From positions 806,001-870,000 of the forward strand of contig NZ_CP163528.1 in assembly GCF_041081105.1 (NCBI RefSeq): a stretch of DNA of 64,000 nt, given 5' to 3'. The notes beneath the pieces were generated by a model. That model had not been told where the DNA came from. It did not search any database and saw only the letters and a list, made by a program, of their open reading frames with translations. The stretch is from Promicromonospora sp. Populi (GTDB lineage: Bacteria > Actinomycetota > Actinomycetes > Actinomycetales > Cellulomonadaceae). The position numbers were made by a program, and so were the translations under genes. Positions within the stretch are counted from its first letter, which is position 1, and each line of letters starts with the position of its first letter. Shown here piece after piece: positions 1 through 64,000 of the stretch.

Positions 1-1
1 C

Positions 2-1177
2 GGCGCGGGCTTCCCGGCGACCGCGGCGCTGACCGCCGCCGTTGCCGTGCTGATCATCGCCTGCCCCTGCGCGCTGGGGCTGGCCACACCGACCGCGCTG
101 CTGGTCGGCACGGGGCGGGGCGCGCAGCTGGGCATCCTCATCAAGGGTCCCGAGGTGCTGGAGTCCACGCGCAAGGTCGACACCATCGTGCTGGACAAGA
201 CGGGCACCGTCACGACCGGCCGGATGACCCTCCTCGACGTCGTCGCGGACGGCAGCACCACCCGGGACGAGGTGCTCCGGCTCGCAGGCGCCCTGGAGGA
301 CGCCTCCGAGCACCCGATCGCGCAGGCGATCGCCAAGGCCGCCACGCAGCAGGTCGGGACGCTGCCCACCCCGGAGTCGTTCCAGAGCATCCTGGGCACG
401 GGCGTGCAGGGGATCGTCGACGGGCACGCCGTCGTCGTCGGCCGGGAGTCCCTGCTCGCCGACTGGTCCCAGCACCTGTCGGCCGACCTGGCCGAGGCTA
501 AGGTTCAGGCTGAGGTTGAGGGTAGGACGGTGGTCGCCGTCGGCTGGGACGGGCAGGCGCGCGGTCTGCTCGTCGTCGCCGACCAGGTCAAGCCCACCAG
601 CGCGGACGCCGTCGCCCAGCTCGTCGCGCTCGGTCTGACGCCGGTGCTCCTGACCGGCGACAACCGGGCGGTGGCGGAGCAGGTGGCCGCCGAGGTGGGC
701 ATCGCCCGGGTCATCGCGGAGGTGCTGCCGCAGGACAAGGCCGACGTGATCGCCGCGCTGCAGGCGGAGGGCAAGGTCGTCGCCATGGTCGGCGACGGCG
801 TGAACGACGCCCCAGCGCTCGCGCAGGCGGACCTCGGCCTCGCGATGGGTACGGGCACGGACGCCGCGATCGAGGCGGCGGACATCACCCTGGTCCGCGG
901 GGACCTGAGGTCGGCCGCAGACGCCATCCGGCTGTCCCGCAAGACGCTCGGCACCATCCGCACCAACCTGTTCTGGGCCTTCGGCTACAACGTCGCGGCG
1001 ATCCCGCTGGCGGCCCTCGGCCTGCTCAACCCCATGCTCGCCGGCGCGGCGATGGCGTTCTCCAGCGTCTTCGTCGTCGGCAACAGCCTCCGCCTGCGCT
1101 CGTTCGCGAGCCGGACGGCGGACGACGAGGCGCCCGCGCCGTCGGGACACGCCGCCCGGACGCTGCAGGACGCCTGA
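2..1177 (+). CDS. copA: Heavy-metal (copper) translocating P1B-type ATPase, C-terminal part
   Basis: The gene starts before the window; 391 codons are visible and the reading frame is open from base 2. The visible part begins just before the metal-binding membrane helix with the CPC motif (IACPCALG). The phosphorylation motif DKTGT, the nucleotide-binding HP motif (SEHPIAQA), and the hinge TGDN and [11 protein letters not shown] motifs follow, ending in the last pair of membrane helices. CPC is the signature of P1B-1 ATPases that export Cu(I) or Ag(I) across the plasma membrane. A His-rich YHS protein follows after 26 bases and a CopB-type pump lies downstream, which supports a copper role. 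The N-terminal metal-binding domains cannot be seen. Confidence 0.93.
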
Positions 1178-1203
1178 CCCCTCTCACTGACGAATGGATC
1201 CAC

Positions 1204-1485
1204 ATGGGACACGACCACTCGCACGACGAGCACTCGCACGACGGCCACTCGCACGACGGCCACACCCACACGGCCGGGACAGGTGACCACGGCCTTGACC
1301 TGCTCGGCCCGCCGGCCGACGAGATCGCGGAGTGCCCGGTCATGCGCGGCAGCACGGTGGTGAAGGCTGACGCCGAGGCCAAGGGCCTGTTCCGCGACTA
1401 CGAGGGCCAGCGGTACTGGCTCTGCTGCGCGGCCTGCGAGGCCCCGTTCGACGCCGACCCCGCCAGGTACGCGACCGCGGCCTGA
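1204..1485 (+). CDS. His-rich YHS-domain metal-binding protein
   Basis: A 93-residue soluble protein. Residues 1-24 are a run of His/Asp/Gly/Ser repeats (HDHSHDEHSHDGHSHDGHTH), a likely low-affinity metal sponge. Residues 40-93 resemble a YHS domain, with CPVM at the start and a YWLCCAACEAPFDADPARY ending, the form often found fused to or next to copper ATPases. No signal peptide is present, so it should act in the cytoplasm. It starts 26 bases after the CopA-type gene and is probably co-transcribed with it; a strong hairpin terminates after it. A role as a Cu-delivering or buffering partner of the pump is inferred from family and position. Confidence 0.82.
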   Translation: MGHDHSHDEHSHDGHSHDGHTHTAGTGDHGLDLLGPPADEIAECPVMRGSTVVKADAEAKGLFRDYEGQRYWLCCAACEAPFDADPARYATAA

Positions 1486-1494
1486 CCCGGCGCT

Positions 1495-1537
1495 CACGAG
1501 CACCCGGCGCACCCCTGAGGTGCGCCGGGTGCTCGTG
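1495..1537 (+). terminator. Perfect 19-bp hairpin terminator after the copper genes
   Basis: Arms 1495-1513 and 1519-1537 are perfectly complementary with a 5-nt loop. There is no T tract after it, as is common in actinobacterial hairpin terminators. It lies 10 bases after the YHS gene stop. Confidence 0.75.
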
Positions 1538-1563
1538 TCAGTGGTACCTGTAAGCATCGGGGT

Positions 1564-1971
1564 ATGGAACCTCTACGAGTACAACGTCTTCGTCCAGACG
1601 GGCTCGTCTCGAGCCCGGCCTTCAGCCACGTCGCCATCGTGCCGCCCGGTGCGACCACCATCTACGTCGGCGGTCAGAACGCCGTCGACGCGGGCGGCTC
1701 GCTCGTCGGTGAGGGCGACGTGGCCCTCCAGGCCGTGCGCACGCTGGAGAACGCCAAGGTCGCGCTCGCTGCGGCCGACGCCACCTTCGGCGACGTCGTG
1801 CAATGGACCGTCCTGTTCGTCGACGGCGTCGATCTCGCGGCGGCGTACGGGGCGATCGCGCCGATGCTGGCCTCCGACGAGCCGCCGCTGGTGCTCGGGG
1901 CGCGGGTCGCCGGGCTGGGCGTGCCCGGCGCGCTCATCGAGGTGAGCGCGATCGCCGCCGTGGTGCGCTGA
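1564..1971 (+). CDS. ridA: RidA/YjgF-family protein
   Basis: 135 residues, the normal length for the family. RidA proteins are cytoplasmic trimers; the archetype hydrolyses reactive enamine/imine intermediates from pyridoxal-phosphate enzymes. Visible family features are the IYVGGQNAVDA segment, QAVRTLENAKVALAAADATFGDVV, and a C-terminal VPGALIEVSAIAAV segment where archetypal RidA carries an Arg that binds the substrate carboxylate. That Arg is not obvious here, so this may belong to one of the Rid subgroups without deaminase activity. It stands alone between the terminator and the CopB promoter. Confidence 0.85.
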   Translation: MEPLRVQRLRPDGLVSSPAFSHVAIVPPGATTIYVGGQNAVDAGGSLVGEGDVALQAVRTLENAKVALAAADATFGDVVQWTVLFVDGVDLAAAYGAIAPMLASDEPPLVLGARVAGLGVPGALIEVSAIAAVVR

Positions 1972-1998
1972 GTCATAGTCCGGCGTCTCCGGGAGCGC

Positions 1999-2027
1999 TT
2001 GACCCCGATACCCCAGAGGGGTATATA
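1999..2027 (+). promoter_or_regulatory. copB promoter with CsoR-like operator inside the spacer
   Basis: A -35 box TTGACC (1999-2004) and a -10 box TATATA (2022-2027) are separated by exactly 17 bp. The spacer holds the perfect dyad ATACCCC-AGA-GGGGTAT (2008-2024), which runs into the -10. The ATACCC/GGGTAT arms match the known form of copper-sensing CsoR operators of actinobacteria, so repression in low copper and release by Cu(I) are expected. The regulator gene itself is not in the window. Confidence 0.8.
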
Positions 2028-2078
2028 TGGAGCTACTGCTGCACCAGAGGTGTCACTGCTCAACTCAGGAGCGATCCC

Positions 2079-4172
2079 ATGAACGAGCCACACAAGCACT
2101 CCACGGAACGGCCCGCCGCGGCCGCGCCGGCCGCGCTCCACGATCACGGACACGAGCGCAGTCACGGGCACGACGAGCACGCGGACCACACCGGTCATGG
2201 CGGCCACGCCGGCCACGGCGATCACGTAGCCCAGTTCCGCCGACTCTTCTGGATCATGCTCGTGCTCGCCGTCCCGGTCGTCGCCTTCTCCGGCATGTTC
2301 GCGATGATCCTGGGTTACGACCTGCCCGACACCGCCTGGGTGACCGCGATCCCGCCCGTGCTCGGCACGGTGATGTACGCCTGGGGCGGCTGGCCGTTCC
2401 TCACCGGGGCGGTCAGCGAGCTCCGGTCTCGCAAGCCCGGGATGATGCTGCTCATCGGGCTCGCGATCACCGTCGCGTTTGTCGCCTCCCTGGGTGCGAG
2501 CCTCGGCCTGCTTGATCACCAGCTCGACTTCTGGTGGGAGCTCGCACTCCTGATCGTGATCATGCTGCTGGGCCACTGGATCGAGATGCGCTCGCTCGCG
2601 CAGACGACGTCGGCCCTCGACTCCCTGGCCGCGCTGCTCCCGGACGAGGCCGAACGGGTCGACGGCGACCAGATCGTCAAGGTCTCGCCGGCCGACCTCG
2701 TTGTCGGCGACGTCGTCGTCGTACGGCCGGGCGGGAGCATCCCTGCCGACGGCCGCGTCGTCGACGGGCGGGCCGAGATGGACGAGTCCATGGTGACGGG
2801 GGAGTCGCGCACCGTCCCGCGCGGCCCCGGCGAGGCGGTGACCGCCGGCACCGTCGCCACCGACTCGGGGCTGCGGATCGAGGTCACGGCCACCGGCGAC
2901 GACACGGCGCTCGCAGGCATCCAGCGCCTGGTCACCGAGGCGCAGAACTCGTCGTCCCGCGCCCAGCGCCTGGCCGACGTCGCCGCGGGCTGGCTGTTCT
3001 GGTTCGCCCTGGGCGCCGCGGCGATCACGGCGGTGGTCTGGTCCCTGGTCGGGCTGCCGGACGACGCAGTGATCCGCACCGTCACGGTGCTCGTGATCGC
3101 CTGCCCCCACGCGCTCGGGCTCGCCATCCCGCTCGTCGTCTCGATCGCCACCGAGCGCGCTGCCCGCGGCGGCGTCCTGATCAAGGACCGGCTGGCGCTG
3201 GAGAGCATGCGCACCGTGGACACCGTGCTGTTCGACAAGACCGGCACCCTCACCAAGGGCGAGCCCACCGTCGGCGCGGTGCAGCCGGCCGGCGACCTGG
3301 ACAGCGACACGCTGCTGGCGCTCGCGGCGGCCGCGGAGTCGGACAGCGAGCACCCCCTGGCCAAGGCCATCGTGCGCGCCGCCCAGGAGCGCGGCCTCGC
3401 TGTGCCAGGGGCCTCGGGCTTCACGTCCTCGCCCGCCGTGGGTGTGACCGCGACGGTCGACGGCCACGAGATCCGGGTCGGCGGGCCGCGCCTCCTTCAG
3501 GAGCACGGCCAGGAGGAGCTGCCGGCGTCGGACGCCTGGCGGAGCGAGGGCGCGATCATCCTGCACGTCCTGCGTGACGGGGTGGTGATCGGCGGGATCA
3601 AGCTCGAGGACGAGGTGCGGGCGGAGTCCGCCGCCGCCGTCCAGGCCCTGCATGACCTGGGCGTCCAGGTGGTCATGATCACCGGCGACGCCGAGGCCGT
3701 CGCGCGGTCCGTGGCCGACGAGCTCGGCGTGGACCGCTACTTCGCGGGCGTGCGGCCGGGAGACAAGTCCGCGAAGGTCCAGCAGCTCCAGGCGGAGGGC
3801 CGTAAGGTCGCGATGGTCGGCGACGGCGTCAACGACGCCCCCGCGCTGGCCCAGGCCGACGTCGGTATAGCGATCGGCGCCGGGACCGACGTCGCCATCG
3901 CGTCCGCGGGCGTGATCCTCGCCAGCGACGACCCCCGGTCCGTCCTGTCGGTGATCGAGCTGTCGCGAGCCAGCTACCGCAAGATGCAGCAGAACCTGTG
4001 GTGGGCGGCCGGGTACAACCTGATCTCGGTGCCGCTCGCGGCAGGTGTCCTGGCGCCGATCGGCTTTGTGATGCCGATGTCGGTGGGCGCGGTGCTGATG
4101 TCTCTCTCGACGATCGTCGTCGCCCTGAACGCCCAGCTCCTGCGCCGTCTGGACCTTCGCCCGGGCCGCTGA
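2079..4172 (+). CDS. copB: Copper-exporting P1B-type ATPase, CopB type (CPH)
   Basis: 697 residues from the ATG at 2079, chosen because AGGAG lies 7 nt upstream and the N-terminus then begins with the His-rich region. Residues about 20-50 are rich in His (HDHGHERSHGHDEHADHTGH), replacing the usual Cys metal-binding domains. Membrane helices flank the actuator TGES loop. The metal-site helix carries CPH (Cys342-Pro-His344) rather than CPC, which marks the P1B-3 CopB group. DKTGT has the phosphorylated Asp386, and [11 protein letters not shown] follows. It should pump copper out across the plasma membrane. The gene has its own promoter with a CsoR-like dyad, so it is regulated separately from the upstream pump. 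Confidence 0.95.
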   Translation: MNEPHKHSTERPAAAAPAALHDHGHERSHGHDEHADHTGHGGHAGHGDHVAQFRRLFWIMLVLAVPVVAFSGMFAMILGYDLPDTAWVTAIPPVLGTVMYAWGGWPFLTGAVSELRSRKPGMMLLIGLAITVAFVASLGASLGLLDHQLDFWWELALLIVIMLLGHWIEMRSLAQTTSALDSLAALLPDEAERVDGDQIVKVSPADLVVGDVVVVRPGGSIPADGRVVDGRAEMDESMVTGESRTVPRGPGEAVTAGTVATDSGLRIEVTATGDDTALAGIQRLVTEAQNSSSRAQRLADVAAGWLFWFALGAAAITAVVWSLVGLPDDAVIRTVTVLVIACPHALGLAIPLVVSIATERAARGGVLIKDRLALESMRTVDTVLFDKTGTLTKGEPTVGAVQPAGDLDSDTLLALAAAAESDSEHPLAKAIVRAAQERGLAVPGASGFTSSPAVGVTATVDGHEIRVGGPRLLQEHGQEELPASDAWRSEGAIILHVLRDGVVIGGIKLEDEVRAESAAAVQALHDLGVQVVMITGDAEAVARSVADELGVDRYFAGVRPGDKSAKVQQLQAEGRKVAMVGDGVNDAPALAQADVGIAIGAGTDVAIASAGVILASDDPRSVLSVIELSRASYRKMQQNLWWAAGYNLISVPLAAGVLAPIGFVMPMSVGAVLMSLSTIVVALNAQLLRRLDLRPGR

Positions 4173-4225
4173 CCCCCTTCGCTGCTATTCACAGCAATGG
4201 GATGGCGGCAAAGGGGGCAATGCCG

Positions 4226-4284
4226 TTGACCGATTCACACGATTTCTCCTAGCCTGGCCACGGCGCATCGGGCGCCGTGGCCAG
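4226..4284 (+). promoter_or_regulatory. Candidate promoter with overlapping 13-bp inverted repeat before the GH97 gene
   Basis: TTGACC (4226-4231) and TAGCCT (4250-4255) stand 18 bp apart. A perfect 13-bp inverted repeat (arms 4254-4266 and 4272-4284, 5-nt loop) begins inside the -10 and covers the expected start of transcription. It could be an operator or a 5' hairpin at the very start of the mRNA. It lies just before the ribosome-binding site (AAGGGAG, 4295-4301). Confidence 0.5.
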
Positions 4285-4306
4285 TTCCGGAGTCAAGGGA
4301 GACCTC

Positions 4307-7042
4307 GTGAAACTCGTAACGGCGCGCCGCCTGGCGGTTCGTGCAATGACAGCGATGTCAGCACTCGTGCTCGTCGCGAGCGGGCTGATGGTCACCGGGA
4401 GCTCAGCGAGCGCCACCCCGCCGGGTTCCTCGGGCCCGGACGCGGCTCCGGCCGGCACCGCCGGGCGGTGGCGGGTGGAGGGCCCGCGCCGCGCCGACCT
4501 GGACGGTCTGCTGCGCCTGGACGCTGCGGGGCAGGTCTCGCTCGACGTCGTCGCCGACGGCGCGCGGGTGCTCTCGGCGACGCGCCTCGGGCTGCGCGGC
4601 AGCGACGGCGACCTCACGACCGGGCTGCGGTTCGTGGACCGGCAGGACCGCACGGTCGCGGACTCGTACACGATGACGACGGGCAAGCGCGAGCGCCGGT
4701 CCTACACCCACCAGGAGTCGGTGTTCACGTTCGCGAACCCCGGTGGCGCGCGGATCCGGATAGCGGTGCGGGTGTCGGACGACGGCGTCGCCTACCGCTA
4801 CCTGCTCGACGGCCCCGGCGTGCACCGGGTCGACGACGAGTCGGGCGCGTGGAAGCCGGCGGCGGACGGGCCGGCGTGGATGCAGCGGTCGTACGCCGTG
4901 AACTACGAGGCCGAGTGGAGCACCACCACGGCCGCGGCCGGGAACGGTGCCGCGAGCGTCGGCTTCCCGGTGCTGTTCCAGCAGGGCAGCCGGTACACGC
5001 TGCTCACCGAGGCCGACCTGCACGGCGACTACGCCGGCTCGCACCTGACGCACACGCCCGGCTCGCTGCGCTACGCCGTCGACCTGTTCGAGGGCCGGCC
5101 CGTGTCCTGGACCGGCGCCATGTCGACGCCGTGGCGGGTGGCGGTCGTCGGTGACCTCGCCGCCGTCGTCGGCTCCACCCTGGTGGACGATCTCGCCACC
5201 CCCAGCGCACTCGACCCGGGCGCGGACTGGATCAAGCCCGGCCGGTCGAGCTGGAGCTGGCTGACCGACGGGAACAGCCCGCGGAACGAGGCTCGCCAGC
5301 GCGACTTCATCGACCTGTCCGCGCGTAACGGCTGGGAGTACGTGCTCTTGGACGAGGGCTGGGACGCGAGCTGGGTGCCCCGCACCGTCCGGTACGCCCA
5401 CACCCGCGGCGTCGACGTCATCGCCTGGTTCCACAGCCGTGACCTGCGCACGCAGGCGCAGCGAGACGAGTGGCTGCCGCGCCTGAAGTCGTGGGGCGTG
5501 AGTGGGATCAAGGTCGACTTCATGGACTCCGACTCGCAGGAGATCCACCAGTGGTACGACGACGTCGCCCGCGACACCGCCCGGTACGAGCTGATGGTCA
5601 ACTTCCACGGGTCGGCCCTGCCCACGGGCCTGCAGCGCACGTGGCCGCACATCATGAGCTACGAGGCGGTGCGCGGCATGGAGAACGGGATCAGCCCGGA
5701 GCGCAGCCTGATCGTGCCGTTCACGCGGGGCGTCGTGGGGTCGATGGACTTCACGCCGGTGGTGTTCTCCCGCGACAACGACAGGACGTCCAAGGCGCAG
5801 CAGGTGGCGATGAGCGTGCTGTACGAGTCGGGCTGGCAGCACATCTCGGACAGGCCCGAGGGGTACGACGCCGAGCCGAACGCCATGCCGTTCCTGCAGA
5901 ACCTACCCACTACCTGGGACGAGGTGCGGCTCCTGAGCGGAACGCCCGGGCGGGACGCGGTGCTGGCCCGGCGCTCGGGCGACCGGTGGTTCGTGGGCGG
6001 CATGCGTGCGGGCTCCGGCGCCCCGCTGCGGCTCCCGCTCACAGGCCTCGCGAGCGGCTCCCAGGTGCTCGTCGACCTGCTGACCGACGACGGCGCGAAC
6101 GGGTCGGCCACCGTGCACCGCACCGTCCGGGCCACCACCGGCGACACGCTGGAGGTCCCGACGGCGAACAACGGCGGTTTTGTCGCCGTGGTGTGCGCGG
6201 CCACCGGGAACCGCACCTCCTGCCTCGAACCGGTCGAGGCCCGGCCGGACGTCACGCTCACCGTCCACCCGGCCCAGGCCGACGTGGTACCCGGCAGCAC
6301 GTTCGAGCTGCGCAGCACGTTCTCCGTGGCCGACCGCGAGGTCACCCGCGTCGAGTTGACGCCCGACCTGCCCGCGGGCTGGTCGGCCGACCGGGGCACC
6401 CAGACCGTGGCGCGGCTGGCTGCCGGGCAGAGTGCCCAGGTCACGTGGCAGGTCCGGGTCCCCGCCGACGGCGTCACCGGCACGTTCGAGGTGCCGGTCG
6501 ACGTCGGCTACGGGGACGGCGGCGACCGCTACACCGCCGCGAGCCAGGCGACGCTCTGGGTCACCCCGCCCGCCCTGACCGGGCCGCGCCACATCTCCGA
6601 CCTCGACTGGATCGAGCAGTCGAACGGTTACGGCCCGATCGAGCGCGACCGGTCCAACGGGCAGGCCGCCGGGGGCGACGGGCGCCCGCTCAAGATCGCC
6701 GGCGTCACCTACGCCAAGGGTGTCGGCATGCACGCCACCGGCTCCCTGACCGCGTGGCTCGGCGGCACCTGCACCAGGTTCCGGGCGGTGGTCGGCATCG
6801 ACGACGAGGTGCTGGAGACACCGGGGGAGTCCGGCACGGGCTCGGTCCGGTTCCAGGTCTACGGCGACGGCGTCCTGCTGACCGAGACGCCGGTCCTGAC
6901 CAACAGCGACGGCGGTGTGCCGCTCGACGTCGACGTCACCGGTGTGCGCCGCCTGCGCCTGGTCGCCGACGAGGCGACCAACGGCAAGAACTTCGACCAC
7001 GCCGACTGGGCCGACGCCCGCGTCGAGTGCGGGAGCTCCTGA
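4307..7042 (+). CDS. Secreted GH97-like glycosidase (alpha-galactosidase type) with NEW3 and NPCBM domains
   Basis: 911 residues from the GTG at 4307, which has AAGGGAG 5 nt upstream and opens a clear signal peptide (positive KLVTARR, hydrophobic core, ASA cleavage region near residue 35). After it come a beta-rich N-terminal domain, a TIM-barrel domain with GIKVDFMDSD (Asp404 the likely nucleophile), and YEAVRGMENG (Glu453 and Glu459 are candidates for acid/base or substrate contact). A C-terminal beta domain, a NEW3-like domain (about 650-755) and an NPCBM-like carbohydrate-binding domain (about 761-911) follow. The Asp nucleophile places it with retaining GH97 alpha-galactosidases rather than the inverting glucosidases. 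It is secreted and probably trims galactose-bearing polymers outside the cell. Confidence 0.88.
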   Translation: MKLVTARRLAVRAMTAMSALVLVASGLMVTGSSASATPPGSSGPDAAPAGTAGRWRVEGPRRADLDGLLRLDAAGQVSLDVVADGARVLSATRLGLRGSDGDLTTGLRFVDRQDRTVADSYTMTTGKRERRSYTHQESVFTFANPGGARIRIAVRVSDDGVAYRYLLDGPGVHRVDDESGAWKPAADGPAWMQRSYAVNYEAEWSTTTAAAGNGAASVGFPVLFQQGSRYTLLTEADLHGDYAGSHLTHTPGSLRYAVDLFEGRPVSWTGAMSTPWRVAVVGDLAAVVGSTLVDDLATPSALDPGADWIKPGRSSWSWLTDGNSPRNEARQRDFIDLSARNGWEYVLLDEGWDASWVPRTVRYAHTRGVDVIAWFHSRDLRTQAQRDEWLPRLKSWGVSGIKVDFMDSDSQEIHQWYDDVARDTARYELMVNFHGSALPTGLQRTWPHIMSYEAVRGMENGISPERSLIVPFTRGVVGSMDFTPVVFSRDNDRTSKAQQVAMSVLYESGWQHISDRPEGYDAEPNAMPFLQNLPTTWDEVRLLSGTPGRDAVLARRSGDRWFVGGMRAGSGAPLRLPLTGLASGSQVLVDLLTDDGANGSATVHRTVRATTGDTLEVPTANNGGFVAVVCAATGNRTSCLEPVEARPDVTLTVHPAQADVVPGSTFELRSTFSVADREVTRVELTPDLPAGWSADRGTQTVARLAAGQSAQVTWQVRVPADGVTGTFEVPVDVGYGDGGDRYTAASQATLWVTPPALTGPRHISDLDWIEQSNGYGPIERDRSNGQAAGGDGRPLKIAGVTYAKGVGMHATGSLTAWLGGTCTRFRAVVGIDDEVLETPGESGTGSVRFQVYGDGVLLTETPVLTNSDGGVPLDVDVTGVRRLRLVADEATNGKNFDHADWADARVECGSS

Positions 7043-7090
7043 GGCGCGAGGTCTGGATCGAGGCCTGGCCCGAGGGTTCAGGAAGTGTTC

Positions 7091-7128
7091 AGCCACGCGC
7101 CGCGTGCCCTTCGCCGCGGCGCGTGGCT
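7091..7128 (+). terminator. 14-bp hairpin terminator after the GH97 gene
   Basis: Perfect arms 7091-7104 and 7115-7128 with a 10-nt loop, between the GH97 stop and the next gene start at 7149. It could end the first transcript or lie in the 5' leader of the second. Confidence 0.6.
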
Positions 7129-7148
7129 GCGGCGCGAGAGTCGCCCCC

Positions 7149-8651
7149 ATGAACCTACGTATCCGCACCCGCGCCGGGGCCGTCGTCTCGGCGGCCGCAC
7201 TGGTGCTGTCCAGCGCCGTCGTCTCCGTGGCGGCGACCCAGTTCGGGGCCGCGGCGAGCGCTGGGGCAAGCGCCGAGCAGGCCAGCACGGCGCAGGCCGG
7301 CACGTCCGCCCAGGCCCTCGCGCACACCCGCCCCGGCCACAGCGGTGGCACGGCCGCCGACCGCGCCTACCGTGACCTCCTCGATCACGGCCCGGACGCC
7401 AAGATCCTGACGGCCGCACACCGTGCCCAGTGGCGCTCGGCCCCCGAGAACAGCGTCCCGGCGATCCTCGATGCGTTCGAGGACGGCGCCGAGATCGTCG
7501 AGCTGGACATCCAGCTCACTGCCGACGGCGTCCCGGTCCTGATGCACGACACGACCGTGGACCGCACGACCGACGGCACCGGCCGCGTCGACAGCCTCAC
7601 GCTGGCGCAGGTCGAGGACCTGCACCTGCGCGAGGGTCTGGGCGGCGCCCAGGCGGCGCTCACCGACGAGCCGGTCCCGACGCTGGCGGAGGCGATGCGG
7701 CTGGTGAAGAACCGCGGCCTGGTCAACCTCGACAAGGGCTGGCCGTTCCGCGAGGAGATCTGGGACGTGCTGGTGGAGACGGGCACCGTCCGCAACGGCC
7801 TGTACAAGTCGGACGCGCCGGTGGCCCAGGTCCAGGAGTTCCGCGCCACGCACCGCGGCGCCGTCTACATGCACATGGTCACGGACGCGAACCTGGCGGC
7901 CTTCGACGAGTTCGGCGCCGACCAGCCCGTCGCCTACGAGGTCAACTTCGACAGCACCGCGGACGCCGTCGCGCGCCGGCCGTTCCTCGACCGGATCGCT
8001 GCTGTGAGCCGGGTCTGGAGCAACACCATGTGGAACGGCCTGTCGGCGACCATGACCGACGAGGCGTCGCTGATCGACCCGCTGCGCGGCTGGGAGACGC
8101 TGGTCAAGAGCTACCACACCACCATCTTCCAGACCGACGACGTCGAGAAGCTCGAACGCTGGCTGCGCACCGGGACGGGCGACCCGCTGCCGAGTGGCAG
8201 CGTGCGCGTCCAGGCGGAGGACTTCCTCGCCACAGAGGGCGTCGGGTATCACGACCTGGAACCCGCCAACCGCAGCAACCTGCAGATGCGCCCCGGTGAG
8301 GGCGTCGACATCCAGGACCTGGACGGGGCGGTCAGCCTCGGCTGGCTGCGCGGCGGCGAGTGGCTCACCTACGACGTGGTGGTCCCGCGCACCGGTACCT
8401 ACGAGGTCGCGCTGCGCGCCTCGTCGCCCTACTCGCCCGCCGGGGCGTACACGGTGTCGTTCGACGACGGCGCCCCAAGCGCCCGCGTCGACATCCGGAA
8501 CACGACGAGCCACGCGAAGCAGGAGCTCCAGCCGAGCGGCGTCACCCAGCGACTGACCAAGGGGACGCACACGCTGCGGATCAGCCTGCCCGAGGATGCC
8601 TACCAGAACTGGAACCTCGACTACCTCCAGCTGGACCCGGTGCGGCGCTGA
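7149..8651 (+). CDS. Secreted glycerophosphodiester phosphodiesterase-family protein with C-terminal CBM6
   Basis: 500 residues from the ATG at 7149. A signal peptide covers about residues 1-38 (RIRTRAG, then a hydrophobic run ending near AAA). The GDPD TIM-barrel domain shows AHRAQWRSAPENS, ELDIQLTADG and VLMHDTTVDRTTDG, the catalytic His pair and metal ligands of the family, which hydrolyses glycerophosphodiesters to glycerol 3-phosphate and an alcohol. From about residue 355 (VRVQAEDF to NWNLDYLQL) there is a family 6 carbohydrate-binding module. Carbohydrate binding suggests a target such as teichoic acid or a glycan-bearing phosphodiester rather than free lipids; that is inference. It may be read through from the GH97 gene; no strong Shine-Dalgarno is visible. 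Confidence 0.9.
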   Translation: MNLRIRTRAGAVVSAAALVLSSAVVSVAATQFGAAASAGASAEQASTAQAGTSAQALAHTRPGHSGGTAADRAYRDLLDHGPDAKILTAAHRAQWRSAPENSVPAILDAFEDGAEIVELDIQLTADGVPVLMHDTTVDRTTDGTGRVDSLTLAQVEDLHLREGLGGAQAALTDEPVPTLAEAMRLVKNRGLVNLDKGWPFREEIWDVLVETGTVRNGLYKSDAPVAQVQEFRATHRGAVYMHMVTDANLAAFDEFGADQPVAYEVNFDSTADAVARRPFLDRIAAVSRVWSNTMWNGLSATMTDEASLIDPLRGWETLVKSYHTTIFQTDDVEKLERWLRTGTGDPLPSGSVRVQAEDFLATEGVGYHDLEPANRSNLQMRPGEGVDIQDLDGAVSLGWLRGGEWLTYDVVVPRTGTYEVALRASSPYSPAGAYTVSFDDGAPSARVDIRNTTSHAKQELQPSGVTQRLTKGTHTLRISLPEDAYQNWNLDYLQLDPVRR

Positions 8652-8659
8652 CCGGACGA

Positions 8660-8712
8660 CCGCCGTGTCAGACGCTCAGGTGCCTGGGTGACCTGGCCGT
8701 CTGACACGGCGG
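8660..8712 (+). terminator. 15-bp hairpin terminator after the GDPD gene
   Basis: Perfect arms 8660-8674 and 8698-8712. The interior holds a second short stem (CAGGT/ACCTG), giving a long nested hairpin. It starts 9 bases after the stop codon. Confidence 0.75.
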
Positions 8713-8802
8713 ACGTGCGCGCCGAGCGTTCGATGCCCGGCAACCGGCCGGGATTGCATAGGGTTGCGGTATGACGACACATCGATCCGAGCGGGGTGCG
8801 CC

Positions 8803-9774
8803 GTGGGTGGCCTGATAGGACTGCTGGACGACATCGCCGCGCTCGCGAAGCTGGCGGCGGCGTCGATCGACGACGTCGGTGCCGCCGCCGGCCGTGCGAC
8901 CGCCAAGGCGGCGGGCGTCGTCGTGGACGACACCGCCGTCACGCCGCAGTACCTGCGCAGCGTCGCGGCGCAGCGCGAGCTGCCGATCGTGAAGAAGATC
9001 GCCATCGGGTCGATCCGCAACAAGCTGGTCTTCATCCTCCCGGCCGCGCTGCTGCTCAGCCAGTTCCTGCCGTGGCTCCTGCCGATCATCCTCATGATCG
9101 GCGGCACGTACCTCGCCTACGAGGGCGCCGAGAAGATCTGGCACCGGGTCTCCGGCCACCACGACCCCGAGCTGCCGGCCACGGAGGTCAGCCCCGAGGC
9201 CGAGAAGAAGATGATCGCGGGCGCCGTCCGCACCGACCTCATCCTGTCGGCCGAGATCATGGTCATCGCGCTCGCCGAGGTGGCGACCGAGCCCTTCTGG
9301 TCCCGGCTCGCGATCCTCGTGGTGGTGGCGTTCGTCATCACGATCATCGTCTACGGCATCGTCGCGGCCATCGTGAAGATGGACGACGTCGGCCTGCGCC
9401 TGGCCGAGCGCGAGTCCGGGTTCTCCAAGGCGCTGGGCCGGGGGCTCGTCAAGGCGATGCCGCGCGTGCTCGCCGTGATCTCCGTGGTCGGCACCGTGGC
9501 CATGCTGTGGGTGGGCGGGCACATCCTGCTCGTCAACCTCGGCGCGGACGGCACCGGCTGGATCCCCGCGCCCTACGAGTGGGTGCACCACCTCGAGCTC
9601 GCCATCCACGATGCCACCGGCGTGTTCGGCGGCACCCTCGGCTGGCTCTTCAACACCCTGTGCTCCGCGATCATCGGCCTCGTGGTCGGCGCCGCCGTGG
9701 TCGGCGTGATGCACCTGCTGCCGTCCCGCAAGGAGAAGGACAAGGAGACGGAAGAGGCTCCGGTCACGCACTGA
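8803..9774 (+). CDS. DUF808-family integral membrane protein
   Basis: 323 residues from the GTG at 8803; this start gives the usual family opening (GGLIGLLDDIAALAKLAAASIDDVGAAAGRA). An in-frame ATG 39 bases upstream is less likely. After a conserved amphipathic N-terminus there are about six hydrophobic segments (LVFILPAALLLSQFLPWLLP, LAILVVVAFVITIIVYGIV, VLAVISVVGTVAMLWVGG, LFNTLCSAIIGLVVGAAVVG) and a charged C-terminus. The family includes E. coli YedI; its function is unknown. It is convergent with the next gene, ending 2 bases from it. Confidence 0.85.
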   Translation: MGGLIGLLDDIAALAKLAAASIDDVGAAAGRATAKAAGVVVDDTAVTPQYLRSVAAQRELPIVKKIAIGSIRNKLVFILPAALLLSQFLPWLLPIILMIGGTYLAYEGAEKIWHRVSGHHDPELPATEVSPEAEKKMIAGAVRTDLILSAEIMVIALAEVATEPFWSRLAILVVVAFVITIIVYGIVAAIVKMDDVGLRLAERESGFSKALGRGLVKAMPRVLAVISVVGTVAMLWVGGHILLVNLGADGTGWIPAPYEWVHHLELAIHDATGVFGGTLGWLFNTLCSAIIGLVVGAAVVGVMHLLPSRKEKDKETEEAPVTH

Positions 9775-9776
9775 GG

Positions 9777-10555
9777 TCACGGACTGCTGGGCGTGCGCAC
9801 CCCGCCGAAGGTCGTCCGCCGGCGCTGCTCGAAGCCGAGGCCCTCGTAGAGCCGGATCGCGCTCGTGTTGGTCGCCGAGGCGTGCAGCAGGGCGCGCGCG
9901 CCCCGCTGGTGGACGTGGTGGACGACGTCGAGCACGAGGCGTGAGGCCAGGCCCTGGCCGCGGTACCGCTCGTCGGTGGCGACGGCGCTGATCTCGGTCC
10001 AGCCGGCGGGCTGCAGGCGCTCGCCGGCCATGGCCGCGAGGCGCCCGTCGCGCCGGATCCCGACATACCGGCCCAGCTGATAGGTCCGGGCAGGAACGGG
10101 CCGGGCCGGGCGCGGTCCACGAGGTCCAGCATCTCGGGGACGTCGGCGGCGCCGAGGAGCACCGCCTCGTCGTCGGGCCGCCCCTGCAGGCGCTCGGTCT
10201 CGACGAGCTGCACACCCTCCAGCTCCCACGTCCGCACCCAGCCGGGCGGCAGCGGGACCGACTCGGGCGGGGCGGGGAACTCGGCCCCATGCCCGACCAG
10301 GTCGACAATCGCGGCCCAGACGCCGGGGTCGTCCCAGGTCCGGACGGCGGCGAACGGCGAGACGTCGGCGGGGTACCGGCGCACCCGGTCGCCGCCCTCC
10401 GCGAGATGCGCGTGCGCCCCGGTGAGGGAGGACCACGCGGGATCGTCCAGCATGGAGTAGTCGGGGAGGGTGTCGTCGGGTGCGGTCTCCACGGGCGGGC
10501 CGACGGCGGCCGCCGCGTCGACCTGGTCCGACCTGCTGGCGTCGATGATGCTCAT
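9777..10555 (-). pseudogene. GNAT-family (FR47-like) acetyltransferase broken by a single-base frameshift
   Basis: Translation from the ATG at 10555 (GGGAGAG upstream) gives an N-terminal half typical of FR47-like GNAT proteins (DDPAWSSLTGAHAHLAEG, RYPADVSPFAAV) up to GPFLP. The continuation RTYQLGRYVGIRRDGRLAAM, the acetyl-CoA loop YRGQGLASRLV and SAIRLYEGLGF are in another frame. The switch lies at the CCC run at 10088-10090 (minus strand); one extra C would restore an intact protein of about 258 residues. Either a real recent frameshift or a sequencing error in a homopolymer. In the first frame translation runs on past the normal stop to 9764. Confidence 0.8.
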
Positions 10556-10806
10556 GCGGACTCTCCCGGCGTGCTGTTCACGCTCATCACCAACGGCCGG
10601 CCGGCCGTGCGCATTCCGGCCCGGCCGCCGCCGGGGCAACCATGCGCGGCATCGAGACCGCCGCGAGGGAAGCTGGCCTCACCTACCCCCGCGGTGACGA
10701 GGGCCGACGTCGAGCCCACTGGCGCGCGAGCATCCCTGACAACGGCCCGGCCGGGTTCGAGCTACCGCTCGCACGCTGACGTCTCGGCATGCTGGAACGC
10801 CGGGGC

Positions 10807-10837
10807 TTGCCTTCGAGTGCGCTCGAAGACCTAGCGT
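10807..10837 (+). promoter_or_regulatory. MerR-type promoter (19-bp spacer with palindrome)
   Basis: TTGCCT (10807-10812) and TAGCGT (10832-10837) stand 19 bp apart, the overlong spacing that MerR activators correct by twisting DNA. The perfect dyad CTTCGAG-TGCG-CTCGAAG (10811-10828) sits between the boxes. The start of transcription is expected at or next to the ATG at 10845, so the mRNA is nearly leaderless. The MerR gene is second in this operon, so autoregulation is likely. The remaining 250 bases upstream to the GNAT start show nothing clear. Confidence 0.8.
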
Positions 10838-10844
10838 CGCCGGC

Positions 10845-11717
10845 ATGGCAACCAGTAGCCCAGCACAGACCTGGATCATTACCGGAGCGTCCCGCGGACT
10901 CGGCCGCGCGCTGGCGCACGCCGCGCTCGCGGCCGGAGACCACGTGGTGGCCGCCGTCCGCCGTCCCGAGAGCATCGCGACAGTGGCCGCCGCCTACCCC
11001 GACGACTGCCTGGTCGTGGCGCACGACGTGCGCGACGTCGACGCGGCCGCTGGCCTCGTCCAGGCGGCCCTCGACCGGTTCGGCCGGCTCGACGTGCTGG
11101 TCAACAACGCCGGCCGTGGGCTCGTCGGCGCGGTGGAGGAGACCAGCGATGCGCAGCTGCGCGAGGTGATGGACCTGCACCTGTTCGGCCCGGCAGCCCT
11201 CGTCCGCGCTGCGCTGCCCGCCATGCGCGCCCAGGGCAGCGGGACCATCGTGCAGATGAGCAGCCAGGGCGGGCGGATCTCCTACCCGGGTGTGTCCGCC
11301 TACTCGGCGTCGAAGTTCGCGCTCGAAGGCTGGTCCGAGGCGCTCGCCGGTGAGGTGGAGCCGTGGGGGATCCGCGTCTTGCTGGTCGAGCCGAGCCGGT
11401 TCCGGACCGAGTTCAACGCGACCGGCGTCCTCGAGTTCGCCGAGCCGTCCGAGGCCTACGGCGATCGGCTCGCCGCCGTCCGCGCCGACCTGGCCGGGGC
11501 CCACGGGCGCCAGGAGGGCGACCCGGCGCGTGCCGCCAAGATCATCGTGTCCCTCGCGCACGGACCCGAGGTGCCGCTGCGCCTGCCGCTCGGCCGGGAG
11601 GCGGTCGAGCGGATCTCGGCCATGCACCGGCGCGGCCTGGCCGACGTCGAGCAGTGGGCCGAGACCGCGCGCAGCGCCGACTTCGAGGGCGTCCCGGCGT
11701 CGGCCCGGCCGATCTAG
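10845..11717 (+). CDS. Short-chain dehydrogenase/reductase
   Basis: 290 residues. The classical SDR layout is clear: TGASRGLG cofactor loop near residue 13, NNAG near residue 87, catalytic Ser in QMSSQGG, and YSASK (Tyr and Lys) near residue 150. The loop lacks an acidic residue after the second beta strand (VVAAVRRPES), which favours NADP(H). The substrate is unknown. It is the first gene of a two-gene operon with a MerR regulator 4 bases downstream and starts almost at the expected transcription start. Confidence 0.92.
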   Translation: MATSSPAQTWIITGASRGLGRALAHAALAAGDHVVAAVRRPESIATVAAAYPDDCLVVAHDVRDVDAAAGLVQAALDRFGRLDVLVNNAGRGLVGAVEETSDAQLREVMDLHLFGPAALVRAALPAMRAQGSGTIVQMSSQGGRISYPGVSAYSASKFALEGWSEALAGEVEPWGIRVLLVEPSRFRTEFNATGVLEFAEPSEAYGDRLAAVRADLAGAHGRQEGDPARAAKIIVSLAHGPEVPLRLPLGREAVERISAMHRRGLADVEQWAETARSADFEGVPASARPI

Positions 11718-11721
11718 TCTG

Positions 11722-12204
11722 ATGACCATGGCGACGGACGATCTGATGTCCCGGGCGCTCGCCGCGCTCGGGGACGACGACTCGCGGACGATCGAGGTGA
11801 TCCACGCCCTCGCGGACCAGACCGGCACGCCCGAGCCCATGACGATCGCCGAGGCCGCCGAGCACCTCGACGTCTCGCCCCACACGCTGCGCTACTACGA
11901 GCGGGCCGGCCTGGTCACGGTGTCCCGCGACCAGGCCGGCCATCGTTTGTACGACGCCGACGCGGTGCGCCGCCTCGTGTTCCTCACCCGGATGCGCCTG
12001 TCCGGCATGCCGATGCGCGACCTGCAGCACTACGTCGCGCTGGTCGACGCCGGGAAGCACACCGAGCCCGAACGCCTCGACATCCTGCTGGAGCACCGCG
12101 ACACCGTCCGCCGCCGCATCCGAGAGCTGACGCTGTCGCTAGCGGCCACCGAGTACAAGATCGCCACCTACGGCGGAGCGACCGGCCCTGATTCGTCAAT
12201 GTGA
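11722..12204 (+). CDS. MerR-family transcriptional regulator
   Basis: 160 residues. The winged helix-turn-helix spans about residues 38-105 (MTIAEAAEHLDVSPHTLRYY, then ERAGLVTVSRDQAGHRLYD) and is followed by a dimerising helix (LTLSLAATEYKIATY). There are no Cys residues for metal sensing, so it probably responds to an organic or oxidative signal. A leading segment of about 35 residues before the HTH is unusual; a second in-frame ATG lies 6 bases on. It starts 4 bases after the SDR gene and most likely controls the 19-bp-spacer promoter at 10807. Confidence 0.9.
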   Translation: MTMATDDLMSRALAALGDDDSRTIEVIHALADQTGTPEPMTIAEAAEHLDVSPHTLRYYERAGLVTVSRDQAGHRLYDADAVRRLVFLTRMRLSGMPMRDLQHYVALVDAGKHTEPERLDILLEHRDTVRRRIRELTLSLAATEYKIATYGGATGPDSSM

Positions 12205-12268
12205 TGCGTCATCGTTCATGTGCGCGGGAGCCGGGGCGCCGAGTTCGGTCCCTTGCACCAGCCCATCT

Positions 12269-12338
12269 GTGACTTCGGTCGGTTGCTCTGAGATCGGTCA
12301 ATCAAACGACCGATCTCAGAGCAACCGACCGAAGTCAC
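12269..12338. terminator. Perfect 31-bp inverted repeat between convergent genes
   Basis: Arms 12269-12299 and 12308-12338 are perfectly complementary over 31 bp with an 8-nt loop (AATCAAAC). It lies between the ends of the MerR gene and the minus-strand oxidoreductase gene, so it can end transcription from both sides. The arm is far longer than an ordinary terminator. Confidence 0.7.
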
Positions 12339-12378
12339 GAAGCAGGGCGTGCAACCGACCGAAGTCATCAAGCAGGGG
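12321..12378. repeat. Two tandem 30-bp repeats overlapping the long hairpin
   Basis: The unit beginning GCAACCGACCGAAGTCA occurs at 12321 and again at 12351, each followed by AGCAGGG. The first copy is the outer part of the right arm of the 31-bp inverted repeat, so the same sequence occurs three times here in two orientations. Confidence 0.8.
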
Positions 12379-12382
12379 CCGC

Positions 12383-13573
12383 CTACGCAGGATCGGTCGG
12401 GGCGAGCGTGACGTCGTCGTACTTGCCCGCGATCACGTCCGCCACGCGGACGGACTGCTCCAGGGCGGACGAGAGGTAGACGGCGCGCGCGGTGGCGAGC
12501 GCGCGCAGCCCGTCGTCGATCGTCACGGACGGCGCCCGCCGGGTGCGGATCGCCTCGACGACGTCCGCCCACTGCGGCGCGTGCGAGCTGCCGTACTGGC
12601 TGGTGTGCGAGCCGGCCGGGTCCAGGACGCCGCGCGGGCTCTCGGCCGAGCCGGCTTGAGGCACCTCCAGGTGCGCCTGGTTCGCGGTCCACGCGCCGCC
12701 CTCGGCGTCGCGGGCGTGGAAGAAGGTGAGCTCGTCGCCCTCGATGATCGCCGAGCCCTCGGTGCCGTGTACCTGGAGCCGGGCGCCCAGGTCGGGGTAG
12801 ACGGTGGTCGAGGCGTGCAGCGTGGCGAGCGCGCCGGAGGCGAACCGGAGGACCGCGACGGCGACGTCCTCCACCTCGATCCGGTCGTGGCCGAGCCGGG
12901 CGGTGTGCGCGACGACGTCGACCGGCTCGCCGAGGAACCACAGGAGCAGGTCGAGAGTGTGCACCCCCTGGTTGATCAGCGCGCCGCCGCCGTCCATGGC
13001 CCAGGTGCCGCGCCACTCGCCGGAGTCGTAGTAGGCCTGCGTGCGGTACCAGTCCACGCTCGCGACGGCCGACGTCACGCGGCCGAACCGGCCCGCAGCA
13101 AGCGCGCGGTGGATCGCGAGCGACGACTGGTCGTGCCGGTGCTGGCTGATGACGGCGACGACCTGTTCGGGGCGCGCCGCCGCGGCGTCGCGCAGGCGCC
13201 GGGCCGCTGGTATCGCGACGTCCAGGGGCTTCTCGACGACGACGTGCGCGCCGGCCTCCAGCGCCTGGAGCGCGAGCGCGGCGTGGTCGCCGCTCGGCGT
13301 GCACACGGTGACCACGTCGATGCCGCCCGCGTCGAGCGCGGCGCCCAGGTCGGGGTAGGCCACCGGGGCGGCCCGCCCGGCCCCGGTCAGGATCGCGGCG
13401 ACCTCCGCCGCGCGCTCCTGGTAGGGGTCGACGACGGCGACGACGTCCAGGTGGGGGTTCGCGGCAGCGACGTCGGCGTGCAGGCGGCCGATGACGCCGC
13501 AGCCGACGATCGCGACACGCAGCGGGGCCGTGGACGGCGACGGAGTGGGCGGGGGAGTGGAAGGGGTGCTCAT
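12383..13573 (-). CDS. Gfo/Idh/MocA-family NAD(P)-dependent oxidoreductase
   Basis: 396 residues. A Rossmann domain opens with VAIVGCGVIGRLHADV after a Pro/Ser/Thr-rich tail of about 17 residues. The family motif VVVEKPLDV gives the catalytic Lys, and the second domain has GGGALINQGVHTLDLLLWF with the conserved His. Relatives oxidise a sugar or inositol hydroxyl, often at C3. The coding sequence overlaps the stop of the upstream isomerase gene by 4 bases, so the two are translationally coupled. Transcription should start at the leaderless promoter at 14420-14449, which carries a LacI-like operator. Confidence 0.93.
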   Translation of the reverse strand: MSTPSTPPPTPSPSTAPLRVAIVGCGVIGRLHADVAAANPHLDVVAVVDPYQERAAEVAAILTGAGRAAPVAYPDLGAALDAGGIDVVTVCTPSGDHAALALQALEAGAHVVVEKPLDVAIPAARRLRDAAAARPEQVVAVISQHRHDQSSLAIHRALAAGRFGRVTSAVASVDWYRTQAYYDSGEWRGTWAMDGGGALINQGVHTLDLLLWFLGEPVDVVAHTARLGHDRIEVEDVAVAVLRFASGALATLHASTTVYPDLGARLQVHGTEGSAIIEGDELTFFHARDAEGGAWTANQAHLEVPQAGSAESPRGVLDPAGSHTSQYGSSHAPQWADVVEAIRTRRAPSVTIDDGLRALATARAVYLSSALEQSVRVADVIAGKYDDVTLAPTDPA

Positions 13574-14412
13574 CGGAGCTGGACTCCTGCTCGGTCGGTG
13601 ATGCGGGCGAAGGCGCGGGCGGCGACGCCGAACGCGGCCGGGCCGGAGAACCCGCCCAGCCGTCCGGCCTCGGTGAGGTGCGGTTCGAGCGAGGCGAAAC
13701 CGCTGTAGCCGGCGGCGGCGAGGGCGGTCACGGTCGCCTCGACCTCGCCGTCGCCGTCACCTGCGGGGCAGGTCCGGCCGGTGGCCAGGTCGGCGTCCTT
13801 GACCTGGAGGTACTCGACGTACGGCGCGAGGTCGGCCCAGGCTGCCGTGTGCGGGCGCACCCCGACCTGGACGAAGTTCGCGGCGTCCCAGGCCAGGCGG
13901 AGAGAAGGGCTCGCCACGTTCCGCGCCAGGTCGAGCACGCGCTCGGGAGTGTCCCCATAGATCTCCTTCTCGTTCTCGTGCAGCAGCACGAGGTCCTCGC
14001 TCCGCGCGACGTCGGCCAGCGCGGCGAGCGCGCTCAGGACATCGTCCCGGATGGCCTCGGCGGGCACGCCCTCGGGGCGGTAGAACGAGAAGATCCGCAC
14101 GTAGCGGGTGCCGAGCGTGTGCGCGGTCTCGGCAACCCGGCGCAGGCGGTCGACCTCGTCGGCTGCCGCGGAGATGTCGACCTTGCCCAGGGGAGAGGCG
14201 ACGGCGCTGACGCGGTGGTCGGCGGCGTCGAGGATCGAGCGCAGCTCCTTGGCCTGGCCGGGCGTGAAGTCGGCGACGTTGGTGCCCCAGGCGCTGCGGA
14301 CCTCGAGGTGGCGGGCACCGAGCGCCTGGAGGACTGCCACCTGCACGCGGGGGTCCGGGTCGATCTCGTCGCCGAATCCGGACAGGTGCCATCGGGGAGC
14401 GTCGTCGGTCAT
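13570..14412 (-). CDS. Sugar phosphate isomerase/epimerase-family protein (AP endonuclease 2 fold)
   Basis: 280 residues with a TIM-barrel of the xylose-isomerase-like type. Metal-ligand segments are visible: LVLLHENEKEIYGD (Glu), LRLAWDAANFVQVG (Asp), EYLQVKDAD and ASLEPHL (Glu). Members isomerise, epimerise or, with a 3-keto substrate, eliminate glycosides. No Shine-Dalgarno precedes the ATG and the -10 ends 7 bases upstream, so the mRNA is probably leaderless. It is coupled to the oxidoreductase gene downstream. Role inferred: a partner of that oxidoreductase acting on the oxidised sugar. Confidence 0.9.
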   Translation of the reverse strand: MTDDAPRWHLSGFGDEIDPDPRVQVAVLQALGARHLEVRSAWGTNVADFTPGQAKELRSILDAADHRVSAVASPLGKVDISAAADEVDRLRRVAETAHTLGTRYVRIFSFYRPEGVPAEAIRDDVLSALAALADVARSEDLVLLHENEKEIYGDTPERVLDLARNVASPSLRLAWDAANFVQVGVRPHTAAWADLAPYVEYLQVKDADLATGRTCPAGDGDGEVEATVTALAAAGYSGFASLEPHLTEAGRLGGFSGPAAFGVAARAFARITDRAGVQLR

Positions 14413-14419
14413 GGTGGCT

Positions 14420-14449
14420 ACCGTACGGGCGGCGGGGCGAGCGAGGCAA
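14420..14449 (-). promoter_or_regulatory. Leaderless minus-strand promoter of the isomerase-oxidoreductase operon
   Basis: On the minus strand TTGCCT (14449-14444) and TACGGT (14425-14420) are 18 bp apart. The -10 ends 7 bases before the ATG at 14412, so the transcript should start at the start codon. The -35 overlaps the LacI-like operator at 14445-14458. Confidence 0.6.
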
Positions 14450-14458
14450 TCGGTTGCC
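14445..14458. promoter_or_regulatory. LacI-family-like operator GGCAATCGGTTGCC
   Basis: A 14-bp near-palindrome with the central CG and flanking AA/TT typical of LacI-family operators. Its exact reverse complement stands at 22383-22396 before the operon that encodes a LacI regulator (24548). It overlaps the -35 of the minus-strand promoter, so it suits repression. Confidence 0.68.
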
Positions 14459-14513
14459 AGCGCGGTGTTTCGCCGGAGAGATGGCCTGCCTTACGAGGCA
14501 CTCCCGAGGTTCC

Positions 14514-14542
14514 TTGACTATTTAACACTCATGGTCTTAAAG
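14514..14542 (+). promoter_or_regulatory. Promoter of the sugar ABC operon with AT-rich dyad
   Basis: TTGACT (14514-14519) and TTAAAG (14537-14542) are 17 bp apart. The spacer and -10 hold TAACACTCATGGTCTTA (14523-14539), a dyad of the form TAANAC-N5-GTNTTA that recurs at 42225-42241. It is a likely repressor site; the ROK protein at 20212, in the same operon, is one candidate. Confidence 0.6.
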
Positions 14543-14604
14543 TCCGACGGAACGCCCCGCCCCCAGCGTGCGCGTCTCGAATCCACACCCTCACAGGAGT
14601 TTCA

Positions 14605-15993
14605 ATGAAGAAACTGACACTGCGGCATCTGCTCGCAGCTGGAACGGTCGGAGCACTGACCACGTTGACGGCGTGCTCCGGCCTCACCCCGAGCTCGGAC
14701 GGCGGGGCAGCCGCCGAGCTGGACCCGGACGCGGAGGTCTCGATCACGGTCGGCGACTACCCGACCGCGGACAAGCCCGAGGAGCGCGCGGCGTTCGACG
14801 CGCAGCTCGACGCGTTCCGGGAGGCGAACCCGAACATCACCATCGAGCCCAGCACCGAGGTCTGGGACGCCCAGACGTTCCAGGCCAAGCTCGCCGGCGG
14901 CACGCTGCCGACGGTCATGGGCGTCTCGCTGACGTACAGCCACGAGCTGATCGCGGACGGGCAGCTGCCCGACATGACCCCGTACCTCGAAGAGCTCGGC
15001 CTGATCGACGACCTCAACCCGCTGGCGCTGGCGAACGTGCAGGACGAGGAGGGCCGGATCTACACGATCCCGACCGGGCTGTTCTCGGTGGGCCTCGCGT
15101 ACAACCGGGACATCTTCGAGCAGGCGGGCCTCGACCCGGACAGCCCCCCGACGACATGGGAAGAGGTGCGTGAGGCCGCGCGGACCATCTCCGAGGAGGT
15201 GCCCGACGTCGCCGGCTACGCCCAGATGACCACGAACAACACGGGCGGCTGGATGCTCACGACGATGACTTACAGCATGGGCGGCCGGATCCAGGACGAT
15301 GCCGGCACCGAGGCCGTGATGGGTGACGAGACCACCCAGGCCCTCCAGCTGCTGCACGACATGCGCTGGGAGGACGACTCCATGGGCGACCAGTTCCTCT
15401 ACGACCAGGACGCGGCCCGCCAGGCGTTCGCGGCCGACGACATCGGCATCCTGCTGCAGGCCCCCGACATCTACAAGCCCATCGTGCAGGACTACGAGTT
15501 CGACCCGGCGGATCTCGGCGTCACCGAGCTGCCGCAGGCCAACGGCGTCAACGGCACCCTCACGGGCGGCACGCTCAAGCTGTTCGACGTCCAGGCGACG
15601 CCCAACCAGCTCCTCGCGGCAGCCAAGTGGATCCAGTTCTACGAGTTCGACAAGTACTACGACGAGGACATCGCGATCGACCGTGCGGAGGCCGACGCCG
15701 CCGCCGGGAACCCGGTCGGCATCCCCGGCCTCCCGCCGGTCTCCCCTGAGGTCGACGAGCAGTACATCGGCTGGATCGACCCCCTGATCGACGTGCCGCG
15801 CGACCAGTTCCAGGGCTACATCGACTCGGAGCTGGAGCTGATCGGCGAGCCGCCGACGTCGACCCAGGAGACCTACGCCGCCCTCGACCCGGTGGTGCAG
15901 AAGATCCTCACCGACGAGAACGCCGACATCGAGCAGGAGATCGCCGATGCCAACGACGTCATCGACGGCATCATCGCGCAGGCCGCGCGGTAG
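14605..15993 (+). CDS. Sugar ABC transporter substrate-binding lipoprotein
   Basis: 462 residues. The signal peptide ends in a lipobox (LTAC, Cys24), so the mature protein is anchored to the outer face of the membrane. The body is a group 1 extracellular binding protein (YNRDIFEQAGLDPDSPPTTW is typical). AGGAG stands 5 nt before the ATG. It is the first gene of an importer operon with two permease genes and no ATPase gene; a shared MsiK-type ATPase is presumably used. Two hairpins separate it from the permease genes, which favours higher expression of the binding protein. The substrate is unknown; downstream enzymes point to a uronate or oxidised sugar. Confidence 0.93.
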   Translation: MKKLTLRHLLAAGTVGALTTLTACSGLTPSSDGGAAAELDPDAEVSITVGDYPTADKPEERAAFDAQLDAFREANPNITIEPSTEVWDAQTFQAKLAGGTLPTVMGVSLTYSHELIADGQLPDMTPYLEELGLIDDLNPLALANVQDEEGRIYTIPTGLFSVGLAYNRDIFEQAGLDPDSPPTTWEEVREAARTISEEVPDVAGYAQMTTNNTGGWMLTTMTYSMGGRIQDDAGTEAVMGDETTQALQLLHDMRWEDDSMGDQFLYDQDAARQAFAADDIGILLQAPDIYKPIVQDYEFDPADLGVTELPQANGVNGTLTGGTLKLFDVQATPNQLLAAAKWIQFYEFDKYYDEDIAIDRAEADAAAGNPVGIPGLPPVSPEVDEQYIGWIDPLIDVPRDQFQGYIDSELELIGEPPTSTQETYAALDPVVQKILTDENADIEQEIADANDVIDGIIAQAAR

Positions 15994-16002
15994 TGCGTGA
16001 CG

Positions 16003-16061
16003 CTCGGCCGGGCGCGGCAGGCACGCCGCGCCCGGCCGAGCACTGCCCGCGATGCGGGCAG
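16003..16061 (+). terminator. Double intercistronic hairpin between binding-protein and permease genes
   Basis: The first stem is a perfect 16 bp (16003-16018 with 16025-16040, 6-nt loop). The second is 8 bp (16043-16050 with 16054-16061). Placed 10 bases after the binding-protein stop and 41 before the permease start, it probably acts as a partial terminator or 3'-end stabiliser. Confidence 0.6.
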
Positions 16062-16101
16062 GCCGGGCGCTAGAACCCTCCCAGAAAGGAGGCACCTGTT
16101 C

Positions 16102-17049
16102 ATGTCGACTCTTCAGGCCTCACGCACCTCACGCACCGTGGTCGCGCAGCGCAGCCGCCCGCGGTTCAGCGTGAGCAAGTGGTACCGCAGCGGCGGGCTG
16201 CAAGCAGTGCTCTTCGCGATCCCGATCGTGGTGATCTTCCTCTACTTCAGCTGGGGTCCCATCCTGCAGGGACTGGTCATCAGCTTGCAGAAGACCAACC
16301 TGGTCGCGCCCGCCGAGTGGGTGGGCCTGGGCAACTTCGAGTACGTGCTGAACGACCCGGGGCTCGTGCAGGCCGCGCTGAACACCGTCTACTTCGCGGC
16401 GCTCGCGCTCGTGATCGGGTTCCCGATCCCGATCTTCCTGGCCGTCTTCATCAACGAGCTGCGGCGGTACGACGGGCTGTACAACGCGCTCGCCTACCTC
16501 CCCGCCATCGTCCCCCCGGTCGCGGCGATCCTGCTGTGGAAGTTCTTCTACGACCCGTCGAGCTCCGGCATGTTCAACACGGCGCTCGGCTGGATCGGGC
16601 TCGGCCCCTATCCGTGGCTCAATGCCGAGGCGATGGCGATGCCCTCGATCGTGCTGTACGCGACATGGGCGGGCGCCGGGTCGACGGCAATCATCTACAT
16701 CGCCGCACTGAGCACGGTCAAGACCGAGCTCTACGAGGCAGCCGAGATCGACGGCGCCGGCATCTGGCGCCGCGTCTGGCACATCACCATCCCGCAGCTG
16801 CGCGGGGTGATCCTGGTCATGATGCTGCTGCAGCTGATCGGGACGTTCCAGATCTTCACCGAGCCGTTCCTGTTCACCGGCGGCGGGCCCAGCAACGCGA
16901 CCCAGACCATCCTGCTCAAGATCTACAACTACGCGTTCGTCAACGGCGACTTCGGGGCCGCGAGCGCGCTCAGCGTGCTGCTGGCCGGATTCCTCGGCCT
17001 GCTCTCCGTGGTCTACTACTTCGCCACCAAGAGATGGAGCCCCTCATGA
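16102..17049 (+). CDS. Sugar ABC transporter permease, MalF type
   Basis: 315 residues from the ATG at 16102, which has a strong AAAGGAGG 9 nt upstream. Six hydrophobic segments are visible beginning at LQAVLFAIPIVVIFLYFSW. The cytoplasmic EAA loop reads EAAEIDGAGIWRRVWHITIP, the docking site for the ATPase. It forms the membrane pore together with the next gene product, whose start overlaps its stop by 4 bases. Confidence 0.94.
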   Translation: MSTLQASRTSRTVVAQRSRPRFSVSKWYRSGGLQAVLFAIPIVVIFLYFSWGPILQGLVISLQKTNLVAPAEWVGLGNFEYVLNDPGLVQAALNTVYFAALALVIGFPIPIFLAVFINELRRYDGLYNALAYLPAIVPPVAAILLWKFFYDPSSSGMFNTALGWIGLGPYPWLNAEAMAMPSIVLYATWAGAGSTAIIYIAALSTVKTELYEAAEIDGAGIWRRVWHITIPQLRGVILVMMLLQLIGTFQIFTEPFLFTGGGPSNATQTILLKIYNYAFVNGDFGAASALSVLLAGFLGLLSVVYYFATKRWSPS

Positions 17050-18038
17050 GTGTCGTCGACGACACGGCTCTGACGACGGCGGGCGGGGTGCCGCCGGCTC
17101 CCGGGGCCGCGCCGGCTCTGGCCCGACGAGGGCGCAGACGCCGGGCGGCGCAGGAGCCCAAGGAACGCGGCGTGATCTCGTCGGCTGACCGCAAGCGACG
17201 CAGTGTGCAGGTCTGGTTGTGGATCATCCAGTCCCTGATGCTCGTCGGGCTGGTGATCGCCGGGCTCGGGCCGCTCGTCTGGTCCGCGAAGGCATCGGTC
17301 TCCAGCAGCCAGGCGATCGTGTCCGACCCGATGAGCATCTGGTTCACGCCCAACCAGTGGGGCAACCTTCCCCTGGCGTGGAACGGCGCCCAGATCGGTC
17401 AGTCGCTCGGCAACACCGTGATCCTGGCCGTGGGCTCGACGATCGCCACGCTGTTTGTCAGCGTGACCGGCGCCTACCTGCTGAGCGTGCTGCGGCCCAA
17501 GTGGGGGCCGGTGCTGTCCGGCGCCGTCCTGGCCACGCTGTTCCTCCCCGGGGTCATCTCGCTCGTGCCGCTCTACCTCACGATCCTGCGGATGCCGCTG
17601 CTGAACATCAGCCTGCAGGACACGTTCTGGGCGGTGTGGCTGCCGTCGGCCGCGAGCGCGTTCAACGTCCTGGTGCTCGTGCGGTTCTTCGACTCGATCC
17701 CGCGCGAGCTCCTGGAGGCGGCGAAGATCGACGGCGCCGGGCCGCTGCGGGTCCTGTTCTCGGTAGTGCTCCCGTTGTCCCGGCCGATCATCGGGGTCGT
17801 CGCGCTGCTCTCGGTCATCGGGTCGTGGAAGGAGTTCCTGTGGCCGATGCTGGTGCTGTCGGACCCGGCCCTGCAGCCGGTCTCCGTCATGCTGCCGCGC
17901 ATCGCGCAGGGCAATTCGCCGCTCTCGGTGCAGATGGCCGCCGTGTTCCTCACGATCATCCTGCCGGTGGTGCTGTTCGTGATCTTCCAGAAGCAGTTCC
18001 TACGTGGTGTCGGTACGGCCGGAGGGATCAAGGGATGA
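17046..18038 (+). CDS. Sugar ABC transporter permease, MalG type
   Basis: 330 residues from the ATG at 17046, overlapping the upstream stop (ATGA). A basic N-terminal tail of about 55 residues (ARRGRRRRAAQEPKERG) precedes the first membrane helix, longer than usual. The EAA loop reads LLEAAKIDGAGPLRVLFSVV. It is the partner permease for the binding protein at 14605. The next gene overlaps its stop by 4 bases, so the import and enzyme genes are translationally coupled. Confidence 0.94.
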   Translation: MSVVDDTALTTAGGVPPAPGAAPALARRGRRRRAAQEPKERGVISSADRKRRSVQVWLWIIQSLMLVGLVIAGLGPLVWSAKASVSSSQAIVSDPMSIWFTPNQWGNLPLAWNGAQIGQSLGNTVILAVGSTIATLFVSVTGAYLLSVLRPKWGPVLSGAVLATLFLPGVISLVPLYLTILRMPLLNISLQDTFWAVWLPSAASAFNVLVLVRFFDSIPRELLEAAKIDGAGPLRVLFSVVLPLSRPIIGVVALLSVIGSWKEFLWPMLVLSDPALQPVSVMLPRIAQGNSPLSVQMAAVFLTIILPVVLFVIFQKQFLRGVGTAGGIKG

Positions 18039-18916
18039 GCACGCTCGAGGGAAGTCGTGTGCTGGTGACGGGGGCATCAGGCCGCATCGGGCCGGTGACG
18101 GTGGAACGGCTCCGGAAGGCCGGGGCGTCGGTGACAACGTTGTCCCACCGGGAGAACCCGCACCTCGTGGCGGACCGGGTGCTCGTGGGGGACACGCAGT
18201 CGCAGGCGGACGTCGCCGCCGCGCTGGAGGGGGTGGACCTCGTGGTGCACCTGGCCGCGCTCGCTCACCGCGACATCGCGCCGGCCTACGACGTGTACAC
18301 GACCAACGTGGTCTCCACGTTCAACGTGCTCGCCCAGGCGGGCGCCCTGGGCATCACGCGCGCCGTGGTGGCGGGCAGCATCAACGCCTATGGGCTGCCG
18401 CAGAACCTCCACGACGTGACTCCGGCGTACTTCCCGATCGACACGAACATCCCGGTCGACCTCGCGGACTGGTACTCGCTGTCCAAGCACAACGACGAGA
18501 ACACGTCGCGCATGGCCTGGCGGCACTGGGGCATCAACGTGGTGACCCTGCGGTTCCCGCACGTGAACACGCCGGACGTCCTGCTCGAGCAGTCGCGCGC
18601 GCTGGCCGGCTCGCCGCGCGACGGGATCCGTGAGGCCTGGTCGTACCTCACCACCGAGGATGCCGCCCGGGCGATCGAGCTGTCGCTGACGGCGTCCACG
18701 ACCGGCGCTCACGCGTTCTTCCTCGCGGCGAACAACACTCTGGCGCCGTACCGGACCGAGGACATGCTCAGGGCGTTCGTGCCCGAGACGCCGAGGCTGC
18801 GCCGCTTTGTCGAGCGGGAGGTGCCGATCGACCTGACGCCAGCCCGCGAGCTGATCGGGTTCGAGGCGCACCACGAGGTGGCGATACCTACGCTCGACCT
18901 GCCGCTCGACATCTGA
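18035..18916 (+). CDS. NAD-dependent epimerase/dehydratase-family protein
   Basis: 293 residues, extended SDR fold. It shows GASGRIGPVTVERL (cofactor loop), VVHLAALAHRD, a Ser in AGSINAYG, and YSLSKHNDE with the YxxxK catalytic pair. The layout is like uronate dehydrogenases and UDP-sugar epimerases. Given the mannonate-dehydratase-like gene next to it, oxidation of a hexuronate or sugar acid is possible. It is coupled to the permease gene by a 4-base overlap and followed after 42 bases by the dehydratase gene. Confidence 0.9.
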   Translation: MSTLEGSRVLVTGASGRIGPVTVERLRKAGASVTTLSHRENPHLVADRVLVGDTQSQADVAAALEGVDLVVHLAALAHRDIAPAYDVYTTNVVSTFNVLAQAGALGITRAVVAGSINAYGLPQNLHDVTPAYFPIDTNIPVDLADWYSLSKHNDENTSRMAWRHWGINVVTLRFPHVNTPDVLLEQSRALAGSPRDGIREAWSYLTTEDAARAIELSLTASTTGAHAFFLAANNTLAPYRTEDMLRAFVPETPRLRRFVEREVPIDLTPARELIGFEAHHEVAIPTLDLPLDI

Positions 18917-18958
18917 CGAACCTCCATCATGGAGAGACAAGAAGGAGCACTGACACGC

Positions 18959-20215
18959 ATGTCCATCGACACGTTCGCGAATCCATGGCCGGCCCGGGAG
19001 GACATCCGGATCACGTCGGTGCGCGCGATCGCCACGGCGCCGGAGGGCACGGCGCTCGTCGTCGTGCGGATCGACACGAACGTGCCGGGACTGTACGGAC
19101 TGGGCTGCGCGACGTTCACGCAGCGCTGGAAGGCCGTGCGCACCTTCGTCGACGAGCACCTCGCGCGGCTCCTGGTGGGCCGGTACCCGGGCGACATCGG
19201 TGACCTCACCCGGCTTGCGGCGTTCTCCGGGTACTGGCGTGGCGGCCCGGTGACCAACAACGCGATCTCGGGCATCGACCAGGCGCTGTGGGACATCGCG
19301 GGCAAGCGCGCGGGCATGCCCGTGCACGAGCTGCTGGGCGGCAAGGTGCGCGCGGCGGCCGACACCTACATCCACGCGGCGGGCCGCACGGCGGACGAGG
19401 CGATCGACGAGGCGCACGGCTTCATAGAGGAGGGCTGGCGGCACATCCGGCTGCAGCTCTCCACCCCGGGCGGCGGGGGATACGGCGCACCGGCCGTGCC
19501 CACCGAGTACCCGGACGCGCCGTACCACAACGGCTGGAGCGCCCGGGACTACCTGCGCCGGGTCCCCGCTCTGTTCGAGGCCGCCCGGGACAAGCTGCCC
19601 GACAACATCGAGCTGCTGCACGACGTGCACTCCCGCCTGACCCCCAAGGAGGCGGTGCTGCTGGCGCGGTCGCTGGAGCCGTACGGGCTGTTCTTCCTGG
19701 AGGACGTGCTGCCGCCCGAGCACTGGGACCGGCTGCCCGAGGTGCGGGCCGCCAGCCCGGTCCCGCTCGCCGTCGGCGAGCTGACCACCTCGCTCACCGA
19801 CGCCGTGCGGCTCGTGCGCGACGGCGGGGTCGACTTCATCCGCAGCCACGTCTCCGACATCGGCGGCCTGACGCCGGCCCGCAAGGTGGCCGACCTGGCC
19901 GAGCTCAGCGGGGTCCGGACGGCGTGGCACGGGCCGGGGGACACTTCTCCGATCGGCGCCGCCGCCAACGTGGCGCTCGACGTCACGTCCGCCGCCTTCG
20001 GCATCCAGGAGGGCCACGTGTACAACGAGGCCACCCACGAGGTGTTCCCGGGCACCCTCCGGATCCAGGACGGCTGGCTCTTCCCGAACGACGCCCCGGG
20101 CTGGGGCATCAGCATCGACGAGGAAGCCGCCGCTCGTTTTCCGGCCGAGCTCTCCGGGCACGACGCCTGGGCCGCCGGCGTCCGCCGTCCCGACGGAGCT
20201 CTGGAGGCACCGTGA
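18959..20215 (+). CDS. Enolase-superfamily sugar acid dehydratase (mannonate dehydratase-like)
   Basis: 418 residues from the ATG at 18959, with AAGGAG about 11 nt upstream. The barrel carries the ordered metal ligands: Asp and general base His in LLHDVHSRLTP, Glu in FFLEDVLPPE, Glu in AVGELTTS, then WHGPGDTSPIG. This is the pattern of the ManD/RspA group, which dehydrates D-mannonate or D-gluconate to 2-keto-3-deoxygluconate; many members have low or no activity on these acids. It shares its end with the start of the ROK gene (GTGA overlap). It suggests that the imported sugar is turned into an aldonic acid. Confidence 0.9.
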   Translation: MSIDTFANPWPAREDIRITSVRAIATAPEGTALVVVRIDTNVPGLYGLGCATFTQRWKAVRTFVDEHLARLLVGRYPGDIGDLTRLAAFSGYWRGGPVTNNAISGIDQALWDIAGKRAGMPVHELLGGKVRAAADTYIHAAGRTADEAIDEAHGFIEEGWRHIRLQLSTPGGGGYGAPAVPTEYPDAPYHNGWSARDYLRRVPALFEAARDKLPDNIELLHDVHSRLTPKEAVLLARSLEPYGLFFLEDVLPPEHWDRLPEVRAASPVPLAVGELTTSLTDAVRLVRDGGVDFIRSHVSDIGGLTPARKVADLAELSGVRTAWHGPGDTSPIGAAANVALDVTSAAFGIQEGHVYNEATHEVFPGTLRIQDGWLFPNDAPGWGISIDEEAAARFPAELSGHDAWAAGVRRPDGALEAP

Positions 20216-21501
20216 CCGCGCAAGACGATCCCGGCCGCGCGCTGGGCGAGATCCGGCCGTACACCACCCGGAACCCGCGGTCGCTGAGCGACCGCAAGCA
20301 ACCCGGCGCCAACCAGCACGACCTCGGCTCGTTCAACGAGGTCACCATCATCGAGACGATCCGCCAGGCCGGCACGATCAGCCGCACGGAGATCTCGGAG
20401 CAGACCGGGCTCACGCAGCAGTCGGTCTCCCGGATCCTCCGGGTGCTCCTGGAGCGCGGCCTCCTCATCGAGGGCGCCCAGGAGCGCACCGAACGCCTGG
20501 GCAAGCCGCGCACGCCCGTACGGCTGCGGGCCGAGGCCGCGCACGCCGCCGGGGTGCTGGTCGACCCCGAGCTGATCTCTGTCGTCCTGACCGACCTGGA
20601 CGGGCAGGTCCTGGAGCGCCGGAGCGTGCCGCTCACCGACGAGGTCGCGCCGGACGCGCTGGTGGAGATCATCGCGGGGTGCGTCGAGGACGTCGTCGCG
20701 GCGTCGGGCATCTCGCCCGGCACCTTCCTCGGCGTCGGCGTGGCCGCGCCGGGGCCGATCACCGTGGACGGCCAGCTCCTGGACCTGCCGCTGTCCCAGG
20801 TGTGGCGCAACGTCCCCCTGAAGGCGCTGCTGGCCGAGCGGCTCGAGTGCCCGGTCGTGCTGGAGAAGGACGGCGCCGCGGCCGCCGTCGGCGAACGGTG
20901 GATCGGGCGCACGGAGCGCGCGGGCGACTTCGTGTACCTGTACTTCGGGACCGGCATGGGCTCGGGCCTGGTGCTCAACGGTGAGACCTACCGGGGCGCC
21001 AGCGCGAACGCGGGCGAGTTCGGTCAGCTCTGCGCGATCCGGCTCGGCCGGGTCGACGACGCGGGGCGGCCGCAGCTCGTGCGGGAGTGCAACCCGCCGG
21101 TAGCCCTCCTGGAGATCGCCCACGAGCTCGGGTACTCGGGGAAGGCGAGGACCTACCGCGAGATGTGCGCGGAGGTCGCCGCCGGCGATCCCGCGGCCAC
21201 GGGGGCCGCCCAGCAGATCGCCGACGTCATAGCGCTCGGCGCCGTCGCGCTCATCGATCTGCTCGACCTGCCGCTGCTGGTCATCGGCGGCCCGGCGTTC
21301 GAGCCGGAGCTCCAGGAGATCGTGGTCACGACCATCGACCGGGCCGTCAACACCCTGCCGACGGCCCACCAGGCCAGGCACGTCTCAGTGCAGCGTTCGC
21401 TCGTGAAGGTGGAGGCGGGCGCGATCGGCGCGGCGTCGACGATCTTCCACGCGTCGTTTGCTCCCTCCGTCCGCCGGACCCGGCAGTACGCCCTCCAGTG
21501 A
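20212..21501 (+). CDS. ROK-family transcriptional regulator
   Basis: 429 residues from the GTG at 20212. A winged HTH lies at about residues 40-95 (IRQAGTISRTEISEQTGLTQ, QSVSRILRVLLERGLL). The ROK sugar-kinase-like domain follows (GVGVAAPGPITVDGQ, YLYFGTGMGSGLVLNG, NAGEFGQL). The Cys-rich zinc motif usual in ROK repressors (CGCGxxGCxE) is absent; only RECNPP stands in that region, so sugar sensing may differ. It lies in the operon of the importer and may regulate the TAANAC-N5-GTNTTA sites at 14523 and 42225; that link is inferred. Confidence 0.9.
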   Translation: MTAQDDPGRALGEIRPYTTRNPRSLSDRKQPGANQHDLGSFNEVTIIETIRQAGTISRTEISEQTGLTQQSVSRILRVLLERGLLIEGAQERTERLGKPRTPVRLRAEAAHAAGVLVDPELISVVLTDLDGQVLERRSVPLTDEVAPDALVEIIAGCVEDVVAASGISPGTFLGVGVAAPGPITVDGQLLDLPLSQVWRNVPLKALLAERLECPVVLEKDGAAAAVGERWIGRTERAGDFVYLYFGTGMGSGLVLNGETYRGASANAGEFGQLCAIRLGRVDDAGRPQLVRECNPPVALLEIAHELGYSGKARTYREMCAEVAAGDPAATGAAQQIADVIALGAVALIDLLDLPLLVIGGPAFEPELQEIVVTTIDRAVNTLPTAHQARHVSVQRSLVKVEAGAIGAASTIFHASFAPSVRRTRQYALQ

Positions 21502-22373
21502 GCGGACCCGCACCTTCCGACCGCCGGATCCACCTCGCGTCGCCCGACGGCGCCTTCTCTGTGACCGTCGTCGCGACCGGCGCGCGTGTGTCCTCGGTTC
21601 TGCACACCGCCACCGGCACGGAGTTCCTCGTGCGCACACCGTGGGCCGACGAGGAGTGGTCCGGTACCTACCTGTCCGACAGCTCGAACAAGGAGTGGCA
21701 CCGTCGATACGCGGGCGGCTGGCACACGCTGGTGCCGCACGCGGGGGATGCCCGCACGCTCGGCGGCGTGGAGCACCCGTTCCACGGCGAGGCCGCCTGG
21801 CGGCGCTGGCGTGTGGTGGAGCACGATGCGACGTCGTGCACCCTGGAGGTCGTGCTGCGCACGACGCCGTTCGTGGTGCGGCGCAGCGTCGTCGCTACCG
21901 CGGTCGGCGTCGAGGTGCGGCAGAGCATCACGAACCAGTCGGACCGCGACGTCGCCTTCAGCTGGACCGAGCATCCGGCGTTCTCCGGTGCGCTCATCGG
22001 GCCGAGCTCGCAGCTGTCGGTGGGCGGCGACCCGGTCGACATCTACTTCCCCCGGGACGGCAGCTCGCACGGGGCCTTCCGGACCGTCCTGGCCGAGGGG
22101 CGGGGCACCGCCGAGCTGCGCAACCACGACACGGGTGCCGCAGTGGTGCTCCGGTGGGACCCCGAGCTGTTCCCCTACCTCTACGTCTGGCAGGAGCATC
22201 ACCAGACGGCGGGGTTCCCGTGGTGGGGCCTGATGGACACCATCGCGCTGGAGCCGGCGTCGCGCGGCTACGAGTCGGACGGCGGCCCGCTGGGACCGAT
22301 CGTGCTGGCCGGCGGGGCGAGCGTGGCGGCGTCCTTCGGGTTGGAGCTGACGGCTCCGGGTCTACTAGGGTGA
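21498..22373 (+). CDS. Aldose 1-epimerase/galactose mutarotase-like protein
   Basis: 291 residues from the GTG at 21498, overlapping the ROK stop by 4 bases. All-beta protein with mutarotase-like segments (GGWHTLVPHAGD, TWTEHPAFSG-like SWTEHPAFSG, LYVWQEHHQTAGFPWWG). Members of this fold interconvert anomers or bind sugars. There is no signal peptide, so it is cytoplasmic. It is the last gene of the operon that begins at 14605; a LacI-like operator begins 3 bases after its stop. Confidence 0.85.
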   Translation: MSGPAPSDRRIHLASPDGAFSVTVVATGARVSSVLHTATGTEFLVRTPWADEEWSGTYLSDSSNKEWHRRYAGGWHTLVPHAGDARTLGGVEHPFHGEAAWRRWRVVEHDATSCTLEVVLRTTPFVVRRSVVATAVGVEVRQSITNQSDRDVAFSWTEHPAFSGALIGPSSQLSVGGDPVDIYFPRDGSSHGAFRTVLAEGRGTAELRNHDTGAAVVLRWDPELFPYLYVWQEHHQTAGFPWWGLMDTIALEPASRGYESDGGPLGPIVLAGGASVAASFGLELTAPGLLG

Positions 22374-22375
22374 GG

Positions 22376-22396
22376 ATCGGTTGGCAACCGATTGCC
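22376..22396. promoter_or_regulatory. Overlapping LacI-like operators before the isomerase-oxidoreductase-lacI operon
   Basis: The dyad ATCGGTTG-G-CAACCGAT (22376-22392) overlaps GGCAACCGATTGCC (22383-22396). The latter is the exact reverse complement of the site at 14445-14458. No clear -35/-10 pair is visible in the 80 bases up to the next gene. Confidence 0.65.
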
Positions 22397-22476
22397 GAGC
22401 GGCCGGGCAGCGGTGGGCGGCGGCAGGCCAGCAGTAGATCAGCAGCAGGGAAGACGAGACGCAGGGAGGCGTGACG

Positions 22477-23337
22477 TTGGCGAAGATCGGTGTCCAGACC
22501 ATGATGTTGCGGACCGAGTTCGCGGAGCGTGGGCTGTTCGAGACGCTCCGGCTGGTGAGCGACATCGGCTACCACGCGGCGGAGATCTCCATGGTCGCGA
22601 TGACAAAAGAGAACGTCGCGGAGCTCGCCCGGGCCCGTACGGAGCTCGGGCTGGACATCGCGTCGATCTCGGGGGGCCTGACAGGCCCCGGCGGGGACCA
22701 CGAGTCGCTGACCACCCACTTCGACAAGTTCGTCGCGGACGCGCAGACGCTCGGCGCCGAGATGATCCGCATCGGCATGCTGCCCGCAGAGGCCATGGCC
22801 TCGCCCGCGACGGTCGAGAAGTTCGCCGACGACAGCAATGAGATGGCGGCCCGGCTGCAGGAGCACGGCATCCGCCTGTACTACCACAACCATCACATCG
22901 ACTTCGCGAAGTACGACGGGCGGTACCTGCTCGACGTGCTGGCCGAGCGCGCCCCGCTCGTGGGCTTCGAGATCGACGTGCACTGGGTGCAGCGCGGCGG
23001 CCTCGACCCGGTGGCGACCCTGCGCAAGTACGCCGGGCGCGTCGCCATGGTGCACCTCAAGGACTACCGGATCGGGCGGATCTCGCCCGCCGCGTTCGCG
23101 GCGCTCGACGCCGGCGACCGGGGGCCGTGGGAGGCCGAGCTGGCGAAGGTGGTGCAGTTCGCCGAGGTGGGCGAGGGCAACCTCGACTTCCCGGCCATCA
23201 TCGACGAGAGCGTCGCGGTCGGTGCCGAGTACCTCCTCGTCGAGCAGGACGAGCACTACGGGCGCACCCCGCTCGAGTGCCTGCAGACCTCGTACGACAA
23301 CCTCGTGGGGCTCGGGTACCGCGAGCTGTTCCAGTGA
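22477..23337 (+). CDS. Sugar phosphate isomerase/epimerase-family protein (AP endonuclease 2 fold)
   Basis: 286 residues from the TTG at 22477, chosen because GGAGG lies 7 nt upstream and the family begins MAKIGVQ; a GTG 6 bases earlier is too close to that site. Metal-ligand segments are visible: AAEISMV, RLYYHNHHIDFAKYDG, GFEIDVHWVQRGG, MVHLKDYR and LVEQDE. It belongs with enzymes such as IolE-type dehydratases, sugar epimerases and 3-keto-glycoside lyases. It heads an operon with a Gfo/Idh oxidoreductase, a LacI regulator, ThuA and another oxidoreductase. Confidence 0.9.
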   Translation: MAKIGVQTMMLRTEFAERGLFETLRLVSDIGYHAAEISMVAMTKENVAELARARTELGLDIASISGGLTGPGGDHESLTTHFDKFVADAQTLGAEMIRIGMLPAEAMASPATVEKFADDSNEMAARLQEHGIRLYYHNHHIDFAKYDGRYLLDVLAERAPLVGFEIDVHWVQRGGLDPVATLRKYAGRVAMVHLKDYRIGRISPAAFAALDAGDRGPWEAELAKVVQFAEVGEGNLDFPAIIDESVAVGAEYLLVEQDEHYGRTPLECLQTSYDNLVGLGYRELFQ

Positions 23338-23378
23338 TGAAGCCCGGCGACGAGATTCCAGTGATGAAAGAGGCAAAC

Positions 23379-24545
23379 ATGGCAGGCACGCTGCGGCTGG
23401 GCATCATCGGGCTCGGCACCCAGGGCTCGATCTACGCGCAGCAGATCACCGACGGCCTGGTCGAGGGTCTCGTCGTGGGCGCGATCGCCGACGTCGACCC
23501 GGCCAAGGCGGACGTTGCGGCGTCCCGGTACCCGGACGTCCCGTTCTTCGACGACTACGTGAAGCTGTTGGACTCCGGGACGGTCGACGCCGTAGTGACC
23601 ACCGTGCCGCACTACCTGCACCCGCAGATCGGCATCGAGGCACTGCGTCGCGACCTGCACGTGCTCATCGAGAAGCCCGCGGGCGTCTACACGAAGCAGG
23701 TTGCCGAGCTCAACGCGTACGCGGCTACCAAGCCGTCCGTGGCGTTCGGCATCATGCTCAACCAGCGCAACAACCCGCTGTACCAGCGGCTCAAGGAGAT
23801 CGTCGCGAACGGCGAGATCGGCGCGATCCGGCGCTCCAACTGGATCATCACCACCTGGTGGCGCACTCAGCCCTACTACGACCAGAGCGCGTGGCGGGCG
23901 ACGTGGGGCGGCGAGGGCGGTGGTGTGCTGGTGAACCAGGCGCCCCACCAGCTCGACCTGTGGCAGTGGATCTGCGGGGTGCCGAAGACGGTCTACGCCA
24001 AGGTGGCCTACGGGTTCCGCCGCGACATCGCCGTCGAGGACGAGGTCACCGCGCTCGCCGACTACGGCGACGGCGTGACCGGCGTGTTCGTCACCGCCAC
24101 GCACGACATGATCGGCACCGACCGGTTCGAGATCCTCGGCGACGCCGGCAAGATCGTCGTCGAGAACAGCACCACCGCCACCGTCACCCGGTTCAAGCTC
24201 CCCGAGCGCGTGCTCGCCAGCGCCGAGCACGCGGCGGACCTCGCGAACCTGACCTCCGGCGGCGTCGACAGCCACGACAACTACACGCAGGAGGTCATCA
24301 ACACCGACTCCGCGTGGGGCAACCAGCACGTCGGCGTGCTGCAGAACTTCACGGACCACATCCTGCACGGCGCCCCGCTGTTCTCGTCCGGCGCGGAGGG
24401 GATGACCGGCGTCCGGCTGGCGAACGCCATCCACCTGTCGAGCTGGCTGGGCAAGGAGGTCCCGCTGGACTTCGACGAGGACGAGTTCCTCGCCCTGCTC
24501 AACGAGCGCATCCGCGACGAAGCGCTGTACCCCGAGCGGAGCTGA
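23379..24545 (+). CDS. Gfo/Idh/MocA-family oxidoreductase
   Basis: 388 residues from the ATG at 23379, which has AAAGAGG 5 nt upstream and opens with LRLGIIGLGTQGSIY. Two other in-frame ATGs lie upstream (23337, overlapping the isomerase stop, and 23364). The motif VLIEKPAGV carries the catalytic Lys; GGGVLVNQAPHQLDLWQW carries the conserved His. It probably oxidises a sugar or glycoside with NAD(P) as partner of the isomerase just upstream. A 27-bp spaced duplication containing TTCCAGTGATGAA covers the junction with the preceding gene. Confidence 0.93.
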   Translation: MAGTLRLGIIGLGTQGSIYAQQITDGLVEGLVVGAIADVDPAKADVAASRYPDVPFFDDYVKLLDSGTVDAVVTTVPHYLHPQIGIEALRRDLHVLIEKPAGVYTKQVAELNAYAATKPSVAFGIMLNQRNNPLYQRLKEIVANGEIGAIRRSNWIITTWWRTQPYYDQSAWRATWGGEGGGVLVNQAPHQLDLWQWICGVPKTVYAKVAYGFRRDIAVEDEVTALADYGDGVTGVFVTATHDMIGTDRFEILGDAGKIVVENSTTATVTRFKLPERVLASAEHAADLANLTSGGVDSHDNYTQEVINTDSAWGNQHVGVLQNFTDHILHGAPLFSSGAEGMTGVRLANAIHLSSWLGKEVPLDFDEDEFLALLNERIRDEALYPERS

Positions 24546-24547
24546 TC

Positions 24548-25564
24548 GTGCGCGAGAAGGCTCCGACGATCTACGACATCGCCGTGCTGGCCGGCGTCAA
24601 CCCGTCTACGGTCTCGCGCGCCCTGAGCAAGCCCGGGCGGATCAGCGCGAAGACCGAGAAGGCCATCCAGGACGCGGCGAAGCAGCTCAACTACCGGGTC
24701 AACCCGATGGCGCGGGCGCTGCCGACCGGGCGCAGCCGCACGCTGGGCCTGATCATCGCCGACATCACCAACCCGATGTACTTCGACGTGCTGCGCGGCG
24801 CCGAGCGGGCCGCCGCCCTGAGCGGCTACACGCTGGTCATCGCGGAGTCGCAGGAGTCCGGGGAGCGCGAGGCAGCGACCGTCGAACGGATAGCGCCGTC
24901 CGTGGACGGCCTGATCCTCGGCACGACGCGCCTCACCGACGCGCAGATCGCCGCGCTCGCCGAGACCAAGCCGCTCGTGGTGATCAATCGGCGCGTCGAG
25001 GGCGCCGCGGACGTCGAGGCGATAGTCCCGCAGCTCGGGCCAGGGATCCGGCAGGCGTTGACGCACCTGGCCGACCTCGGGCACACGTCGCTGGTCTACC
25101 TGAGCGGGCCCGACCGGTCCTGGATGAGCGCGGCGCGGGGTGAGGCGCTCGCGGCCCAGGCGCGTGAGCTGGGGGTCGCCGCCACGCAGATCGGACCGGG
25201 GGTCCCCACGCTCCAGGGCGGCCGGGACGCGCTGGACGCCGTCGTGGCCTCCGGGGCGAGCGCCGTGTTCGCCTACAACGACCTGATGGCCATCGGGCTG
25301 CTGCACGCCGCGCAGGAGCGGGGCCTGCGGATCCCCGGGCGGCTCAGCATCGTCGGGTTCGACGACATCTTCGGCTCCGACTTCACGTCGCCGCCGCTGA
25401 CCACGGTCCGCACGCCGCTGGGGCTCATGGGGGAGCTCGCCGCCCGGAAGATCCTCGACCGTCTCGGCGAGGACCCGCCGGACGCCGGGCCGACCGAGGC
25501 CGCCGGGTCGCCGCTCGCGACCGAGCTGGTCGTGCGCGGCTCGACCGGCCCGGTGGGGGACTGA
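24548..25564 (+). CDS. LacI-family transcriptional regulator
   Basis: 338 residues from the GTG at 24548, two bases after the oxidoreductase stop. The HTH and hinge are typical: PTIYDIAVLAGVNPSTVSRA, then NYRVNPMARALPTGRSRTLG. A periplasmic-binding-protein-like sugar domain follows (VFAYNDLMAIGLLHAAQERG, VGFDDI, PLTTVRTP). It should bind a sugar inducer and release operators with a central CG. The best candidates are the two copies of GGCAATCGGTTGCC at 14445 and 22383, which would tie its own operon to the minus-strand isomerase-oxidoreductase operon. Confidence 0.94.
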   Translation: MREKAPTIYDIAVLAGVNPSTVSRALSKPGRISAKTEKAIQDAAKQLNYRVNPMARALPTGRSRTLGLIIADITNPMYFDVLRGAERAAALSGYTLVIAESQESGEREAATVERIAPSVDGLILGTTRLTDAQIAALAETKPLVVINRRVEGAADVEAIVPQLGPGIRQALTHLADLGHTSLVYLSGPDRSWMSAARGEALAAQARELGVAATQIGPGVPTLQGGRDALDAVVASGASAVFAYNDLMAIGLLHAAQERGLRIPGRLSIVGFDDIFGSDFTSPPLTTVRTPLGLMGELAARKILDRLGEDPPDAGPTEAAGSPLATELVVRGSTGPVGD

Positions 25565-25601
25565 CCCTGTTGACGACTAACCAGGTTTGCGCGACTCGCT
25601 G

Positions 25602-25643
25602 CGTGGAGAGCACAACATGACGAGTGGAGAGCACAACATGACA
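25602..25643 (+). repeat. Tandem 21-bp duplication of a ribosome-binding site and start codon
   Basis: GTGGAGAGCACAACATGAC occurs at 25602 and again at 25623. Each copy carries GGAGAG and an ATG (25617 and 25638) in the same frame, so both starts could be used for the ThuA protein. Confidence 0.8.
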
Positions 25644-26345
25644 ACTTCGATGACGAAGCACGCGCTGGTCGTGCGCGGGGGATGGACCGGGCACCAGCCG
25701 GTCGAGACCACCGACTCGTTCCTCCCCTTCCTGAAGGAGCACGGGTACGACGTGCGGGTCGAGGACGAGACGACCGTCTACACGGAGACCGAGTACATGG
25801 CGGACGTCGCCGTCGTCGTGCAGACCAACACGATGAACACGATCGCCGGTGACGAGCTGAGCGGGCTCGTCGCGGCGGTGGCGAACGGTACGGGGCTGGC
25901 GGGGTGGCACGGCGGCATCGCCGACTCCTACCGGAACAGCTCGGAGTACCTGCAGCTGATCGGCGGGCAGTTCGCCACGCATCCGGCGAAGGCGCCCCGC
26001 GACGAGCTCCCGGACGACGGCACCGACTGCTTCGTGCGGCACACCATCGACATCGTGCCCGAGCGGGCCGACCACCCGATCGTCGCCGGCATCTCCGACT
26101 TCGAGCTCACCACCGAGCAGTACTGGGTGCTGTCGGACGCCTACAACGACGTGCTCGCGACGACGACGATCGCCGCGCGCGACTTCGACCCCTGGCACCG
26201 GCCGATCACCTGCCCGGCGATCTGGACCCGCCAGTGGGGCGACGGCCGCATCTTCGTCTCGACGCCGGGGCACGATCTCGGCGTGCTCAACGACAAGAAC
26301 GTCCGCACCATCATCGAGAGGGGCATCCTGTGGGCCAGCCGCTGA
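25638..26345 (+). CDS. thuA: ThuA-family protein (type 1 glutamine amidotransferase-like fold)
   Basis: 235 residues from the second ATG of the duplicated start (25638); the first at 25617 would add 7. Family segments include ALVVRGGWTGHQPVETTDSF, a GLAGWHGGIADSYRNS loop and IWTRQWGDGRIFVSTPGHDL. ThuA proteins occur with Gfo/Idh oxidoreductases (ThuB) in pathways through 3-keto disaccharides; the enzyme's exact reaction is still poorly defined. Here the following Gfo/Idh gene overlaps by 16 bases, which makes a ThuA-ThuB type pair likely. Confidence 0.88.
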   Translation: MTTSMTKHALVVRGGWTGHQPVETTDSFLPFLKEHGYDVRVEDETTVYTETEYMADVAVVVQTNTMNTIAGDELSGLVAAVANGTGLAGWHGGIADSYRNSSEYLQLIGGQFATHPAKAPRDELPDDGTDCFVRHTIDIVPERADHPIVAGISDFELTTEQYWVLSDAYNDVLATTTIAARDFDPWHRPITCPAIWTRQWGDGRIFVSTPGHDLGVLNDKNVRTIIERGILWASR

Positions 26346-27415
26346 GAGTCGGGATCGTCGGGGTCGGGGCGATCTCCGGCGCGTACCTGTCCACGTTCGA
26401 GCGGCTGGAGGCCGTGCGGCTTGTCGCCGTCGCCGACCTCGACGCGGCCCGCGCTTCTGCCGTTGCCGAAGCGCAGGGCGTGCGTGCGCTCACCGTGGAC
26501 GAGCTGACGACCGACCCTGAGGTCGACCTCGTCCTGAACCTCACCATCCCGGCGGCGCACGCCGAGGTCGCGCTGAAGGCGATCGCCGGTGGTAAGGCCG
26601 TGTACGGCGAGAAGCCGCTCGCGGCCACGCTTCAGGACGCCGACGCGATCATCGAGGCGGGGCGTGCGGCCGGCGTGCGGGTGGGCTGCGCCCCGGACAC
26701 CGTGCTCGGCACGGGCGTGCAGACGGCGCGCAAGGCCATCGACGACGGGGCCATTGGCACGCCGGTCGCGGCGACGGCGACCATGATGACGCCGGGCCAC
26801 GAGCGCTGGCACCCGAACCCCGACTTCTACTACCAGCCCGGCGGCGGCCCGCTGCTGGACATGGGTCCGTACTACGTGACCGCGCTGGTCACCCTGCTCG
26901 GTCCGGTGGAGTCGGTGGTCGGCGCGGCCAGCCACACCCGGGCCACCCGGGTGATCGGGTCCGGGCCGCGGGCGGGGGAGACGGTCCCGGTCGACGTCGA
27001 CACGCACGTGACCGGGGTGCTGCGGCACGAGTCCGGCGCGCTGTCGACGCTCGTGATGAGCTTCGACTCCGTCGCCACTCGTTCATCACGGATCGAGGTG
27101 CACGGCCAGACCGGGTCGCTGGTGGTACCCGATCCCAACGGGTTCGACGGCGACGTGGAGCTGCACGAGCTCGGCGGCGAGTGGCGCACGCTGGAGCCGA
27201 GCGCGGGATACCGCGACGCGGCCCGCGGGTACGGCATCGCCGACCTCGCGACCACCCCGGTCGGGGAGGCCGCGCGCGCGAACGGCGACCTCGCATACCA
27301 CGTGCTCGACATCATGACGTCGCTGCTCGCGGCCGCCGACAGCGGCTCGACGGTCAAGGTCGAGAGCCGGTGCGAGCGCCCGTCGGCGGTCCCGCTGTCG
27401 GCCGCGCCGCGCTAG
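26330..27415 (+). CDS. Gfo/Idh/MocA-family oxidoreductase (ThuB-like)
   Basis: 361 residues from the GTG at 26330, inside the end of the ThuA gene. It opens with LRVGIVGVGAISGAYLSTF. The family Lys motif is AVYGEKPLAAT; the second domain reads GGGPLLDMGPYYVTALVTLLGP, where Tyr replaces the usual His of the GGGxxxDxGxH pattern. Lack of that His is common in some subgroups of this family and may shift the site of oxidation. It ends the operon; three tandem hairpin repeats follow. Confidence 0.92.
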   Translation: MGQPLRVGIVGVGAISGAYLSTFERLEAVRLVAVADLDAARASAVAEAQGVRALTVDELTTDPEVDLVLNLTIPAAHAEVALKAIAGGKAVYGEKPLAATLQDADAIIEAGRAAGVRVGCAPDTVLGTGVQTARKAIDDGAIGTPVAATATMMTPGHERWHPNPDFYYQPGGGPLLDMGPYYVTALVTLLGPVESVVGAASHTRATRVIGSGPRAGETVPVDVDTHVTGVLRHESGALSTLVMSFDSVATRSSRIEVHGQTGSLVVPDPNGFDGDVELHELGGEWRTLEPSAGYRDAARGYGIADLATTPVGEAARANGDLAYHVLDIMTSLLAAADSGSTVKVESRCERPSAVPLSAAPR

Positions 27416-27439
27416 TCAGCGCCCCGGAGATACCACCCA

Positions 27440-27577
27440 ACTGACTCGCCGAACGTGGCTCGCCGAGTCAGTGAGGTGGTCGGACTGCACCACTGACTCG
27501 CCGAACGTGGCTCGCCGAGTCAGTGAGGTGGTCGGACTGCACCACTGACTCGCCGAACGTGGCTTGCCGAGTCAGTG
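27440..27577. repeat. Three tandem 52-bp hairpin repeats between convergent operons
   Basis: Units start at 27440, 27492 and 27544, exactly 52 bp apart. Each holds ACTGACTCG ... CGAGTCAGT, an imperfect hairpin with a loop centred on AACGTGG. Copies 1 and 2 are identical over the full unit; copy 3 has one change (CTTGC for CTCGC) and diverges after 34 bases. The last codons of the minus-strand GNAT gene lie in copy 3. Confidence 0.9.
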
Positions 27578-27584
27578 GTGCAGT
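27536..27584. terminator. 17-bp hairpin formed by the third repeat unit
   Basis: Perfect arms 27536-27552 and 27568-27584 with a 15-nt loop. It lies at the meeting point of the plus-strand oxidoreductase operon and the minus-strand GNAT gene and can end transcription from either side; the GNAT stop codon is inside the stem. Confidence 0.7.
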
Positions 27585-28333
27585 GTGGGTGGGCGGAGGT
27601 CCAGCGCCATGGTGGAGCCCCAACCGGCCACGCGCTCCTCGTGGAAGCCGATGCGCAGGTAGAACGCTCGGGCGCCCGGGTTGCCGGAGCCGACGCCGAG
27701 GTGGACCCCCGGCACCCCGCGCTCACGCAGGGCAGCGAGCAGCGTCTCCATCAGCCGGCGGCCCGTGCCGGCGCCCTGGGCCCGCGGCAGCAGGTCGATG
27801 TGCAGGTGCGCGGGATACCGCTCGTAGAGCTCGTCCTCGGTCACCCCCGCGTCGTGCAGGTGCGCGACCCGCTGCCAGTCCTGCGTCCCGTCACCCGGGT
27901 CGACCGCCTGGGACCGCGGGTGCTGGGCCCGCAGCACGGGCCACCACGAGCTTTCGAGCCAGCGCTCGAAGGCCATGGTGTCGGCAGTGGCGACCACGTA
28001 CCCGGCGACGCCGAGGCTGTCGGCCAGGACAAACGTGAGCCTCGGGTCCGCCACCGGGTACGGGCCGGCGTACACGTGCCCGAGCAGGTACGGGTCCCGG
28101 TACAGCGCAGTCGCGTCCCGGCCGGAGTCACCGGTCCGCAGGCAGACCTCGTACATCCCCGGCAGGTCGAACGGCTCGAATCCCCGGATGACCGGACCGC
28201 TCGCCGCGCCGCTCGCCGGACCGCTCGCCGCGCCGCTCGCCGGGTCGCTCGCCGCGCCGCTCGCCGGACCGCTCGCCGGACCGCTTGGCGTTCCGCTCAC
28301 CTGGCCCCCCGCACCACTCATCGCGCCGCTCAT
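27572..28333 (-). CDS. GNAT-family N-acetyltransferase with low-complexity N-terminal repeat
   Basis: 253 residues from the ATG at 28333, overlapping the GH9 stop by 4 bases; a second in-frame ATG follows 12 bases later. Residues about 10-45 are a four-residue repeat (S-G-P/A-A) encoded by seven 12-bp DNA repeats. The GNAT domain resembles OGA-associated acetyltransferases (DLPGMYEVCLRTGDSGRDAT, PRAQGAGTGRRLMETLL acetyl-CoA loop, FYLRIGFHEE). It ends an operon with GH20 and GH9 enzymes, so acetylation of glucosamine or a derivative is a possibility. There is no signal peptide. Confidence 0.88.
   Translation of the reverse strand: MSGAMSGAGGQVSGTPSGPASGPASGAASDPASGAASGPASGAASGPVIRGFEPFDLPGMYEVCLRTGDSGRDATALYRDPYLLGHVYAGPYPVADPRLTFVLADSLGVAGYVVATADTMAFERWLESSWWPVLRAQHPRSQAVDPGDGTQDWQRVAHLHDAGVTEDELYERYPAHLHIDLLPRAQGAGTGRRLMETLLAALRERGVPGVHLGVGSGNPGARAFYLRIGFHEERVAGWGSTMALDLRPPTLHH
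28199..28282. repeat. Seven 12-bp minisatellite units inside the GNAT gene
   Basis: Units of GCTCGCCG followed by CGCC, GACC or GGTC repeat seven times without gaps, then one degenerate unit. The length keeps the reading frame, so unit number could vary between strains and change the linker of the acetyltransferase. Confidence 0.85.
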
Positions 28334-30135
28334 CGTGCCGCCGACACGGCGAGCAGGAACCAGCCCGTGTGCGGGATCCACTGCTCCGCCCACCGCCAGG
28401 AGTCCCCGGCCGCCGCCGGACCCTCGGGAAGGAAGGCGATGTCGTCCTCGTCGTCGAACCCGCTGGTGATGCCGTTGAGGATGCCGCCGGGCACGTTCTG
28501 GAACGCCGTCGAGTACTCGGCATTGTGGAAGCCGCGGCCCTGCAGCATCGACGTGTCGAACGGGTTGAGCCCGGTCACCCAGTGCACCAGGTCGTCGGCG
28601 AGCTTGCGCAGGCGCTCGCGGTCCGGTTCGGGGCAGATGTCGAGGTCCGCGCACCGGCTCGCCGCGTAGGCGACCGAGGAGATGTTCGCGTTCTCCCCCT
28701 GCCACCAGTAGCCGGTCTCGTTCTTATGCGGGTAGAAGAACGCGTTCCGGGGCTCGTCGCCCGTGGGCTGGACGTATTGCCGCAGGTAGCCGAACGGGTT
28801 GGGGACGGCGTCGACGCGCGCCGCGGTGGCCAGGGCGAGGTCGAGCGCGGTGCGCCGCGCCGCCGTCGTCTCCTCGTTGACGCCGGCTGGTTCGCCGAGC
28901 ACCTCGGCGAACCGCAGCAGAGCCACCACGGGCAGGCCGGTCTCCGCGGCGTGGAAGAACGGCCGGCCTTCGACGTCGCCCAGCAGGTAGCCCACGCCGC
29001 CGTCGTCCTCGCGATAGCGCGCCCGGAGCGACGCCGCGCGGCGGCGCGCGGCCTGCTCGACCAAGCCGCCACCGCTGTCGCCACCCGACGCGCGCAGCGC
29101 CGCGACGAGCTCCGTGGCCGCGAGCAGCGCGCAGTAGTCGTCGATGACGGACTCCTGGCCGTCGAACAGGTACTCGGTGTTGTGCGCCTCCAGGTGCTCG
29201 AACCCGCGGAGCGCGGCGGCGAGGTACTGCGGGCGCGTGTAGTCGTCGCCGTCGTCGTCCAGAGTCGAGGCCCGGGCCAGCGCCGCGATCGCCAGCCCGC
29301 CCCCGTGCCGGTAGGCCGCCTGCCAGCGCTGGGTGCGCACGCTGTTCTGCAGCGGGGCGTTGATGACCCGCTCGTCGAGGTTCTTCGTGAGCGCGTCGAA
29401 GATCCCCGTGTAGAAGAAGCCCTCGGGGTCCTGGAAACGCACCAGGAAGTCGGCGCCGAACAGCCCCTCGTCTCGCAGGCGGTAACCCTGGGCCCGCCAG
29501 AGTTCGGGGTGGCGGCGCTCCAGCTCGTCACGGGCGGCCAGCAGGGCCCAGGCGCACAGCGGGATCTGCTGCGGGCTCATCATCCGCGTGTAGGTGAGGT
29601 GGCTGAGGAACTTGCTGAAGTCGCCGGAGGCGTCCAGCCAGCCGCCGCGGGCGTCGACCTCACGGCCGGAGGTGTCGTCGTAGAACCGCGCGTGGCGGTC
29701 CTTGCGGTCGATCTCGCCGGACGAGCGCACGGACCGGAAGTAGGCGACGACGTCCGAGACGGTCGAGTACTGCAGGCGGTGGTCGCCGATGGCGAAGGTC
29801 CGCGAGGAGGCGGTGCCCGACGACGTCTCGACGTCCACGCGGTAGCTGCCTTCGGGCAGGCCGGCCGGGAGGTCGATACGGCGGTAGGTGCCGGTGGTCC
29901 AGCCGCCTATGCGGGTGTCGGTGCCGACGTCGAGCTGTACCGCACCGATCCCGTCATCGATCCCGTCAACGATCCCGTCCGGCCCACCCGGCCCACCCGG
30001 GCCGCCGACCAGCCGGGCCGAGAAGACCTCGACGGGTGCCGTGGTCGCCACCACCACCTTCTTGGAGCCACCCGTCGTGTAGCCGAGATGGTTGGCCAGG
30101 ACCTCGGTCCGGTGGGCTCCCGCTGCGTTCGTCAT
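28330..30135 (-). CDS. GH9-family-like glycosidase, probable exo-beta-glucosaminidase
   Basis: 601 residues from the ATG at 30135 (AGGAAG upstream). An N-terminal Ig-like domain (about 1-110) carries a Gly/Pro/Asp-rich insert. The (alpha/alpha)6 catalytic domain has GGWLDASGDFSKF (Asp168 and Asp172), HWVTGLNPFDTSMLQGRGFH, and a C-terminal AEQWIPHTGW Glu. There is no signal peptide, so it works in the cytoplasm. GH9 enzymes of this intracellular form include exo-beta-glucosaminidases that split chitosan or chitin disaccharides, which fits the GH20 gene 10 bases upstream and the aminosugar genes nearby; cellulase activity is less likely. Substrate is inferred. Confidence 0.85.
   Translation of the reverse strand: MTNAAGAHRTEVLANHLGYTTGGSKKVVVATTAPVEVFSARLVGGPGGPGGPDGIVDGIDDGIGAVQLDVGTDTRIGGWTTGTYRRIDLPAGLPEGSYRVDVETSSGTASSRTFAIGDHRLQYSTVSDVVAYFRSVRSSGEIDRKDRHARFYDDTSGREVDARGGWLDASGDFSKFLSHLTYTRMMSPQQIPLCAWALLAARDELERRHPELWRAQGYRLRDEGLFGADFLVRFQDPEGFFYTGIFDALTKNLDERVINAPLQNSVRTQRWQAAYRHGGGLAIAALARASTLDDDGDDYTRPQYLAAALRGFEHLEAHNTEYLFDGQESVIDDYCALLAATELVAALRASGGDSGGGLVEQAARRRAASLRARYREDDGGVGYLLGDVEGRPFFHAAETGLPVVALLRFAEVLGEPAGVNEETTAARRTALDLALATAARVDAVPNPFGYLRQYVQPTGDEPRNAFFYPHKNETGYWWQGENANISSVAYAASRCADLDICPEPDRERLRKLADDLVHWVTGLNPFDTSMLQGRGFHNAEYSTAFQNVPGGILNGITSGFDDEDDIAFLPEGPAAAGDSWRWAEQWIPHTGWFLLAVSAAR
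29947..29999. repeat. Short tandem repeats within the GH9 gene
   Basis: Three 12-bp units of GATCCCGTC plus three bases (29947-29982) are followed by two CCCACCCGG units. They encode the Gly/Pro/Asp/Ile-rich insert of the N-terminal Ig-like domain. Confidence 0.75.
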
Positions 30136-30145
30136 GGTCTGCTTC

Positions 30146-31843
30146 CTACGGCTCGTCGGAGATCGACTCGACCCACGCGCGGGTCTGATTGATGGTGCCC
30201 GACGCCGTGCGCCGCCACACGCCCTCGCCGCCGGTCTGCCAGGAATGGGGGCCGGCCAGCGGGCGGTAGGCCACACCGAGCGCGTCGAGGCGGGGCAGGT
30301 GGGCGGCGATCCGGGTCGTCAGGGCGTCGAGGTCGCCCACCGGGCCGCTCCACAGCACCTGGGCGAGCGCGCACGCGCGGGGGAACGCGAGGTAGTCGAT
30401 GCGCCGCTCGTCCGGCACCCACTCGGACCAGATCTGGAACTGCCCGCCCAGCACATGGTCGCGCTGGGTGTCGTCCCAGTCGTCGGGAACGGGAGCGAAC
30501 GCGGCGACGTCGGCGATCGTCACCGGACCGCCCTCGGAGCGCGGCTCGGCGGGGTCGTCGGACTGGTCGAAGTTGAAGTACGTGGGGAACAGCGGTGCCC
30601 GCACGACGTCGTGCGTGCGGGCCGCACGCGCCGACGCCTTCTCGCCCCGCCAGGCCATGACGACGGTGTCCGGCAGCACGCCGCCCGTGAGCAGCCCCTC
30701 GTCCCAGACGACGGCACGCACACCGCGGCCGGCGAGGTGGGCGGCGAGGGTACGTAGGAGGTGGCCGTGCATCTGCTTCGGCTCCGTGTACCCGTGCTCC
30801 GCCATCTCGGCCGCGACCTGCGGGTCGCCGGCCCACCACGACATGTCGCACTCGTCGCCGCCCAGGTGCACGTACCGTACGCCGGTGGCCTCCACGAGCT
30901 CGTCCAGCACCTCGACGAGGAACGCCGCGACGTCCCGGGTCGGGCGGATCGACGAGCCGCCGGCCCAGACCGTGTCCTGCACGGTGTGCTCGACGCCCGG
31001 CTGCCCGAGCTCGGGATACGCGGCCCGGAGCGCCGAGGTGTGCCCGGGCACATCGATCTCGGGGACCACGTCGATGCCGCGCTCGCGGGCGTAGCGCACG
31101 ATCTCGGCGAGGTCGGCCAGGGAGTAGACGCCGCCGTGGGGCGTGTGGTCCGGCTCGCCCGTGGGTCCGAGCCGGGTGGACGGCCGCCACCCGCCGACCT
31201 CGGCGAGCCGGGGGAAGCGCTCGCTGTTGATGCGCCAGCCCTGGTCGTCCGTCAGGTGCAGGTGCAGGCGGTTGAACTTGTGCAGGGCCAGCAGGTCGAC
31301 GTAGCGCAGCACGGTGCGCGGCGGGGCGTAGTGCCGCACGACGTCGAGCATCGCACCGCGCCACCCGTACCGCGGGGAGTCCTCGACGCGGCCGACCGGG
31401 AGGTGGACCGGCCCGGCGGGCAGACCGTCGGCGCGCAGCGCCGAGGGCGGCAGCAGCTGGGTCAGCGTGGTGAGGGCATGGACCGCGTGCTCGACGACGG
31501 TGGCGGTGATCGTCACGGCGTCGGGGGAGACGTCGAGCACGTAGCCGCAGGAGGCGCCACCCGCCGTCCGGAGCACCAGCGGCACCGGTGTGCCCGACCG
31601 CGCCGCACCCGCCGCCAGCCCGAGCCGCGCGACGACGCGGGTTGCTCGGTGCTCAAGCTCGCGGGCGTCGGGGCCTTCGGCGCGAACCTCGAGGCCCGCG
31701 CCGACGTCGAGGCTGCCGGATCCGGGCAGGACCCTCGACGGGGTCGGCAGGAGGGTGGCGTATCGGGCCGCGGCGTCGTCGGCGTCCGCCGAACCAGGCG
31801 ACGAACCAGCCGACGAGTCATAAGACAACATGAGACCAACCAT
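30146..31843 (-). CDS. GH20 beta-N-acetylhexosaminidase
   Basis: 565 residues from the ATG at 31843 (another in-frame ATG lies at 31831; neither has a strong ribosome site). An N-terminal GH20b-like domain precedes the barrel. Landmarks are YGWRGAMLDVVRHY, HLHLTDDQGWRI, PEIDVPGHTSA and HLGGDECD with the catalytic pair Asp330-Glu331, which work through the substrate acetamido group. There is no signal peptide, so it acts on imported N-acetyl oligosaccharides. It heads a minus-strand operon with GH9 and GNAT and is divergent from the importer operon at 31955. Confidence 0.93.
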   Translation of the reverse strand: MVGLMLSYDSSAGSSPGSADADDAAARYATLLPTPSRVLPGSGSLDVGAGLEVRAEGPDARELEHRATRVVARLGLAAGAARSGTPVPLVLRTAGGASCGYVLDVSPDAVTITATVVEHAVHALTTLTQLLPPSALRADGLPAGPVHLPVGRVEDSPRYGWRGAMLDVVRHYAPPRTVLRYVDLLALHKFNRLHLHLTDDQGWRINSERFPRLAEVGGWRPSTRLGPTGEPDHTPHGGVYSLADLAEIVRYARERGIDVVPEIDVPGHTSALRAAYPELGQPGVEHTVQDTVWAGGSSIRPTRDVAAFLVEVLDELVEATGVRYVHLGGDECDMSWWAGDPQVAAEMAEHGYTEPKQMHGHLLRTLAAHLAGRGVRAVVWDEGLLTGGVLPDTVVMAWRGEKASARAARTHDVVRAPLFPTYFNFDQSDDPAEPRSEGGPVTIADVAAFAPVPDDWDDTQRDHVLGGQFQIWSEWVPDERRIDYLAFPRACALAQVLWSGPVGDLDALTTRIAAHLPRLDALGVAYRPLAGPHSWQTGGEGVWRRTASGTINQTRAWVESISDEP

Positions 31844-31860
31844 GGCGTAATCCCGGGTTC

Positions 31861-31890
31861 TTGTCACGTAACTGGACTCAGTGGTATGTT
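31861..31890 (+). promoter_or_regulatory. Promoter of the LplABC-like importer operon
   Basis: TTGTCA (31861-31866) and TATGTT (31885-31890) are 18 bp apart. Transcription would start near 31897, at the edge of the putative operator at 31897-31918. Confidence 0.55.
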
Positions 31891-31896
31891 CCGCCG

Positions 31897-31918
31897 AACC
31901 AGTGGTCTTGTCTGGTTT
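31897..31918. promoter_or_regulatory. Putative HutC/DasR-type operator (TGGTCT direct repeat, AACCAG dyad)
   Basis: TGGTCT at 31903 and TGGTTT at 31913 are direct repeats one helical turn (10 bp) apart; they are flanked by the dyad AACCAG/CTGGTT (31897-31917). The same arrangement of TGGTCT at 10-bp spacing is found at 39092 before the SIS-kinase operon. TGGTCT is the half-site of aminosugar-sensing DasR/NagR regulators. Confidence 0.55.
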
Positions 31919-31954
31919 GTATCGGACAGGGGACCGCCTAGAGAGAGGGGCAGC

Positions 31955-32983
31955 GTGGCACTCGACCAGGCACCAACGGCACCCAGGCGGGCGGCTACGT
32001 CCCGCCGCGACGCCCGTAATGCTGCCCGCGATTCGGCTCGCCCATCGAACCGGAGCGGCCGGCCCCCTCGCCGCCACGTCAGCTTCGTCGCCCGGCTGCG
32101 GCGCGACTATCCGATGCTCGTCATGGTGGCGCCAGCGGTCATCCTGCTGCTGCTGTTCACCTACATCCCGCTGCTCGGCAACGTCATCGCCTTCATGGAC
32201 TACGTGCCGTTCCTCGGGTTCTCGGGCTCGTCCTGGGTGGGCCTGGACAACTTCACGATGCTGTTCTCCGACCCGGCGTTCTGGAGCGCGTTCTCCAACA
32301 CCCTGCAGATCACGGCGCTCCAGCTGATCCTGTTCTTCCCCGTGCCGATCCTGCTCGCCGTGTTCCTCAACGGGGTACTGCGCTCCTCGGTGCAGCGGTT
32401 CGTGCAGTCGGTCATCTACCTGCCGCACTTCCTGTCCTGGGTCATCATCGTGGCCCTGTTCCAGCAGATGTTCGGCGGGGCGGGGGTGCTCAACCGGTTC
32501 CTGATCACTCACGGCATCTCGCCGCTGGAGATCATGTCCAACCCCGAGACCTTCAAGCTGCTCCTGACCGTCCAGGGCATCTGGAAGGACGCCGGCTGGG
32601 GCACCATCATCTTTCTCGCGGCCATCGCGGCGATCGACGGCCACCTCTACGAGGCCGCGACCATCGACGGTGCGGGCCCGTGGCGGCGGTTCTGGCACGT
32701 CACGCTCCCGGGCATGCGGCCGATCATCGTGCTCATGCTCATCCTGCGCCTCGGCGACTCCCTGTCCGTGGGCTTCGAGCAGATCCTCCTGCAGCGCGAC
32801 GCCGTCGGGCCGGGCGCGGCCGAGGTCCTCGACACCTTCGTCTACTTCAACGGAGTGGTCGACGGGAGCTGGGGCACGGCCACCGCGGCGGGCCTGCTCA
32901 AGGGGATCGTCTCCCTGGTCCTCGTGCTGGCCGCCAACAAGCTCGCCCACAAGCTCGGCGAGGAAGGGATCTACCAGCGATGA
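31955..32983 (+). CDS. Polysaccharide-type ABC transporter permease, LplB type
   Basis: 342 residues from the GTG at 31955, with GAGAGAGGGG just upstream. A basic tail of about 40 residues precedes the first helix (MLVMVAPAVILLLLFTYIPL). Its length and YIPLLGNVIAFMDYVPFLGF segment match permeases for oligosaccharides (LplB/YtrP type). The EAA loop reads YEAATIDGAGPWRRFWHVTL. It is coupled by a 4-base overlap to the second permease gene. No ATPase gene is in the operon. Confidence 0.93.
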   Translation: MALDQAPTAPRRAATSRRDARNAARDSARPSNRSGRPPRRHVSFVARLRRDYPMLVMVAPAVILLLLFTYIPLLGNVIAFMDYVPFLGFSGSSWVGLDNFTMLFSDPAFWSAFSNTLQITALQLILFFPVPILLAVFLNGVLRSSVQRFVQSVIYLPHFLSWVIIVALFQQMFGGAGVLNRFLITHGISPLEIMSNPETFKLLLTVQGIWKDAGWGTIIFLAAIAAIDGHLYEAATIDGAGPWRRFWHVTLPGMRPIIVLMLILRLGDSLSVGFEQILLQRDAVGPGAAEVLDTFVYFNGVVDGSWGTATAAGLLKGIVSLVLVLAANKLAHKLGEEGIYQR

Positions 32984-33873
32984 GCGCCATCGAACGCCCG
33001 GCCTGGATGGGCACACCCCGGATCGGCACCACAGTCCTGCGCGGCATCGGGCTCGTGATCCTGTGCGCGCTGGTCATCTTCCCGTTCCTCGTCGTCGTCT
33101 CCACGAGCCTGGCCACCCAGGCCGACATCGACGCCAACGGCGGCTACGTGATCTGGCCCGAGAGCTTCTCGATCGAGGCGTACCGCCAGATCTTCGACGG
33201 CACGCAGGTGACCCGCTCGATCATCATCAGCGTCGGCATCACGGTTGTGGGCACCGCGTTCAGCCTGTTCTGCACCGTGCTGGCGGCCTACGGGCTCAGC
33301 CGCCGGGGCACCCTGTTCCAGCGCGGGCTGCTGACCTTTGTGCTGCTGACCCTGCTGTTCGGGCCCGGCATGATCCCGGTCTACCTCATGGTCAAGAACC
33401 TCGGGATGCTCAACACGTACTGGGCGCTGATCATCCCCACCGCGGTGAGCGCGTTCAACGTGGTCATCATCCGCGGCTTCATCCAGGGCATCCCCAGCGA
33501 GCTGTTCGACGCCGCACGCATCGACGGCGCCAGCGAGTGGCGCGTCCTGTGGTTGGTGGTGATCCCGCTGTCGAAGGCGGCCATCGCGGTGGTCGGGCTG
33601 TTCCTCGCCGTCGGCTACTGGAACAACTACTTCGGACCCCTGCTCTACCTCAACGACTCCAACATGTGGCCCCTGCAGCTGCTCATGCGCTCGTTCGTGC
33701 TCCAGAACAACATCACGAGCACCTCCTCGCCCCTGCCCGGCGCGGCGATGCCGCCCCAGCAGGCGGTCCAGATGGCGCTCGTCGTCATCGCGACCGTCCC
33801 GATCCTCTGCGCGTACCCCTTCCTCACCAAGCACATGTCCAAGGGAATGCTCACCGGCGCCGTCAAGGGCTGA
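32980..33873 (+). CDS. Polysaccharide-type ABC transporter permease, LplC type
   Basis: 297 residues, ATG overlapping the upstream stop. Six hydrophobic segments, starting at IGLVILCALVIFPFLVVVST. The EAA loop reads LFDAARIDGASEWRVLWLVV. The segment YWNNYFGPLLYLND near the end is typical of the LplC/YtcP group for oligosaccharide import. It forms the pore with the product of the preceding gene and serves the binding protein encoded 57 bases downstream. Confidence 0.94.
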   Translation: MSAIERPAWMGTPRIGTTVLRGIGLVILCALVIFPFLVVVSTSLATQADIDANGGYVIWPESFSIEAYRQIFDGTQVTRSIIISVGITVVGTAFSLFCTVLAAYGLSRRGTLFQRGLLTFVLLTLLFGPGMIPVYLMVKNLGMLNTYWALIIPTAVSAFNVVIIRGFIQGIPSELFDAARIDGASEWRVLWLVVIPLSKAAIAVVGLFLAVGYWNNYFGPLLYLNDSNMWPLQLLMRSFVLQNNITSTSSPLPGAAMPPQQAVQMALVVIATVPILCAYPFLTKHMSKGMLTGAVKG

Positions 33874-33930
33874 GCAGCCACCAGCCGTGCCTCCCGACCC
33901 CTGCACTCAGACCAAGGAGTACCAGAGACG

Positions 33931-35595
33931 ATGACGCAACAACGCGGTTCCGCTTTCGGCCTCACCACCGCCGGCCTCACCACCACCGGTGTCTCCCGAC
34001 GCACCCTGCTCAAGGGGTCCCTGTTCGGCGCCGCCGTCGTGGCGTTCGGCAGCCAAGTCCTGACCGCCTGCTCGACGGGCGGGGGCGCGGCGCCCGCCGC
34101 GGGCGGGCCAGCAGTTCCGCTGCCCACCTACGTCGAGCCCGTCAAGCCCCCGCCGCTGCTCGCCGGGAACGCCGAGGGCCTCATGGACGTGTACGGCTCG
34201 TTCCCGATGGACGGCGCCCGCACCGTGACCGAGCCCGTCGGCGACGGCGGAGAGTTCGAGTTCCTCGTCATGACCTACGGCCAGCCGGCGCCGCCGGTCG
34301 AGGAGAACGCCTACTGGCAGACCCTGAACGAGGAGCTCAACCTCGAGATCAAGCCGGTGCTCGTGCCGTACGCGGACTTCGCCACGAAGTTCCCGGCGCT
34401 CGTCGCCGCCGACGACCTGCCCCCTGTCGTGTCCGTACCGGTCTACATGAACGTCTCGCGGCTGCCCGAGCTCGCGGCCGCGCAGTTCACCGACCTGTCC
34501 GACCACCTGTCGGGCGACGCGGTCAAGAAGTATCCGAACCTCGCGGGCATCCAGGAGTACGCCTGGCTCAACGGGTACCTGGGCGGGCGCATCTACGGCG
34601 TCCCCAAGTCCGACCCGGTCTTCGGCGGCCAGATGTACACCAAGTCGGACCTGTTCGAGGCCGCGGGCGTGAGCGAGCACCCGGAGTCGTTCGACGAGCT
34701 CACCGAGACGCTCGCCGCGCTCACCGACACCACCGCCGGCGTGTACGCCCTGGCCTCCCCGATCACCGACTTCATGCTCCAGATGCACGGCCTGCCGAAC
34801 AAGTGGTCGCGCGGCTCGGACGGCACGTTCACGTCCTCCTACGAGCACCCGGACTTCATCCCGGCGATCGAGGAGATGGCCGCCCTCTACGCCGCGGGCT
34901 ACTTCCACCCGGACACGGCCACCATGGACAAGACGCAGCGCGACTCGCTGTTCCGTGCGTCCAAGATCGCCATGACGTACGACGGCAACCGGGCGTTCGG
35001 CATCATCGCCGACGACCGGGAGCTCGTCTTCGGCATGATGCGCTCCTTCGGGGCCGACGGCGCCACCCCCACCCACTGGACCGGCGGCGGCGCGTACGCC
35101 ATCACGATGCTCAAGCAGACCGACGACGCCGCGGCCATCGACCGCTTCCTGAAGGTGATGAACTGGCTCGCGGCACCGTTCGGCTCGGCCGAGTCCTTCA
35201 TCGCCTCCTACGGCGCCGAGGGCTCCGACTACACGATCGAGGACGGCGTGGCGATCCTCACCGAGCAGGGCCAGCGCGAGCAGGACCTCGGCTTCGGCTA
35301 CATCGCCGGCGGCCCTCAGATCCTCTGCAACCCGCAGGGCGCCCCCGGCGTCGACACCGCCATCTACGAGTGGCAGGAGTCCGTGATCCCGCTGCTGACC
35401 GGCAACCCCGCCCAGCACCTGTACTCCGCCACCCAGAACTCCAAGGGCGGCTCGCTCGAACAAGCGATGACGGACGCGATCACCGCGGTGTTCCTCGGCC
35501 GGGAGCAGGCCTCCAGCCTCCAGACCGCCGTGGCGACCTGGAAGCGCAACGGCGGCGACAAGATCGCGGGCGAGTACGGCGAGGCGGACGCGTGA
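33931..35595 (+). CDS. Oligosaccharide-binding lipoprotein, LplA type, Tat-exported
   Basis: 554 residues. Residues 20-48 combine a twin-arginine motif (VSRRTLLKGSLFG) with a lipobox (LTAC), so it is probably folded before export and then anchored as a lipoprotein. The body is an LplA-like group 1 binding protein (typical size 500-560). AAGGAG lies about 10 nt before the start. Adjacent GH20 and GH9 genes suggest chito-oligosaccharides or other hexosamine oligomers as ligand; inferred. The ThuA gene overlaps the stop by 4 bases. Confidence 0.93.
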   Translation: MTQQRGSAFGLTTAGLTTTGVSRRTLLKGSLFGAAVVAFGSQVLTACSTGGGAAPAAGGPAVPLPTYVEPVKPPPLLAGNAEGLMDVYGSFPMDGARTVTEPVGDGGEFEFLVMTYGQPAPPVEENAYWQTLNEELNLEIKPVLVPYADFATKFPALVAADDLPPVVSVPVYMNVSRLPELAAAQFTDLSDHLSGDAVKKYPNLAGIQEYAWLNGYLGGRIYGVPKSDPVFGGQMYTKSDLFEAAGVSEHPESFDELTETLAALTDTTAGVYALASPITDFMLQMHGLPNKWSRGSDGTFTSSYEHPDFIPAIEEMAALYAAGYFHPDTATMDKTQRDSLFRASKIAMTYDGNRAFGIIADDRELVFGMMRSFGADGATPTHWTGGGAYAITMLKQTDDAAAIDRFLKVMNWLAAPFGSAESFIASYGAEGSDYTIEDGVAILTEQGQREQDLGFGYIAGGPQILCNPQGAPGVDTAIYEWQESVIPLLTGNPAQHLYSATQNSKGGSLEQAMTDAITAVFLGREQASSLQTAVATWKRNGGDKIAGEYGEADA

Positions 35596-36365
35596 GGATC
35601 TCCCGCCCGCTGCGGGCCCTGGTCGTGGTGGACGGCACCGACGTCCACCACGACCTGCTCGGCGCCGCCGAGGCGCTGCGCGACATCGTCCTGGAGGCGG
35701 GTGTGGTCGCCGACCGGGCGGTCGGCATCGACCGGTTCGTCGACCCGATGCCCGTCACGGCAGAGGCCGACGTCTACGTGCTCTACCGCTCCAGCGTGCA
35801 CCTCGACCCGGACCAGCAGACGGCGCTCGCCGACGCCGTGGCGGCCGGCAAGGGGCTGGTGGTCCTGCACGCGAGCAACCTCTTCGGCTTCGGGCCGGAC
35901 GGCCTCGACGGCGACCGGGTAGCCCACGAGCTTGTGGGCTCCCGGTACCTCTCCCACGGGGACCAGGGGTCGGAGGGCCGGTACACCGTGCGTCTGCTGC
36001 CCGAGCAGGTACGGGCTGGGCACCCCGCATCTGACCACCCCGTGCTCGCCCATCTGGACGACTTCGAGATCGACGACGAGTACTACGTCATCGAGACCAC
36101 CAGCGACGTGACGGTCCTCGCGGAGCGGGCCACCTCCGACGGCGGCACCCAGCCGGTCGTGTACGTGCGGGAGCACGGCCGGGGGCGGGTCTGCTACGTC
36201 GCGCTCGGCCACGACATGCGGGCGTGGGGCAGCCCGCACTTCCGCCAGCTCGTGCGCCAGGCGGTCCTGTGGGCGGGCGGTGTGGACGAGAGCGCCGTGG
36301 AGACCTGGTCGACCCGGTACCCGCTCGGCAACGGGCGCTCGATCGGGCCCGGAGGCACCCGGTGA
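35592..36365 (+). CDS. ThuA-family protein
   Basis: 257 residues from the GTG at 35592, overlapping the binding-protein stop. The ThuA core is visible: LRALVVVDGTDVHHDLLGAA, ADVYVLYRSSVHLD, GLVVLHASNLFGFG, and VCYVALGHDMRAWGSPHF near the end. The family has a class I glutamine-amidotransferase-like fold without a clear glutaminase triad and is linked to keto-sugar pathways. It is the second ThuA-like protein in the window; its sequence is clearly different from the one at 25638. It is coupled to the isomerase gene downstream. Confidence 0.85.
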   Translation: MRISRPLRALVVVDGTDVHHDLLGAAEALRDIVLEAGVVADRAVGIDRFVDPMPVTAEADVYVLYRSSVHLDPDQQTALADAVAAGKGLVVLHASNLFGFGPDGLDGDRVAHELVGSRYLSHGDQGSEGRYTVRLLPEQVRAGHPASDHPVLAHLDDFEIDDEYYVIETTSDVTVLAERATSDGGTQPVVYVREHGRGRVCYVALGHDMRAWGSPHFRQLVRQAVLWAGGVDESAVETWSTRYPLGNGRSIGPGGTR

Positions 36366-37147
36366 TCGCGCCCGTCGCGGCCCAGCTCTGGTCGGTGCAC
36401 ACGCTCGCGCGGCAGGACCTGCCGGGGGTGCTCCGCCGGATCGCCGAGATCGGGTTCGTCGCGGTCGAGCCCATCGACCTGTACGGCCGCACGCCCGCCG
36501 AGTTCCGGGCGCTGACCGACGAGGTCGGCCTGGAGATCTGCTCCGCCCACGCCCCGTTCCCGGCGGGAGACGACGGCGAGCGGACCCTCGACGTCTACCA
36601 GGAGCTGGGTGTAGACACACTCGCCTGGAGCCTGGAGGCCGAGGAGCTCGTCACGCGCGACACGCTCCTGCGGGGGCTGGACCGGGTGGACGACGGCGCC
36701 CGGCGGGCCGCCCGCCGGGGCATGACGATCGCCTACCACAACCACTTCGCCGAGTTCACCGGCACGACGGACGGGCGCACGGTCTACGACGAGCTGCTCG
36801 ACGCCGTCGACCCGGCGGTGGTGCTGGAGGTCGACCTGTACTGGGTGGCGGTAGCCGGCGTCGACCCCGCCGCTCTGGTGCGCCGGCTCGGCGACCGGGT
36901 GCGCCTCGTGCACGCCAAGGACGGCCCCGCCCAGGGGATGGACGACGTGATGGTCGCCCTGGGGGAGGGCGCCGTCGACGTGGACCCCGCGATCGCGGCG
37001 TGCCCCGCCCTCGACTGGTGCGTGGTCGAGCTCGACCGCACCTCCGGGGACATGTTCGACGCGCTGCGGCGCTCCTACGACCACGTCGTGGGCCGCGGCC
37101 TCGCCTGGGGACACCGCACGACGACAGAGCCGGAGGTGGCGCGATGA
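36362..37147 (+). CDS. Sugar phosphate isomerase/epimerase-family protein (AP endonuclease 2 fold)
   Basis: 261 residues from the GTG at 36362 (4-base overlap with the ThuA stop). It shows AEIGFVAVEPIDLYG, ICSAHAPFPAG, MTIAYHNHFAEFTGTTDG, VVLEVDLYWVAVAGVDP and VRLVHAKDGP, with the Glu, His and Asp metal ligands of the family. It is the third member of this fold in the window, again next to a ThuA gene. It probably acts on the product of sugar oxidation in this locus; the exact reaction cannot be told. Confidence 0.9.
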   Translation: MIAPVAAQLWSVHTLARQDLPGVLRRIAEIGFVAVEPIDLYGRTPAEFRALTDEVGLEICSAHAPFPAGDDGERTLDVYQELGVDTLAWSLEAEELVTRDTLLRGLDRVDDGARRAARRGMTIAYHNHFAEFTGTTDGRTVYDELLDAVDPAVVLEVDLYWVAVAGVDPAALVRRLGDRVRLVHAKDGPAQGMDDVMVALGEGAVDVDPAIAACPALDWCVVELDRTSGDMFDALRRSYDHVVGRGLAWGHRTTTEPEVAR

Positions 37148-38151
37148 GCGCCCTGCGCACCCTGTTCATCGGCGGCACCGGGGTGATCAGCTCCGCCTGC
37201 GTACGGGCGGCGGTAACCGCCGGGCACGAGGTCACGGTCGTCACGCGCGGCCGGTCGCGGCAGCGGCCGCCGCCTGATGGGGTGCGCGCCCTGGAGGCCG
37301 ACGCCCGCGACGCCGAGGCTCTGCGCGGTGTGTTGCGCGGAGTGCTGGGCGACGAGCGGTTCGACGTGGTGGCGAGCTTCATCGGCTACTCGGCGTCGGA
37401 CGTGGCGGTCGACCTGGAGGTCTTCGCCGGGCGCACGGACCAGTACGTGTTCATCTCCACCTGCTCCGTGTACGCCCACCCCGCCGCGGTCCTGCCCCTG
37501 CGGGAGTCGGCGGCCCGGAGCGCCCCGCTCTTCGAGTACCCGGCGAACAAGATCGTGTGCGAGGACCTGCTGCTCGCCGCGCACCGCACCACCGGTTTCC
37601 CGGTGACCATCGTGCGGCCCGCGCACGTCTACGACCGCACCACGCTGCCGCTGCTCGCCGGGTGGACCGCCGTCGAACGCATGCGCCAGTGCCGCCCCGT
37701 CGTCGTGCACGGCGACGGCACGTCGCTGTGGAACCTCATGCACGCCGACGACTTCGCCCGGGCGTTCGTGCCGCTGCTCGGCAACCCGCGCGCCGTCGGC
37801 GAGGCGGTGCACGTGACGTCGTCCGAGCTGATCACCTGGGACCAGATCCACCTCGCGGTGGCGCGGGCCGCAGGCGTCGAGCCGGTGCTTGTGCACCGGT
37901 CGAGCGAGGACATCGGCCGAGTGGTCGAGTGGATGGACGTGGTGCTGCGCGAGGACTTCCGGCACAGCGTGCTCTACGACCGCTCCCGCCTGGGGGACCT
38001 CGTGCCCGGCTTCGCGGAGCAATACACGGTGGCCTCGGGGATGCGCGAGACCGTCGAGTGGTTCGACGCCGACCCGGCGCGGCGGACGGTCGACGAATCG
38101 CTCGACGAGGCCTTCGACGTCCTGGCCGGCACCCGGGCACCGGTCGGGTGA
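37144..38151 (+). CDS. NAD-dependent epimerase/dehydratase-family protein
   Basis: 335 residues, ATG overlapping the isomerase stop. The cofactor loop is FIGGTGVISSACVRAA, which departs from the usual GxxGxxG by an Ile-Ser pair but is common in this subgroup. VYAHPAAVLPLRES and EYPANKIVCED follow; the catalytic Tyr-x3-Lys is YPANK. Related to plant CSP41-like and isoflavone-type epimerases. It ends the importer operon and is followed by the GntR-family gene. Confidence 0.88.
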   Translation: MSALRTLFIGGTGVISSACVRAAVTAGHEVTVVTRGRSRQRPPPDGVRALEADARDAEALRGVLRGVLGDERFDVVASFIGYSASDVAVDLEVFAGRTDQYVFISTCSVYAHPAAVLPLRESAARSAPLFEYPANKIVCEDLLLAAHRTTGFPVTIVRPAHVYDRTTLPLLAGWTAVERMRQCRPVVVHGDGTSLWNLMHADDFARAFVPLLGNPRAVGEAVHVTSSELITWDQIHLAVARAAGVEPVLVHRSSEDIGRVVEWMDVVLREDFRHSVLYDRSRLGDLVPGFAEQYTVASGMRETVEWFDADPARRTVDESLDEAFDVLAGTRAPVG

Positions 38152-38246
38152 CACGGGCCGCACAGCCGGGTCTCGCGGCAGGTGAGCCGGTATATTCACG
38201 AAAAGGGTTGATGGGTGTGACATATCGTTCACGAGAGGTACCGGAC

Positions 38247-39011
38247 ATGGCGAGGTCGACGGTGTCGGCGGCAGACGACCCCGATCCGCTGTGGGTCCAG
38301 GCCGCGAACATCATCCGCGCGCAGGTCGTCGACGGCGCCCTGCCCGCCAGCCGCCGGCTCCCCGCGGAGCGTGAGCTCTGCCTGCAGCTCGGCGTCAGCC
38401 GCGTGACCCTGCGCAAGGCCCTGCAGCAGCTGGTGGAGGAGGGTGTGCTGCGCTCGTCCCACGGGCGCGGCTGGTACGTCGCCGCCCAGCAGTCGGCGCC
38501 CGAGTGGCCCAACACCCTTGAGTCGTTCACGGAGACGGCGCGCCGCAAGGGCCTGGAGCCCACGTCGCAGGTGCTGACCGCCGTGGTGCGAGCCGCGTCC
38601 CTGGACGAGGCGGAGGAGTTCGGCGTCGTCGCCGGCACCGACATCTTCCACCTGGTCCGGGTACGCCTGCTCGACGGCGTCCCCATCGGCGTCGACGACT
38701 CGCGCGTACCGCTGTCCCTGGCAGCCGGCCTCGACGACGTCGATTTCAGCAGCTCCGCGTCGCTCCTGGCGGAGCTCGCCACCCGCGGGGTCGCGCCGGT
38801 GCAGGCCGACTCCATGATCGAGGCCCGGGGGAGCAGCGCCGAGCACGCGGCACCGCTCGGCCTAGCCGTGGGGGACCCCGTGCTGGTCATGCGCCAGACG
38901 CTCGAGGACCAGTCGGGCCGCCCGGTGCTCATCACGACGATCACCTACCGCGGCGACCGCTACCGGCTGCACACGACGTTCGCCCGGGCGAACGGACACC
39001 GGCAGGGCTGA
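38247..39011 (+). CDS. GntR-family (HutC/DasR-like) transcriptional regulator
   Basis: 254 residues from the ATG at 38247, preceded at 7 nt by GAGAGG; another ATG at 38211 has AAAAGGG and would add 12 residues. The winged HTH (ALPASRRLPAERELCLQLGV, SRVTLRKALQQLVEEGVLRS) is followed by a UTRA ligand domain typical of the HutC subfamily that senses sugar phosphates such as glucosamine 6-phosphate. It lies between the oligosaccharide importer genes and the SIS-kinase genes and is the best candidate to bind the TGGTCT-repeat sites at 31903 and 39092. Confidence 0.92.
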   Translation: MARSTVSAADDPDPLWVQAANIIRAQVVDGALPASRRLPAERELCLQLGVSRVTLRKALQQLVEEGVLRSSHGRGWYVAAQQSAPEWPNTLESFTETARRKGLEPTSQVLTAVVRAASLDEAEEFGVVAGTDIFHLVRVRLLDGVPIGVDDSRVPLSLAAGLDDVDFSSSASLLAELATRGVAPVQADSMIEARGSSAEHAAPLGLAVGDPVLVMRQTLEDQSGRPVLITTITYRGDRYRLHTTFARANGHRQG

Positions 39012-39090
39012 GGCCCTTCCCGGCCGGGCTCGGCTCTGCCCGTCGCTGCCCGTTTCCGAGCACTGCCTCTCGGCACAGCCGTCTGCACCC

Positions 39091-39110
39091 GTGGTCTATA
39101 TTGGTCTTGG
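39091..39110. promoter_or_regulatory. Putative HutC/DasR-type operator before the SIS-kinase operon
   Basis: TGGTCT occurs at 39092 and 39102, direct repeats 10 bp apart, with a possible -10 TATATT (39097-39102) between and overlapping them. Occupancy would block the promoter. No good -35 is visible. Confidence 0.55.
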
Positions 39111-39179
39111 TTCTGTACCTAGATGTTTCTAGTGGTTCCTCCACGCAGCGGGCGGGAGCACCCCGACAGGAAGGCTGAC

Positions 39180-40229
39180 ATGTCTGCTCGACGGATCGAC
39201 TACCGCGTGGCCCGCGAAGGGCAGCCCGAAGCGCTCGTGCGGGCGGCCGCGCGCGTCGCGGACCAGCTCGCCGGCCTCAGCGGCGGTGCGCTGGACACCA
39301 CCGGAGCAGGCCCCCTCTTCCTCGGCATGGGCGCCAGCTACGCCGCGGCCGCCCTGCCCGTCCGGCTGCTCGCCGCCGCGGGACTGCCCGCCCGCCGGGA
39401 GATCGCTTCCGAGGTGGTCCCCGGCGGTGTGGGGTCCGCACGCGCCGTCGTCGGCATCTCCCAGTCCGGGCGCAGCCCCGAGACCATCGCCGCCGTGAGC
39501 GCCTGGCCCGCCGAGCGGCGCTGGTCGCTGACGAACGTCGCGGGGAGCGCGCTCGCCGAGGTCGCCGGACCCCGGGCCGTCGACCTCGGCTCCGAGCCCG
39601 ACAGCTACGCCTCGACCATCGGCTACACCGGCACCCTGATCGGCCTCACCATGCTCGCCCGCGCCACCTCGGGCGCGAGCGTCGACGCGGCCCACACCGA
39701 GTGGCACGGGATCAGCACGGCGGTGCGGCACCTGGAGGAAGAGGCGGCACCCGTGATCGCCGCCGTCGCCGACCTCGCCACCCACCCGGCGTCCGGGACG
39801 CCCGCGATCGCCGCCGACGTCGTCGCCTCCGGCGCCTCGCGCGCCGCCTCGGAGTCGGGCGCGCTCCTGCTCCGCGAGGTCTGCCGGATCCCGAGCTCCG
39901 CCGTAGTGACCCGCAACTACCTGCACGGCGAGATGGAGTCGGCCGGCGGCACCCTCCACGTGGTCCTCGGCGCCGACCGGGAGGTCCGGCTCGCCCGCAG
40001 CCTCGCCGCCGCCGGCCATCCCACCCTGCTCCTGACGAGTGCGGACGTCGCCGCCGAAGGCCCGCTGCACGTCGTGCGGCTGCCCGAGGCCACCGAACCC
40101 GTGCGCGTGGTCCTCGAGACCGTCCTGCTGCAGGCGCTCGCGGGTACGCTCGCGGACCTGCGCGGGGTCGCCATCGAGGACTTTGTCTTCGAGCACGACG
40201 ACACCAAGGTCAGCGAGCCCGTCGGATGA
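39180..40229 (+). CDS. SIS-domain sugar isomerase (glucosamine-6-phosphate deaminase-like)
   Basis: 349 residues from the ATG at 39180, with AGGAAGG 5 nt upstream. Two SIS domains in tandem as in the isomerase half of GlmS: GPLFLGMGASYAAAALPVRL and VVGISQSGRSPETIAAV (sugar phosphate Ser/Thr loop), then VASGASRAASESGALLLREV and a second half ending ADLRGVAIEDFVFEHDDTK. There is no glutaminase domain, so it should run in the catabolic direction as a deaminase or aldose-ketose isomerase (NagB-II or AgaS type). The sugar kinase gene overlaps its end by 4 bases. Confidence 0.88.
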   Translation: MSARRIDYRVAREGQPEALVRAAARVADQLAGLSGGALDTTGAGPLFLGMGASYAAAALPVRLLAAAGLPARREIASEVVPGGVGSARAVVGISQSGRSPETIAAVSAWPAERRWSLTNVAGSALAEVAGPRAVDLGSEPDSYASTIGYTGTLIGLTMLARATSGASVDAAHTEWHGISTAVRHLEEEAAPVIAAVADLATHPASGTPAIAADVVASGASRAASESGALLLREVCRIPSSAVVTRNYLHGEMESAGGTLHVVLGADREVRLARSLAAAGHPTLLLTSADVAAEGPLHVVRLPEATEPVRVVLETVLLQALAGTLADLRGVAIEDFVFEHDDTKVSEPVG

Positions 40230-41230
40230 CGCTCGTCGTGGGCATCGACGTCGGCGGCACCAAGTCGCACCTGCGGGTCGACGACGACGGGACCACCCTC
40301 GTCGACCTCATCGTGCCGTCGGAGGGCTGGCCGGCCCGGTCGGCCAGCCGGGCGGCGCGCTGGCTCGCCCCGCACGTCGACGCCGCCGTCGCACGCGCGG
40401 CCGCAACGCATCCTGCTGGCTCTGCTGGCTCCGGCGGCACCGCCGGCCCTGTCGCTCATGTGGCCGTCGGCGCGCACGGGTGCGAGACCCCCGAGCACTG
40501 CGCCGACCTCGCCGCGCAGCTTGAGCCCGTGCTCGGCCTGCCGTGCACGGTGGTCAACGATGCCGAGCTGCTCGTCCCCGCGGCCGGGCTCGACGCCGGG
40601 ATCGGCCTGATCGCGGGCACGGGCTCGGTCGCCGTCGGGCGGCAGGCGACTACCGGCGCCTACCTGTCCGCGGGTGGCTGGGGCTGGGTCCTGGGCGACG
40701 AGGGCTCGGCCTCCGCGCTGGTGCGCGAGGCCGCGCGCGCCCTCATGGTGCGCGCCGACGCGGGCGCGGCCCGCGACAACCTCGAACCACGGCTCTGCGC
40801 GTCGTTCGGGGTGAGCGACCTCGTCGAGCTCGCCGCCCGGATGAGCTGGGACGGCGGCGTCGAACGGTGGGGCGAGCACGCGCCCGTCGTCTTCCAGGCG
40901 GCCGACGCCGGCTCGTCCGTCGCCCGATCGGTGGTGACCGCGGGCGGTGCCGCGCTGGCGGAGCTTGTGGGCGGCCTCGTCTACCGCGGCGCGGCCGGGT
41001 CGACGGTGGTGGTCGCCGGGGGAGTGCTGACGGCGCAGCGCCGCCTCCGCGAGGCGTTCACGCAGGCGCTCGGCCGCCGGGCGCCAGGGTTCGACGTCGT
41101 TGTGCTGACCGAGCCGCCGGTCGCCGGGGCGGTAGTGCTCGCGCGCCGGGCGGTGGCGAAGGAGTGGGGTGCGGCGACGGAGCGGGCTGTGGCGACGGAG
41201 CGGGGCACAGTGGTGGAGCCGGGCGAGTGA
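40226..41230 (+). CDS. BadF/BadG/BcrA/BcrD-type sugar kinase (N-acetylglucosamine kinase-like)
   Basis: 334 residues. An ASKHA-fold kinase: phosphate-1 loop VVGIDVGGTKSHLRVDD, catalytic region TVVNDAELLVPAAG, LIAGTGSVAVGR (phosphate 2), GGWGWVLGDEGSA and VVVAGGVLT (adenosine). This matches the N-acetylglucosamine/glucosamine kinase group. It would phosphorylate monosaccharides released by the GH20 and GH9 enzymes before the SIS enzyme acts. The stop overlaps the start of the dehydrogenase gene by one base. A short Ala/Thr/Glu repeat tail closes the protein. Confidence 0.9.
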   Translation: MTLVVGIDVGGTKSHLRVDDDGTTLVDLIVPSEGWPARSASRAARWLAPHVDAAVARAAATHPAGSAGSGGTAGPVAHVAVGAHGCETPEHCADLAAQLEPVLGLPCTVVNDAELLVPAAGLDAGIGLIAGTGSVAVGRQATTGAYLSAGGWGWVLGDEGSASALVREAARALMVRADAGAARDNLEPRLCASFGVSDLVELAARMSWDGGVERWGEHAPVVFQAADAGSSVARSVVTAGGAALAELVGGLVYRGAAGSTVVVAGGVLTAQRRLREAFTQALGRRAPGFDVVVLTEPPVAGAVVLARRAVAKEWGAATERAVATERGTVVEPGE

Positions 41231-42192
41231 TGAGGGTCGTCGAGATCGTCGGCCCGCGGACCTCCCGCGTCGTCGAAGCGCCCGAGCCCGAGCCCGGACC
41301 CGGCGAGGTGCTGGTCCGCACCCTCTCCTTAGGCGTCTGCGCGTCGGAGCGACCGGTCTGGACGGGGCACGACGGCGGATCGCCGGCCCGCATCGGGCAC
41401 GAGCTGTCCGGCGAGGTCGTGGGCTGGGGGAGCGACGTCTACGGCTGGCAGGTCGGGGACCGGGTCACCGGGTTCGCCCACCCGGCCTTCGCGGAGCTCG
41501 TCGCCGTGCCGAGCCGCGACCTCGAGCCCGTACCCGCGAACGTGCCGTCCTGGGCGGCGCTCGGCGAGCCGCTCGCGTGCGTCGTCGAGGCCGTGTCCCG
41601 CAGCGGGATCCGTGCGGGGGCGCGCGTCGCCGTCTTCGGGACGGGGTTCATGGGTCTCGTGGCGACCCAGGTGGTCCGCGCCGCAGGCGCGGCCGAGGTG
41701 CTCGCGCTCGACGTCGATCCCGCCCGCCTGGAGATCGCGGCCCGGGTCGGCGCGGATGCCACGTTTGTGCTGCCCGACGGCGGGAGCGGCGCCGGGAGCG
41801 GCTCCACGGGCGACCCAGCCGTCGTGCCTGCCGACCTACGGGCCTCCTGCGACGTAGTCGTCGAGTTCACCGGCACTGCCGCCGGGCTGGCGGCGGCGGG
41901 CGACCTCACCCGCGCCCACGGCACGCTCTGCGTCGGCGGCTACCACCACGACGGCCGCCGCGACCTCGACGTCGAGCTCTGGTACCGCTCGGTGACGATC
42001 GTCAACGGGTTCAGCGCGGACCGTGGCCGGCAGCGGGCCGCACTGCGGCAGGGGCTCGCGCTCATGGCCGCGCGCGAGGTCACGTTCGAGCCGCTCGTGA
42101 CGCACCGGCTTGGGCTCGACGGTCTGGACGACGCCTACGAGCTCTTCCGCGAACGGCCCGCGGGCTTCGTCAAGGCGGTGCTGGAGCCCTAA
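41230..42192 (+). CDS. MDR-family (zinc alcohol dehydrogenase-like) sugar dehydrogenase
   Basis: 320 residues. GroES-like N-domain with a GHELSG Glu and VGDRVTGF; the Rossmann loop is VAVFGTGFMGLVATQV. Cys stands in the position of the catalytic zinc ligand (SLGVCASERP). The four-Cys structural zinc lobe seems absent, which shortens the protein to 320 residues compared with the usual 340-380. Related to sorbitol/threonine-type dehydrogenases; the substrate here is probably a sugar or amino sugar alcohol. It is the last gene of the SIS-kinase operon. Confidence 0.9.
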   Translation: MRVVEIVGPRTSRVVEAPEPEPGPGEVLVRTLSLGVCASERPVWTGHDGGSPARIGHELSGEVVGWGSDVYGWQVGDRVTGFAHPAFAELVAVPSRDLEPVPANVPSWAALGEPLACVVEAVSRSGIRAGARVAVFGTGFMGLVATQVVRAAGAAEVLALDVDPARLEIAARVGADATFVLPDGGSGAGSGSTGDPAVVPADLRASCDVVVEFTGTAAGLAAAGDLTRAHGTLCVGGYHHDGRRDLDVELWYRSVTIVNGFSADRGRQRAALRQGLALMAAREVTFEPLVTHRLGLDGLDDAYELFRERPAGFVKAVLEP

Positions 42193-42196
42193 CTTT

Positions 42197-42241
42197 TTGC
42201 CGACGGCAGGGGGTAGCAATTTAGTAACACATATGGTTTTA
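42197..42241 (+). promoter_or_regulatory. Promoter with AT-rich dyad TAANAC-N5-GTNTTA
   Basis: TTGCCG (42197-42202) and TTTAGT (42220-42225) are 17 bp apart. TAACACATATGGTTTTA (42225-42241) lies over the expected transcription start and shares 14 of 17 bases with the site at 14523-14539. Both keep the arms TAA-AC and GT-TTA. Confidence 0.6.
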
Positions 42242-42327
42242 TTCCGTTCGAAGCGGGCAATGGCGCTGCCGCCTTGCCGGGCGCGGTCACGACGATCAGC
42301 GGTCAACGAGATCAAGGGAGAACTCGG

Positions 42328-42480
42328 ATGGCAACGGAACGGATCGACTCGGCGCGGGCAGTCAGCCGGCGCGCCGTCCTCGGTGGGATCGCGGGTGCCG
42401 CGGCCGTCACGGGGCTGGGACTGCTCGGCGCGCCCCTGGCGAACGGCCCGGCCGCCCAGGGCATCCGCTCCTGGCAGTAG
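42328..42480 (+). CDS. Orphan 50-residue Tat signal-peptide-like ORF
   Basis: ATG at 42328 with AAGGGAG upstream (42314-42320). It encodes SRRAVLGGIAGAAAVTGLGL and continues LGAPLA, a good twin-arginine signal, then stops after about 15 more residues (GIRSWQ). Just after the stop a nearly identical Ser-Trp-Gln-stop run recurs. It may be the remnant of a Tat-exported protein, a leader whose translation couples to the large gene at 42576, or a tiny secreted peptide. The good ribosome site argues that it is translated. Confidence 0.5.
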   Translation: MATERIDSARAVSRRAVLGGIAGAAAVTGLGLLGAPLANGPAAQGIRSWQ

Positions 42481-42575
42481 CAGTCGTGGCAGTAGCAGCA
42501 ACACGAGCGGCGGCCGGGAATCCGGCAGCTGCCCGACGGAACATCCGGTCAAGCTCCGAGACAAAGGTGTTGAGG

Positions 42576-45500
42576 ATGGAACTGCGCAGAGGAATCAGAC
42601 ACGCTGGGCGCGCCGCGACGGCTACCGTCGCCGCGCTCGCCCTGGTCACCGGTGGGGCGCTGGCGAGCGCCGCAGCGCCACGAACCGGTCCGCCGGTACC
42701 CGGCGTCGCACCGGCGGTGGGTACGACGACGGCTGCCGCACCGGCGGCGGCCGAACCTGTGGTTGAGGCCGCGGCGGTCGACGTCGACCGGTATCCGCTG
42801 GGTGTGGGGGCCGACCTTGGCGCCCAGGTTCGCTCCCACGGGATCGAGACCGCCGCCGCACCGACGGCGGGCGCGCAGGAGGTCGGCGAGGCCGCCGGCC
42901 GGGCGTACTGGCGCACCGACGCGGGGGCGGGCGCGGAGCGCTTCGTCGTCGACGTCGCGGACGACTACCTTGCCCGCCTCGCGGGCCGGGCCGGGTACCT
43001 GGTGGTGGACCACCAGGTAGCGGTGGCCCCGACGGTGACGACGGCCGCGGCCGACGGCACCCCCGTCGAGCTCGCCGGGACGGCCGAGCCGGACGCGGAC
43101 GGCGACGGCTGGACGAGCACCGTCGTCTCCCTGTCCGCCGGGACCCTGCGTGCCGGCGCGGACGACACCGAGATCGCTCTCGCGCCGTCGGGCGACGGGG
43201 AGCTGACCGTGGCCGGGCTGCGGCTGGTGGCCCAGGGGGTGAGCGTCGACCTCGGCCCTGGTGTCGCGGAGAACGGCATCGCGGTACGGGCGGGTGACCA
43301 GACCGGGGGCCTGGTCACCGGCACCGACGGGGACCGCGGCTACTGGCAGACGGGCAAGGCCGCAGGCACCTCGTTCGTCTACGCGAACGTCGCCTCGACC
43401 TACCTGCTGAACACCACGGACCGCGTGCTGGTGGACGTGGTGACGCAGGACGCGGGCGGCAACATGTTCCTGCAGTACGACTCGCCGGGCGAGACGATCC
43501 CGGAGCGGTTCAAGCGGTCGAGCACCATCAACCTCCCGGCCGGCGGCGGCTGGGCCGGCCACAGCTGGCTGCTGGAGGACGCGATCCTGACGGACCGGTC
43601 CAACGGCTCGGACTTCCGCGTCTCGGTGGAGGACTCGCCGACGGACGTCCGCTTCGACCGCATCGCAGTGACCGGCATCCCCGTCGAGGTCGACCCGACC
43701 CTGGCCCTGCGCCGTCTGGTCCGCCAGGCCGACGTGGCCCACGACGCCGCCCGCGAGGGCAACCGGGACGGCCAGTACCCGGCCGGATCGAGGGCCACCC
43801 TCCAGGAAGCGATCGACGCGGCGCAGGCCGTCGTCGACGACGAGAACGCCACGGGGGAGGAAGCCGACGCCGCGATCGACGACCTGGAGGTCGCGCTGGA
43901 GCAGTTCCTCGCCCTGGAGCGCAGCACCGACCTGGCCCGGGGCGCCGCGGCGACCGCCGGGAGCACCAGTGAAGGCAGCCCGGGCGCGCTGACCGACGGC
44001 GACGACGGCTCCTACTGGACCTCGGCCCGCGACGCCGGCGCCGACTGGGTGCAGCTCGACCTCGGCGAGGTCACCCGGTTCAACGAGGTCCTGGCCCGCT
44101 GGCCGGGGGACTACGCGAACGTGTACGGCATCGAGGTCTCCACCGACGGGTCGGCGTTCACCGAGGTGGCCAGCGCGGGCGCCCTCGGCGGGCACCCCGT
44201 CCGCACGCGGTTCGAGCCCGTCGACGCGCGGTACGTGCGCCTGGAGCTGACGCGGTACGCGACGCAGCACTCCGTCTTCAGCCTGCGGTCCCTGGAGGTG
44301 CGGCTCACGCTCCCCACCGACGTGAACCCAAGGATCGTGGAGACCGTCTTCCCGACCGAGGACGTGGTGGTGGCCGAGCACGTGGTCACCGAGCCCGGCA
44401 CCGAGTTCCAGGCTGACCCGACCGGCGTCGAGGACTCCACGGCGGCGATCCAGGCCGCGCTGTACGCCTGCGAGGACACGACCGGTGGCACGGTGTGGCT
44501 CCCCGCGGGGACCTACCGCGTCACCGGGACCCTGGAGGTCGGCGCCCACTGCACCCTGCGCGGCGACCACCCGGACGCCGCACTGACGCCGGACGGCGAC
44601 CCGCTGGAGGGCACCGTCGTCGTCGCCGACCTGCCCTCTGGGGACGACGGGCCGAGCCTGTTCCGCATCGGCGGCAACGCCGGCGTGATCGGCGTGACCA
44701 CCTACTACCCGGGGCAGGACGCCGCCGAGCCGGTGCCCTACGGGTTCACGTTCGAGATCCCCGGCCGCGCCTGGCAGGGCGAGCACAACTACATGATGAG
44801 CAGCATCGAGCACGTGACGATGCTGAACTCCTATCGCGGCATCGGGGTGTCCACCATGGCCCACGACCGGGGTGAGTCCGGGCCCGGGTCGCAGGTGCAC
44901 GAGATCGCGAACGTCCGCGACGTGACCGGCACCGCGCTGTTCATCGGCGTGGAGGCGTACAACGGAGCCGACGTCGGCACGTGGCAGGACGTCACGTTCG
45001 ACAACGGCGTGTGGGCGGGGGTCGGCGCGGACTACAACGCACCGGACCGTGCCGTGCTCGACGCCTGGACCCGCGCCAACGGCACCGGCTTTGTGCTCGG
45101 TGACCTGGAGTGGGACGAGTTCACGGACATCGGGGCGTCGGACTACAGGTTCGGCATCCACATCGTGCGGGGTCAGCGGGCCGAGTTCACGGGCTCGTTC
45201 ATCAACGCCGACATCCGGGACACGGACGTCGCCGTGCAGGTAGACCAGGCCGACGGCCGGTGGGGCACCGCGTTCGCATCCTCCACGCTGGAGGGTTCGG
45301 TCGCGTCCGTCCGCAACCTCTCGGCCGCGTACGTCAAGCTCACGGACACCACGACGAGCGGCCCCAGCGAGGGCATAGTGCACGTCCTGGCCGGCCCCGA
45401 GGACGGCGTCCCCGCCGTGCCGGAGCCGGTGACCGCCCCGCGTCCGGCCGAGCACCTGGTCGACGTCACCGCGGCGCCGTACGACGTGCCGCGCACCCCG

Positions 45501-46937
45501 GGTCAGTTCTCGGCCGTGGACGCCACGGCGGACATCCAGGCCGCGCTCGACGACACGGCGGACGCCGGGGGCGGCGTCGTCTACCTGCCCGCGGGCTGGT
45601 ACACCGTGCGGGGCCGGCTCACCGTCCCGGAAGGGGTGGAGCTGCGCGGCTCGGCGGGCGTCGCGAACCGCGACTCCCTGGAGCTGAGCGGCGGCACGGT
45701 GCTCATGGCGTACGACGGCCGCACCGCCGTCGACGACCCGGCCGCCGACACGGCGCCAGCGTTCATTACCCTCGCGGGCGAGGACGCCGGGGTCCGGGGC
45801 CTGCGGGTGTTCCACCCGGAGAACAACCCGGCGTCCGACGACGGGGTGGTCGCCTACCCCTACGCCGTGCGCGGGGACGCCCCGGGCACCTACGCGGTGA
45901 ACGTCGGCCTGACCAACGCGTGGAACGGGATCGACATGACGGACGCGGCGGACGGGTTCCTCGCGCGCCGGATCGTCGGCCTGTACTTCGCCCACGGCGT
46001 GCGCGCCGGGGCCAACGAGGGCGGCACGATCGAGAACGTGCTCTCCAACGGCAACGTGATCACCCGTGTGGCCTACGGGCTGCCGGGCTGGGTGGAGGGG
46101 GACAACCTCTTCGCGCAGGTGATCGACGGCGTCGCGCGGCAGCGGGAGGTGCTCGTGCAGGCCGACGGCGCCCAGGGGCTGACGGTGCTGAACACGTTCG
46201 CCTACGGCAGTCACGACGGTTTGGTCGCCCGGGACGGCGCGACGGTGACGGCGTTCAACGTCGGGACCGACAACCTCGGGCCTGGCGGGTACTCGGTCGA
46301 CGCGGACGTGACCAGCGCCGTCGACGCCGTGAACCTCATGCGCTACAACGGCACCACGAGCCGTGGTCCGGTGACCATCACCAACCCGATGGCCATCAAC
46401 ATGGTGCAGCGGTCGCTGACCCTGGGCGTCACGCCCGAGGGATCGGGCGCGGTGCGTGTGGTGGGCAACGAGACCGAGCCGGGCCGGTACGAGGCGGGCA
46501 GCGCCCTGCGGCTCGTGGCCGAGCCTGCAACCGGGTTCGTCCACACCGGCTGGCAGGACGAGTCCGGCGAGGTGGTCTCCACCGATCCGACGCTCGACCT
46601 GGTGCTCGACGCCGACCGGTCGCTGGTCGCGGTCTTCGGGGAGGCGCCGCCTCTGTCGGTCTCCGTCACCGCGGTTGCGCAATGCGCGGGTCCGCTGGTG
46701 CTGCTGCCCGTGAAGGTCGGCAACACCGGCGACAGCACGATCAGCCTGCGGATCACTACGCCGTACGGGTCGCGCAGTGTGCCGAAGGTGGCGCCCGGCA
46801 AGTCGGTCACGCGGATCCTGGTGCCGGGGCGGACCAGGATTCCCGCCGGTGAGGTGACCGTCGTCGGCACGGTGCGGGGCACTGACCTGACCCGCACGAC
46901 CACGGTGGCCTACGACGCGCTGGACTGCCGCCGGTAG
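42576..46937 (+). CDS. Large secreted protein with discoidin-like domain and two pectate-lyase-fold domains
   Basis: 1453 residues from the ATG at 42576 (AAAGG 8 nt upstream). A signal peptide covers about residues 1-38. An unassigned beta-rich region (about 60-370), a short helical linker (ADVAHDAAREGN to EQFLALE, FIVAR-like) and an F5/8 type C carbohydrate-binding domain (about 455-580) follow. Two parallel-beta-helix domains of the Pectate_lyase_3/GH55 type begin near residues 610 (DSTAAIQAALYACEDTTGGT) and 985 (DATADIQAALDDTADAGGGV). A bacterial repeat-like domain (GWQDESGEVVSTDP, ending LVAVF) and an Ig-like end close it. The double DxTxAIQAAL start resembles GH55 glucanases; family and substrate are uncertain. 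Confidence 0.88.
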   Translation: MELRRGIRHAGRAATATVAALALVTGGALASAAAPRTGPPVPGVAPAVGTTTAAAPAAAEPVVEAAAVDVDRYPLGVGADLGAQVRSHGIETAAAPTAGAQEVGEAAGRAYWRTDAGAGAERFVVDVADDYLARLAGRAGYLVVDHQVAVAPTVTTAAADGTPVELAGTAEPDADGDGWTSTVVSLSAGTLRAGADDTEIALAPSGDGELTVAGLRLVAQGVSVDLGPGVAENGIAVRAGDQTGGLVTGTDGDRGYWQTGKAAGTSFVYANVASTYLLNTTDRVLVDVVTQDAGGNMFLQYDSPGETIPERFKRSSTINLPAGGGWAGHSWLLEDAILTDRSNGSDFRVSVEDSPTDVRFDRIAVTGIPVEVDPTLALRRLVRQADVAHDAAREGNRDGQYPAGSRATLQEAIDAAQAVVDDENATGEEADAAIDDLEVALEQFLALERSTDLARGAAATAGSTSEGSPGALTDGDDGSYWTSARDAGADWVQLDLGEVTRFNEVLARWPGDYANVYGIEVSTDGSAFTEVASAGALGGHPVRTRFEPVDARYVRLELTRYATQHSVFSLRSLEVRLTLPTDVNPRIVETVFPTEDVVVAEHVVTEPGTEFQADPTGVEDSTAAIQAALYACEDTTGGTVWLPAGTYRVTGTLEVGAHCTLRGDHPDAALTPDGDPLEGTVVVADLPSGDDGPSLFRIGGNAGVIGVTTYYPGQDAAEPVPYGFTFEIPGRAWQGEHNYMMSSIEHVTMLNSYRGIGVSTMAHDRGESGPGSQVHEIANVRDVTGTALFIGVEAYNGADVGTWQDVTFDNGVWAGVGADYNAPDRAVLDAWTRANGTGFVLGDLEWDEFTDIGASDYRFGIHIVRGQRAEFTGSFINADIRDTDVAVQVDQADGRWGTAFASSTLEGSVASVRNLSAAYVKLTDTTTSGPSEGIVHVLAGPEDGVPAVPEPVTAPRPAEHLVDVTAAPYDVPRTPGQFSAVDATADIQAALDDTADAGGGVVYLPAGWYTVRGRLTVPEGVELRGSAGVANRDSLELSGGTVLMAYDGRTAVDDPAADTAPAFITLAGEDAGVRGLRVFHPENNPASDDGVVAYPYAVRGDAPGTYAVNVGLTNAWNGIDMTDAADGFLARRIVGLYFAHGVRAGANEGGTIENVLSNGNVITRVAYGLPGWVEGDNLFAQVIDGVARQREVLVQADGAQGLTVLNTFAYGSHDGLVARDGATVTAFNVGTDNLGPGGYSVDADVTSAVDAVNLMRYNGTTSRGPVTITNPMAINMVQRSLTLGVTPEGSGAVRVVGNETEPGRYEAGSALRLVAEPATGFVHTGWQDESGEVVSTDPTLDLVLDADRSLVAVFGEAPPLSVSVTAVAQCAGPLVLLPVKVGNTGDSTISLRITTPYGSRSVPKVAPGKSVTRILVPGRTRIPAGEVTVVGTVRGTDLTRTTTVAYDALDCRR

Positions 46938-46956
46938 GGCGACGTCGTACCCGCGG

Positions 46957-46987
46957 CCCTCGGCCGGCGCCTCGCGCCGACCGGGGG
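46957..46987 (+). terminator. 14-bp hairpin terminator after the large secreted protein gene
   Basis: Arms 46957-46970 and 46974-46987 pair with one mismatch and one G-T, with a 3-nt loop. It begins 19 bases after the stop. Confidence 0.65.
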
Positions 46988-47049
46988 CTCGGCGCGTCCT
47001 GGGGCCAAGGTAGATTCAGCGCGCATATCCATTCGGTGAAAGGGCATCC

Positions 47050-48144
47050 GTGAGCCAGCCGCTCTACCTCGAGGTGTACGAGAAGCTCCGCGGCGAGATC
47101 CACGCGGGCACGTACGGCGTCGGCGACCGGATGCCGGCCGAGGCCGAGCTGACCAAGCAGCTCGGGGTGAGCGCCATCACCCTCAAACGCGCGATGGACC
47201 TGCTGCGCGACGACGGTTACATCACCCGCCGCCCCCGCCTGGGCACGGTGGTCGTGAGCGAGACCGCGACGGCCGCCGCCCAGGCGGGCCCGGGACCGGC
47301 GCCCCTGATCGGGTGCGTCCTGACGGACTTCGACGACACCTTCGGCACGCGGGTCCTGACCGGGCTGCTCGACTCGTCCGGAACGGTCGCGAACCTCGTG
47401 GTCAAGCGCAGCCTCGGCGACCGTGAGGCGGAGGACGACCTGGTGCGGGCGCTCGTGGCCGACGGCGTCCAGGGGCTGATCCTGGAGCCGAGCTCGTCGC
47501 AGTACGTCGCCCCGGCGGTCCTGGAGCTCATCACCCAGTCGTTCCCCGTGGCCATCGTGGACCGGGTGTTCGACGGCGTCCCGGTCTCCTCGGTCTGCTC
47601 GGACAACGTCTCGGCGGGGCGCCAGGCCGCCGAGTACCTGTTCTCCCGCGGGTACGACCACCTGGGGCTCGTCTCGGCGTCGAGCACCGTGTCCACCGTG
47701 CAGGACCGGCTCGACGGCGTGGTCGACGCCCACGCGACCCGGGGCGTCCCGTTCGACCCGGTCCACCAGTTCCGGCAGTCTCGCTCCACGGTCCCGGGCA
47801 CCGACGTCGCGCCCGACGACGACATCGCCGAGCTGGAGAAGTTCCTCGCCGCCAACCCGGGCCTGACCGGGCTCGTGGTGACCGAGCACAACATCGCCGT
47901 CCTGGTGCGGGAGGCCGCGCAGCGGGTGGGCCGGTCCATCCCCGGCGACCTGGGCATCGTCTGCTTCGACCAACCGGACGTGTTCTACGACGGCGCGCGC
48001 TACCGGTTCACGCACCTCCGGCAGGACCAGACCCGCATGGGGAGCGAGGCGGTCGACCTCGTGCTCGCCCAGCTCCGGGGCGCCGGGCAGGTCACCAAGG
48101 TGACGCTGCCGACCGAGCTGGTGCCGGGGAGCTCGACCCGGTAG
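47050..48144 (+). CDS. GntR-type HTH/LacI-type sensor hybrid regulator
   Basis: 364 residues from the GTG at 47050, with GAAAGGG upstream. Residues 1-70 form a GntR winged HTH (AGTYGVGDRMPAEAELTKQL, GVSAITLKRAMDLLRDDGYI). Residues 85-364 are a LacI/periplasmic-binding sugar domain (VCSDNVSAGRQAAEYLFSRG, GIVCFDQPD, FTHLRQDQTRMG). Such hybrids, like AraR, repress carbohydrate genes until a sugar binds. It sits between the large secreted protein gene and the GH76 gene and probably controls one or both; no operator is recognised. Confidence 0.92.
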   Translation: MSQPLYLEVYEKLRGEIHAGTYGVGDRMPAEAELTKQLGVSAITLKRAMDLLRDDGYITRRPRLGTVVVSETATAAAQAGPGPAPLIGCVLTDFDDTFGTRVLTGLLDSSGTVANLVVKRSLGDREAEDDLVRALVADGVQGLILEPSSSQYVAPAVLELITQSFPVAIVDRVFDGVPVSSVCSDNVSAGRQAAEYLFSRGYDHLGLVSASSTVSTVQDRLDGVVDAHATRGVPFDPVHQFRQSRSTVPGTDVAPDDDIAELEKFLAANPGLTGLVVTEHNIAVLVREAAQRVGRSIPGDLGIVCFDQPDVFYDGARYRFTHLRQDQTRMGSEAVDLVLAQLRGAGQVTKVTLPTELVPGSSTR

Positions 48145-48265
48145 CCCCGCACCCTGGTCGACGATTTCGGACGAGATGGCTGTATTTAGTCGTTTCCTAA
48201 TGTAGGTTTTGATCCGAATCGCGATCGCCGGGCGCAACGCCGCGCCCCAGGGGAGGAGCTCTTCG

Positions 48266-50161
48266 ATGACGACTCTGCGTCGTGCCTGGGTTTTCCTGAC
48301 AGCCATCGCCGTGCTGGGCGGCCTGCAGCCGGTCGCCGTCGCGCAAGCTGCTCCGCCGTCCGGAGCGACATCCGGTGCGGCCGACGTGGCGCGGGCCCGG
48401 GTGGCCACCGAGGTGCTGATGGACTCCTACGACCCGGAGAAGGCCTGGTTCCCGTCGAGCTGGTGGAACTCCGCCGTCGCGCTGCAGACGGTCGGTGACT
48501 ACATGGCGCGCACCGGCGACCGGAGCTACGTCGACGAGCTGGACAGAAGCTTCGAGACCAACAAGGGCCCGTTCCCGGCCGGCGAGCGGTCGACCGACGA
48601 GATCTACGGCAACTTCACGAGCCGGGCCATCGACGACGCCGGCTGGTGGGCCCTGAACTGGGTGGGCGCCTACGACCTGACCGGCGATCAGAAGTACCTG
48701 GACATGGCCGGCACGATCGGCGAGTTCATGCACGGTTTCTGGGACACCAGCACGTGCGGCGGCGGCATCTGGTGGAACGAGGAGCGGACCTACAAGAACG
48801 CCGTCACCAACGGCCAGTGGGTCCGGTTGACCGCCGAGCTGCACAACCGCATCCCCGGCGACACCGTCTGGCTGGACCGGTCCCAGGAGGCCTGGGACTG
48901 GTACGTGGACAGCGGCATGATCAACGCCCAGGGCCTGGTCAACGACGGGCTCAGGGACGACTGCACCAGCAACGACGACACCGTGTGGACCTACAACCAG
49001 GGCCTGGCGATCGGCGCCCCGCTGGAGCTGTGGCGGGCTACCGGCGACCCGTCGCTGCTGGCCGAAGCGCAGCGGCTGGCCGACGCGGCGCTCGACTCCG
49101 AGGTGCTGGTCCAGGACGGGGTGCTGACCGAGTGGTGCGAGGCGGCCGGCCGGTCCTGCGACGACAACCAGAAGCAGTTCAAGGGCATCTTCCTGCGTTA
49201 CCTGATGGACCTGGCCGACACCACGGGCGAGGCGCGGTACCAGGAGTTCGTCGACCGGCAGGCCGAGAGCATCTGGGTGAACGACCGCGACTCCTCCGAG
49301 CGGCTGGGCCTGCGCTGGGCCGGGAGCCCGAGCCCGGAGCGGCCCAACGTGTTCGACTGGCGCACCCAGGCCAGCGCGCTCAGCGCGCTGATCGCCGACG
49401 TACCGCAGGAGGCCCCGCGTCGGTCGCTGTCCGCCACCATGTCCCCGGCGCAGCTGGTGGTGATGCCCAGCCCGGGTGCCGCCTCCGCTCTGCAGACCGA
49501 GGTCCAGGTGGCGGCGACGGCGGAGCGCCGGCGGCCGGTGCGCGTGGACGTGCGCGCCACCGGACCGGACGGCTGGCGGGTGACGCCCGCCCGGAGCCGC
49601 GTCACGGTGGTCCCGGGCGCCGGTGGTACGCCGGGGCGCGTGAGCGTCCCGCTGGCCGTGGCGGTGCCGGCCGGTGCCGCGGACGGCAGCTACCCCCTGA
49701 CCGTGCGGGTCACCGCCGGGCATGGGCTCAGCTACACCACCCGGGTCACCATCCAGGTAGCGGGCACCGTCGACTTCGACGCCGGGACCACCCAGGAGGC
49801 TGCCTGGCTCTGGGACGCGGGTGGCTCCGGCCTGAGCCAGGGCGGGAGCCGGTTCGCGGACGGCACCAGCCACTTCATCTACAAGCTCCCGTTCCCCGCC
49901 GAGGCCACCTCGGCCGAGGCGACCCTGACGATCGACAACCAGTACGTGGTCCAGGTCGGGCCCGACGGCGAGACCTGGACAACGGTCCTGGCAGAGGACG
50001 ACCCGATCCGGGACGGCTCCAACCGGGCCGACCACACCCTCGACCTGACGCCGCACCTCGGCCCGGACAAGGCGGTCTACATCCGGGTGACCGACGCCTT
50101 CACGCAGGACGGCTGGGGCGGCGGGGTCTACCACGTCACCGCGAGCTACGGGACGGACTGA
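48266..50161 (+). CDS. Secreted GH76 alpha-1,6-mannanase-like protein
   Basis: 631 residues from the ATG at 48266, with GGGGAGGAG 7 nt upstream. The signal peptide ends near residue 32 (VAQAAPP). The (alpha/alpha)6 catalytic domain shows the family signature of two consecutive aspartates, AIDDAGWW (Asp123-Asp124), and CGGGIWWNEERTYKNAVTN. From about residue 395 there is a beta-rich NEW3-like domain (VTPARSRVTVVPGAGGTPGR), then a C-terminal beta-sandwich (about 510-631). GH76 enzymes cut alpha-1,6-mannan of fungal walls or actinobacterial lipomannan. It follows a GntR/LacI hybrid gene by 121 bases that show no obvious operator. Confidence 0.92.
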   Translation: MTTLRRAWVFLTAIAVLGGLQPVAVAQAAPPSGATSGAADVARARVATEVLMDSYDPEKAWFPSSWWNSAVALQTVGDYMARTGDRSYVDELDRSFETNKGPFPAGERSTDEIYGNFTSRAIDDAGWWALNWVGAYDLTGDQKYLDMAGTIGEFMHGFWDTSTCGGGIWWNEERTYKNAVTNGQWVRLTAELHNRIPGDTVWLDRSQEAWDWYVDSGMINAQGLVNDGLRDDCTSNDDTVWTYNQGLAIGAPLELWRATGDPSLLAEAQRLADAALDSEVLVQDGVLTEWCEAAGRSCDDNQKQFKGIFLRYLMDLADTTGEARYQEFVDRQAESIWVNDRDSSERLGLRWAGSPSPERPNVFDWRTQASALSALIADVPQEAPRRSLSATMSPAQLVVMPSPGAASALQTEVQVAATAERRRPVRVDVRATGPDGWRVTPARSRVTVVPGAGGTPGRVSVPLAVAVPAGAADGSYPLTVRVTAGHGLSYTTRVTIQVAGTVDFDAGTTQEAAWLWDAGGSGLSQGGSRFADGTSHFIYKLPFPAEATSAEATLTIDNQYVVQVGPDGETWTTVLAEDDPIRDGSNRADHTLDLTPHLGPDKAVYIRVTDAFTQDGWGGGVYHVTASYGTD

Positions 50162-50162
50162 A

Positions 50163-50182
50163 CCGCCGGCGGGTTCCGGCGG
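50163..50182 (+). terminator. Short hairpin after the GH76 gene
   Basis: CCGCCGG (50163-50169) pairs with CCGGCGG (50176-50182) over a 6-nt loop, two bases after the stop codon. A weak terminator at most; the next gene starts 14 bases later. Confidence 0.4.
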
Positions 50183-50196
50183 GGCAGGATGGGGAC

Positions 50197-50664
50197 ATGA
50201 GCGAACTTGATGTCCCCGCTGCCGTAGCCGAGGTCGAGGCCCAGGAGGCCGAGCTGGTGCTGACCACGTTCACGCACGAGCAGGCGTGGGCCCTTGGCGC
50301 CCGGCTCGTCGAGCTGGCCACCGAGCGCGCGCTGCCCGTCACTATCGACATCCGCAAAGGGACCCAGCAGGTGTTCCACGCAGCGCGCCCCGGTACGACG
50401 CCGGACAACGACTCGTGGATCGAGCGCAAGGTAGCGGTGGTGTACCGGTTCGGGGCCTCGTCCTACCTGGTGGGGCTGCGCGCCAGGGCCAAGGGGTCGG
50501 ACTTCAATACCGTCCACGGCCTGCCGCTCCAGGAGTACGCCGCCCACGGGGGCGCGTTCCCGGTGCGGGTCGCGGGCGTGGGCATCGTCGGCGTCGTCAC
50601 CGTGTCCGGCCTGGCGCAGCAGGACGACCACGCCCTGGTGGTCGAGGCCCTGCGCGAGCTGTAG
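50197..50664 (+). CDS. Heme-degrading-domain/UPF0303-family protein
   Basis: 155 residues. The HbpS/UPF0303 fold is indicated by LPVTIDIRKGTQQVFHAARP, GTTPDNDSWIERKVAVVYRF, an internal EYAAHGGAFPVRVAGVGIVG and the closing TVSGLAQQDDHALVVEALREL. E. coli YbgU-like and YBR137W-like relatives are poorly characterised; HbpS itself binds heme. No signal peptide is visible, so it is cytoplasmic. It is a single gene, convergent with the lectin-like gene (4 bases apart). Confidence 0.85.
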   Translation: MSELDVPAAVAEVEAQEAELVLTTFTHEQAWALGARLVELATERALPVTIDIRKGTQQVFHAARPGTTPDNDSWIERKVAVVYRFGASSYLVGLRARAKGSDFNTVHGLPLQEYAAHGGAFPVRVAGVGIVGVVTVSGLAQQDDHALVVEALREL

Positions 50665-50667
50665 GAA

Positions 50668-51315
50668 TCAGCCCACGTGCCACTGCTGGTTGGGCCCAGC
50701 GTGGCAGCTGTACATGATCGCGGGTGTCGCGTTGTCGACCAGGGCGTTCGCGACGTCCAGGCACAGCCCGGTGGCGACGTTGCGCACGGTGCCGTCGGCC
50801 TGCGGGGCCCACTGCTGGTTGGCGGCGCCGTGGCACGTCCAGATCGTGGCGGCGGCGCCCGGCTGCCCGGCGCTCGGGTCGTCGAGGCACATGGTGCCCA
50901 GAACCCGCAGCTCCCCGGCGGCCGACGCCGTCCACTGCTGGGCCGCTGACCCGTTGCAGTCGTAGATCTGCAGCGCCGCACCGTCCACGGCGCCTCCGCC
51001 AGGCACGTCGAGGCACCGGCCGGAGGCCACACCCTGCAGCGTGACGGGTGTCGGCTCCGGCGGCGGAGATGGGGCGCTCGGGGAGGGTGTCGGCTCCGGG
51101 GTCGCGGGGGTGCTCACCGGGCTCGCTTCGGGTGTGCTCGCGATCGCCGACGCGCTCGGCCCCGTCGAGCTCTGCGCGGACGTGTCCTCCGGGGACAAGT
51201 CACGGTTCAGCACCCAGACCGTGCCCGCCACCGCGGCGAGCAGCAGCACGGCGGCAAGCACCCACACGAGCAGGCCAACAGGTGGGCGCCGGCGCGGCGT
51301 GGCTTGGTCGTACAC
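50668..51315 (-). CDS. Membrane-anchored ricin-B-type lectin protein
   Basis: 215 residues. One N-terminal membrane helix (GLLVWVLAAVLLLAAVAGTV) lies after a short basic tail, so the rest faces outside. A Ser/Thr/Pro-rich stalk (about 40-88) leads to a single RICIN/CBM13 trefoil with three QQW repeats (SAAQQWTA, AANQQWAP, PNQQWHVG) and paired cysteines. There is no enzyme domain. It could tether the cell to galactose- or xylose-type glycans, or sense them. It is a single minus-strand gene. Confidence 0.88.
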   Translation of the reverse strand: MYDQATPRRRPPVGLLVWVLAAVLLLAAVAGTVWVLNRDLSPEDTSAQSSTGPSASAIASTPEASPVSTPATPEPTPSPSAPSPPPEPTPVTLQGVASGRCLDVPGGGAVDGAALQIYDCNGSAAQQWTASAAGELRVLGTMCLDDPSAGQPGAAATIWTCHGAANQQWAPQADGTVRNVATGLCLDVANALVDNATPAIMYSCHAGPNQQWHVG

Positions 51316-51410
51316 CCTTGCGTTTCCCCTCGTGGCCGACGGCGTTCGTGTGTCCGCGCCGCACCCTACTCGGTCCCGCCCGCTGGATCAGCCCGCCGAT
51401 CAGCCGGCGG

Positions 51411-52067
51411 TCAGCGCTCGCCGTCCGGCACGACGTCCCTGACCCAGGCCCCTTCCTCTTCCGCGCCGTCGGGACGGAAGCCGACCCTGCTCAGGTACCC
51501 GAACTCGCTGCGGTCTACCTGCGGTACGACAACGCGGGTGAAGCCCTTGGCCGCGAAGATCCCGCTGCGCCGGTACACGAACTCGGCGGGCGTCAGGTCA
51601 CGGAACCGCATGGAGACCCAGTCCAGCTCGACGACGCCCACCCCGTCCCCGGCGTCGCGCACCTCCACCACACCCACCGTCTCGTCACCGCGCTGCACCA
51701 GGAACGCCGAACGCACCTCGCCGGGCTCCGGCAGCGCCACGAACCGCGGCGCGAAGGTCGCGATGTCCGCCTCGTGGGTGCGCAGCACGTGCAGCAGGTA
51801 CGCGTCGTCGGGCGCGACCTCGACCACTTCGTACACGGCGGCGTCGTGGCGCTCGCGGTTCAGCCGCCACAGCCAGTAGATGTTGATGAGGCTGATCGCG
51901 GCGTTCATGGCGAAGAACGGCCAGATCCCCAGGATCGCGTTGTAGGTGGTCGCGACGAGGGAACCGACCAGGTTGAGCCAGCGGAAGCGGAGCACACGCG
52001 CCTGCGTGAGGGACAGGACGACGAGGACAGAACCGAGCCAGCCGCCGATCTCGAGCCAAGGGAACAT
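51411..52067 (-). CDS. Fusion of a small YgjV/PQ-loop-like membrane domain and a GNAT-like domain
   Basis: 218 residues. Residues 1-72 hold three hydrophobic segments (EIGGWLGSVLVVLSLTQARV, WLNLVGSLVATTYNAILGIW, FFAMNAAISLINIYWLWRL) in the style of YgjV/CBU_0592-like proteins. Residues 80-218 are soluble and resemble an acyltransferase-type fold (SAFLVQRGDETVGVVEVRDA, VYRRSGIFAAKGFTRVVVP, SEFGYLSRVGFRP). Function unknown. It is followed on the minus strand by the lectin gene (95 bases) and preceded by a small unknown gene. Confidence 0.75.
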   Translation of the reverse strand: MFPWLEIGGWLGSVLVVLSLTQARVLRFRWLNLVGSLVATTYNAILGIWPFFAMNAAISLINIYWLWRLNRERHDAAVYEVVEVAPDDAYLLHVLRTHEADIATFAPRFVALPEPGEVRSAFLVQRGDETVGVVEVRDAGDGVGVVELDWVSMRFRDLTPAEFVYRRSGIFAAKGFTRVVVPQVDRSEFGYLSRVGFRPDGAEEEGAWVRDVVPDGER

Positions 52068-52086
52068 GCCCTGACCTTAAGCGTCC

Positions 52087-52389
52087 TCACCAGGACCAGC
52101 CGCGCGAGCTGAGCTCCAGCTCCTCCCGCAGCCGCTCGGCCGCGCCGGCACGCTCGTCCGCGCGCAACGGTGCCGACTCGGCCGGCAGTCCGGCGAGCCG
52201 GCAGGCCTCACGCAGCAGCGCGTCGTACGCGCCCTGCACGGCGAACCAGTGGTGCGCCCGCGCGTACACGTCGGGGTCCTGCTCCACGCGGCGCAGCTCG
52301 GTCGCGAGCTCCCCGAGGCGGGTCTGCAGGCGCAGCGTGACCAGCGGGTCGGGTGCGGGGCGCTGTCGCGCCAGGAAGGTCCAGGCCAT
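52087..52389 (-). CDS. Hypothetical protein, 100 residues
   Basis: Not recognised. A mostly helical, charged protein (RLGELATELRRVEQDPDVYA, RAHHWFAVQGAYDALLREAC) without a signal peptide or membrane segment. Codon use fits its neighbours (third-position GC). It starts 93 bases from the recQ stop and ends 19 bases before the YgjV-GNAT fusion gene on the same strand, so the two may be co-transcribed. Confidence 0.65.
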   Translation of the reverse strand: MAWTFLARQRPAPDPLVTLRLQTRLGELATELRRVEQDPDVYARAHHWFAVQGAYDALLREACRLAGLPAESAPLRADERAGAAERLREELELSSRGWSW

Positions 52390-52482
52390 CAGGTCTCACC
52401 GCCACGTCGTCGTCGCGGAACTGGGTACACCACCAGCCTAGGCGCGCAGACCCGAGAGGGCCATCGCCGACAGCCCCCGAGA

Positions 52483-54330
<1,848 letters not shown>

Positions 54331-54454
54331 GTCCGGGAGCGTCACGACGGCCAGTGTGCCAGGGGACTGTGACACGGGCGGCCCGGGCGCTGGGGTTTTG
54401 CACAGCAAAGGCAAGGAAAGAACCCTCTCCCTGCCACTATCAATCTATAGCGCA

Positions 54455-54481
54455 CAGGGGGTCTTGCGGCAAGGCCCCCTG
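54455..54481. promoter_or_regulatory. Rifamycin-associated element (RAE)-like palindrome
   Basis: A 27-bp palindrome centred on CTTGCGGCAAGG with long G and C flanks (one T-G mismatch in 13 pairs). It matches the remembered RAE consensus (GGGG-CTTGC-GGCAAG-CCCC form) that precedes rifamycin-inducible resistance genes in actinomycetes. It lies 55 bases before the HelR start codon, downstream of a possible -10 (TATAGC, 54446-54451). Confidence 0.8.
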
Positions 54482-54536
54482 CGTATCGCAGAATCGTCGG
54501 CCGGAGCTCCCGACCGACGGAATCGAGTGGTGCCGA

Positions 54537-56972
54537 ATGACCAGTCCTGACCTGAAGAGCCTGTCCACTGCTACCTCCGAGTCGACCGCCGTGTTCGACC
54601 TTCCAGGCCGGCTCGCCGCCAAGGCCGACCCCACGCTGACCGCCGCCGACGAGCGGCACTTCGCGGACATCGCCACCACCCTCGAGCAGTCGATCGCCGA
54701 CCTCACAGAGCGTCTCGACGCCGCGCGCAGGCTGCCCGCGACCATGGGGCAGGCGGCGGTGGAGCGGGACCAGGAGGTCCACCGGCTGACCTCGCGCCTG
54801 CGCACCATGCGCCGCTTCGGCGTGGACCTGTGCCTCGGGCGCATGATCAGCGTCGAGGCGGGCATCGGGCCCGTATACGTCGGGCGCCTCGGCCTCACCG
54901 ACAGCGCGGGGCGCCGGCTGCTGATCGACTGGCGGTCCCCGGCGGCGGAACCGTTCTTCGGCGCTACGCACGCCGACCCGATGGGGCTGGCGAGCCGCCG
55001 CCGCTACCGCTGGACCCGCGGCCGGGTCACCGACTTCTGGGACGAGGTGTTCACCCCGGACCTCCTGGGCTCCGGTGCCCAGGACGGCGCTGAAGGCCCC
55101 AGCGGCTCCGCGGCCTACGCCGCCCTCGACGACCAGTCGGCGTTCATCGCGAGCCTGGGTGGTGAGCGGTCGGACCGGATGCGCGACGTGCTCGGCACCA
55201 TCCAGGCCGACCAGGACGCCATCATCCGCGCGGGCTCCCGCGGCGCACTTGTCGTCGACGGCGGTCCGGGCACCGGCAAGACCGTCGTCGCGCTGCACCG
55301 GACCGCCTACCTGCTGTACTCGGACCCGCGCCTCGGGCACCGGCGGGGCGGCGTGCTGTTCGTCGGCCCGCACCAGCCGTACCTGGCGTACGTCTCGGAC
55401 GTGCTGCCCAGCCTCGGCGAGGAGGGGGTGCAGACGTGCACCGTGCGTGACCTCGTCCCCGAGGGGCGGACGGCGCCCGCCGAGCGCGACCCGGAGGTCG
55501 CCCGGCTGAAGGCGGACGCCCGGATGGTGGCCGCGATCGAGCCGGCCGTCCGGCTCTACGAGACTCCGCCGAAGGAGGGAATGGCTGTCGCCGCGCCCTG
55601 GGGCGACGTCTGGGTCAGCACAGCGGACTGGGCCGAGGCGTTCGGGGTCGTCGAGGCCGGCACGGCGCACAACGAGGCCCGGGACCAGGTCTGGGCGGCG
55701 CTGCTGACGATCCTGACGGACAAGGTCAAGGCTGACGACGGGGACGGGGACGGGAGCGACGACGAGGGCGGATGGTCCGAGGACCGCTGGTCCGAGGACG
55801 GCGCCGAGCCCTCGGACGATCTGCCCGCCGACTGGCGGGACTGGACCGAGGACCGGTTAGAGGACCAGTTCGATGCCTACGGGCAGCAGGAGGTCGATCC
55901 GACCGCTCCGGTCCGGGCAGCGCTGGCGGGCAACCGGGACCTCGCGCGCGCCTTCGACCGGGCGTGGCCCCTGCTGGAGCCGATGGACATCGTCGGCGAC
56001 CTGTGGGAGGTGCCCGCCTACCTGCGGATGTGCGCCCCCTGGCTGGAGCCCGACGCCGCGGCGCGGCTCCGGCGGGACGAGCCGAAAGCCTGGACGGGGT
56101 CCGACCTGCCGATCCTGGACGCGGCCCGACGGCGGATCGGTGACCCGGAGGCCTCGCGCCGCCGTCGTCGAGCGGAGGCCGCGGCCGCCGCCGAGCGGGC
56201 CCGGATGGCCGACGTCGTGGACGACCTGATCGCCACCGACGACTCCGACATGGGCGTGATGCAGATGCTGCACGGCCAGGACCTGCGCGAGGCCCTGCTC
56301 GACGGCGCCGCCGTGCCGGCGACCGCGGACCCAGACCTGCTCGCCGGGCCGTTCGCGCACATCGTCGTCGACGAGGCCCAGGAGCTGACCGACGCGGAGT
56401 GGCAGATGCTGCTGGCGCGCTGCCCGTCCCGCAGCCTGACGGTGGTGGGCGACCGCGCCCAGGCCCGGCACGGCTTCGCCGAGTCGTGGACCGAGCGCCT
56501 GGGGAGGGTCGGCCTGGGCCGGATCGAGACGATGTCCCTGGGCATCAACTACCGGACGCCCGCAGAGATCATGGCTGAGGCCGAACCGGTCATCCGCGCC
56601 GCGCTCCCGGACGCCAACGTGCCGACGTCGGTGCGCAGCAGCGGTTTCCCGGTGCTGCACGGCGCCGCCGCACAGCTCGGCCCGATCCTGGAGGACTGGC
56701 TCGCCGAGCACACCGACGGGACGGCGTGCGTCATCAGCACCCGGGACGACCTGGCGATCGGTGCCACGCCCCGCGTGCGGTTGCTCACCCCGGAGCTGTC
56801 GAAGGGGCTCGAGTTCGACCTGGTTGTGCTCGTGGACCCGGAGTCATTCGGCGCGGACAAGGGCGCGGGCGACCAGGGAACGGGCAGGGGAGTGGGGATC
56901 GAGCGGGCGGTCGACCGCTACGTCGCGATGACCCGGGCGACCCAGCGCCTCGTCATCCTCACGACCGTGTAA
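54537..56972 (+). CDS. helR: HelR-type RNA polymerase recycling/rifamycin-resistance ATPase (HelD family)
   Basis: 811 residues from the ATG at 54537. The N-terminal antiparallel coiled-coil region (about 20-95) would enter the RNA polymerase secondary channel. The superfamily 1 ATPase halves carry Walker A GGPGTGKT (242-249), Walker B DEAQELTDAEW (near 611), GINYRTP and a closing AMTRATQRLVIL motif. Between the halves is a strongly acidic insert (about 399-428, Asp/Glu/Gly/Ser-rich), where HelD/HelR proteins put a loop into the primary channel. HelR displaces rifamycins from RNA polymerase. The RAE-like palindrome upstream strongly supports this over other HelD roles. A 13-bp hairpin follows. 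Confidence 0.88.
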   Translation: MTSPDLKSLSTATSESTAVFDLPGRLAAKADPTLTAADERHFADIATTLEQSIADLTERLDAARRLPATMGQAAVERDQEVHRLTSRLRTMRRFGVDLCLGRMISVEAGIGPVYVGRLGLTDSAGRRLLIDWRSPAAEPFFGATHADPMGLASRRRYRWTRGRVTDFWDEVFTPDLLGSGAQDGAEGPSGSAAYAALDDQSAFIASLGGERSDRMRDVLGTIQADQDAIIRAGSRGALVVDGGPGTGKTVVALHRTAYLLYSDPRLGHRRGGVLFVGPHQPYLAYVSDVLPSLGEEGVQTCTVRDLVPEGRTAPAERDPEVARLKADARMVAAIEPAVRLYETPPKEGMAVAAPWGDVWVSTADWAEAFGVVEAGTAHNEARDQVWAALLTILTDKVKADDGDGDGSDDEGGWSEDRWSEDGAEPSDDLPADWRDWTEDRLEDQFDAYGQQEVDPTAPVRAALAGNRDLARAFDRAWPLLEPMDIVGDLWEVPAYLRMCAPWLEPDAAARLRRDEPKAWTGSDLPILDAARRRIGDPEASRRRRRAEAAAAAERARMADVVDDLIATDDSDMGVMQMLHGQDLREALLDGAAVPATADPDLLAGPFAHIVVDEAQELTDAEWQMLLARCPSRSLTVVGDRAQARHGFAESWTERLGRVGLGRIETMSLGINYRTPAEIMAEAEPVIRAALPDANVPTSVRSSGFPVLHGAAAQLGPILEDWLAEHTDGTACVISTRDDLAIGATPRVRLLTPELSKGLEFDLVVLVDPESFGADKGAGDQGTGRGVGIERAVDRYVAMTRATQRLVILTTV

Positions 56973-57032
56973 CCTAGGGGACAGTCTTCCGGCGCCTGCG
57001 GGTGCCGGCGGGTCCGAATGAGACAGCGGACT

Positions 57033-57072
57033 ACGAACGGCTCCCTTCTTCCACAAGTCGGGAGCCGTTCGT
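57033..57072. terminator. 13-bp bidirectional hairpin between helR and the sulfonate operon
   Basis: Perfect arms 57033-57045 and 57060-57072 with a 14-nt loop (TTCTTCCACAAGTC). It lies between convergent genes; on the minus strand it is followed by no T run. Confidence 0.7.
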
Positions 57073-57114
57073 GCGTCCGCAGACGATTCAGGCGCGCATT
57101 CAGTCGCGCATCAT

Positions 57115-58188
57115 TCAGCCGCGGAGCAGCGGCACCAGCTCCCGTCCCTGCCGCTCGATCTCGGGGAGATACGGGGTGTCGGACAGGACGAAGTGGGTCA
57201 CGCCCAGCCGCTCGTACTTCCTCAAGCCCTCGGCGACCTCCTTCGCCGTCCCGACGAGCCAGGTTGTCCCCGCTCCGCCACCCCCGGCGCGTCCTGGCGC
57301 CGTGTAGAGGATGTCGTCCAGGACGTCGCCTCGTTCCGCGAGGTCGAGCAGTCGTTGCTGCCCGACGGCGGAGCGCTTGCCCCAGCGCCGACCGCCTGGC
57401 TGCTCGTGGTCGGCGCTGGCGGAGAGCTGAGCGACCTTGGCCTCGGCGTCGGCCCACGCCTCCTCCGTCGTGTCCCGCACGAACGTCGTGATGCGCAGGC
57501 CGAACTCCAGGGGCGCGTGCTCGCGCCCGAGCTCCGCCTGCAGGGTGCGCAGACGGTCTATCCGTTCGGCGATGCCGTCCAGCGGCTCGCCCCAGAAGAG
57601 CTGGACGTCCGCCTCGGTGGCGGCGACGCGCTCGGCTGCCGCGGAGGCCCCGCCGAAGTAGAGCCGGGGATGGGCCCGGCCCGGCCGGGCGAGCGGTCGC
57701 AGGTCCAGGGTCGAGTCGGTGACCTGGAAGTGCTCGCCTGCGTAGGTGACCGACTCCTGCGTCCACAGCCGGCGCACGATCTGCAGGAACTCCTTGGTGC
57801 GGGCGTACCGGTGGGCCTGGTCGCCCTCGGCGTCCCCGTACGCGGCGAGGTCGTCCTGCCCCGAGACGATGTTGATCCGCACGCGCCCGCCCGACAGGTG
57901 GTCGAGCGTCGCCGCGGCCGACGCCAGGTGCGCCGGCCGCCAGTACCCCGGCCGGACCGCGATGAGCGGCTCGAACGTCGTGGTCCGCGCGGCCAGGGCG
58001 GTGGCCACGGTGAACGTGTCCGGCCGGCCCCAGCTTGTGCCGAGCAGGGCGCCGTCCCAGCCGTGCTCCTCCAGCCGGGTGGCGTGCTCGGTCAGCGTGT
58101 CGAGGCTGTTGTGACCCGCCGCGGCGTCGTCCCCGCGGTGGCCGGGGTGGGTCTGGTTGGGGATGTACCAGAGGATGTCGTCGGCCAT
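57115..58188 (-). CDS. ssuD: FMNH2-dependent alkanesulfonate monooxygenase-like protein
   Basis: 357 residues from the ATG at 58188 (GGGAG 7 nt upstream). Bacterial luciferase-like TIM barrel. SsuD-like segments: ILWYIPNQTHPGHRG, LAARTTTFEPLIAVRPGYWR, AATLDHLSGGRVRINIVSGQ, LYFGGASAAAERVAA. SsuD takes reduced flavin and oxygen to release sulfite from alkanesulfonates in the cytoplasm. It is the last gene of an operon with SsuABC-like genes; it starts 1 base after the stop of the second monooxygenase. A related sulfone monooxygenase activity is possible. Confidence 0.88.
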   Translation of the reverse strand: MADDILWYIPNQTHPGHRGDDAAAGHNSLDTLTEHATRLEEHGWDGALLGTSWGRPDTFTVATALAARTTTFEPLIAVRPGYWRPAHLASAAATLDHLSGGRVRINIVSGQDDLAAYGDAEGDQAHRYARTKEFLQIVRRLWTQESVTYAGEHFQVTDSTLDLRPLARPGRAHPRLYFGGASAAAERVAATEADVQLFWGEPLDGIAERIDRLRTLQAELGREHAPLEFGLRITTFVRDTTEEAWADAEAKVAQLSASADHEQPGGRRWGKRSAVGQQRLLDLAERGDVLDDILYTAPGRAGGGGAGTTWLVGTAKEVAEGLRKYERLGVTHFVLSDTPYLPEIERQGRELVPLLRG

Positions 58189-58189
58189 G

Positions 58190-59569
58190 TCAGGCTCCCA
58201 CCGCGGTCGTCGTGTACTCAGCAGGTGTGTGCCGCGCCGTCGTGTACTGGTTCGCCGGCCGGGCCAGGCCGTAGTGGTCACGCAGGGTGGTGCCCTCGTA
58301 GTCGTGCCGGAACAGCCCGCGGTCCCGGAGGATCGGGAGCACGTGCGTGGTGAACTGCTCCAGCCCGGACGGCAGCGCGGCGGGCATGATGTTGAAGCCG
58401 TCGGCCGCCTCGGCGTCGTACCACTCCTGGAGCGCGTCGGCTACCTGCTCCGGGGTGCCCGCGAAGGTGCGGTGCCCACGCCCTCCGCCGAGCCGGCCGA
58501 TGAGCTGCCGGACCGTCAGCCGTTCCCGCCGCGCCAGCTCCACGATGAGTGTGTAGCGGCTCTTCGCTCCCTCGATCTGGTCCTCGTCGGGCAGGTCGTC
58601 CGGCAGCTCGCGGTCCAGCGGCAGGTCCTCCGGATCGAGCCGCAGCGTGCGGGCGAGCTGGCGCTGCGCGTACTCGGGCTGGATGAGCTCGTCGAGCTCA
58701 CGCTCCTTCTCCTGAGCCTCGGCCGCGGTCGCGCCGATCACCGGCACGATTCCCGGCAGGATGCGCACGCTGTCCGCGTCCCGCCCGACGGCCACGGCTC
58801 GCGCCTTGAGGTCCCGGTAGAACACCTGGGCGTCGGCGAGCGTCTGGTGTGCGGTGAACACTGCCTCGGCGTACCGGGCCGCCAGGCCCCTGCCGTCCTC
58901 GGACGAACCGGCCTGCACGATCAGCGGCCGCCCCTGCGGCGACCGGGGCACGTTGAGCGCCCCCGCTACCGAGAAGTGCTGCCCCACGTGCTGCGGCGGG
59001 TGGACCTTGGCGGCGTCCGCCCAGACGCCCGAGGCCTTGTCGGCGACTATCGCGTCGTCCTCCCACGAGTCCCAGAGCTTGACCGCGACGTCGAGAAACT
59101 CCGCCGCCCGCTCGTAGCGCACGGCGTGCGCGGGCTGGTCGTCCAGGCCGAAGTTCCGGGCGACGTCCGGGCCCGCCGTCGTCACCACGTTCCAGCCGGC
59201 ACGGCCCGCCGAGACGTGGTCGATCGAGGCGAACCGCCGGGCCAGGTTGTACGGGGAGTTGTAGGTGGTCGACGCCGTGGCGATGAGCCCGATCCGCTCG
59301 GTGACCGCCGCGATGGCCGTGAGCACGATGAGCGGGTCGAGGGTGCCCGCGGGCCGTCGTCCGACGTCGCCGAAGAGGCCCGGGCTGTCCGCGAAGAAGA
59401 TGGAGTCGAGCCTGCCCGCCTCGGCGATCTGCGCCAGGCGGCGCAGGTGGGCGATGTCGTGGCCGGTGGCGTCCGGGCCGCTCTCCGGCAGCCGCCAGGA
59501 CGCCTCGTGGTGGCCGCTGCTCATGAGGAACGCGTTGAGGTTGAGCTTTCCGGGACGGTGGTTGGTCAT
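58190..59569 (-). CDS. NtaA/SnaA/DszA-family FMNH2-dependent monooxygenase
   Basis: 459 residues from the ATG at 59569, with GGAAGGAC 6 nt upstream; the 4-base overlap with the ABC ATPase gene marks coupling. Family segments: KLNLNAFLMSSGHHEASWRL, FFADSPGLFGD, TASTTYNSPYNLARRFASID, SAGRAGWNVVTT, and QGRPLIVQAGSSEDGR. Relatives act on nitrilotriacetate, dibenzothiophene sulfone and other sulfur compounds. In this operon it probably desulfurises a second class of organosulfur compound than the SsuD-like enzyme. Confidence 0.9.
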   Translation of the reverse strand: MTNHRPGKLNLNAFLMSSGHHEASWRLPESGPDATGHDIAHLRRLAQIAEAGRLDSIFFADSPGLFGDVGRRPAGTLDPLIVLTAIAAVTERIGLIATASTTYNSPYNLARRFASIDHVSAGRAGWNVVTTAGPDVARNFGLDDQPAHAVRYERAAEFLDVAVKLWDSWEDDAIVADKASGVWADAAKVHPPQHVGQHFSVAGALNVPRSPQGRPLIVQAGSSEDGRGLAARYAEAVFTAHQTLADAQVFYRDLKARAVAVGRDADSVRILPGIVPVIGATAAEAQEKERELDELIQPEYAQRQLARTLRLDPEDLPLDRELPDDLPDEDQIEGAKSRYTLIVELARRERLTVRQLIGRLGGGRGHRTFAGTPEQVADALQEWYDAEAADGFNIMPAALPSGLEQFTTHVLPILRDRGLFRHDYEGTTLRDHYGLARPANQYTTARHTPAEYTTTAVGA

Positions 59570-60381
59570 GGGGTGTCCTTCCGGTCCAGGCCGAGCGCGC
59601 CGAGCAGCTCGGCACGCAGCGTGCGGTGCGGGTCGTGCCCGACGGCGTCGTGCGTGACGCCGGATGGGTTGCCGGGCGGGGTACGGCGCTCGAGCACGAT
59701 GCGCCCCGCGTCCAGGACGACCACCCGGTCGGCCAGCACTATCGCTTCGTCCACGTCGTGGGTGACCATCAGGACGGTCGGGCGGTGGCGCCGCAGCAGG
59801 TCGCGCAGCAGGTCGTGCATCCGCAGCCGGGTCAGCGCGTCGAGCGCGCCGAACGGCTCGTCGGCCAGCAGCAGCTCGGGGCTGCGGGCGAGCGACCGGG
59901 CCAGCGACACCCGCTGCTGCTCGCCGCCCGAGAGCTCGTTCGGCCAGGCGCGCTCGCGCCCGGCGAGCCCTACCTCGGCCAGCGCCGCGCGGCCGGCGTC
60001 GCGTGCCTGGGCCGGTGCGGCGTCGTGGCCCAGCACTACGTTGTCCAGCACGCGCGCCCAAGGCAGCAGCCGGGAGTCCTGGAACACCACCGACACGTTG
60101 CGCGGCACCTGGATCCGCCCGGAGCCCGTCACGTCGTGGTCCAGGCCGGCGAGCGCTCGCAGCAGCGTGCTCTTGCCGGACCCGGACCGCCCGAGGATCG
60201 CGACGAACTCGCCGTCGGCGATCTCCAGGTCGAGGCCCTTGAGCACCCCGGCCGGCGTCCCGTAGGTCCGCACCAGGTCCCGTACGACGACGGCGGGGCG
60301 GGCGGGACCGCCGTCGTCGTGCCGCCGTGCGGCGCTCGCGGTCGGTCCTGTCTGGGTCAGTCCTCCAGCGTGCGTCGCCAT
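59566..60381 (-). CDS. ssuB: Sulfonate-type ABC transporter ATP-binding protein (SsuB-like)
   Basis: 271 residues from the ATG at 60381 (AAAGGC upstream), overlapping the permease gene by 25 bases. Walker A LGRSGSGKSTLL, Q-loop FQDSRLLPW, signature NELSGGEQQRVSLARSLARS, Walker B LLLADEPFGALDAL and switch MVTHDVDEAI are complete. The FQDSRLLPW form is typical of nitrate/sulfonate/taurine transporters. It drives uptake by the permease and binding protein encoded upstream. Confidence 0.94.
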   Translation of the reverse strand: MATHAGGLTQTGPTASAARRHDDGGPARPAVVVRDLVRTYGTPAGVLKGLDLEIADGEFVAILGRSGSGKSTLLRALAGLDHDVTGSGRIQVPRNVSVVFQDSRLLPWARVLDNVVLGHDAAPAQARDAGRAALAEVGLAGRERAWPNELSGGEQQRVSLARSLARSPELLLADEPFGALDALTRLRMHDLLRDLLRRHRPTVLMVTHDVDEAIVLADRVVVLDAGRIVLERRTPPGNPSGVTHDAVGHDPHRTLRAELLGALGLDRKDTP

Positions 60382-61211
60382 GACAGTGCCTTTCTCTGCA
60401 GCAGGCGGACGGACCAGTCGGCGGTGAAGCCGAGGACGCCGTAGACGACGAGGCCGACGAGGATGACCTCCGTCTGCCCGTAGGTGCGCGCGAGCTCCAT
60501 CATGTAGCCGATCCCGGCGGTGCCGTTGACCTGCTCGACGACGACGAGCGCGAGCAGCGAGCCGGTCACCGCGAAGCGCAGGCCCAGCAGGAAACCGGGC
60601 AGTGCACCCGGCAGCACCACACGGGTGACGAACTGGTGCCGACCCAGCCGTAACGTCTCGGCGAGCTCGACGTACCGCTTGTCGATCGAGCGCAGCCCGT
60701 TGTGCGTGTGGAGGTAGATCGGGATGAAGACGCCCAGCGCGATGGTGATGACCTTCATCTCCTCGTCGATCCCGAACCACAGGATGAGCAGCGGCAGGAG
60801 TGCCAGGTTGGGGATCGCGCGCTTGACCTGGATCGGTCCGTCCAGCAGCGCGTCGCCGAGCCGGCTCAGGCCGGAGGCCAGCGCGAGGGCGACACCCGCC
60901 GCGACGCCGAAGGTGAGCCCGAGAGCGGCGCGGGTCAGCGAGACCCAGAGGTGGCCGGGCAGGTCGCCGTCCACCGTGAGCTCGACGCCGGTGGTCAGCA
61001 CCGTCCACGGCGGGGTGAGGACGCGCGGGTCGATCAGCCCGGTGGCCGATCCCGCGGCCCAGATCGCCACGAGCAGGCCGATGCCGAGGCCGGCGGCCAG
61101 GGGGAGCGGTTTGCCCAGGCCGAGCCGACGGGTCGTGGGTCGCACGTCGGCAGCGCTGGTGACCCGCTCCGGGGCAGCCGTCGTCGCCACCTCCTGGGCG
61201 ACGGCGGTCAC
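60357..61211 (-). CDS. ssuC: Sulfonate-type ABC transporter permease (SsuC-like)
   Basis: 284 residues from the GTG at 61211 (GTGA overlap with the binding-protein stop). Five to six hydrophobic segments from LPLAAGLGIGLLVAIWAAGS onward. The EAA loop reads YVELAETLRLGRHQFVTRVVLPGALPG, cut here as VELAETLRLGRHQFVTRVVL; the WFGIDEEMKV segment is typical of SsuC/TauC permeases. The C-terminus ends in LQRKALSWRRTLED. Confidence 0.94.
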   Translation of the reverse strand: MTAVAQEVATTAAPERVTSAADVRPTTRRLGLGKPLPLAAGLGIGLLVAIWAAGSATGLIDPRVLTPPWTVLTTGVELTVDGDLPGHLWVSLTRAALGLTFGVAAGVALALASGLSRLGDALLDGPIQVKRAIPNLALLPLLILWFGIDEEMKVITIALGVFIPIYLHTHNGLRSIDKRYVELAETLRLGRHQFVTRVVLPGALPGFLLGLRFAVTGSLLALVVVEQVNGTAGIGYMMELARTYGQTEVILVGLVVYGVLGFTADWSVRLLQRKALSWRRTLED

Positions 61212-62344
61212 GAGGTGCTCCAGGCCTGCTCGGCTGCGTCGCCGGCGATCGGGCCGAACCGCTCGTCGAAGAGGTCCGCGGCCTGCAGCACGGGCCGGTC
61301 GAGCTCGGCGGCGAGGAGGTCGACGGTCTCCTGCGTGCGTTCGATCCCGTCGGTGAGGTCCGAGGGGATCTCGGGCCGGGCGGCCGTGTCGATGAGGTAC
61401 TGCGCGTCCTGCTCCGACAGCCCCTGGTCCTCGATGTAGTACCCGGCCTTCCAGATCTCCGGGTTCTCGTAGATCCAAACCCGGGCCTGCGCCCACGCGG
61501 CGACGTACTGGCGCAGCGCGGCCGCCTTGGCCGGGTCCTGCACCACGGAGGTCGGGCCGTAGAGGTGGCTGGGGTCGTCCCGCAGGCCGTGCCGGAGCGA
61601 CGTCGCGCCGTCGGCCGCGTACGAGTCGAGGTACCGCACCAGCGCGACACCGCCGACGGGGGCGACGTCGATCTCGCCCGCGGCGAGCGCCGTCGGGTAG
61701 ACATCGCCGGTGGAGGGCAGCTCGATCAGCTCGACGTCGTCCTGCGTGAGCCCCGCTGCCTCCAGCGCCTTCAGGACGAGCGCTCCCTGCGCCTGGCCGG
61801 GGCTGAACGCGATCCTCTTGCCGCGCAGGTCGGACAGGTCGTCCAGCTCGATGCCGGGCGCGCCCGCGAGCTCGTAGACCGGGCGCTCCTGCCAGTCCTG
61901 CCGGTACTGGGAGGCGTAGATCTGCACGCCGAGTCCGGTCCAGGTGGCGTGGATCGCCGGGATCTCGGCGACCGCACCGATGTCCAGGGCGTCCGCGTTG
62001 AACGCCTCGATGGTCTGCGGGCCGCCGGAGATGTTGGCCCACTCGATCTCGAAGTCGAAGTCCGAGTCGATCTCGTCGCCGGCGAGCTCGAACGCCTTCT
62101 GGGTGGTCGGGTCACCGATCACCAGAGTTGTGCCGGCCGGGACCTCGGTGGGCAGGGCGGCATCAAGGGCGAGCCCGCCACCCTCCTCGGCCTGAGCACC
62201 GGCGGCGCAGCCGGAGGCGAGCAGTACGACGGCCGCGGCGGTCGCGGCGGCTGCGAGTGCCTTGGCCGGCCGTGCCTTGGCCGGTCGAGGCTTGGTTGGT
62301 TGAGTCTTGGTTCGTCGAGTGCTGGAGGGTGTGCTGGTGGGCAT
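61208..62344 (-). CDS. ssuA: Aliphatic sulfonate ABC transporter substrate-binding lipoprotein (SsuA-like)
   Basis: 378 residues. A basic lead of about 27 residues with a KPRPAK/ARPAKA repeat precedes the hydrophobic core and the lipobox LASGC (Cys46). The mature part is a SsuA/TauA-like protein (LVIGDPTTQKAFELAGDEI, ADALDIGAVAEIPAIHATWT, IAFSPGQAQGALVLKALEAA). It should bind alkanesulfonates outside the membrane. It is the first structural gene after the Cys-rich leader ORF at 62690, from which it is separated by 229 bases. Confidence 0.92.
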   Translation of the reverse strand: MPTSTPSSTRRTKTQPTKPRPAKARPAKALAAAATAAAVVLLASGCAAGAQAEEGGGLALDAALPTEVPAGTTLVIGDPTTQKAFELAGDEIDSDFDFEIEWANISGGPQTIEAFNADALDIGAVAEIPAIHATWTGLGVQIYASQYRQDWQERPVYELAGAPGIELDDLSDLRGKRIAFSPGQAQGALVLKALEAAGLTQDDVELIELPSTGDVYPTALAAGEIDVAPVGGVALVRYLDSYAADGATSLRHGLRDDPSHLYGPTSVVQDPAKAAALRQYVAAWAQARVWIYENPEIWKAGYYIEDQGLSEQDAQYLIDTAARPEIPSDLTDGIERTQETVDLLAAELDRPVLQAADLFDERFGPIAGDAAEQAWSTS

Positions 62345-62573
62345 GGGTCGTCCGATCGTCGTGTTCCGGGTACGGCGAGGCAGCCCTTCCCGGATCGTGA
62401 GGTCCGACGGTCAGGGCTGTGCTGGAGGGGACGCGTGGGGTGAGGCTGGCGGGGACGCGTACGGGGTGCGATACCCGAGGCAGGTGCAGGGCGGTCGGCT
62501 GCGGCGCGGACCGGTGCGGGTCGGGTTCGGCGGTTGCGGGTGGGGTCGACCGGGCGGGGTCAGTGACGCGGGG
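62345..62573. other. Leader region between the small Cys-rich ORF and ssuA
   Basis: 229 bases, strongly G-rich on the plus strand. No gene is seen. This is where a transcription attenuator for the sulfonate operon would be expected, but no single hairpin stands out clearly by eye. Confidence 0.4.
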
Positions 62574-62690
62574 TCAGTGGCAGAGCCCCGGACAGGTCAG
62601 ACCCGGACAGGCGCGCCGTGGTTCCGGGTTCGGCGCGCGCAACAGGTAGGCGGCCTCGAACGGGAGGCTTCGGTGTGCGTGCTCGGACAT
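62574..62690 (-). CDS. Leaderless Cys-rich leader peptide upstream of the sulfonate operon
   Basis: 38 residues, MSEHAHRSLPFEAAYLLRAP to a Cys-rich end (ACPGLTCPGLCH). A -10 box TATGTT on the minus strand (62703-62698) ends 7 bases before the ATG, so the mRNA should begin with the start codon, and there is no ribosome site. Three Cys codons stand in the last eleven before the stop. Leaderless Cys-ending ORFs of this kind act as cysteine-responsive attenuators before sulfur genes in mycobacteria. The family is not identical to known leaders, so function is inferred from position and composition. Confidence 0.55.
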   Translation of the reverse strand: MSEHAHRSLPFEAAYLLRAPNPEPRRACPGLTCPGLCH

Positions 62691-62900
62691 GCCGCGGAAC
62701 ATAGGTGGCGGCTCGAAGCCTGACGAGGGTTCCCTGGAACTTCTCACGATGCGAGACCAGGTGTGAGACCAGGTGCGAGACCAGTGGGGCGACGGTCGTC
62801 CAGCGCTGCGCTCATCTGGTGCCAGGGTCATCCTTGACCGGGCCCAGAAACGACTTCGTCACGCCACCCTCGGTGATTCGAGGGGACGTGACGAGAAACG

Positions 62901-62985
62901 TGTCCGGAGGGGGACTTGAACCCCCACGCCCGTTAAAGGGCACTAGCACCTCAAGCTAGCGCGTCTGCCATTCCGCCACCCGGAC
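62901..62985 (-). tRNA. tRNA-Leu (anticodon GAG)
   Basis: 85 nt. Acceptor stem GTCCGGG with TCCGGAC, anticodon stem-loop CTAGC-TTGAGGT-GCTAG with GAG in the loop, a long variable arm (TGCCCTTTAACGGGCG) as in class II tRNAs, and the T arm GGGGGTTCAAGTCCCCC. CCA is not encoded. The 200 bases between it and the leader ORF show nothing else. Confidence 0.95.
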
Positions 62986-63104
62986 AGGTGGACCGATCCC
63001 GGCGTTTCCGCCGTTCCGGTGCGGGAAAAACATAGCACGCAGGTCGGGTCGGCTCCGAATTGAAAACGGTGTGACCTGGGTCGCGTGGGGGAGTGAGGCG
63101 GCCG

Positions 63105-63923
63105 TCAGCGGAAGGCGTCGGCGTTCGCCGCGGCCCACTGCTCGAAGGTCGTCGCGGGAGCCCCGGTCACGTCCATGACGGTGGTGGTGGCGACCTGCGG
63201 GCTCTCGACCATCCAGGCGAACCCTTCTAGGTACCACCCGGCGTACTCGCCCATGGCCGGCTCCAGCACCGCCGTGGCCTCGTCGAGCGAGACCTGCTTG
63301 AAGACCACCTCGCGGCCGAGGACCTGGCCGAGCCGCCGGGCGCGCTCCGCGCGCGTCATCGTCTCGGGGCCGGTCACGGTGTGCACGCGGCCCTCGTGGT
63401 TGTCCCCGAGCGGCCCGTTCCCGAGCAGCACCGCCGCGGCCACCCGGGCGATGTCGTCCATGGCGACCGGAGCGTTCGCCGCCTCCGGATACGGCTCCCG
63501 CACCTCTCCCGTGGTCCGGACCTGGTCGGCCCAGACCGTCGTGTTCTCGACGAACTCCCCGGCGTACAGGTGGGTCCATGCGAGCCCGGACGCCTCGACG
63601 GCCTGCGCGATCGGCTGCCAGTCGGTGGTCTCGTCACCCGAGAGGTCGACGATGTGCCGCACGCCCGCCTCCCGCGCCAGCCGGACGACGTCGGTCACCG
63701 TCCCCAGGACCGGGGCCAGGTACAGCCGCTCGACCCCGGCGAACGCCGCCGGGAGTGTCTCGGGCCGGCCGAGGTAGCCGCGGGCGACCTCCACGCTGTC
63801 GGGCAGCTGCGCCTTGGCGGGGTTGATGGTGAGGGCTCGCACGTCGTCAGCGCCTCCGGCGAGCAGATGGTCCACGACCATTCGGCCGATGTTTCCCGTT
63901 GCGCCGGTCACCAGGATCTTCAT
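63105..63923 (-). CDS. NmrA-like NAD(P)H-binding protein
   Basis: 272 residues. The Rossmann motif ILVTGATGNIGRMVVDHLLA starts the protein; VRHIVDLSGDETTDW and WTHLYAGEFVENT follow, as in NmrA/HSCARG-like atypical SDRs that lack the Tyr-x3-Lys pair and bind NAD(P)H as sensors or reductases. Related quinone reductase QorB-like proteins share the layout. A single gene near the window edge; a complete ribosome site is not obvious. Confidence 0.88.
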   Translation of the reverse strand: MKILVTGATGNIGRMVVDHLLAGGADDVRALTINPAKAQLPDSVEVARGYLGRPETLPAAFAGVERLYLAPVLGTVTDVVRLAREAGVRHIVDLSGDETTDWQPIAQAVEASGLAWTHLYAGEFVENTTVWADQVRTTGEVREPYPEAANAPVAMDDIARVAAAVLLGNGPLGDNHEGRVHTVTGPETMTRAERARRLGQVLGREVVFKQVSLDEATAVLEPAMGEYAGWYLEGFAWMVESPQVATTTVMDVTGAPATTFEQWAAANADAFR

Positions 63924-64000
63924 CCCGCCAAACTACGGTCCGGGATGGTCGGTCCGCACATGAAAAGTTGTCGAGAGAAGCGGCGTACCGCTACCTTCCG

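Follow-up and report, generated by a model that had tools for sequence, protein, structure and literature searches.

A HelR gene behind a conserved RAE module in a Promicromonospora genome whose RpoB carries Asn531

Introduction

Does a HelD-like ATPase gene that stands behind an inverted repeat in Promicromonospora sp. Populi belong to an inducible rifamycin defence, and what could such a defence contribute in a cell whose only detected RpoB has asparagine at position 531? The gene lies in a 64-kb window (the whole stretch of DNA analysed, 64,000 bases). In the relatives that have been studied, according to passages of PMC10719064 and PMC11464796, rifamycins induce the system, and the protein enters RNA polymerase through two channels, disturbs the rifamycin pocket with its PCh loop and brings about ATP-driven release. 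Arguing from these relatives as regards induction, eviction and protection, we think it quite likely that helR is here controlled by a complete promoter module built around a rifamycin-associated element (RAE), and that its product would evict rifamycin so that the polymerase can be reused. The locus gives a way into two questions: by what means the RAE is read, and for what reason HelR and Asn531 so rarely occur together.

The protein belongs to the HelR family

The gene (54537..56972, + strand) encodes a protein of 811 residues that matches the NCBIfam model NF041254 (motor_HelR), a family of RNA polymerase protection/recycling ATPases, with 1183 bits (cut-off 750); against the mycobacterial HelR and HelD models (NF041258 and NF041465) it reaches no more than 396 and 367 bits, far short of their cut-offs (1100 and 1051). 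The proposal of a preliminary description, made from sequence, that this is a HelD-family ATPase of HelR type is thus borne out, and, as far as model scores can tell, the protein does not group with HelD proteins that confer no protection, since it scores over the HelR cut-off and far under those for HelD. The nearest protein is P0002 of a Promicromonospora sp. (79% over aligned columns), and the nearest solved structure is that of Mycobacterium smegmatis HelD (best Foldseek match, E 2.8e-45, with about 31% of residues identical when the structures are aligned). Further HelD-like loci of the genome all fall below the HelR cut-off. Among known systems, the Streptomyces HelR proteins share the curated family, 60–65% identity (to named loci) and the PCh loop; for SVEN_6029 of S. 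venezuelae, the RAE and the role of HelR are described in PMC10719064 and PMC8655204. M. abscessus HelR and M. smegmatis HelD share the class II fold, the PCh loop and a 5' RAE (PMC10719064), but fall under the other curated models, NF041258 and NF041465.

Class II HelD/HelR proteins are recognized by a DWR[A/S]P motif without an extra residue, a Walker ATPase and an acidic-tipped PCh loop, the last being absent from classes I and III. We find DWRSP, a motif of the type described in PMC10719064, in the N-terminal (secondary channel) domain (aa 131–135; 54927..54941, +) without the additional residue of class III, Walker A as GGPGTGKT (aa 242–249; 55260..55283, +), VDEAQEL of Walker B type (aa 611–617; 56367..56387, +) and an acidic PCh tip, whose residue-by-residue match is uncertain. 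The catalytic residues are intact, and the protein deviates at 6 of the 308 conserved columns, which puts it at rank 38 among 177 rows (median 3) and equals the count for P0002; decay of HelR in the Asn531 background, for which we saw no strong sign, is accordingly not supported. Histidine 579, beside the PCh tip, was considered as a unique feature and dropped, being present in 12 of the 177 rows.

An acidic insert aligned to the CO tip

Between V397, which directly follows the conserved D395-K396, and the conserved R460 the protein carries an acidic, tryptophan-rich insert of 62 residues (aa 398–459; 55728..55913, +) that occupies the turn of the CO tip, contains 16 Asp, 7 Glu and 4 Trp, and has EDQFDAYG near its end; the median length at this place is 10 residues (range 7–68 in 177 aligned rows). 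The preliminary description had taken such an insert to be the loop that reaches the rifamycin pocket. The insert exists, is acidic and stands, in sequence, between the two ATPase halves, but the profile alignment to M. smegmatis HelD (residues 483–486, with E484/D485) sets the tip of the PCh loop elsewhere, 109 residues beyond the end of the insert, in a DDSD of ordinary composition at about aa 568–571 (56238..56249, +); MAFFT sets the gap near this tip differently, so that the equivalence of single residues is uncertain, and the region is partly of low confidence in the predicted structure. Moreover, the insert follows a helix aligned to the CO-tip helix of M. smegmatis HelD that holds Tyr347, and its length varies between proteins across the range given above while the PCh tip region is kept. 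We therefore regard a role of the insert as the rifamycin-evicting loop as scarcely credible; considering the alignment to the CO-tip helix and the placement of the PCh tip, it is, by alignment, an extension of the clamp-opening (CO) tip.

The insert stands in place of the M. smegmatis HelD segment with Trp361 and His368, two of the residues which, together with D310, W322 and Y347, make up the published sigma-A interface mutant of that protein (PMC11464796); M. smegmatis HelD differs in being about 38 residues shorter at this place, and it is not acidic there. An AlphaFold model from 110 sequences (mean pLDDT 75.7), which supersedes an earlier one from 31 sequences (pLDDT 63.2), has a helix at 378–402 and resumes order from 457, with pLDDT below 50 at 406–423 and in parts of 436–452 and about 90 or more in the surrounding CO domain. 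The model is thus of low confidence in the insert itself; judged by position, the insert with its FDAYG motif would most likely point towards sigma-A and the clamp and away from the drug pocket, and sigma-A or the clamp as the partner of FDAYG would be our guess. The motif (aa 445–449; 55869..55883, +) occurs in 28 of the 177 rows, nine of which were added in the knowledge that they contain it (19/168 without those), and changed about five times on a FastTree tree. In none of the 36 named Streptomyces loci was it present, so that the 62-residue acidic insert with FDAYG sets the present protein apart from the Streptomyces HelR proteins. The CO-tip insert marks a site at which HelR proteins differ in possible sigma factor contact.

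A longer, oriented module centred on the RAE

Fifty-five bases 5' of the ATG at 54537 ends an imperfect palindrome of 27 bp, CAGGGGGTCTTGCGGCAAGGCCCCCTG (54455..54481, no strand assigned), in which 24 of the 27 bases are identical to its own reverse complement, the mismatches being the middle base and one pair. It holds the RAE core GGGTCTTGCGGCAAGGCCC (54459..54477, +, oriented towards helR), a 19-bp palindrome whose form, seen in 27 of the 131 intact cores at helR loci, is among the two most frequent. This core is the single exact match to the RAE pattern GGGNCTTGCNNCAAGNCCC in the 5,224,924-base genome, where the next-nearest place, a single one, has 2 mismatches. The suspected likeness of the palindrome to an RAE has thus held, the element being unique in the genome and matching the RAE of relatives, and like the known RAE it is a 19-bp palindrome before a rifamycin-resistance gene.

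What distinguishes it from the RAE as known is that it lies here in the middle of an extended, oriented module, with a fixed TATAGC block upstream and a fixed CAGAAT block downstream. When 122 non-redundant helR upstream regions were aligned, anchored on the RAE, conservation extended from about -28 to +45 over some 75 bp, in the order CYTGCCACTYTCAAC, TATAGC at -12 to -7, the RAE at 1–19 and CAGAAT at 31–36. The bases of TATAGC are conserved in 98, 96, 92, 90, 85 and 91% of the 122 rows, and A2 and T6 of CAGAAT each in 100%. At the locus, the upstream block CCTGCCACTATCAATCTATAGCGCA (54430..54454, +; RAE-relative -28 to -4), conserved in the 122 helR regions, includes TATAGC at 54446–54451, and CAGAAT lies at 54489..54494 (+). 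A candidate -35 hexamer, TTGCGG (54464–54469), lies inside the RAE at a spacing of 19 from CAGAAT, and this arrangement is conserved; CAGAAT is a putative, and likely, -10 box of a promoter whose -35 would lie in the RAE. This fits the second of the two promoters described around the mycobacterial RAE, the one whose -35 falls within the element (PMC10719064). TATAGC may be part of a first promoter, but its sixth base is C and its position is nearer to the RAE than would be implied by the first mycobacterial start, about 20 bp 5' of the RAE in the same source.

With the locus's own row left out, a flank matrix scored the locus at 60.4 bits; elsewhere in the window, both strands counted, no place exceeded -1.8, and the flanks scored positive at 50 of 51 further RAE sites. 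The element itself is oriented, as follows from the bias towards G at its middle base (100/122 helR rows and 37/51 other sites) and from pair 4/16, which is complementary in only 18% of the rows. Of the genome's remaining HelD-like loci, the three best are without the module. Given that HelD proteins generally recycle polymerase, one might read the gene as encoding a general HelD recycling factor, preceded by a palindrome that is there by chance or is an unrelated operator or a terminator; with a protein score far above the HelR cut-off and far below that of the HelD_MYCSM model, with the gap between 60.4 and -1.8 bits in the flanks, and with no run of T after the palindrome, we consider this highly improbable. 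The missing T run likewise disposes of a terminator as such, and an RNA hairpin was rejected on account of pair 4/16, for which the column expectation is 17%; pair -2/22 is the only one clearly above column expectation (55% vs 35%, 122 rows).

In the literature searched we came across no account of the complete module, although the original papers (Spanogiannopoulos 2014, Surette 2022, Hurst-Hess 2022) may contain one. The sensor behind the RAE is stated to be an open question in PMC10719064 and PMC12802891. With a conserved, oriented module of about 75 bp common to the sampled classes of RAE genes, there are now defined blocks by which a promoter-based sensor can be told from a regulator.

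RAE modules before helR and other resistance genes

To place the element among its relatives, 169 helR loci were surveyed (63 from the family, 25 from the phylum, 80 from named genomes and the present locus; the collections may overlap), with about 600 bases scanned upstream of each helR. The intact core CTTGCNGCAAG precedes 131 of them and a core with one mismatch a further 12, which makes at least 143/169, a lower bound in that the pattern sites of two loci (L060, L065) lay beyond the scanned stretch; no core was found within that stretch in 26/169. By a similar criterion, 24 of the 36 named Streptomyces helR loci have an RAE and 12 have none. The link between RAE and helR is strong, not universal. 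At three loci (L074, L075 and L077) the RAE lies some 1.4–1.5 kb upstream with another gene between: in these genomes (G472, G468 and G272; upstream stretches L274–L276) the RAE module, the other gene and helR follow one another in the same direction, as an apparent two-gene RAE operon. The intervening gene is Rgt-like in L274 (by NCBIfam) and L276 (judged from its sequence), and its length alone was seen in L275.

The module was found also before rox, arr, rgt-like and rph-like genes. Nine genes from the 51 further RAE sites were named with NCBIfam: three rifampin monooxygenases and one rifampin ADP-ribosyltransferase, all over cut-off; two nearest to Rgt, with 439–504 bits (cut-off 800); two partial reads nearest to rifamycin phosphotransferase, below cut-off; and one monooxygenase (L197) nearest to an unnamed model. 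Among three loci of the mycobacterial HelR model, one (L405) has RAE and module, and the other two had no core with up to one mismatch in the stretch examined. Additionally, a helR derivative of 329 aa (L245) stands behind a good RAE module; by eye, most of the part before the PCh region is missing from it, but the second ATPase half and the region of the PCh tip remain. A link to phages was dropped: two peptide patterns detected no HelR relative in viral contigs, and the three RAE pattern matches there were without the module.

RpoB Asn531 and the distribution of HelR

If the locus works as its relatives do, rifamycin exposure would raise transcription from the RAE module, and HelR would enter RNA polymerase via both channels, the CO domain opening the clamp and the tip of the PCh loop (about aa 568–571) reaching the active site and disturbing the rifamycin pocket; drug and nucleic acid would then leave, and the polymerase would be reused. 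The polymerase concerned is itself unusual. A genome search found one rpoB, whose RRDR has Asn at the position of E. coli Ser531 (E. coli numbering throughout). In E. coli, S531N gave resistance to higher rifampicin concentrations (PMC7073797), and the corresponding S450N of M. branderi is noted as possibly resistant (PMC13246000); by analogy, the sole RpoB of this genome is probably resistant by itself and may be a poor binder of rifampicin. The resistance phenotype that the preliminary description had expected from the gene is thereby weakened, and, with Asn at Ser531, the effect of helR on resistance in this organism may be small. As a member of a known resistance system the protein is well formed; what is unusual is the polymerase beside which it occurs. 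In Nonomuraea sp. ATCC 55076 (helD NOA_42280), RAE-helR likewise occurs beside a rifampicin-resistant RpoB (PMC8655204), but the resistant RpoB is a second copy there, whereas the sole copy has Asn531 here.

Asn531 was found in all 13 sampled genomes of the genus, and HelR was absent, at E 1e-150, from the 12 others. Among 111 genomes of the family, 25 have Asn531, one of them with HelR (the present genome), and 86 have Ser531, 57 of them with HelR. Outside the family (26 genomes, a small and non-random sample), Ser was present in 20/20 genomes with HelR, in which respect the present genome differs from them, and Asn in 3/6 without it. Over all 137 sampled genomes, HelR accompanies Asn531 in 1/28 and Ser531 in 77/109, so that the two coincide here only. 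In the four genera in which both traits vary, HelR occurs in no Asn genome (stratified exact P 3.0e-5; when the Asn genomes are reduced to a single one for each genus, or two for genus g36, P is 5.8e-4); the genus that holds the exception is uninformative in this test, all its members having Asn. On the family tree, Asn531 changed about 4 times and HelR 23 times, and a tree-based pair test of the two within the family had too few independent pairs to be able to reach significance.

These counts bear on a reading to which we give a substantial chance, somewhat short of even: that helR is intact and RAE-controlled but has little effect against rifamycins, the Asn531 polymerase being already resistant, and that HelR is kept either to recycle stalled polymerase or to counter such rifamycins or further inhibitors as can still bind to the Asn531 enzyme, or else was acquired recently and is being lost. 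The occurrence of helR in just one of 13 Asn531 genomes of the genus, the lack of any other coincidence in the sample and the resistance of the E. coli S531N mutant agree with it; the good conservation of RAE module and protein speaks against it. So do five Asn531 genomes without HelR, four of them in this genus, that retain an RAE pattern site before FAD-monooxygenase genes (two named rifampin monooxygenase by NCBIfam, over cut-off, and three judged from sequence), which indicates that not all defence has been lost and that defence genes can persist beside Asn531. The sites in the genus (L251–L254) are RAE modules before the monooxygenase gene, in 4 of the 12 other genomes and without helR; the two proteins of these four that were compared with NCBIfam both exceed the rifampin monooxygenase cut-off. 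An RAE-controlled HelR that evicts rifamycin is the reading we retain as quite likely.

Finally, it is conceivable, although we hold it to be rather unlikely, that RpoB Asn531 and HelR exclude each other across actinobacteria beyond mere redundancy, because the altered pocket spoils or obviates docking of the PCh loop, that this genome is a natural exception with a HelR matched to its Asn531 polymerase, and that the RAE, far from being a simple operator, is the core of an oriented double-promoter module which may be read by RNA polymerase itself, acting as the sensor of rifamycin. With one exception among 137 sampled genomes, the avoidance allows natural enzymes to be used to test how target change trades off against target protection.

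Neighbouring genes

Divergent from helR lies a recQ-type helicase gene (52483–54414), which is present in 13/13 genomes of the genus with variable 5' neighbours; a search at recQ across these 13 genomes yielded no clean empty site, the 5' neighbourhood varying. On the 3' side of helR (57115–62344), the list of open reading frames, read by eye, shows genes for luciferase-type monooxygenases as well as for an ABC transporter and its substrate-binding protein, and the luciferase-type neighbour occurs in 3 of the 13 genomes of the genus, this one included.
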